Positions 1 to 30,983 of a DNA stretch of 30,983 bases are shown here, piece after piece. A program made the position numbers and the translations under genes. Every line of letters starts with the position of its first letter. Positions within the stretch are counted from its first letter, which is position 1. The notes beneath the pieces were generated by a model. It had not been told where the DNA came from. It saw only the letters and a list, made by a program, of their open reading frames with translations, and did no database searches. The DNA is from Lachnospiraceae bacterium (GTDB taxonomy: Bacteria > Bacillota_A > Clostridia > Lachnospirales > Lachnospiraceae). Where the stretch lies: contig JAILDD010000035.1 of assembly GCA_024689605.1 (NCBI GenBank), forward strand, positions 1 to 30,983, in the 5' to 3' direction.

Positions 1-12
1 TGGTACTGAGGC

Positions 13-432
13 TTACTTCTTGTCTTTAGGTCTCTTGGCACCGTACTTTGAACGAGCCTGCTTGCGGTCTGCAACACCTGCTGTATCAAGCGTTCCGCGG
101 ATAATGTGATAACGTGTACCGGGCAGATCCTTTACTCTTCCGCCTCTTACAAGAACCACACTATGCTCCTGAAGGTTGTGACCTTCACCGGGGATGTAGC
201 TTGTTACTTCGATACCGTTTGAAAGACGAACTCTGGCAATCTTACGAAGTGCAGAGTTAGGCTTCTTAGGGGTTGCAGTCTTAACTGCTGTACAAACACC
301 ACGCTTCTGAGGTGAGCTTGTAGCGATCTCCTTCTTGTGAAGAGAGTTAACACCCTTGAGCAGTGCAGGTGCAGTTGACTTCTTAACCGAAGTTTCACGT
401 CCCTTTCTTACTAACTGGTTAAATGTAGGCAT
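13..432 (-). CDS. rpsL: 30S ribosomal protein S12
   Basis: Ribosomal protein S12 of the small-subunit decoding centre, 139 aa, full length. The conserved core is clear: the [11 protein letters not shown] segment and the loop [10 protein letters not shown], whose lysines (E. coli K42/K87 region) are unaltered, as in streptomycin-sensitive S12. The C-terminus is the usual lysine-rich tail. An AAAGGAG ribosome site lies about 10 bases before the ATG. It is the promoter-proximal gene of its transcript; the usual partners rpsG and fusA would lie beyond the window edge, 12 bases past the stop. Identification is secure. Confidence 0.98.
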
Positions 433-507
433 TCTGATTCATCTCCTTTCTGACTTAACATAAGCTATGTGCAGACGAAAAAAACACACGTTTGCGCATG
501 CTCGACT

Positions 508-537
508 ATTATACTTTTTACGATAGGGAAATGTCAA
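508..537 (-). promoter_or_regulatory. Sigma-A promoter of rpsL
   Basis: On the minus strand, TTGACA (537..532) and TATAAT (513..508) are separated by 18 bases, both perfect consensus hexamers. Transcription would start near 501, giving a leader of about 68 bases. The leader contains a short ACATA/TATGT hairpin shortly before the ribosome site, but no obvious riboswitch or S-protein binding mimic. Confidence 0.85.
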
Positions 538-553
538 GAACTTTATTGATGTA

Positions 554-640
554 ATCGAGTAGGGCGATGAAATCCCTTTACTCACCCCGCCTTGCGGCAT
601 TCGGCGTAAAACCGGAAATATCCCTGTGCAGCCCGCGCGT
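554..640. repeat. Dispersed repeat, copy A
   Basis: About 85 bases that resemble positions 17949-18020. Shared blocks are ATCGAGTAG at one end and, at the other, TTCGGCGTAAA-CCG followed by a TTTCC/ATCCC segment and GCAGCCC. The middle differs by an indel of roughly 12 bases. Both copies keep a CGCC...GGCG inverted repeat. It sits between the kinase terminator and the rpsL promoter and has no coding potential that I can see. Origin unknown; an intergenic repeat family is the simplest reading. Confidence 0.55.
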
Positions 641-641
641 T

Positions 642-680
642 AAAAACTGCCCGCTACCGGAAGTGCTTCGGGCTGCAGTT
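642..680 (-). terminator. Rho-independent terminator after the hybrid kinase gene
   Basis: On the minus strand the arms at 680-669 and 653-645 pair over 9 bp (AACTGC...CCCG with a 3-base bulge), with an inner GAAG/CTTC hairpin, followed directly by TTTTT. It lies 26 bases past the stop codon of the kinase. Confidence 0.75.
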
Positions 681-705
681 CATTTTTGAGCATTGATGAT
701 GTCAG

Positions 706-3348
706 TTATTTTGCAGATACAACATCCGAGATCAGGCTCTTTAACTTCAAATACTCTTCCACAAAAATCTTATGATTTTCCGCTATGTATTCGGCATCCC
801 CGCTGTGAGCCGCCTCCTCAAGTTTCTGTGCCCTCTCCCCCAGTGCAGTTGCACCGATAGTATAAGAAGTGCTCTTTAAAGAATGTATCCTTACGCAATA
901 GGCTTCTATGTCTCCGTCAGCAAAAAACTTATTTAGGTCTGATACATTCACATCTATAGATTCTGCATACATTCCAAGTATTTCCATATAGTCCTCTGCC
1001 GATTCCAGATAGCCAAGCGCTTTATTTACATCCAGCCCAGCATGCGCCAACCCCTGAAGTTCTGTCGGGATGCCTTCATTATCATCCGTCGCTTCAGATG
1101 AATCAGCCACTCCACTGTCTTCCTTTTTTCCTGTCATGACCGGCTTCTTCACCTTTAGCTTATAAGCCATGGTGTCAGCATCCCCTTTTATTTTTTCCAA
1201 TGGGAGATACCTGATCAGCATATCTTCAAGCTCCTTAGGATCTATAGGCTTGGTTAGATACTCATCAAAACCCGCATGCATATATTCGTCCCGGGCGCCC
1301 GTTATAGCATTTGCCGTAAGACATATATAGGGTGTCTCCATATTTGGATAGCAGGTATTGCTTTTTAGTTCTTTAAGAACTTCAACACCATCTTTTCCCG
1401 GCATCATATGGTCCAGAAAAATAATGTCGTATCTCTTGCCCAGTATAAGCTTTATGGCTTCATCGCCATCGGAAGCCGTATCAATCTTCACCTGCGTCTG
1501 CTTCAACAGCCTGGTAAACACCATAAGGTTCATCTTGTTGTCATCTACTACCAGAATTTCCGCATCCGGGGCTTCAAACCTCTGCTTATACTCTTTCAGT
1601 TCTTCTACACTCTTCTTTCGTGTTTCTTCAAAATTGCCCAACAGCTCCCACTTTACAACAGTCTGCTTTAGGGAAAAGCTGAATTCCGATCCGGCACCGT
1701 AGATGCTGTTTACTTCCAGGGTACTTCCCATCATTTCAAGAAGGCCCTTGGTAATGCTCATCCCCAATCCAGTTCCTTCTATGTTTCTGTTGCGAGTTTC
1801 CTCTATACGGTCAAATTTCGAGAAAAGTTTCTGCATATCCTCAGGCTTAATACCTATGCCCGTATCCTTGACGGACACCCTGAGCATTACGCTGTCAGGC
1901 TCCGCCGGAATCTTATCATAGGAAACACGGAAGGACACGCTTCCCCTTTCCGTATATTTTGCGGCATTGGTGAGAATGTTGGTTATTATCTGCTTAATCC
2001 TGATTTCATCGCCATGAAGGAGCTTGGGTGTATTCTCATCAAAATCCAGGATCAGCTTCAGATCCTTAGCATCAAGACGAATCTTTATCATGTTGACAAG
2101 GTCATTAAGCGTAGACGAAAGGTCATAGTCCACAGGGATTATCTGCATCTTCCCTTCTTCTATCTTTGAGAAATCCAGTATATCGTTCACGATGCCTAAA
2201 AGTGTATTTCCTGCAGTCTTTATATTCTGCGAATATGTAATTATGTCCTCCTCAGAGCTCTCACGCAGTACCATTTCATTCATGCCCAAAATCGCATTGA
2301 TAGGTGTCCGAATTTCATGAGACATATTGGAAAGGAATGATGATTTTGCCTCATTAGCAGCCACTGCCCTTTCTGATATTGCTATCAGGCGTTCCCTCCT
2401 GGCGGTCATGCGTCTTACCACAACAGCCAATGATATAGCCGCTATCATAAGATAGACAAATATGAGCATCATGGTAAACGGCAGTTCCCGGTTAACTTCT
2501 TCCTTTTCCTGCACCACCAATAGGTTATAGTTGTCTATCTGCTGCATTGCGCAGTAGGAAGCCTTGTGGTCTACCTTGGCAGAAAAATGCTTTATGCTCT
2601 CGTCACTGATACCGCTTGTGTCTATTCCGAGATCCAGCAGCCTTTTCCCCACATGGCGGTTCACTGTGGCCCCCAGTATCTCCTGGGTCTCTGCGTCCGC
2701 AATAAGTATATTTACACCCTCATAAGCGGGTATGTTGTTGACTACTTCTGATACGGCATTGCTCTGCATTTCTTCTATCAGACGCCTCGGTTCTATGCCT
2801 ATCTGTATCATACGGGTACCGCTGTCATTCCAGCATATGGCATACATCATCGGCTTGCTTTCAGCCGTATTCGGGGTAACATCCTGGCACATGGAGAGAG
2901 CCTTGTTTGTAAGCATGGGCTTGAAATAAGCCATCTGATCGCCGGAATCAAAAGTATATCCGTAATAGGCCGGAACCGTACCACTGTATATCTCACCATC
3001 CTCTGTAAAAAGATGGATCTCGTCTATGGACATAAGTTTGGCAAGCCTTATCTGTTCCGCAATATCATACTCTGTTTCGGGTATATTATCGATAACGTAG
3101 GCGACAGCCTTTGCTTTTGAAGTGTAGCTTTCTTTTAATGAATCCGTGAGTGACTGTTCCTTACGCGCATTTGCATCAAGCACATTCCGCACCTGATCGA
3201 TCAGCAGGTCCGAAGCTTGATATGCCTGTTCCCTTTTACTTCTGTTCATGGTTACATACACAATAAAAAGCATCAGCAGGATGACACCTGCCGCAAACAT
3301 CCACATGAACCAGACGCCGCTCTTCTTATTCTTTGTTGTATTATCCAT
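706..3348 (-). CDS. Membrane hybrid sensor histidine kinase with receiver and Hpt domains
   Basis: About 880 aa. Domain order: N-terminal membrane helix (about residues 12-34), an extracytoplasmic sensor region of about 260 residues that looks Cache-like, a second membrane helix (about 300-322), HisKA with phospho-acceptor His344 in MSHEIRTP, HATPase_c (KDTGIGI, GTGLGMSI), a receiver with phospho-acceptor Asp646 in IIFLDHMMPG, and a C-terminal Hpt domain with His822 in RIHSLKSTS. It therefore holds a full His-Asp-His relay; an output response regulator is not adjacent. I place the start at the ATG at 3348, with AAGGGG five bases upstream, rather than nine codons earlier. It follows the metallo-hydrolase gene by 53 bases and may share its transcript. 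The ligand is unknown. It is a paralogue of the kinase at the right window edge, which lacks Hpt in the visible part. Confidence 0.93.
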   Translation of the reverse strand: MDNTTKNKKSGVWFMWMFAAGVILLMLFIVYVTMNRSKREQAYQASDLLIDQVRNVLDANARKEQSLTDSLKESYTSKAKAVAYVIDNIPETEYDIAEQIRLAKLMSIDEIHLFTEDGEIYSGTVPAYYGYTFDSGDQMAYFKPMLTNKALSMCQDVTPNTAESKPMMYAICWNDSGTRMIQIGIEPRRLIEEMQSNAVSEVVNNIPAYEGVNILIADAETQEILGATVNRHVGKRLLDLGIDTSGISDESIKHFSAKVDHKASYCAMQQIDNYNLLVVQEKEEVNRELPFTMMLIFVYLMIAAISLAVVVRRMTARRERLIAISERAVAANEAKSSFLSNMSHEIRTPINAILGMNEMVLRESSEEDIITYSQNIKTAGNTLLGIVNDILDFSKIEEGKMQIIPVDYDLSSTLNDLVNMIKIRLDAKDLKLILDFDENTPKLLHGDEIRIKQIITNILTNAAKYTERGSVSFRVSYDKIPAEPDSVMLRVSVKDTGIGIKPEDMQKLFSKFDRIEETRNRNIEGTGLGMSITKGLLEMMGSTLEVNSIYGAGSEFSFSLKQTVVKWELLGNFEETRKKSVEELKEYKQRFEAPDAEILVVDDNKMNLMVFTRLLKQTQVKIDTASDGDEAIKLILGKRYDIIFLDHMMPGKDGVEVLKELKSNTCYPNMETPYICLTANAITGARDEYMHAGFDEYLTKPIDPKELEDMLIRYLPLEKIKGDADTMAYKLKVKKPVMTGKKEDSGVADSSEATDDNEGIPTELQGLAHAGLDVNKALGYLESAEDYMEILGMYAESIDVNVSDLNKFFADGDIEAYCVRIHSLKSTSYTIGATALGERAQKLEEAAHSGDAEYIAENHKIFVEEYLKLKSLISDVVSAK

Positions 3349-3401
3349 AAGTCCCCTTACATAACAGCAGATCAACCATTACTGCAGCCGGATTACCAGA
3401 C

Positions 3402-4037
3402 TCATCTTATCAGTATCTCAGCCTTTACAGGCGGCTTAACATGTGCCGCAAATATTTCGCCATCCTCAGGCTTGCCCGCTATCTCGCCATAGTGAACCGG
3501 AACCGCAACTTTGGGCTGCATCCTGTTCACCAATTCTGCAGCTTTTACTGCGTCCATCGTATAAAATCCTCCGGCAGGCACCAGCGCAACATCACATTTT
3601 ACTGATTCAGCTTCTTTGATAGCATCAATATCGCCGGCAATATAGATTCTTTGTCCGCTATCCTCTATAACATAACCTACCCAGCCGGCACCCTTAGGAT
3701 GAAAAGGCTTAAGAATATTGTACATAGGAACGGTTTCTATCTTAAGGCCCCCTATATCATAGCTTTTTCCGGGTGTAACCGTCTCAATCCCTGATACCTG
3801 TCCGGATAAAACATCTGCTTTGCCGGCCATCTTCTCCGGAACCACAAGAATCGTGTTCTCACAGGCCGCTTTCTCTATATCCTCAGGTGAAAAATGGTCG
3901 TAATGGTCGTGGGTAACCAGGATATATGCAGCATCCTTAGGTGTTTCCTCCATGCCAAAGGGATCTATATATATCATACCCCTTTCGGATTCGATACGTA
4001 TGCTGTTATGTTTAAAAACTCTGATATTATCAGTCAT
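3402..4037 (-). CDS. MBL-fold metal-dependent hydrolase
   Basis: 211 aa, soluble. The N-terminal half has the metallo-beta-lactamase signature THDHYDH (His43, Asp44, His45, Asp47, His48), followed by the family's later metal ligands in AGDID and PVHYGE. The layout resembles the small UPF0173 / L-ascorbate-6-phosphate-lactonase-like branch, but the substrate cannot be told from sequence. The start is the ATG at 4037, with AGGTG upstream; this leaves only one base between it and the stop of the zinc-ribbon gene, so the two are probably translationally coupled. The longer reading frame beginning 27 bases earlier would overlap that gene and has no better ribosome site. Confidence 0.85.
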   Translation of the reverse strand: MTDNIRVFKHNSIRIESERGMIYIDPFGMEETPKDAAYILVTHDHYDHFSPEDIEKAACENTILVVPEKMAGKADVLSGQVSGIETVTPGKSYDIGGLKIETVPMYNILKPFHPKGAGWVGYVIEDSGQRIYIAGDIDAIKEAESVKCDVALVPAGGFYTMDAVKAAELVNRMQPKVAVPVHYGEIAGKPEDGEIFAAHVKPPVKAEILIR

Positions 4038-4038
4038 A

Positions 4039-4329
4039 TCACACCTGTCTTGCATTAGCCACATTCTCTTCCCCCTGCACCCTTACAAGAAGGCTGTCGC
4101 AATAAGGACAGACCCGTAGTGAATCTGTATTAGGCGCAGTACAGTTAGGACATACAGCCAGTACCACCTCCGGCTTCGGCTTGTTGCGGATCTTTGCGAT
4201 TTCCTTTTCCTTGTTGATCTCGATGGCAGACGTAACCGCCCCGGATACTGCAGAACTAACAGCTGAACTTACAGCATCAGATACTGCATGTGAAACGGCA
4301 TTTCCTATCATATTTCCAAGTAAGCCCAT
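4039..4329 (-). CDS. Small zinc-ribbon protein with an Ala/Val/Ser-rich amphipathic repeat
   Basis: 96 aa from the ATG at 4329, which has a GGGGAGG ribosome site 6-7 bases upstream. Residues 8-40 are a run of AVSxAVSS-type tetrads that would form a long helix with one small-hydrophobic face. A charged segment (EINKEKEIAKIRNKPKPE) follows, then a CPNC-x11-CPYC zinc ribbon. There is no signal peptide. Proteins of this layout are common in Firmicutes and mostly uncharacterised; membrane or self-association through the repeat is a guess. The downstream hydrolase starts one base past its stop. Confidence 0.75.
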   Translation of the reverse strand: MGLLGNMIGNAVSHAVSDAVSSAVSSAVSGAVTSAIEINKEKEIAKIRNKPKPEVVLAVCPNCTAPNTDSLRVCPYCDSLLVRVQGEENVANARQV

Positions 4330-4425
4330 ACTAAACCTCCCCTTACACCACACATCTCATATTCATAAAACGGACAGCACAAAATCCGTCCCCATTGGGT
4401 GCATTTTCAGTTACTAATATAACAA

Positions 4426-4452
4426 AAAACCTGCAGTAAAACCACAGGTTTT
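4426..4452 (-). terminator. Terminator after the hydrogenase-chemoreceptor gene
   Basis: An 8-bp perfect stem AAAACCTG/CAGGTTTT with an 11-base loop; on the minus strand it runs into TTTTTTG. The opposite strand also ends in a T-rich stretch, so it may work in both directions. It lies about 30 bases past the stop codon. Confidence 0.75.
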
Positions 4453-4480
4453 GTATTTTACAAAAATAAGCAGCAAATTA

Positions 4481-6415
4481 TCAGAATGAATCAAGAAGCT
4501 GTTTAAGAGATGCCTCCACATCTTCCGTAACATCATTCATCGCACTTATTGAATCTGCAGTTTCTTTTGAAGATGCCACCAGATTCTCTGACCTGGAATT
4601 AACATTTTTCACAATCTCGGCAAGTTTGTCAGACTCTTCTATCAGCTTATTTATAGCTTCTTTTATATCCTGATTGTTCTTGTTTGAATCATTTGCCGTA
4701 ACCTTAGAATTCTCAGCAAGGGTTTTGATCTCACTGGCAACTACCGCAAACCCTCTTCCCGCTTCACCCGCCCGGGCTGCCTCTATGGACGCATTGAGTG
4801 CCAGAAGGTTGGTCTGGTTTGATATAGCTATGACATTACTGTTATTTGACTCAAGCTTTTCAAGATATCCTTCCACAGACGAAAGAACCGTCCGAAGATT
4901 CTCCGCAAACTCCTCAACTTCAGCCATATGTTCGGAAATCTTATCAGTCTGCTGCGCATTGTCCTCACTTATCTGTTTTATCTGCTCTATTGAACTGAGG
5001 ATGTTGTTGAAATTCTCATTAATACCGGCACCCAGGCTGTCCTTCTTTTCTATCAGTTCATCACGGGCTGCCTGTACCTCATTGCTGAGTTCAACCGCCC
5101 TGTCTTTTTCTTCATAGGCCCTGTCTTTTATATAATGGACACAATTGAGACGGTGGCTGAAGCCGTTTGCAATTGCCACAGTCATCTCACGACAGGAATC
5201 ATAGCCGCAGCATCCGCAGTCAATGTGCCGTTTTTCCTCAGTATCCTTTTTCATTTCCATAAAGATCTTTTCGATTTCTGCCTCGGAAGGGATCCTGTAT
5301 GCACACTCTTTGCTTCTGTCTGTATATTTTCTCAGAAAATCCTTCAGATCAAGCCCTGCAAACTGTCTGTTTAAAGCTGCAAGCCTCTTTTCAGGAGTAA
5401 GCTCCCTTCCCCATGCAGAAATTTTAGAATGTTTCTTGCTGGCAGCCTTTACCTTCTGGATTGCAGCAAATACTTCTTCATCCTTTGTCTTACGGCTGTC
5501 CACACCGGTACCGTACAGACACCCATTGGTACAGTTCAAAGCATCGACAAAAAGATACCCTGTTCTGCCATTCTTAAGCTTATCTTTATTATGCTTAAGA
5601 TACTCGTACATATGGTGCTCGCCTTCCATCTGACGGACAAGGACGTCTTCTCCCAAAAGCCAGTATACATTCTCCTTTAATCCGCCCGGCATGGGATAAA
5701 TAGATCCGAGGCCGTATTCGATCTCATCGGTATACGGCTGCGCCCCGCTTACATTGTGGGACTTTAAATAAGCAACAAGTTTTGAGAAGGTAAGGTTGTA
5801 GGAAACATAACCATGATTATTTGGATCATCTATCTCATTCTTTTTGGCTATACAAGGGCTTATAAATGCCAGCTTGTCATTTATCTTAAGATATTTCTTT
5901 GCATATATAGCTGTACACATCATAGGGCTCTGCACCGGCATAAGCTTCGGAAGCAGTTCGGGCGTATATTTTTCGATATAACCCACAACCGCAGGACAGG
6001 GCTGGGATATTCCGCCGTAAAACTTGTTCTCTGTTATATATTTGATATAGGCCCATGTCGTAATATCAGCACCGAAGGAAACACTGATAAAACGGTTAAC
6101 CCCCAGTTTCTTCAGCATACCAAGGTATGACTCATATTCACGGGGATAATTTGCAAGAAATGCAGGTGCGATTATCACAGATATCTTCTGCCCTTTGGAA
6201 AGTTCCTCAAAAAATCTGTCCACATCATCTTCATACTCTCTCGCACCATGTTCGCAGGCATCAAGACAGGCACCGCAGGCGATACACTTCTTCGGATCAA
6301 CTTCTATAATGTTTACCCTGTCTTTTTCGACCGCCACATTCGCGCCCATACAGCTGCACGCACGGATGCACTTATTACAGCCTACACAGTTACTGTTTGT
6401 TTGTATCAAACCCAT
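4481..6415 (-). CDS. [FeFe]-hydrogenase-like sensor fused to a methyl-accepting chemotaxis signalling domain
   Basis: 644 aa, no membrane segments, hence cytosolic. Residues 10-57 hold two 4Fe-4S ferredoxin motifs (C10/13/16/20 and C44/47/50/54). Residues about 75-345 match the [FeFe]-hydrogenase large-subunit C-terminal domain: the L1-like QPCPAVV (Cys140), L2-like SPCIAKKNE (Cys188) and L3-like NCTNGC (Cys295, Cys299) supply the four cysteines expected for the H-cluster cubane. The extra cysteine that catalytic enzymes carry in TSCCP for proton transfer is a proline here, as in sensory-type members. A further Fe-S motif follows (C400, C403, C408, C425), then a coiled coil, then an MCP signalling domain with the hairpin tip [20 protein letters not shown] (about 530-560). 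GGAGGTG precedes the ATG by 6 bases. It lies alone between terminators. The likely role is sensing redox state or H2 and signalling to CheA/CheW; this is inferred from domains. Confidence 0.92.
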
Positions 6416-6506
6416 TTCGCCACCTCCGGTGTAATAATTTAAATCTCCCCTGCAGGATCCACTACTATTTTTCCAGATGGTCTGCTTATATATGGCTATT
6501 GTAAAA

Positions 6507-6531
6507 CTGCCGTCCTGTCACAGGACGGCAG
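6507..6531 (-). terminator. Terminator of rny
   Basis: Perfect 11-bp stem CTGCCGTCCTG/CAGGACGGCAG with a 3-base loop, followed on the minus strand by TTTTAC. It lies 28 bases past the rny stop. The T-run is short but the stem is very stable. Confidence 0.85.
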
Positions 6532-6558
6532 CTTTGTACTATATTATATCAAAACAAA

Positions 6559-8118
6559 TTATTTTGCGTAATCCACAACTCTGGATTCTCTGATGACATT
6601 TACCTTTATCATGCCGGGATACTGCATCTCTGCTTCCACTTTCTTGGAAATATCCCTTGCAAGTATAACCATGTCATCATCGGATACCTGATCAGGAACA
6701 ACCATGACCCTGATCTCCCTGCCGGCCTGTATTGCAAAGGTCTTCTCAACCCCTTCAAATGAATTTGAAATTTCCTCAAGCTGTGTAAGCCTGTTGGTAT
6801 ATGTTCCCAGAGTCTCTCTTCTTGCCCCCGGTCTTGCAGCGGATATGGCATCAGCGGCCTGCACCAGAACGGCAACAAGCGACTGCGGCTCCACATCACC
6901 GTGGTGTGCCTCTACCGCATTTATTACCACACGGGATTCCTTATACTTCTTGCAAAGCTCTACGCCTAGCTGTACATGTGAACCGTCCATATCATGGTCC
7001 ACTGCCTTACCTATATCATGCAGAATACCTGCCCTCTTGGCAGTGCGGACATCAAGCCCCAGTTCAGCAGCCAGGAGACCTGCCAGCTGTGACACCTCTA
7101 TTGAATGCTTAAGCGCATTCTGGCCGAAGCTAGTTCTGAATTTCAGCCTTCCAAGAAGCTTTACCACCTCGGGATGAAGTCCGTGAACACCGCACTCAAG
7201 TACTGCAGCCTCACCTTCTTCCTTCATTACGGCATCAACTTCCCTGCGGGCCTTTTCAACCATCTCCTCGATCCTTGCAGGATGGATACGTCCATCAACT
7301 ACAAGGCGTTCTATTGCGATACGTGCCACTTCGCGCCTTATAGGATCAAATCCTGAAAGAACCACCGCCTCAGGTGTATCATCCACGATAAGCTCTACAC
7401 CTGTCATAGTCTCAAGAGTGCGGATATTCCTACCCTCTCGTCCTATGATTCTTCCCTTCATTTCGTCATTAGGAAGTTGTACTACAGAAATGGTAGATTC
7501 GGACACATGGTCAGCTGCACATCTCTGTATCGCTGTGACAACATATTCCTTTGCTTTCTTATCTGCCTCTTCCTTAGCCTGTACCTCAGCCTCCTTGATC
7601 TTCATGGCGATTTCATGCTTAACTTCTTCTTCAACCGTCTGAATAACAAGTTCCTTTGCCTGGTCAGATGTCAGTCCAGATATCCTCTCAAGCTCTGTCA
7701 GTCTCTGGGCACTAAGCTTGTCAACTTCTTCCTTCTTTTTGTTGAGATTTTCCTCTCTCTGCGCTAAACTCTGCTCTCTGCGCTCAATTGCATCAGTCTT
7801 TTTATCGATGTTCTCTTCCTTCTGCTGTATACGTCTCTCGGAACGGCTTATCTCATTTCTACGTTCCTTAAGCTCTTTATCAAGCTCGCTCTTAGCCCTG
7901 ATCGTCTCTTCTTTTACCTCGATCATGCTCTCGCGCTTCTTTTCTTCAGCAGTTTTCAGAGCCTCATCAATTATCTGTCTTGCCTTCGCATCCGCATTTC
8001 CTAATTTTCCCTCAACCTCTTTTCTGTATTTATTAACAGAAACCTTGGCCGTTACCGGAATAGCTATTGCGAGGGTGACTACTACTGCAATGAGTGCGGC
8101 GATTATCATCCCCGTCAT
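6559..8118 (-). CDS. rny: Ribonuclease Y
   Basis: Membrane-anchored endoribonuclease that initiates mRNA decay in Firmicutes. About 519 aa from the ATG at 8118, matching the usual family length of about 520. Order: N-terminal membrane helix (about residues 2-24), a long charged coiled coil (about 30-190), a KH RNA-binding domain with [12 protein letters not shown], and an HD catalytic domain with LHDIGKA and EAHHGD. The frame also opens at a TTG eight codons earlier, but the AAGGAGG ribosome site lies inside that stretch, 11 bases before the ATG, so the ATG is preferred. That ribosome site is part of a near-palindrome AGGAGGACTCCT. The gene is monocistronic here, with its own promoter and terminator. 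Confidence 0.96.
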
Positions 8119-8231
8119 TGTACAGGAGTCCTCCTTGGTCAAATTTGTATTGTGTGAGATATCTTAAAGCTTTGTTGTTACAGCACAGAACAATCTCGCC
8201 ATTAGGATATACAACGCCACAATTAGCACTT

Positions 8232-8261
8232 ATTATACCTTTTTTAGGAATGTTATGTCAA
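8232..8261 (-). promoter_or_regulatory. Sigma-A promoter of rny
   Basis: TTGACA (8261..8256) and TATAAT (8237..8232), 18-base spacer, minus strand. Transcription would begin near 8225, leaving a leader of about 105 bases before the rny ATG. The leader can fold: GAGA and TCTC flank a TTGTT/AACAA hairpin. Whether this matters for rny expression is unknown. Confidence 0.85.
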
Positions 8262-8320
8262 TGACCTTGATTTGACGAAAAATAATACAATACACTTTTT
8301 CAAACGATTATAAATAGAAA

Positions 8321-8552
8321 TCCCGACAGCTGTTTTGCAGTATCAACGCCCTGTATCATCGCACGCAAAACCGGATGATCAATATAAGCAAATTCATCAT
8401 AAGCAGTTTTCTGTTTTCAATATTCAATTTTTTAAAATTTGATCATCTACTGTCGGGAATGACCCAGTCTTTTCATCGATGAAAAGACTACGAGCCCTGA
8501 CCGGAGCGAACGCCCCATTGATCGTGCCAGAGAAACTAATGTCTCCGGGCAC
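8321..8552 (-). ncRNA. Candidate structured RNA between recX and rny (family not recognised)
   Basis: This stretch, lying between the recX stop and the rny promoter, contains five strong inverted repeats. Positions 8321-8458 form a compact three-way junction: outer helix TCCCGACAG/CTGTCGGGA (9 bp), inner helices GTTTTGC/GCAAAAC (8332-8338 with 8365-8371) and GATGATCAA/TTGATCATC (8374-8382 with 8439-8447), joined by exactly two bases at each junction. Beside it lie a perfect 24-base palindrome at 8466-8489, a GGGGC-GTTC-GCTCC hairpin at 8503-8516, and a hairpin at 8524-8552 (GTGCC/GGCAC outer stem). The minus strand is favoured because flanking genes read that way and the outer helix is followed there by TTTCTATTT. 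I see no clear promoter; it could be cut from recA-recX mRNA. A mobile palindromic element is the main alternative. Confidence 0.5.
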
Positions 8553-8577
8553 AATAGACCAGCATTTTATTAAAATC

Positions 8578-8589
8578 AGGATATATCCT
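8578..8589. repeat. Perfect 12-base palindrome at the recX stop
   Basis: AGGATATATCCT is a perfect palindrome that starts at the last base of the recX stop codon. It could be a minor hairpin or protein site; its location at the head of the structured gap is the only reason to note it. Confidence 0.5.
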
Positions 8590-9266
8590 TAATACAGATT
8601 TGCCGGATAGTCTTTGTTTTCGCGCATATCTCTGATCGTTCTGTTAATATCCATAAAGCAATACCCCTTACCCATAAGGTAAGTTACCTGCCTGTTATAC
8701 TCCTTATTATCTGCTGTCAACGGATCAAATCGTCTCTTTTCCAGCAGCCTTCGTATCTTATCACTCTCATCATAACAGCCATCATTATAAGACACTGCGG
8801 AGGCGGTCCGATCCCCGCAAATCTGTTCAACAGCCTCAGCCGCCACCTCGGGCGATACACCTTTTCGGATCAATGCCTGCATTACGGCTTTTTTGCTTTT
8901 CCTGTCGATATAACAGTCAGCATATCGCAGGGCATAGTCCATATCATCCGCAAACCCCTGTTTTTTTAACTGCTCAATTGCCGCATCTATCACTGTCGGA
9001 GGATAATCACCCTGTCTTAATCTGTCTCTTAGTTCCCGTTCCGTATAATCCCTGCTTTCTATCAGATGATAAAGCCGCAAAAGAGCCCTTTTCACAAGAA
9101 CTTCCGAACAGATTTCGGTCAAAACATCAGCTGAAATCTCTTTTCCCTCACGGATATCATATTTTTTCAATTCTTTCCTGTAAAGAGCAAAGGCCGGATA
9201 CGAACCTTCGTCTAAAAAGATTTCGTACCGGCCCTTTCCTACAGGCTTTATGCCTGTTATGATCAT
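8589..9266 (-). CDS. recX: Regulatory protein RecX
   Basis: 225 aa, slightly longer than the common 150-220 aa range but within what Firmicutes show. RecX binds the RecA filament and modulates recombinase activity. The three-helix repeats typical of RecX are visible: [22 protein letters not shown], then [19 protein letters not shown], then a divergent C-terminal repeat ending in [14 protein letters not shown]. Its ATG overlaps the recA stop by four bases (ATGA), so the two are translationally coupled and it falls under the same SOS promoter. The call rests on both sequence pattern and context. Confidence 0.92.
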
Positions 9267-10366
9267 GCTTTATCTCCGGACTCTGCTGCGTTTTCTGAAG
9301 CCTCATCATCAGATTTCTTCACACGTTTCATAGGCTTTTTGTCAGCCTTGATATCGATCTCCGAAGGAGCTCCGCCTATATTGTAATGCTCACGCACCAG
9401 ACGGTCCACTTCTGCACACATGTCAGGATGATCCTTCAGATAAATCTTGGCATTCTCCCTGCCCTGTCCGATCTTGTCGCCCTTATATGCGTACCAGGCT
9501 CCGCTCTTATTTATAACATCTATATCAACAGCAAGGTCCAGAAGGTCGCCTTCATATGAAATACCCTCGCCAAACATGATGTCAAACTCAGCCTCCTTAA
9601 AAGGAGGTGCAACCTTATTCTTCACAATCTTTGCCCTGGTACGGTTACCTACGGAATCACCACCGGCCTTAAGCTGTTCTACCCTGCGAACTTCCATACG
9701 TACCGACGCATAGTACTTAAGTGCATTTCCACCGGTGGTAACCTGGGGATTACCGTAAAATACCCCCACCTTCTCACGCAGCTGGTTAATAAATATAACC
9801 GCACAGTTTGACTTGCTGATGGCACCGGCCAGCTTTCTGAGAGCCTGGCTCATAAGCCTTGCCTGAAGTCCCACATGAGAATCACCCATGTCACCTTCCA
9901 GCTCTGCCTTGGGAGTAAGAGCAGCCACAGAGTCAATGACCACTATATCAACAGCCCCGGATCTTACCATTGTCTCTGCGATTTCAAGTCCCTGCTCACC
10001 GTAGTCCGGCTGATTGATATACAGGTTATCAACATCCACACCAATAGCTGCGGCATAGGCAGGATCAAGAGCATGCTCTGCATCGATAAATCCTGCGATA
10101 CCGCCCCGTTTCTGAACCTCTGCAATCATATGAAGTGTAACGGTAGTCTTACCTGACGACTCAGGTCCGTATATCTCTATAACTCTTCCCTTGGGAATAC
10201 CGCCTATTCCCAGGGCTATATCAAGTGAAAGGGATCCCGTGGGGATCGTCTCTATGTTCATCTTATTGCTGGGATCGCCGAGCTTCATGAGCGCGCCCTT
10301 GCCATACTGTCTCTCAACCTGCTTCAAGGCCGCATCCAGAGCTCTTAACTTTTCTTCTCTTTCCAT
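9263..10366 (-). CDS. recA: Recombinase RecA
   Basis: DNA-dependent ATPase for homologous recombination and for LexA self-cleavage in the SOS response. 367 aa. Walker A GPESSGKT at residues 67-74, the catalytic [10 protein letters not shown] segment, VVIDSVAAL (Walker B), loop L2 region with [15 protein letters not shown] and [14 protein letters not shown]. The C-terminal tail is acidic and lysine-rich (about residues 335-367), as in other RecA proteins. AAAGGAG lies seven bases before the ATG. Followed by the coupled recX. Confidence 0.98.
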
Positions 10367-10385
10367 TTCTTTTCTCCTTTCACAG

Positions 10386-10436
10386 AAAACATCTGTTCGT
10401 GTTTATAAGATTAAAACATTTGTTCGTGTTTGTCAA
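10386..10436 (-). promoter_or_regulatory. recA promoter with two SOS (LexA) boxes
   Basis: Minus strand: -35 TTGACA (10436..10431), 17-base spacer, -10 TAATCT (10413..10408), start near 10401. Two near-identical sites match the Gram-positive SOS box pattern CGAAC-N4-GTT: CGAACAAATGTTTT (10426..10413), inside the spacer and touching the -10, and CGAACAGATGTTTT (10399..10386), at the start point. LexA bound at either would block RNA polymerase. No other SOS-like site was noticed in the window. Confidence 0.9.
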
Positions 10437-10659
10437 CATAAAATTTTTATTTTTTTACCATTCCGGTACTGTATTCACTTTTCAAGGTGCACTGAAAAAA
10501 TCCTGCGCAAGACATTTCTAAAACTTTACATTCTATTATTGGAATTCAAGCGGTCATCCAGCCGCCTTTGCGAATGCACGATACCGAACGGTATCTTTGA
10601 ACTCCTGTTTACAGATACTACCACATTAAGGCCGTTTTTTCAAGCCTGTTTTTTGCCCT

Positions 10660-11106
10660 TCAGATCAGGCCTTTCTTTCTTCCCGAATATTTTTTCTTTA
10701 CGTCCAGTCGGTTCAGGGCACGTCTGAGCTTGGCTTCCGCAATCTGTTCCTCCAGCCTCCCCTGCTTAAGCTTTATTATATCTTTGGCAGCCTGTTCCGA
10801 CTCTTTAGCCCTGTTTTCATCTATTTCGTCCGGATCCTCGGCTGACTCTACCAGCACCAGTACTTCGGTAGATTCAACACGCATGATACCGGCAGAAACC
10901 GCAGCATAGCGCATGCTGTCTTCAGGATCCTCATCTTTCCTGTATTTAAGAAGCCCTTCTTTTATCGCTACCACCGCAGACTCATGCCCCGCCATGACGC
11001 CAAACTCCCCCTCAGCCGTGGGCACCGCAAGAAACTCCACCGCACCGCTGAAGAATACGGAACTTGCCTCATATATTTTAAGCTGAAATGAATTTAAGGT
11101 TTCCAA
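10660..11106 (-). CDS. atpC: F1 ATP synthase epsilon subunit
   Basis: 148 aa, a little over the usual 130-140. The N-terminal beta-sandwich is seen in FLAVPTAEGEFGVMAGHE, followed by the two-helix C-terminal arm. The arm contains IDENRAK, matching the I/L-D-x-x-R-A motif through which some bacterial epsilon subunits bind ATP and switch between inhibitory and non-inhibitory forms. The start codon is TTG and comes directly after the beta stop (TAA-TTG), with GGCGGAG inside the beta end as ribosome site. It is the last gene of the atp operon. No convincing terminator was found in the 220 bases that follow; a weak AAGG/CCTT stem with interrupted T runs is the best candidate. Confidence 0.95.
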   Translation of the reverse strand: METLNSFQLKIYEASSVFFSGAVEFLAVPTAEGEFGVMAGHESAVVAIKEGLLKYRKDEDPEDSMRYAAVSAGIMRVESTEVLVLVESAEDPDEIDENRAKESEQAAKDIIKLKQGRLEEQIAEAKLRRALNRLDVKKKYSGRKKGLI

Positions 11107-13444
<2,338 letters not shown>

Positions 13445-13457
<13 letters not shown>

Positions 13458-15214
13458 TTATCCTCGTAGAATCTCTTTGCGGCTTCGATGATCTGTTCCT
13501 TTTCTTCAGGTGTCATTACGCCGGTCTCATCGATTTTTTCACAGAGTGCAGACTCTGTCATTGAAAAATGCCTGAGCATCTCATCACGGAACTTTATTAT
13601 CTTTGCCAGTGGAACATTTTCCATTACATGGGCAATGGCTGCACAGAGTATGATTACTTGCTCATGCAGCGAGAACGGATGCCCCTGAGGCTGTATCAGT
13701 AACTTCATAAGTCCCTGACCATAGTTAAGCTGCTTCTTAGTAGCTTCATCCAGGTCACTGGAGAACTGCGTGAACACTTCCATCTCCCTGTACTGTGCAA
13801 GATCCAGCCTCAGGCTTCCCACGGCTTTTTTCATCGCCTTTGTCTGGGCCGCTCCACCTACACGGGATACAGAAAGCCCGACATTGACAGCAGGCCGTTG
13901 TCCTGCAAAGAAAAGATCACTTTCTAAGAATATCTGTCCGTCCGTTATTGAAATAATATTGGTAGGTATGTAGGCAGAAACATCTCCCGCCTGAGTTTCG
14001 ACTATAGGCAATGCCGTCATGCTGCCTCCGCCTATTGCATCAGAAAGTCTTGCCGACCTCTCTAACAGCCTTGAATGCAGATAGAAAACATCACCGGGGT
14101 AAGCTTCACGTCCTGGTGACCTCTCCAGCAGAAGGGACAGTGCCCTGTATGCTATGGCATGCTTGGACAGATCGTCATAGATAATAAGCACATCCTTGCC
14201 CTGGTACATGAAGTATTCGCCAAGGGCTGCACCCGCATAAGGCGCAATATACTGGACAGGTGCTGTTTCAGATGCAGATGCAGAAACCACTATGGTATAT
14301 TCCATTGCACCCTGCTTCTTAAGATTACCAACTATATGAGCCACGCTGGACGACTTCTGTCCGATTGCAACATATATGCAGATAACACCATTGCCCTTCT
14401 GGTTCAGTATGGTATCCGTAGCAATAGTGGTCTTTCCTGTCTGTCTGTCACCGATAATAAGCTCTCTCTGTCCCCTTCCTATGGGAAACATTGAGTCGAT
14501 TGAAAGCAGGCCCGTATTCATAGGGGTATCCACACCCTGACGGGACACGATGTCCGGAGCCGGGGATTCTATGGCACGATAACCCACAGCCTTTATCTTG
14601 CCCTCTCCGTCTATAGGCTCACCGAGTGCATTAACTACCCTTCCTATGTATGCGTCACCCACAGGTATTCCTGCGGTCTTTTTGGTACGCCTTACCCTGC
14701 TGCCTTCCGTAACATCCGTATCGTCACCGAAAAGTATGATACCGACACAGTCAGGCCTAAGGTCCTGCACCATGCCCTTTACGCCGGATTCAAAAATTAC
14801 GATCTCGCCATATACCGCACTGCGAAGTCCCTCTGCCAGTACAATACCGTCACCTACTGTCAGTACGACACCTTCCTCCTCTGGACGGACATGGGCCTCC
14901 CAGGAATCGATTGACGATTTGAAAAGTGTAATGACATCAGATTCTTCATCATCATACCTTGCCGCAATCTCATCCAGCATATCGGCTAACTGCCTGTACC
15001 TTCCTTCACGGGTCCAGTCATATACTTCACCGCCTGCCTCCAGCCTGAAACCGTTTCCCACAGTCTCATCCTTTTTCCAGACAAGCTCGAATTCCTCGCC
15101 CTGCTCCTTTAAAAGAAAAGCTTCAAAGCGCTTCTTTTGCTTTGCATCAGGTGAAGCAGCACTGTATATATACGCCTCTTTTTTTGAAGTGGCTGAGGTC
15201 TTACTTTCTTCCAT
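13445..15214 (-). CDS. atpA: F1 ATP synthase alpha subunit with an N-terminal delta-subunit C-terminal domain
   Basis: 589 aa from the ATG at 15214; alpha is normally about 500-510. Residues from about 92 onward are ordinary alpha, with Walker A GDRQTGKT at 255-262 and the SVSRVGG arginine-finger segment. Residues about 14-88 match the C-terminal domain of delta (AtpH/OSCP): an aligned block reads IYSAASPDAKQK..FEAFL, then VGNGFRLEAGGEVYDWTREG, then RQLADML, which parallels E. coli delta ISAAALSEQQ..., MAGVIIRAGDMVIDGSVRG, ERLADVL. The helical N-terminal domain of delta, which in known enzymes grips the alpha N-terminus, is absent. GGAGG eight bases before 15214 fixes this start, 12 codons inside the longer open frame. 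The gene overlaps the b-subunit stop by 14 bases, so no separate atpH fits. Fusion and loss are seen in sequence; stator function is inferred. Confidence 0.93.
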
Positions 15215-15707
15215 CAGAATTTCCTCCGTCAGAATTCTTTTCTGCCTCATCTAAGAATGAATCAAAAGATGATCCGCCCTCGCTGTCAAGCATTATCTTG
15301 CGGGTAGCTTCTTCTATCATCTTGGAGATATCTTCCTTGGCGCCCTCCACAATGCCTTTCTTCTTTCTTTCGCCTTCGGCCTTTGCCTCTGCAATAACGA
15401 CTTCAGCCTTCTTCTTAAGGCTTTCTTCTTCAGTCTTACGCATTTCAGCGATCTCAGCCTGGGCAGCGCTCATCTTGGCTTCCACTTCCTCATCGGCCTT
15501 ATCCATTGCAGCAGTATACTCTGCCTTTAACGCTTTAGCCTCATCCAGCGTCTTCTTCGCCTGCTCGTCCATTTCACGATAATGGTCCTCACGCTTCTGA
15601 ATAAAATCCTTTACAGGCTTGTATAAAAGGATGTAAAGTCCTCCAAAGAGAAGGATTATATTGAAAAGGTGCAGGAATATCTGCATAAAATCTATTCCGA
15701 GTATCAT
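15201..15707 (-). CDS. atpF: F0 ATP synthase b subunit (peripheral stalk)
   Basis: 168 aa. One N-terminal membrane helix (about residues 8-28, FMQIFLHLFNIILLFGGLYILLYKP) followed by a long charged, alanine-rich coiled coil. Single b gene, so a homodimer is expected. The last 25 residues are Ser/Gly/Asp-rich instead of ending in the usual amphipathic helix that binds the delta C-terminal domain, though an IMLDSEGG segment precedes them. The gene overlaps the fused alpha start by 14 bases. AAGGGG lies seven bases before the ATG. Confidence 0.94.
   Translation of the reverse strand: MILGIDFMQIFLHLFNIILLFGGLYILLYKPVKDFIQKREDHYREMDEQAKKTLDEAKALKAEYTAAMDKADEEVEAKMSAAQAEIAEMRKTEEESLKKKAEVVIAEAKAEGERKKKGIVEGAKEDISKMIEEATRKIMLDSEGGSSFDSFLDEAEKNSDGGNSDGRK
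15223..15227 (-). promoter_or_regulatory. Ribosome site that fixes the extended alpha start
   Basis: GGAGG on the minus strand, eight bases before the ATG at 15214. It places translation start upstream of the delta-like domain and rules out that the extra N-terminal codons are an over-extended open frame. No comparable site was noticed near where a standard alpha would begin. Confidence 0.85.
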
Positions 15708-15731
15708 TCTTTAACCCCTTTCCTGTCTGAC

Positions 15732-16112
15732 TTACAGTACGAAGATCGCCAGTATCGCAATGATCAATGCATAAATAACTACCGTCTCTATAAATACCAG
15801 ACCGAGCATCATGATGGTCTGTATCTTTCCGCTCATCTCAGGCTGTCTTGCAACACCCTCGCCGCAGCGTCCTACTGCGATACCCATACCGATACCTCCG
15901 CCGAATGCCGCAAAACCCACCGCAATACCTGCACCAATGGCTTTTCCTAAAATATCATTCACCCCTACATTTGCTGCCTCTGCAGCTGCTTCAGCAGTAG
16001 CTGTGGTGTCTGCAGCCTGGGCGCTTATTACCCCGGCCACCCCTACTCCTGCCATAACAATGATCATCACTGCAAGTGCGATTGCCATAGTTTTGATTGT
16101 CTTTAATTTCAT
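15732..16112 (-). CDS. atpE: F0 ATP synthase c subunit with a signal-peptide-like N-terminal extension
   Basis: 126 aa; most bacterial c subunits have 70-90. Residues about 52-126 form the normal two-helix hairpin: a glycine-rich helix 1, the loop RQPE (89-92), and helix 2 with the ion-carrying Glu109 in VFIETVVIYA. Residues 1-34 look like a signal peptide: MKLKTIK, a hydrophobic core (MAIALAVMIIVMAGVGVAGV), then AQA-AD, a good signal peptidase I site. A 15-residue Ala/Thr/Glu linker follows. The glutamine that helps bind Na+ in helix 1 of Na+-type rings is a methionine here (GMG), so H+ is the likelier ion. GGAGG eight bases before the ATG. Confidence 0.94.
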   Translation of the reverse strand: MKLKTIKTMAIALAVMIIVMAGVGVAGVISAQAADTTATAEAAAEAANVGVNDILGKAIGAGIAVGFAAFGGGIGMGIAVGRCGEGVARQPEMSGKIQTIMMLGLVFIETVVIYALIIAILAIFVL

Positions 16113-16157
16113 TTTCTTTTCCTCCGGAATTTTATTTTCTTTTTGTTTGATTGGTCT

Positions 16158-17015
16158 TTATGCTGCTTTTGCTTCTTCTATTGTTTCGTCTGTAGTCGCT
16201 TCTTTTTTCTTTTTCTTCTCCCTTATCTCCGTGACCTCACCGTAGTAGAAACTGGTAAGCATTGTCAGGACATATGCCTGAATGACTGCATGCAACACTG
16301 TGAAGAGTACGCCCACCAGTACCGGCAGTACAAAACTAAGTGTCATATAGTAATAAACTAATTCAGTTGTGAGCATACCTGAAAGCAGGGCACCAAATAA
16401 TCTGAATGTCATTGATATAGGCAGTGAAAACTCCTTAAGTGCATTTCCAACGCCGGCAATTTTATTTGCTGTGACTGCACCGAATACGATAAACAGATAT
16501 GAAAAACATCCTGCAGCTATGGCACCGTTTATATTTGCAAGGGGTGCCGGCAGCGCCAGTGAATTGCCTGCGGCGGATACAACCTGCAGACCCAAAAGCT
16601 CAAACATGGTTCCCACAAAAATATAGGAACCTATCGCAAAAATATATGCGCCAAGGGCCTTATTCCTATGGGGGCTGTTGGACTTGGCAAGTCCGTCAAA
16701 AAGCCCTACCCACATCTCTAAAAGCATCTGGAATTTCCCAGGCACGAGTTTGAATTTAGGGATAACGAAGATCCTGATTATCAGTGCAGCCAAAAGAAGA
16801 AATGCTGTCACTATAAATCCGGAAAGGAGCGAAGGATCGATCTGCATAATGCCGAAGAGCGATATCTTATTCGTCTCATGCAGCACCGCATCACGCATTA
16901 CTTCCTTTACGGTTTCATGCTTTTCAGCATGGAAAGTAAGCACCGTTCCCACAATGCTAAATGCCAATAGCACCAGCATTACGACAATGGTTTTTGTCTT
17001 TTTTTTCTTATCCAA
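16158..17015 (-). CDS. atpB: F0 ATP synthase a subunit
   Basis: 285 aa from a TTG codon at 17015. Five to six membrane helices; the essential arginine is Arg205 in MTFRLFGALLSGM, and the last helices read YYMTLSFVLPVLVGVLF and HAVIQAYVLTML. The C-terminus carries a lysine-rich then acidic tail (EKKKKKEATTDETIEE). The frame is open to another TTG at 17063, but that codon overlaps the -10 box and has no ribosome site, while GGAGGGG sits seven bases before 17015. First gene of the operon; no atpI precedes it. Confidence 0.94.
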   Translation of the reverse strand: MDKKKKTKTIVVMLVLLAFSIVGTVLTFHAEKHETVKEVMRDAVLHETNKISLFGIMQIDPSLLSGFIVTAFLLLAALIIRIFVIPKFKLVPGKFQMLLEMWVGLFDGLAKSNSPHRNKALGAYIFAIGSYIFVGTMFELLGLQVVSAAGNSLALPAPLANINGAIAAGCFSYLFIVFGAVTANKIAGVGNALKEFSLPISMTFRLFGALLSGMLTTELVYYYMTLSFVLPVLVGVLFTVLHAVIQAYVLTMLTSFYYGEVTEIREKKKKKEATTDETIEEAKAA

Positions 17016-17022
17016 TTTGGAA

Positions 17023-17029
17023 CCCCTCC
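17023..17029 (-). promoter_or_regulatory. Ribosome site that fixes the atpB TTG start
   Basis: GGAGGGG on the minus strand, seven bases before the TTG at 17015. It lies inside codons 12-14 of the longer frame, which argues that those codons are not translated. Confidence 0.8.
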
Positions 17030-17062
17030 GATACAGACAGAATATAATTTTTGCTACATTCA

Positions 17063-17068
17063 ATTATA
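17063..17068 (-). promoter_or_regulatory. -10 box of the atp operon
   Basis: Perfect TATAAT on the minus strand, about 48 bases before the atpB start. The -35 region falls in a T-run (GTTTTT) and is poor, so the promoter may rely on an activator or on the A/T tract. It is back to back with the azlC promoter. Confidence 0.6.
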
Positions 17069-17092
17069 CGACATTTTTGAACAAAAAAAAAC

Positions 17093-17121
17093 TTGATATA
17101 CGGTGTTTTTTTATTTATTAT
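17093..17121 (+). promoter_or_regulatory. Promoter of azlCD
   Basis: Plus strand TTGATA (17093-17098), 17-base spacer, TATTAT (17116-17121). The transcript would start near 17128 and have a leader of about 55 bases. The leader is too short for a leucine-type attenuator and shows no T-box core. Confidence 0.65.
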
Positions 17122-17183
17122 AGACACTTGTGATGCCTCACCGGTAAGCACTTAAGAAAACCGGAACATCATGGGGTAAAATT

Positions 17184-17957
17184 GTGGATAATACATCAAA
17201 TTCAAATATTCCAAAAAAGGACAACGCCTTTCTCGCAGGCCTCCGGGATGGCCTCCCCATAGCCCTGGGGTATTTTGCCGTATCATTTTCCCTAGGAATC
17301 CAGGCTAAGGATGTGGGAATGACCGCATTCCAAGCCGCTGTCATGTCCCTTACCAACCTGACCAGTGCAGGCGAATTCGGCGCACTGGCCATAATAGGCG
17401 CAGGCGGTTCCTATTTTTCCATAGCGCTTTCACAGCTCATAATAAATCTGCGCTACTGCCTGATGAGCTTTGCGCTTTCCCAAAAGATCAAACCGGAAAC
17501 TCCCACTCACCATAGGCTGCTAATGTCCTACGGCATTACAGATGAAATCTTTGGTGTGTCAGTAGGTCAAAAATATCCCCTGTCACCATTTTATACTTAC
17601 GGCGCGCTTCTCCTTACCGTCCCCGGCTGGACTGCCGGCACTGCAATAGGCGTACTTGCAGGCAGCATACTGCCGGACTCAGTCACTAGTGCCCTTAACC
17701 TGGCACTGTACGGCATGTTTACCGCAGTATTTATCCCTAAATCACGGGAAGACATACGGATCTGTGCGGCTGTCATCACCTCAATGATAGCGAGCTTTGC
17801 CGCTGTGCATCTCCCCTACATAAAGGACATATCAGGCGGCACCCGAATCATAATACTTACGGTACTTATATCCCTGATATTCGCCATAATTAAGCCAATA
17901 GATACTGAATCATCAGACGAAACAGGTACCGGACAGGCTGACGAAATGATCGAGTAG
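17184..17957 (+). CDS. azlC: AzlC family branched-chain amino acid permease subunit
   Basis: 257 aa, large subunit of the two-component AzlCD exporter for branched-chain amino acids and analogues. The family opening GLRDGLPIALGYFAVSFSLGI is clear, followed by several membrane helices (for example FGALAIIGAGGSYFSIALSQL and IASFAAVHLPYIKDI). The C-terminal 20 residues are hydrophilic and acidic. The start codon is GTG, with a weak GGGG eight bases upstream. azlD follows after 109 bases. The end of the gene lies inside dispersed repeat copy B. The substrate is inferred from the family only. Confidence 0.93.
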   Translation: MDNTSNSNIPKKDNAFLAGLRDGLPIALGYFAVSFSLGIQAKDVGMTAFQAAVMSLTNLTSAGEFGALAIIGAGGSYFSIALSQLIINLRYCLMSFALSQKIKPETPTHHRLLMSYGITDEIFGVSVGQKYPLSPFYTYGALLLTVPGWTAGTAIGVLAGSILPDSVTSALNLALYGMFTAVFIPKSREDIRICAAVITSMIASFAAVHLPYIKDISGGTRIIILTVLISLIFAIIKPIDTESSDETGTGQADEMIE

Positions 17958-18020
17958 CGGTGATTCGCTCCGCCCTGCTTCGTTCGGCGTAAACCGAAAA
18001 TTTCCTTACGCAGCCCACGA
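17949..18020. repeat. Dispersed repeat, copy B
   Basis: About 70 bases related to 554-640. It begins in the last codons of azlC (ATCGAGTAG includes the stop) and continues through TTCGGCGTAAACCG to GCAGCCC. The element separates azlC from azlD. A CGCC...GGCG inverted repeat is kept between the copies. Confidence 0.55.
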
Positions 18021-18066
18021 AATAACCCAAAAAGTAATGCCGCTAATAGCAGCAGAAAGAGAAAAC

Positions 18067-18372
18067 ATGAACACCTGGATCTACATCGCCGTAATGGCAA
18101 TAGTAACATATCTGATAAGGATGCTTCCCATGACCATTCTGAGGAAGGAAATAAAAAACAAGACCCTCAGGTCATTTTTAGCCTATGTGCCTTATGTCAC
18201 GCTGACGGTAATGACTTTTCCTGCAATACTGGATGCCACCAGGAGCATTTACTCTGCTCTTGCAGGCTTTACAACCGCACTCATAATGTCTTACTTCAAA
18301 AAAAGCATGATACTGGTTGCCCTGGTATCATGCGCTGTAGTATTTATAACTGAGCTGATCCTCATTCACTGA
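18067..18372 (+). CDS. azlD: AzlD family branched-chain amino acid transport partner
   Basis: 101 aa from the ATG at 18067. A small membrane protein with three to four hydrophobic segments (WIYIAVMAIVTYLIRMLPMT, SFLAYVPYVTLTVMTFPAIL, ILVALVSCAVVFITELILI); the early YLIRMLP segment is typical of AzlD, the partner of AzlC. A purine-rich but weak ribosome site (GAAAGAG) precedes it; an in-frame ATG ten codons earlier has none. Its 3' end overlaps the end of the convergent EAL gene by 11 bases, so the two transcripts must run into each other. Confidence 0.85.
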   Translation: MNTWIYIAVMAIVTYLIRMLPMTILRKEIKNKTLRSFLAYVPYVTLTVMTFPAILDATRSIYSALAGFTTALIMSYFKKSMILVALVSCAVVFITELILIH

Positions 18373-20350
18373 CTTTGCTCTGCTTTTTCCCGCCGTTCTC
18401 TTCAAGGAAAGAAAGGAAGCTTTTTTCCGGCATAGGCTTCGCATAATAATAACCCTGGATGTATTCACACTGCATTTCAATGAACCACTCAGCTTTATCC
18501 TTATCCTCTACGCCCTCGACAACGATCTCCGCACCAAGGCTCTTAAGCAGACTTATGGTTTCCTTCATGATATTCTTACGCCTGTCATCCACAAGCCCGT
18601 CAATAAGGCACTTGTCCAGCTTAATTATCTTGTACGGGAAATTCATTATCCTGCCCAGGTTTGAATAACCCGAACCATAATCGTCCAGGGAGAAGCTGTT
18701 TCCGTTCTCCGATATATCACTCATGGTCTTTATGACCGCATCTGCAAGATAATCCGATGCAGTCTCCGTAATCTCAAAATTAATTCTCTTGGGCTCGATA
18801 TGATACTCCTCGAGTATTTCCCTGATCTTCTTTGCCATATCCTTCTGCGTGCACTGCATAACGGAAAGGTTTACCTCAACAAATTTGATTCCCCTGTCAA
18901 GGGCATCGCTTTCCGCAAGGAAACGGCACACGTCACGGATTACAAACTCGCCTATCTGAAGTATGGCGCCGCTCTTCTCCGCAGCAGGAATAAAGATTGA
19001 TGGCGGAACATAGCCCAGGGTCTCATCCTTGAGCCTGAGCAACGCTTCAGCCGAAGTAAAAGCCCGATCTTTTACGGAATATATAGGCTGATAGAACATT
19101 TCGAACTTGTCATTCTTTATTGCATCAGCCACTATACGGTCGATGGTATTGCTGATGACATACTCCCTGTCAGGAACAATATCGCAGTACCTGACAAAGA
19201 CATTAGGCGGAAGGTAATTTACAAAAGTTTCCACAAATTTTACCAGTTCCTCCTCATTATCACATTCCTCCGGAATCTCCACACCGCAAACCGCAAATTC
19301 CAGCTTCATGCGGATACCATCCAGATTATATTCCTCACGGATAATAGGGATATTATTGTTTACAACCGCAGACACCTCTTCTTTATCAATACCGCCTTTA
19401 TCAACGACGGCAAACAAACCGTTCTTCAGATAATAAAGATCTGCCAGATGTCTGTTTTCTCTCTGCATTATTGAAAAGATCCTGTCGCACACCTGATGCA
19501 TCAGCTCGGCATAAACCTCTCTGCCCAGCGAATTGTCCAAAGGTCTGCTGCTCCGTATCTTGGCAAAAATGATAAATGTCTTGTCACCTGTTGCATATAC
19601 ATTGCCCAGCATATGCTTGAATGCTGCAAAAGGCTTTGCACCGGTCTCAAGGTCATAGTTTTCTTCAATGCTGAGCACAAAGAATGAAAGCAGCAACACT
19701 GTCAGTGCCATACCGAACATCTGCACAAGCAGCGTAGGATTGGTAGCCTGGATATAGTATGCCAGAAGGTTCACCGGGTATATGAAAAGAAGTGCCAGGA
19801 ACTTTATAAGTTCTATACGCCTCTTTACCCTGCAGTAAATAATGAGTACCAGGAAGAATATAACATAATAGAAGCCCATTGCCACGGAAACGCCTATCAT
19901 GAACCCCCTGTGATAAACAGGTATACCGTCCGGACTCAATGTGTGATAGAAAAGAGCATGAGTCGAACCGTTGGATATCAACAGCATGAGATTGACAAGC
20001 AGCGGTGAAAAAAACATGACTGCCAGTATAAGGGAAGACCTGATCTTTTTAAAAGTTCCGGTGATACATCCCACCATATATATATACACCGGATATATCA
20101 TGGAATACAAAAAACTGTATGTGCCGCAAGCAATATCCCGGAATATTATGCTGTTGTTGTAGGGTGCAATCCAGTCAAGAGGCGCAGACCTCAGGACATC
20201 TGCCACCGTAGTGAGCATTATGAGGCCAATGAACACAAAAAAAATCCTATTCGTCTTGCCTCTGTACATTTTTCTGAAACAGAGCGACAGCAACAGGACC
20301 ATACAGACCAAAAGAGCCGCAATGTCTAGGTAATAGACACGGTAAACCAA
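18362..20350 (-). CDS. Membrane c-di-GMP phosphodiesterase with a degenerate GGDEF and an EAL domain
   Basis: 662 aa. Residues 1 to about 235 hold seven predicted membrane helices. The next 160 residues resemble GGDEF (it opens DLETGAKPFAAF) but the active-site turn reads KNGLF, so it should not make c-di-GMP. The EAL domain (about 400-650) keeps the catalytic set: EALLR, NLSVMQ, EITET, LDDYGSGYSN, KLDKCLID, VEGVED and GYYYAKP, so it should hydrolyse c-di-GMP. The start is a TTG codon with AGGGGG nine bases upstream. It overlaps the tail of azlD, read from the other strand. The membrane signal is unknown. Confidence 0.92.
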   Translation of the reverse strand: MVYRVYYLDIAALLVCMVLLLSLCFRKMYRGKTNRIFFVFIGLIMLTTVADVLRSAPLDWIAPYNNSIIFRDIACGTYSFLYSMIYPVYIYMVGCITGTFKKIRSSLILAVMFFSPLLVNLMLLISNGSTHALFYHTLSPDGIPVYHRGFMIGVSVAMGFYYVIFFLVLIIYCRVKRRIELIKFLALLFIYPVNLLAYYIQATNPTLLVQMFGMALTVLLLSFFVLSIEENYDLETGAKPFAAFKHMLGNVYATGDKTFIIFAKIRSSRPLDNSLGREVYAELMHQVCDRIFSIMQRENRHLADLYYLKNGLFAVVDKGGIDKEEVSAVVNNNIPIIREEYNLDGIRMKLEFAVCGVEIPEECDNEEELVKFVETFVNYLPPNVFVRYCDIVPDREYVISNTIDRIVADAIKNDKFEMFYQPIYSVKDRAFTSAEALLRLKDETLGYVPPSIFIPAAEKSGAILQIGEFVIRDVCRFLAESDALDRGIKFVEVNLSVMQCTQKDMAKKIREILEEYHIEPKRINFEITETASDYLADAVIKTMSDISENGNSFSLDDYGSGYSNLGRIMNFPYKIIKLDKCLIDGLVDDRRKNIMKETISLLKSLGAEIVVEGVEDKDKAEWFIEMQCEYIQGYYYAKPMPEKSFLSFLEENGGKKQSKVSE

Positions 20351-20416
20351 ATAATTATTCCCCCTTGAGCATTGTCAGGACTACACAACGCTCCCCTCAG
20401 ATATATCAGACAAGCA

Positions 20417-20444
20417 ATCCGTGCCCGGCATAGCCGGCACGGAT
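20417..20444 (-). terminator. Terminator-like hairpin after the 169-aa gene
   Basis: A 12-bp GC-rich stem (ATCCGTGCCGGC against GCCGGGCACGGAT, one bulged base) with a 3-base loop. On the minus strand TTGCTTGTC follows, so the T-run is poor, but the position 13 bases past the stop fits. Confidence 0.65.
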
Positions 20445-20457
20445 GCATTCATAAGTA

Positions 20458-20967
20458 TCAGAAAATTGTGGTACGCACCAGCCTGGTGATATCAGCTGTC
20501 ATGTTCTCCACGAAAGTAACCGACATCTCCATCTTGCTGAGAGAAGTTACCCTTATCTCTCTGGTACGCTTCTCTGACGACTTTACATTCTTGGTAGTAA
20601 CCATTATATGCCAGCGTTCAGCACCGGTCTTATCGGTATAAGATTCCAGAATATAATCATATTCCACGATATTGGACTTTGAACCATCCTTTGTATTAAG
20701 GGTATAGTTTGTGGCAACACCGGTATTTCCTTCATCGGTCTTATTGTCCTGTGAGAAAACCCAGCACTCGGTAGTATCCTGTCCCAAAGGCTTGGGATAT
20801 CTCCACTCACCCTGTATATTATCGTTTGTGATATCGAGCTGTCTGAACATATCAAAGAGATAATATCCGCCTGCAATAACCATCAGAAGGAATAAAACAC
20901 CAATGATCCTTCCCGCTACATCCTTCGGCTCTTTTTCAACCTTCGGTTTAACTTTGATAGTTGCCAT
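20458..20967 (-). CDS. Membrane-anchored protein of unknown function
   Basis: 169 aa. A charged N-terminal segment of about 20 residues, one membrane helix (about 21-41, GRIIGVLFLLMVIAGGYYLF), then an extracytoplasmic domain of about 125 residues rich in beta-type patterns (GEWRYPKPLGQDTTECWVFS, TREIRVTSLSKMEMSVTF). The GEWRY/WVFS pattern recalls small lipocalin-like domains but I cannot assign a family. GGGAGG precedes the ATG by about seven bases. It starts 18 bases after the TPR gene, so the two are co-transcribed. Confidence 0.8.
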   Translation of the reverse strand: MATIKVKPKVEKEPKDVAGRIIGVLFLLMVIAGGYYLFDMFRQLDITNDNIQGEWRYPKPLGQDTTECWVFSQDNKTDEGNTGVATNYTLNTKDGSKSNIVEYDYILESYTDKTGAERWHIMVTTKNVKSSEKRTREIRVTSLSKMEMSVTFVENMTADITRLVRTTIF

Positions 20968-20985
20968 TTTTCTTCCTCCCTTTTA

Positions 20986-22392
20986 TCAGTCGCCTATCTC
21001 TTCAAGATGCTGACTTGCTTTTTGTGCTTCCAGGCTGTCCGGAAACTTTTCCAAAAGTTCATTGAATTTTGCAGCCGCACTGCTTACATCACCATTATCA
21101 TAGTATGCCAGTCCCAGATAATACAGCGCATCATCACTGTCAGGATTATATTCATAAGCTCTGGTAAGACACTCTATGGCAGTTTCATAATCTCTGGAAT
21201 TATAGGACTCTATGCCCTTCTCATAAAACCGCTCCGCTACCGAAGAACCTATGCCACCCTTCAGATAAGAATACAGATCAATGAATTCCGTCGATGCTCC
21301 ATCATCCAGATAATCATCCGGAATCTTCTCAAGATACTCATCAACCGTCATGTTATCCTGGCCGGTATCAAGATACGCATAAGCCGCAGCCATCAGATAA
21401 TCATTTATCTCAGCAGTTCCGTTGGAGCCGGAATAACCGTCTATCATTTCCTTCTGTGCCTGTATATCGGCCTGAAGCTCAGCTATCCTTGCCTCGAGAT
21501 CAGTGATCTCGGCATTCTTTTCATCCAGCTGTGCCCCATATTCCGAAGCCTTGGCATTTGCCTCATCCCTTACCGATGATATCCTGGCCGGAAGAATGAT
21601 GAAATATGACACACACACACCTATGATTATGCCTATGGCAATTTCAACAAATACATTTATTCCCAGAGTATCGCCAACACCTACGGGCTGTATTATTGTC
21701 TCATTGCCGCTGGTCTTATAAACCGCAGTGACTTCTTCTTTCTTCTTTCTGCGTCCCCGTTTATTATCAGCAGCCTGCTTAAGAACCGCCTCTATCTCTT
21801 TTTTATACCTGAGGGACTTCAGGTCTCCGCAGTCGATCTTGAGAGTTCTTTCAGCCTCCCTGGCTGCTCTTTCCCACTCTTCCTTCTGTATGTACAAAAG
21901 AGTGAGCAACTGACGGGCTTTTACATAATTCGGATTCATGCTGATGACCTTCTTCAGCTGAATAATGGCCATATCAGAACTGTCCTGCCAGCACAGATCC
22001 AGGGCTTTGTTAAATTTTCTTATGGATGTCTTGATATTCTCAAGACGCCCCTGATCGTTCTTGAGTGCATTTATGTACTCGTTCGCAACATTCTTTTCCG
22101 GACGCATATTCTGGCTGATGACCCACTCGGACAACGCCTCAACGCCCTCACCTGTTTCATAGTAAACAAGCCCTAAAAGGTTTCTTGCATCTATGTGGTT
22201 TTTATTGAAACGGATACACTCCTTAAGAGCCCTTACAGCTCCTGAAAGATCTCTTACACTTGCTCGCTCCAGGCCTTCATTATAAAGCCTGTTGGAAGTA
22301 TATATTATCCGCTTATACTGCTTTACATCCGCACCGCAATTCGTGCAGAACTCAAGTTCGGTCAGATCACATCCGCAATTAAAACATTTCAC
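20986..22392 (-). CDS. Zinc-ribbon, TPR-membrane-TPR protein
   Basis: 468 aa with an unusual two-sided plan. Residues 3-19 form a zinc ribbon (C3, C6, C16, C19). Residues about 30-200 are tetratricopeptide-type helices (LSGAVRALKECIRFNKNHIDARNLL and repeats). A basic KRGRRKKK stop-transfer segment is followed by one membrane helix (about 247-269), a coiled coil (272-318), and a C-terminal set of TPRs (about 380-465, with YNSRDYETAIECLTRAYEYNPDSD). Topology predicts one TPR array in the cytoplasm and one outside. That suits a scaffold linking cytoplasmic and envelope partners. Function unknown. It follows the 57-aa gene by 11 bases and precedes the 169-aa membrane protein by 18. Confidence 0.88.
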   Translation of the reverse strand: MKCFNCGCDLTELEFCTNCGADVKQYKRIIYTSNRLYNEGLERASVRDLSGAVRALKECIRFNKNHIDARNLLGLVYYETGEGVEALSEWVISQNMRPEKNVANEYINALKNDQGRLENIKTSIRKFNKALDLCWQDSSDMAIIQLKKVISMNPNYVKARQLLTLLYIQKEEWERAAREAERTLKIDCGDLKSLRYKKEIEAVLKQAADNKRGRRKKKEEVTAVYKTSGNETIIQPVGVGDTLGINVFVEIAIGIIIGVCVSYFIILPARISSVRDEANAKASEYGAQLDEKNAEITDLEARIAELQADIQAQKEMIDGYSGSNGTAEINDYLMAAAYAYLDTGQDNMTVDEYLEKIPDDYLDDGASTEFIDLYSYLKGGIGSSVAERFYEKGIESYNSRDYETAIECLTRAYEYNPDSDDALYYLGLAYYDNGDVSSAAAKFNELLEKFPDSLEAQKASQHLEEIGD

Positions 22393-22403
22393 AGATACTG
22401 CTC

Positions 22404-22577
22404 CTACTCGTTATAAACATCTCCCTCGCCGGTCGCTGCACTATCCGAATTTTGGGCAAGATCAAGCAGTACTTCCACAACATCTCCCTCATCCTGCTTT
22501 TCGTATATATCGCTTTCAGCATCGCCCATTTCAAGGCTTTTATGAAATTTTTTCAGTTCTTCCTCAAAAATGATCAT
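22404..22577 (-). CDS. Small acidic protein, function unknown
   Basis: 57 aa from the ATG at 22577. Composition is strongly acidic (a first helix EEELKKFHKSLEMGDAESDIY, then VVEVLLDLAQNSDSA). No membrane segment. Support for it being real: GGAGA six bases before the ATG, a promoter about 60 bases further up, and an 11-base gap to the co-directional TPR gene. The frame is open for 11 more codons upstream but without a ribosome site. Confidence 0.65.
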   Translation of the reverse strand: MIIFEEELKKFHKSLEMGDAESDIYEKQDEGDVVEVLLDLAQNSDSAATGEGDVYNE

Positions 22578-22639
22578 AACTGTCTCCGGCTGATGGCACA
22601 AATCCACCAAATAATCAAAAACACACTTTCACATACAAC

Positions 22640-22668
22640 ATAATAACGATATTGCATGTAAAAATCAA
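22640..22668 (-). promoter_or_regulatory. Promoter of the small protein / TPR / 169-aa cluster
   Basis: Minus strand TTGATT (22668..22663), 17-base spacer, TATTAT (22645..22640); start near 22633. It separates this cluster from valS, which ends just upstream. The surrounding bases are very A/T rich, so some chance matching is possible. Confidence 0.55.
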
Positions 22669-22678
22669 CATAAAATTA

Positions 22679-25357
22679 TTATTTGTTCAGATTAGCTATC
22701 CTCTCTTTTACCTGCTCCATCAGCTTTTCATATTTTGCAAGCTTCGCTTTTTCCTCTTCAATCTTTTCAGCCGGTGCCTTAGAGAGGAATCTTTCATTAT
22801 TAAGCATTCCGTTTGAGCGCTTCAGTTCACCCTCAAGACGCTTTTCCTCTTTCTTAAGCCTCTCCAGCTCCTTCTCAAGATCTACAAGATCCGAAAAAGG
22901 AATATAGATTGCAGCATGTGCCAGCAGAACTGACACTGCATCCTCTGCAATGCCGGTCTTGTCAGCCTGCACGGTGACATCAGAAGCATATGCAAGAGTC
23001 TTAAGGAAATAATCATTTTCCGCAAAGCTCTTCTTCACATCATCATTCACGGTAACAACAAATATCTGCGCTTTCCTTGAAGGAGGCACATTCATCTCAG
23101 TACGCACATTTCTTACACCCCTGACAGCTTCCTTTATGGTTTCGATATCACTCTCATCAGATGCAAAATTGCGGTCTTCGGAATAAACCGGCCATGAAGA
23201 GATCATGATGGATTCCTCCGCATCCTGCAGGTTACAGAAGATTTCCTCCGTAATAAACGGCATAAAGGGATGAAGCAGCTTAAGGGAATCTACCAGTACA
23301 GCCTTAAGTACAGCCAGTGCCGCAGCCCTGGACTCCCTGTCGGCATCCGTCTCGTTCTCCTTCTTGTAAAGACGAGGCTTTACCATCTCTATGTACCAGT
23401 CACAGTACTCATCCCAGATAAAGTCATATACCTTCTGTACCGCAACGCCCATCTCGAATTTTTCCATATTCTCAGTGACATCCTGGACGGTATTGTTGAG
23501 CTTGGAAAGTATCCAGCGGTCAACCGGCTCGGTCTTTACCCCGGATACATCCTTTATCTCCTCATTCCCCATATTCATCATAATGAAGCGGGATGCATTC
23601 CATACCTTATTTGCAAAGTTACGGCTGTTCTCCACACGGTCGGTAGAAAATCTCATATCATTTCCGGGAGCATTTCCGGTCACAAGAGTAAGTCTCAGCG
23701 CATCAGCACCGTAGGTAGAAATTATCTCCAGGGGATCTATGCCGTTTCCAAGGGATTTGCTCATCTTCCGTCCCTGGGCATCACGAACAAGTCCGTGGAA
23801 AAGCACCGTCTTGAAGGGCTTATCACCCATATGCTCATATCCTGAGAATACCATCCTGATAACCCAGAAGAAAATTATGTCATAACCGGTAACAAGCACA
23901 TCCGTAGGATAGAAATACTTAAGGTCTTCTGTCATCTCCGGCCATCCTAAAGTCTCAAAGGGCCAGAGTGCCGATGAAAACCAGGTGTCAAGAGTATCCG
24001 GATCCTGTGTAAGATGAGTACATCCGCATTTAGGACATTTGTCCGGTGCGGACTTTGCAACAACTATCTCACCACAGTCGTCGCAGTACCATGCAGGTAT
24101 CCTGTGACCCCACCAGAGCTGTCTTGAAATACACCAGTCCTTGATATTATTGGTCCAGTTGAAATATGTCTTCTCCATGCTCTTGGGGATCAGCTTTATC
24201 TCACCGTCTTCTATAGCTTTTACAGCCGGCTTGATGAGCTCGTCCATGCAGACAAACCACTGCTCCTTTACCATGGGTTCTACTGTTGCATTACATCTGT
24301 CGTGAGTACCTACATTATGGGTAAGGTCTTCTATGGAAACCAGAAGACCCTGCTCCTCCAGTTCCTTCACGATGGCATCCCTTGCAGCGTAGCGGTCCAT
24401 ACCGTTAAACTTTCCACCGTTTTCATTGATGGTAGCGTCATCGTTCATGATGTTTATCATTTCCAGGTTGTGACGTTTTCCTACCTCAAAGTCGTTAGGG
24501 TCATGTGCGGGAGTGATCTTAACAACACCCGTTCCCACTTCCATGTCAGCGTGCTCATCACCTACAACGGGGATGGGACGGTTAATGATGGGAAGCATAA
24601 CCTTCTTACCGATAAGATCCTTGTACCTGGGATCCTCCGGATTAACGGCAACAGCTGTATCACCTAACATAGTCTCCGGTCTTGTGGTTGCAAACTCAAG
24701 AAAACGTGTCCTGGATATGGAACCGTCATCCTCTATTACCGGATATTTTATATGCCAGAAATGGCTGTGCTGCTCTTCATATTCTACTTCAGCATCGGAT
24801 ATGGAAGTCTTACATACCGGGCACCAGTTGACCATACGCTTGCCCTTGTATATGTATCCTTTTTCATGCATCTTAACAAAGACTTCGGTAACTGCCCTGT
24901 TGCAGCCCTCGTCCATTGTAAATCTCTCACGGTCCCAGTCGCAGGAAGAACCAAGCTTCTTAAGCTGGTTAACAATCCTTCCGCCGTACTCTTTTCTCCA
25001 GTCCCAGCACTTTTCAAGGAAACCGTCACGGCCAAGGTCAGCCTTTGTTATTCCCTGTTTCTTTAAAGTCTCTATAACTTTGACTTCAGTTGCAATGGAA
25101 GCATGATCCGTTCCGGGCTGCCAGAGTGCATTATAGCCCTGCATCCTTTTGAACCTGATCAGTATGTCCTGCATGGTCTCATCCAGGGCATGTCCCATAT
25201 GAAGCTGTCCCGTAATATTGGGGGGCGGGATCACGATAGTAAAGGGGGTTTTGCTCTTGTCTACCTCTGCATGGAAGTATTTCTTTGTCTCCCACTTCTC
25301 ATACAGCCTGTTTTCGATCCCACTGGGGTCGTATGTTTTTGCCAGTTCCTTACTCAT
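22679..25357 (-). CDS. valS: Valyl-tRNA synthetase
   Basis: Class I synthetase that charges tRNA-Val, with an editing (CP1) domain. 892 aa, normal length. Signature HMGH at 53-56 within PPPNITGQLHMGH; KMSKS at 531-535; zinc-type cysteine pairs in WCPVCK and CDDCG...CPKCGC; the editing domain TTRPETMLGDTAVAV; a C-terminal coiled-coil arm (VDLEKELERLKKEEKRLEGEL) that grips the tRNA. The leader contains no T-box core; instead it carries a tandem repeat. Ribosome site GGGAG precedes the ATG. Confidence 0.98.
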   Translation of the reverse strand: MSKELAKTYDPSGIENRLYEKWETKKYFHAEVDKSKTPFTIVIPPPNITGQLHMGHALDETMQDILIRFKRMQGYNALWQPGTDHASIATEVKVIETLKKQGITKADLGRDGFLEKCWDWRKEYGGRIVNQLKKLGSSCDWDRERFTMDEGCNRAVTEVFVKMHEKGYIYKGKRMVNWCPVCKTSISDAEVEYEEQHSHFWHIKYPVIEDDGSISRTRFLEFATTRPETMLGDTAVAVNPEDPRYKDLIGKKVMLPIINRPIPVVGDEHADMEVGTGVVKITPAHDPNDFEVGKRHNLEMINIMNDDATINENGGKFNGMDRYAARDAIVKELEEQGLLVSIEDLTHNVGTHDRCNATVEPMVKEQWFVCMDELIKPAVKAIEDGEIKLIPKSMEKTYFNWTNNIKDWCISRQLWWGHRIPAWYCDDCGEIVVAKSAPDKCPKCGCTHLTQDPDTLDTWFSSALWPFETLGWPEMTEDLKYFYPTDVLVTGYDIIFFWVIRMVFSGYEHMGDKPFKTVLFHGLVRDAQGRKMSKSLGNGIDPLEIISTYGADALRLTLVTGNAPGNDMRFSTDRVENSRNFANKVWNASRFIMMNMGNEEIKDVSGVKTEPVDRWILSKLNNTVQDVTENMEKFEMGVAVQKVYDFIWDEYCDWYIEMVKPRLYKKENETDADRESRAAALAVLKAVLVDSLKLLHPFMPFITEEIFCNLQDAEESIMISSWPVYSEDRNFASDESDIETIKEAVRGVRNVRTEMNVPPSRKAQIFVVTVNDDVKKSFAENDYFLKTLAYASDVTVQADKTGIAEDAVSVLLAHAAIYIPFSDLVDLEKELERLKKEEKRLEGELKRSNGMLNNERFLSKAPAEKIEEEKAKLAKYEKLMEQVKERIANLNK

Positions 25358-25393
25358 TTTATTTTCTCCCTAAAATTTGATTTTTTTTCAATA

Positions 25394-25533
25394 TTTTTTC
25401 CGATAACACGAATTGCTCCGCCACTTCGCGCCTTTCGCAATTCTACGGCCATTCGCCTCAATTGTTTACTTTTTTTCCGATAACACGAATTGCTCCGCCG
25501 CTTCGCGCCTTTCGCAATTCTACGGCCATTCGC
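25394..25533. repeat. Two-copy tandem repeat ahead of valS
   Basis: Two copies of a 63-base unit (25394-25456 and 25471-25533) spaced 77 bases apart and differing at one position (A at 25423, G at 25500). Each unit contains the inverted repeat GAATTGC...GCAATTC with about 20 bases between, so each can form a hairpin, and ends in a run of T (plus strand). They fill most of the valS leader. There is no believable coding frame through both copies, since the period is not a multiple of three. Confidence 0.85.
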
Positions 25534-25541
25534 AATCCGCT

Positions 25542-25566
25542 GAAATGTTTGCTCTGCAAACATTTC
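25542..25566. repeat. Perfect 11-bp inverted repeat
   Basis: GAAATGTTTGC / GCAAACATTTC around a TCT centre. It lies between the tandem repeat and the larger inverted repeat. No T-run follows on either strand. Confidence 0.8.
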
Positions 25567-25587
25567 GCTTCTTGCTCATGTCCGTTC

Positions 25588-25646
25588 GGGAACCAAGGTC
25601 AAAGGCTTTTTCGTGCAAGCACGAAAAGCCTTTGGCTTTGGTTCCC
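25588..25646. repeat. Long imperfect inverted repeat after the amylase gene
   Basis: Arms 25588-25616 and 25619-25646 pair over about 26 of 28 positions with one bulge; outer ends GGGAACCAA/TTGGTTCCC. It begins two bases past the amylase stop codon and would form a very stable hairpin in that mRNA. No T-run follows on the minus strand, so it may stabilise or process the 3' end, or be part of a palindromic repeat family. Confidence 0.8.
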
Positions 25647-25648
25647 TG

Positions 25649-26962
25649 TTATCGCTCCATCTTCCAGAATTCCACACTGTAGGGGGCCAGCTCGCTGCCG
25701 CCGCCGAAATCATGCTTGCCGCCGCTTATGAGCTCGTCTGCCATGCCGCATCCCGCATCAAAGTGCGCAGTATAAGGTGCACTGTCCATATTAATAGCTA
25801 CCAGCACACGCTCATCATCACATTTTCTTTCCCAGATGCACTGCTTATTGGTAAGCAGCACGCTGCGGAAACCTCCATAATTCAGAGCCTTTGAATTCTT
25901 CTTAGCTTCTGCCATTGCGGAAATGATATCTGTAAGCTCATTCCACTCCGGCTTATCAAAGGAAGGTCTGAGTGCCGGATCTCCCTGGGACTTATCAGCC
26001 TTTGTGCCCCACTCGCTTCCATAATACACGCAGGGGATCCCGGGCATTCCGAAGATGATACCGTATGCAAGCTTCAGGCATTCCGGATTTGTTATCAGTG
26101 ATGCGATCCTGGATACATCGTGGTTATCAACAAAGGAAAGCAGATGTGCTCCCCTTGCCACGCACCAGTCCTCGGGTCCGAAGAGCCTTAACAGGCCGTG
26201 TACTATTTCGAACATATTTGCCGAATTTATTGCCGAATGGATTCCCTTATAGCACTGATAGTTAGTGACAGAATGTATATTCATGTCAGCTAACATCCGG
26301 CCGTATTCCCCATGAAGCACTTCACCTAAAAGGAAGAAGTCCTGCTTCTTAGAATCAGTAAATTCCCTTAACCTTCTGGTAAAAGCAGGATCCAGACAGT
26401 ACGCCACATCAAGCCTTATTCCGTCTATATCAAACTCATCTATCCAGCCCTTTACGGCACTGAATATATGCTGTACCACATCCTCATTCCTGAGATTCAG
26501 CTTTACAAGGTCATAGTTTCCTTCCCAGCCTTCATACCAGAGTCCGTCATCATAATTCGAATTCCCCTCAAAAGATATCTGGTTAAACCACGATACATAA
26601 GGTGACGACTGGCGGTTCTTAAGCACATCCTGGAAAGCCCAGAATCCACGGCCCACATGATTGAACACGCCGTCCAGAACGACCTTTATGCCTTCTTTGT
26701 GCAGAGTGTCACAGACCTTTTTAAAATCTTCGTTTGTCCCCAGCCGCACATCGAGCTTCGTATAATCCCTGGTATTGTAACCATGGGTATCAGACTCAAA
26801 TATGGGTGAAAAATAAATGGCATTGCAGCCAAGCTTCTTTATATGAGGTATCCAGTCCAATACCTTCAGTATCCTTGATTCCTGCACGCCATCGTTTTCA
26901 AAAGGGGCGCCGCAGAACCCCAGCGGATATATCTGATAAAATACGCTTTCCTCTGCCCACAT
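25649..26962 (-). CDS. Cytoplasmic GH13 alpha-amylase family glycosidase
   Basis: 437 aa, no signal peptide. The GH13 barrel motifs are all present: DGVFNH (region I), GIRLDVAY with nucleophile Asp185 (II), LLGEVLHGE with acid/base Glu214 (III), and FVDNHD with Asp282 (IV). Region I lies late and the N-terminus starts directly at the barrel (VFYQIYPLGF), so the extra N-terminal domain of neopullulanases is missing. A short C-terminal beta domain closes the protein. Hydrolysis of alpha-1,4-linked oligosaccharides in the cytoplasm (maltodextrin use or glycogen turnover) is expected; exact specificity is open. AGGAGG lies eight bases before the ATG. It may have its own promoter with an inverted repeat. 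Confidence 0.92.
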   Translation of the reverse strand: MWAEESVFYQIYPLGFCGAPFENDGVQESRILKVLDWIPHIKKLGCNAIYFSPIFESDTHGYNTRDYTKLDVRLGTNEDFKKVCDTLHKEGIKVVLDGVFNHVGRGFWAFQDVLKNRQSSPYVSWFNQISFEGNSNYDDGLWYEGWEGNYDLVKLNLRNEDVVQHIFSAVKGWIDEFDIDGIRLDVAYCLDPAFTRRLREFTDSKKQDFFLLGEVLHGEYGRMLADMNIHSVTNYQCYKGIHSAINSANMFEIVHGLLRLFGPEDWCVARGAHLLSFVDNHDVSRIASLITNPECLKLAYGIIFGMPGIPCVYYGSEWGTKADKSQGDPALRPSFDKPEWNELTDIISAMAEAKKNSKALNYGGFRSVLLTNKQCIWERKCDDERVLVAINMDSAPYTAHFDAGCGMADELISGGKHDFGGGSELAPYSVEFWKMER

Positions 26963-27003
26963 AGTCTCATCCTCCTATCTCTCTTCATTGCACTCAACTA
27001 TAT

Positions 27004-27027
27004 CCTGTAAATTCTACCACATACAGG
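27004..27027 (-). promoter_or_regulatory. Possible promoter and operator of the amylase gene
   Basis: On the minus strand a TAGAAT (27016..27011), a plausible -10, sits in the middle of the inverted repeat CCTGTA-N12-TACAGG. The -35 region (TGCAAA) is poor. A repressor site over the -10 would suit a sugar-regulated gene, but this is a guess from one inverted repeat. Confidence 0.35.
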
Positions 27028-27064
27028 GTCTGTTTGCACTATATTTTGCCTGCAGGGGTTATTT

Positions 27065-29581
27065 TCACTCCTGACTGTACCAGAATTCGCCAATCGCCCC
27101 GGGCAGAGCCTCTCCGGTCACTACCGCATACCGTGTCCACTCCCTCGGAAACAGATTTTTGTATGAATTATCCACATAACGCTCATCCAGCAGAACCACC
27201 ACTCCTGTATCCTTCTCCGTCCTTATGACACGTCCTGCTGCCTGCAGCACCTTGTTCATCCCGGGGAAGCGGTAAGCATAGTCAAAACCGTTTTCCGCAA
27301 AGAACTCCCTTATTATCTCCTTCTCGACCCCCAGCATCGGCAATCCTGTTCCGATTATTATACTTCCTATAAGAGCATCCCCCTGCAGGTCTATTCCTTC
27401 CGAAAAGATTCCTCCCAGAACACAGAATCCAACAACAGATTTCCTCTCATCCGTATCCCTGAAAACTTCCAGGAATTCTTCCCTCATATCCTCATTCATC
27501 CGGGAATCCTGCTTCATAAGCTTCATCATTCTGCCGTTGTAGTGACGTTCTTCAAAGAAAACGCTGACTGTCTCCATAAAAGTATATGATGGGAAAAACA
27601 CCATGTAATTTCCCCTTTTTGTATTTATGACATCCGCTATCCGGTCAGCGATCCTTATGTACATATCTTCCGTCCGCTTTGTATACAGGCTTGTCACATC
27701 CCGGTCTATAAAGATTCCCAGATGGCTCGGATCAAAGGGCGATCCCGCATATATCTCACTGTCTTCCTCTGCACCGCCTAACAGTTTTTTATAATAAGGC
27801 AGCGGAAGAAATGTAGCCGAAAACAGCACGGAAGCCCTTCCCCTCGCCATGCATTCTGCCAGGTTTTCGCTCGGATCCACGCACAGAAGCTTTACCATAA
27901 AAGTGTTATCTTCCTTCACCTCTGCGAACATTCGGTAGTTTTCATCCAGCTTCTCATATATGAGCATAAAATGGCAGGTTTCAAAATACAGTTCCAGGAT
28001 ATCCTTTCGCAGTGGCGGATTATCCTCTTCACTGAAATAATGTCCTATTGCCGAATTCAGTCCCTCCACCTGCCCCGCAAGAGTATTGACATTTTCAAGC
28101 AGACGGAATTTCTCGGTTTTCTCCGCCATGGCCGCCATGGTTTTTATGCAGTTATCCAAAGCACGTGCAATCTTTTCAATAAATTCAGCAAGTTCGGCAT
28201 CTTTCTTCCGCCTGCCTCTGCGGAATGCTGCCACCTCAGTCGTAACCCTGCCTGAAAGATACTCATCCAGTCTGTACTTAAGTTTTCCGAACTGTGCTAT
28301 AGTCAGCTCAGCGCTGTACATATCCCTTCCCCTGTCAAGAAGATTGTGTGCCTCATCAATAAGGAACACGAAATCGCTGCCGCTGCCGTCAGCAAAAAAT
28401 CTTCTCAGATAGGCATGGGGATCAAAAAGGTAATTGTAATCACAGATTATGATATCCGCAAACCATGTCAGGTCAAGGCTCAGTTCAAAGGGACATACAT
28501 TATGCTTACGTGCCGCTGCCTGTACGGAATCCCTGTCAAAACGGTCTGCGCTGCATATGGTATCATAGACAGCATCATTTATCCTGTCGTAATGCCCCCT
28601 TGCATAGGGACAGTCCACAGGATTACATTCTTTCTTTGCAGAAAGGCAGATTTTTTCCTTTGCTGTCAGCACCACGCTCTTGGCAATAAGCCCCGCGTCC
28701 CTCATCTGTCCTACTGCATTATCTGCTACGGTCCGGGTAATGGTTTTTGCTGTCAGATAAAATACTTTTTCAGTAAGCTGTCCACCCATGGATTTTACAG
28801 ACGGATAAAGCGTGGTGATGGTTTTGCCGACCCCCGTAGGTGCCTCCATAAAAAGCTTTTTCTTTTCACGTATGGTCTGTGCAACATTTTCAGTCAGCTG
28901 TTCCTGACTCCCCCTGTATTCAAAAGGAAACTCAAGCGTCCCTATGGATGCCTGTCTTTTTTCATAATGCTCTATCTGAAGATCCGTAAACTTTTTATAG
29001 GATTCCAGCAGCTCGTCAAACCACCGTTTAATCTCCGTATCCGTATATTCCTCAAAAAAGAACTTCACGTCCTCTTTTTCCGGATTGCAGTATGTCATGC
29101 GGACCCGAATAAAATTCAGCTCATTCTGAACCAGGTAGATATATGCATAAACCTTTGCCTGGGCCAGATGCACCGGATCCGGCCTCCGGATCTTTGAAAG
29201 TCTTTTCCTTACGCACTTTATCTCATCTACGGTCACAGCTTTTCCGTCGGAAAAAAGAGCATTTATGGAAAGCTGCCTTGAATCAGGGTCGTTATCATCC
29301 CCAAAGTTATCGCTTATTATGCCGTCGGCCCTGCCCTCTATACGAAGCACATACTTTTCGGTCAAATAGTCATATCTTAACGGAACTTCAGCCCGGTACT
29401 CCCCACCCTGCTTTCCCTGTATAAGCCTGTGCATGCGGCTTCCTTCCTGCATGGCAGTTACAGATGGCCCGCCGAAACGGTCATCTATATCTCCTGAACG
29501 CAGGACAAATTCAACAAGGGATCTTACAGATACCTTGATCCCATATCGTATATTACTGTTTTCTTCAGTGAACAATTCCAT
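27065..29581 (-). CDS. XPD/DinG-type helicase with an N-terminal Cas4/RecB-like nuclease domain
   Basis: 838 aa. Residues about 15-200 carry the complete PD-(D/E)XK set of the RecB/Cas4 kind: GxxxH (Gly47-His51), Asp86 in EGRADG, Glu120-x-Lys122 in DEIKC, and Gln141-x3-Tyr145. Residues about 215-830 form a superfamily 2 helicase of the XPD/DinG group: Walker A APTGVGKT (247-254), four spaced cysteines C312, C319, C324, C363 for a 4Fe-4S cluster, DEAH at 409-412, and helicase C motifs with SATF, GIFSEGIDL and QAAGRVIR. It should unwind and may cut DNA, for repair or processing. The nuclease lacks an obvious Cas4 Fe-S cluster of its own. Starts 25 bases after the kinase gene; ribosome site is weak (GGAAG). 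Confidence 0.92.
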   Translation of the reverse strand: MELFTEENSNIRYGIKVSVRSLVEFVLRSGDIDDRFGGPSVTAMQEGSRMHRLIQGKQGGEYRAEVPLRYDYLTEKYVLRIEGRADGIISDNFGDDNDPDSRQLSINALFSDGKAVTVDEIKCVRKRLSKIRRPDPVHLAQAKVYAYIYLVQNELNFIRVRMTYCNPEKEDVKFFFEEYTDTEIKRWFDELLESYKKFTDLQIEHYEKRQASIGTLEFPFEYRGSQEQLTENVAQTIREKKKLFMEAPTGVGKTITTLYPSVKSMGGQLTEKVFYLTAKTITRTVADNAVGQMRDAGLIAKSVVLTAKEKICLSAKKECNPVDCPYARGHYDRINDAVYDTICSADRFDRDSVQAAARKHNVCPFELSLDLTWFADIIICDYNYLFDPHAYLRRFFADGSGSDFVFLIDEAHNLLDRGRDMYSAELTIAQFGKLKYRLDEYLSGRVTTEVAAFRRGRRKKDAELAEFIEKIARALDNCIKTMAAMAEKTEKFRLLENVNTLAGQVEGLNSAIGHYFSEEDNPPLRKDILELYFETCHFMLIYEKLDENYRMFAEVKEDNTFMVKLLCVDPSENLAECMARGRASVLFSATFLPLPYYKKLLGGAEEDSEIYAGSPFDPSHLGIFIDRDVTSLYTKRTEDMYIRIADRIADVINTKRGNYMVFFPSYTFMETVSVFFEERHYNGRMMKLMKQDSRMNEDMREEFLEVFRDTDERKSVVGFCVLGGIFSEGIDLQGDALIGSIIIGTGLPMLGVEKEIIREFFAENGFDYAYRFPGMNKVLQAAGRVIRTEKDTGVVVLLDERYVDNSYKNLFPREWTRYAVVTGEALPGAIGEFWYSQE

Positions 29582-29606
29582 AAGAAACTTCCATCAGTGA
29601 CTTCCG

Positions 29607-30983
29607 CTATCGCTTTATCTTTTCGGAAGGAAGCAGATCTTTTACGACTATTTCCATTTTTTTGAACTCTATAGGCTTTGAAAGATAAGAGCTGAATCCT
29701 TCTTTTGCATATTCCCCTTCAAGCTCCATAGCTATATTAGCGGTAAGCAGTATCACAGGGGTACTGTTGTTTATATTACCGTGATCATCTTTTATGGCAT
29801 GGAAAGTCTCCACACCGTCCATTCCCGGCATAAGATGATCCATAAATATCAGGTCGTACTTTTTATTTTTACTCATCTCCAAAGCCCGGCTTCCGGATTC
29901 TGCTGATTCTATTGTCATTCCTGTTTTCGCCAGAAGGCGTCTTAAAACAAGAAGATTCATTTTGTTGTCATCCACAGCGAGCACAACTGCATCCGGGGCA
30001 GTGAACAAAGGAACATACTGCTCTTTTGTTCCGCTTTGTCTGTCTGCATCTGTTTTTTTCCATTCGCCCATAGGGCTTTCGTCACATACTTCCTGAGGTA
30101 TCCTTGCCGTGAATTCAGAACCCTCTCCATATACACTGCTTACGCTTACGGTACCTTTCATCGCATCGAGAAGCATTTTAACTATGGCAAGCCCTAATCC
30201 TGTTCCCTCTATGCCCTTAATACGGCCTTCGTCCACACGGGTAAATTCAGAAAAAAGCTTTTCCTGATCCTCAGTTTTTATGCCTATGCCACTGTCTTTT
30301 ACCGAGATAAGCAGATAAAAGACTCCGGACTCATCCTTTTCACCTTTAACAGTAAGAACGACTTCCCCCTTCTCCGTATACTTAACGGCATTGGTCATGA
30401 AATTGACCATTATCTGCTTTATCCTTATATCATCGCCTTTAAGTACAGCGGGAAGCCCCGGATCAGCATTTACCGTAAACGCCAGTCCCTTATCCCTTAT
30501 CCTGGGCTGCATCACCTCGTCAATATTGCGAATTATGTCTTTTAGCCGGTATTCCTCTTCCCTGATATTGAACACACCGGATTTCATCTTTGAAAAATCA
30601 AGTATGTCATTTATAAGAGATAAAAGCAGTCTGCCGGCAGTATCTATATTCCCCGAATATTCCGCTATGTTCGGTTCCGTTGTCTCACGCTTTATCATCT
30701 CGTTAAGACCGATGACGGTATTGATGGGAGTCCTCAGCTCATGGGACATGGACGAAAGGAAACGGCTCCTGCTGTCCGCAAGTTCAAGCGCAGCCAACCT
30801 CTCCGAATTAAGCCTCTGTACATCCATAAATGTCTTAAGCACAGCCCCCACTGAAAGCATAAGCATTCCAAGCAGCATGAAGCTTTTATTGTGCCTGTAG
30901 GAAGTGAAAACTGAAGCAAAAACTTCCATTGCCCCCCCAAGGAAAAAGAACACGAGCCCAATAATGATCCACCGGTAATTTTC
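29607..30983 (-). CDS. Hybrid sensor histidine kinase, 5'-truncated by the window edge
   Basis: 458 codons visible; the frame is open to the last base, so the true start is outside. Two membrane helices are seen first (WIIIGLVFFFLGGAMEVF and SFMLLGMLMLSVGAVLKTF), then HisKA with the acceptor His in MSHELRTP (residue 81 of the visible part), HATPase_c (KDSGIGI, GTGLGLAI), and a receiver with acceptor Asp382 (visible numbering) in LIFMDHLMPG. It ends after the receiver; no Hpt follows. It resembles the kinase at the left side of the window closely through the kinase and receiver, including the closing LPSEKIK / LPLEKIK. The N-terminal sensor cannot be judged. Confidence 0.92.
   Translation of the reverse strand, partial: ENYRWIIIGLVFFFLGGAMEVFASVFTSYRHNKSFMLLGMLMLSVGAVLKTFMDVQRLNSERLAALELADSRSRFLSSMSHELRTPINTVIGLNEMIKRETTEPNIAEYSGNIDTAGRLLLSLINDILDFSKMKSGVFNIREEEYRLKDIIRNIDEVMQPRIRDKGLAFTVNADPGLPAVLKGDDIRIKQIMVNFMTNAVKYTEKGEVVLTVKGEKDESGVFYLLISVKDSGIGIKTEDQEKLFSEFTRVDEGRIKGIEGTGLGLAIVKMLLDAMKGTVSVSSVYGEGSEFTARIPQEVCDESPMGEWKKTDADRQSGTKEQYVPLFTAPDAVVLAVDDNKMNLLVLRRLLAKTGMTIESAESGSRALEMSKNKKYDLIFMDHLMPGMDGVETFHAIKDDHGNINNSTPVILLTANIAMELEGEYAKEGFSSYLSKPIEFKKMEIVVKDLLPSEKIKR

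Follow-up and report, generated by a model that had tools for sequence, protein, structure and literature searches.

The locus raises the question of how many peripheral stalks an F-type ATP synthase carries when the C-terminal domain (CTD) of subunit delta is built into the alpha subunit and the delta N-terminal domain (NTD) is missing. The window, that is, the whole stretch of DNA analysed (30,983 nucleotides of contig JAILDD010000035.1 from a Lachnospiraceae bacterium), holds such a gene in an operon of the order a-c-b-[deltaCTD-alpha]-gamma-beta-epsilon, whose seven products all have family matches and identify an F-type ATP synthase (F1Fo; Table 1). The plan of one stalk and one a subunit is treated as a fixed rule for F-type ATP synthases, and with a natural enzyme that has lost the part shown to enforce this rule, it can be tested directly whether multi-stalk enzymes occur in nature.

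The fused alpha gene and its operon

The earlier note had proposed, from the sequence of the window, that alpha starts with the C-terminal domain of delta, and had set a profile search of the alpha N-terminus as a check; this search returned the delta-family profile PF00213 at 23.4 bits, above its cut-off of 22.3, and the proposal is further borne out by the predicted fold of the N-terminal domain, which matches delta chains in solved ATP synthases, and by purifying selection on the domain in relatives. The PF00213 match begins at profile position 96 of 172, indicating that the delta NTD is missing, and the fusion of the delta CTD to alpha with loss of the NTD can be regarded as virtually certain. 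The gene order and the overlap of the b and alpha genes were also as first described, and neither the open reading frames nor the profile search gave a separate atpH within the window operon.

Two other explanations of the extension were rejected. An NTD overlooked in frame upstream does not fit an open frame that extends just 12 codons above the ATG, and a drifting or decaying extension does not fit the selection on the delta CTD, with dN/dS values of 0.04-0.31, far under 1, for the 13 of 16 pairs of relatives that could be computed (the other three were saturated); the value for the alpha core was lower than that for the delta CTD in 12 of these 13 pairs. In the alpha N-terminal helix, L97 never varies and W105 hardly does across an alignment of 32 sequences (without L035 and L067), and because of this conservation the helix probably retains a partner, although the delta NTD that it normally helps to dock is gone. 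The model of the full-length fused alpha is of middling confidence (pLDDT 69).

Table 1. Features of the window operon and of related loci (window positions, or locus handle with positions in that locus)
Feature	Location	Strand	Basis
atpA-like, delta CTD + F1 alpha, 589 aa	13445..15214	-	TIGR00962 731.5 bits, PF00213 23.4 bits
Shine-Dalgarno GGAGG, ATG 8 nt downstream	15223..15227	-	sequence; L001 and L002 also examined
Delta/OSCP C-terminal domain, residues ~11-83, predicted fold b-a-b-b-b-a	14966..15184	-	
Alpha N-terminal helix, residues 93-105	14900..14938	-	
F1 alpha core, ordinary: beta-barrel, nucleotide-binding (GDRQTGKT) and C-terminal domains	13448..14878	-	
atpF, subunit b, 168 aa, 14-nt overlap with alpha	15201..15707	-	
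atpE, subunit c, 126 aa, signal-peptide-like N-terminal extension, Met at the Na+ Gln position (reads as H+-type)	15732..16112	-	
atpB, subunit a, additional N-terminal hydrophobic segment; start uncertain, probably TTG near 17015	16158..17063	-	
atpG, subunit gamma	12513..13457	-	
atpD, subunit beta	11107..12516	-	
atpC, subunit epsilon, both domains present	10660..11106	-	
b-delta(CTD)-alpha fusions in relatives	L112:2865-5207, L113:2110-4320, L114:2706-4928, L126:13-2235, L129:1-2268		
Free delta CTD between b and alpha, 74-78 codons	L107:3502-3723, L108:2814-3044, L109:3693-3914, L110:3780-4013		
Free delta CTD between b and alpha, open frame 93 codons	L085:2539-2817		
Nearly whole delta (NTD + CTD) fused to alpha	L076:4835-6895, L081:2855-4846		

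The b subunit of the window has a C-terminal FDSFL segment where the delta-CTD-binding helix normally lies, and in fused operons this segment resembles that of ordinary b proteins (34 b proteins viewed); the fused delta CTD very probably binds b. Regarding the ion, and presuming that the Gln position of the Na+ site in c follows the ligand set of Ilyobacter-type rings, from which it was assigned, this position holds Met in all 74 readable rows from fused operons, and the residue two past the c carboxylate is Ala or Val in 75/75; in canonical operons the corresponding residues are Gln (14/18) or Glu (4/18), and Thr (18/18). The fused enzyme therefore reads as H+-type, since Met replaces Gln in c, and the canonical neighbour would be mostly Na+-type.

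Other features of the membrane subunits were recorded. Subunit c, with its N-terminal extension, shows three hydrophobic segments in 71 of the 73 proteins from fused operons and two in 18/18 canonical ones; a DAVLH...LFG stretch and an extra N-terminal hydrophobic segment occur in the five fused a proteins inspected, and the median length of subunit a from the first Met is 276.5 aa in fused operons (n=72) vs 243 aa in canonical ones (n=17). The a subunit of L081 is without the extra segment. The locus with nearly whole delta, L076, was left out of the fused group in the counts of c residues, of b, c and a segments, and of internal starts.

Distribution, origin and companion ATPases

Relatives were sought by scanning one genome per species, which gave at least 585 coding places, the best 80 of which were kept; these come from Lachnospiraceae, Eubacterium ruminantium, Flintibacter, Anaeromassilibacillus, Acutalibacter, Faecalibacterium, Oscillibacter and other Clostridia. 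A delta-alpha fusion is present in all 80 kept loci, with the CTD alone in 79 and nearly whole delta in one (L076), and a separate delta open frame was recognised at none of them. All seven operon genes were found in 65 of the 80 (one with a cut a gene); among the 15 loci with missing genes, 14 end at contig ends there, the exception being L035, where a and c were not recognised in 1.6 kb upstream. Even samples of two orders point in the same direction, and their counts are lower bounds, as two known CTD-alpha genes score near or beyond the E value of 0.001 used: the order of E. ruminantium gave a match of CTD-alpha type in 8 of 96 genomes and a nearly whole delta-alpha in 1, and the order of Flintibacter gave, in 79 genomes, 12 CTD-alpha fusions, 3 b-delta-alpha triple fusions and 4 free CTDs (15 of the 20 CTD-only matches, L048 and L107-L120, were opened). 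With the N-terminus of L032 as query, 361 proteins were found, 120 of them listed, and many public proteins named 'F0F1 ATP synthase subunit alpha' already bear a PF00213 match. The fused alpha is a clade-wide architecture, not an oddity.

In canonical operons atpH lies directly 5' of atpA, so that the fusion requires merely the loss of the delta stop and the spacer. In the alpha tree, the main fused group adjoins a set in which delta is separate (L086/L087), fused nearly whole to alpha (L076 and L081) or fused as CTD (L123/L124), and both groups lie far from the canonical Lachnospiraceae alphas. The CTD-alpha fusion of L116 lies outside the main clade, among the operons with a free CTD (L107-L110). 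A single origin of all CTD-alpha fusions was rejected by the AU test (p 4e-59), as was a single clade uniting every alpha that has any of these fusions (p 1.5e-5), and a single origin without L116 was not rejected (p 0.08); this test presumes groups named before the tree is seen, and the groups here were named by architecture. Because one origin is rejected, the alpha sequences indicate that the CTD-alpha fusion arose at least twice. The larger alpha tree held the window, 23 of the 79 CTD-fused loci, L115-L124 and five of the 120 listed triple-fusion proteins, and the quick alpha tree was built without L084 (fragments).

The nearly whole delta fused to alpha in L076 and L081, which group at just 38% support in the quick tree, is a candidate intermediate state, itself with three deltas per F1. 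As a separate observation, genome G065 has three delta-like matches in three atp loci (L082, L083 and L084), in frames of 145-241 codons with C-terminal profile coverage only; L084 appears broken.

A further architecture, in which a b-like membrane anchor and stalk segment is followed by the delta CTD and then by alpha, was found in 5 of 117 genomes of the order of G174, three of them already known from the order-of-Flintibacter sample and one matched at just 38% identity. As translated, these proteins measure 740 aa (L112) and 736 aa (L114); the b profile PF00430, with a cut-off of 28, scores 32.5 bits in L112 and, slightly below it, 26.2 in L114, and PF00213 scores 41.5 and 37 bits, respectively. 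A separate b' gene lies upstream in all five loci. Residues 1-260 of the triple fusion, used as query against a set of 5.8 billion, matched 974 proteins at E <= 1e-3; 120 of these were listed, mostly of ~736 aa and with query coverage of 97-100%, and those named among them are Clostridia, Oscillospiraceae, Ruminococcaceae and Roseburia metagenome genomes. Neither a second F1 alpha nor an A/V-type subunit was found in the three triple-fusion genomes examined.

The earlier note had also stated that there is no separate atpH, which holds for the operon but not for every genome of the relatives: a survey with PF00213 and PF00306, covering the source genomes of 20 of the 80 loci, found a complete atpH in a second, canonical operon in 12. 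These include the two closest to the window, G001 (93% DNA identity over 4.9 kb) and G002 (about 82-85%), as well as NK4A179, E. ruminantium and F. gallinarum. A complete atpH elsewhere in the genome had been named beforehand as a finding that would count against the fusion; it does not touch it, because that delta sits in another operon with its own alpha. In the other 8 genomes, among them LC2019, An867, Flintibacter muris DSM 110149, Neglectibacter X58 and Acutalibacter 1XD8-33, no F1 alpha other than the fused one was found.

These data also bear on the idea that the fused domain has lost b binding and acquired another role (assembly, dimerisation or regulation), the delta of the second operon serving both enzymes. 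The 12 genomes with such a delta would allow it; nevertheless, the 8 genomes without a separate delta or second F1 alpha found, the position of the canonical deltas in operons of a distant alpha clade in the alpha trees, and the retained fold, selection and C-terminal b segment make it highly improbable.

With 18 more CTD-alpha genomes, 8 of which (G118, G132, G143, G191, G192, G082, G048 and G103) were classed as such by profile span and open-frame length only, the survey covered 38. A canonical F1 is also present in 17 of them, none with the A/V-type subunit PF01992; PF01992 was found in 16 of the 21 without canonical F1, one of these matches being weak (36 bits). Thus 33 of the 38 show a second rotary ATPase (raw counts, uncorrected for kinship), and these profiles found none in G011, G133, G154, G192 and G073. 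The A/V-type subunit and the canonical F-ATPase never occurred together beside the fused enzyme in the 38 genomes (kinship uncorrected). RnfC is present in 10 of the 14 genomes examined for it. Where two ATPases share a genome, the fused one might be a minor enzyme or one used conditionally.

Three delta copies and the number of stalks

The native enzyme may be viewed in the light of an engineered one. In the accessible text of Ueno et al. 2025 (PMC12229609), a Bacillus PS3 delta-dN-alpha was designed from the argument that a delta NTD sitting on the three-fold axis restricts the enzyme to one stalk; it can bind as many as three b2 and three a, its H+/ATP is 5.8 vs 3.0, and the pmf needed for ATP synthesis is about halved, although its hydrolysis-driven pumping is lower than that of the wild type. 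Since the CTD on alpha and the missing NTD are common to both, the same prediction extends to the window enzyme. Each alpha would bear, in its delta CTD, a socket for a b2 stalk, and the loss of the NTD from the three-fold axis would lift the one-stalk limit; if each CTD binds b2 as usual, F1 would hold up to three b2-a stalks. As protons per turn would equal the number of c multiplied by the number of a, such a low-gear enzyme could synthesize ATP at a weak pmf and, in reverse, pump more protons per ATP, usually beside a second rotary ATPase of either A/V type or canonical F type, the latter mostly Na+-type. A multi-stalk H+-type F1Fo, in which each alpha has its own delta CTD and more than one b2-a stalk is attached, is the reading favored here on balance, and a native fused enzyme with more than one stalk is held to be slightly more probable than not.

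The main competing explanation is that the fusion is merely a tether, one CTD binding b2, the other two being idle or protecting the crown, and one a driving the ring. According to PMC12229609, every ATP synthase so far known has just one a subunit, and a tether by itself accounts for the loss of the NTD; the suggestion of the earlier note that a covalent tether replaces the NTD is plausible and works in the engineered enzyme. In addition, cryo-EM of the engineered particles showed 0, 1, 2 and 3 stalks in 15, 51, 26 and 8%, so that 66% have none or one and one stalk may dominate, although the authors blame stalk loss on the grid. Further points counted against several stalks are that the clade of the window is without the b fusion, so that three stalks are allowed, not forced, and that no role is known, within the model, for the additional N-terminal segments of a and c. 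Against the single stalk, nothing is known to bar b2-a from the two other identical sites; gel stoichiometry and H+/ATP of the engineered enzyme each point to about two stalks on average (PMC12229609), and all three of its sites can take b2, an outcome left out of the earlier note's choice between two idle copies and copies that bind something else, so that the three need not be idle. Moreover, a single b anchor per F1 would be impossible in the b-delta-alpha relatives without processing of alpha: as every alpha bears one, the triple fusion would give three b anchors per F1, and it hints, as a stronger natural pointer, at multi-stalk enzymes. The single-stalk explanation is held to be possible but less probable.

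A mixed hexamer, in which an internal start or proteolysis yields a short alpha and leaves one delta CTD per F1, is very unlikely. An internal Shine-Dalgarno sequence and start do occur in some loci; nevertheless, their frequency (29 of 80, the window plus 79 loci) is close to the 31.3 expected from synonymous shuffles, and there is none in the window; internal initiation was rejected. In the Flintibacter-like loci L048 and L059, AGGAGG lies five bases 5' of an in-frame start in the linker before alpha, and a short alpha is possible locally.

The broader proposal, put forward tentatively, is that multi-stalk ATP synthases are in natural use among gut Clostridia. The window enzyme would attach as many as three b2 and three a to a single rotor, its proton-to-ATP ratio would clearly exceed the natural values known, and it would be the H+ counterpart to another rotary ATPase, often of Na+ type, while related lineages would have made several stalks obligatory through the b-deltaCTD-alpha fusion. 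This bears on how fermenters make and spend ATP at weak proton gradients, and cultured gut and rumen carriers exist in Eubacterium ruminantium, Flintibacter muris, Anaeromassilibacillus and Faecalibacterium gallinarum.

Comparison with known systems

The CTD-alpha architecture has already been published, briefly and in a single paper as far as its accessible text goes (PMC12229609), which names natural delta-dN-alpha proteins in Acidaminococcus fermentans and under UniProt G4Q3K6 and A0A1I2C5T3 and predicts natural multi-stalk enzymes; the mycobacterial b-delta fusion is thus not the only similar case, as had been supposed. How widespread the fusion is in gut Clostridia, its Na+/H+ pairing, its intermediates and the triple fusion did not come up in the portion of the literature within the search, most subscription papers lying outside it, and a word search of PMC10656485 turned up no mention of a fusion or of the delta subunit/OSCP.

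The b-delta fusion of Mycobacterium and Gordonia resembles the window gene in that delta is covalently joined to an operon neighbour, according to the accessible part of PMC5709465; there, however, b is joined to delta, whereas in the window the delta CTD is joined to alpha, hence three per F1, and b is a separate protein, so that the operon is not of the mycobacterial type. The N-ATPases share the absence of a delta gene and the occurrence beside a main ATP synthase (PMC4154653 and PMC5706428, in the parts available), but have a long b, another gene order and an atpA family of their own, whereas the window has a b of normal length and the ordinary order minus delta. This assignment was rejected on the length of b (168 aa) and on scores below the cut-offs of the alternate-F1F0 families, with TIGR03321 for b at 37.5 vs a cut-off of 224.7 and TIGR03324 for alpha at 579.5 vs 750.5.

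The fusion of A. fermentans is likewise a natural delta-alpha without the delta NTD, in the available text, and differs in belonging to the class Negativicutes, the relatives of the window being Clostridia, Lachnospiraceae and Oscillospiraceae. The engineered PS3 chain (PDB 9jc1) aligns with residues 27-581 of the window alpha (E 3.4e-178) and has the same domain order, with delta residues 105-178 at the alpha N-terminus and the NTD deleted; it is man-made and has lost the epsilon C-terminal domain, whereas the window enzyme is natural, with a complete epsilon and N-terminally extended a and c. With the CTD on alpha, the NTD missing and an operon without atpH, the window holds a natural delta-dN-alpha in the sense of Ueno et al. 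2025.
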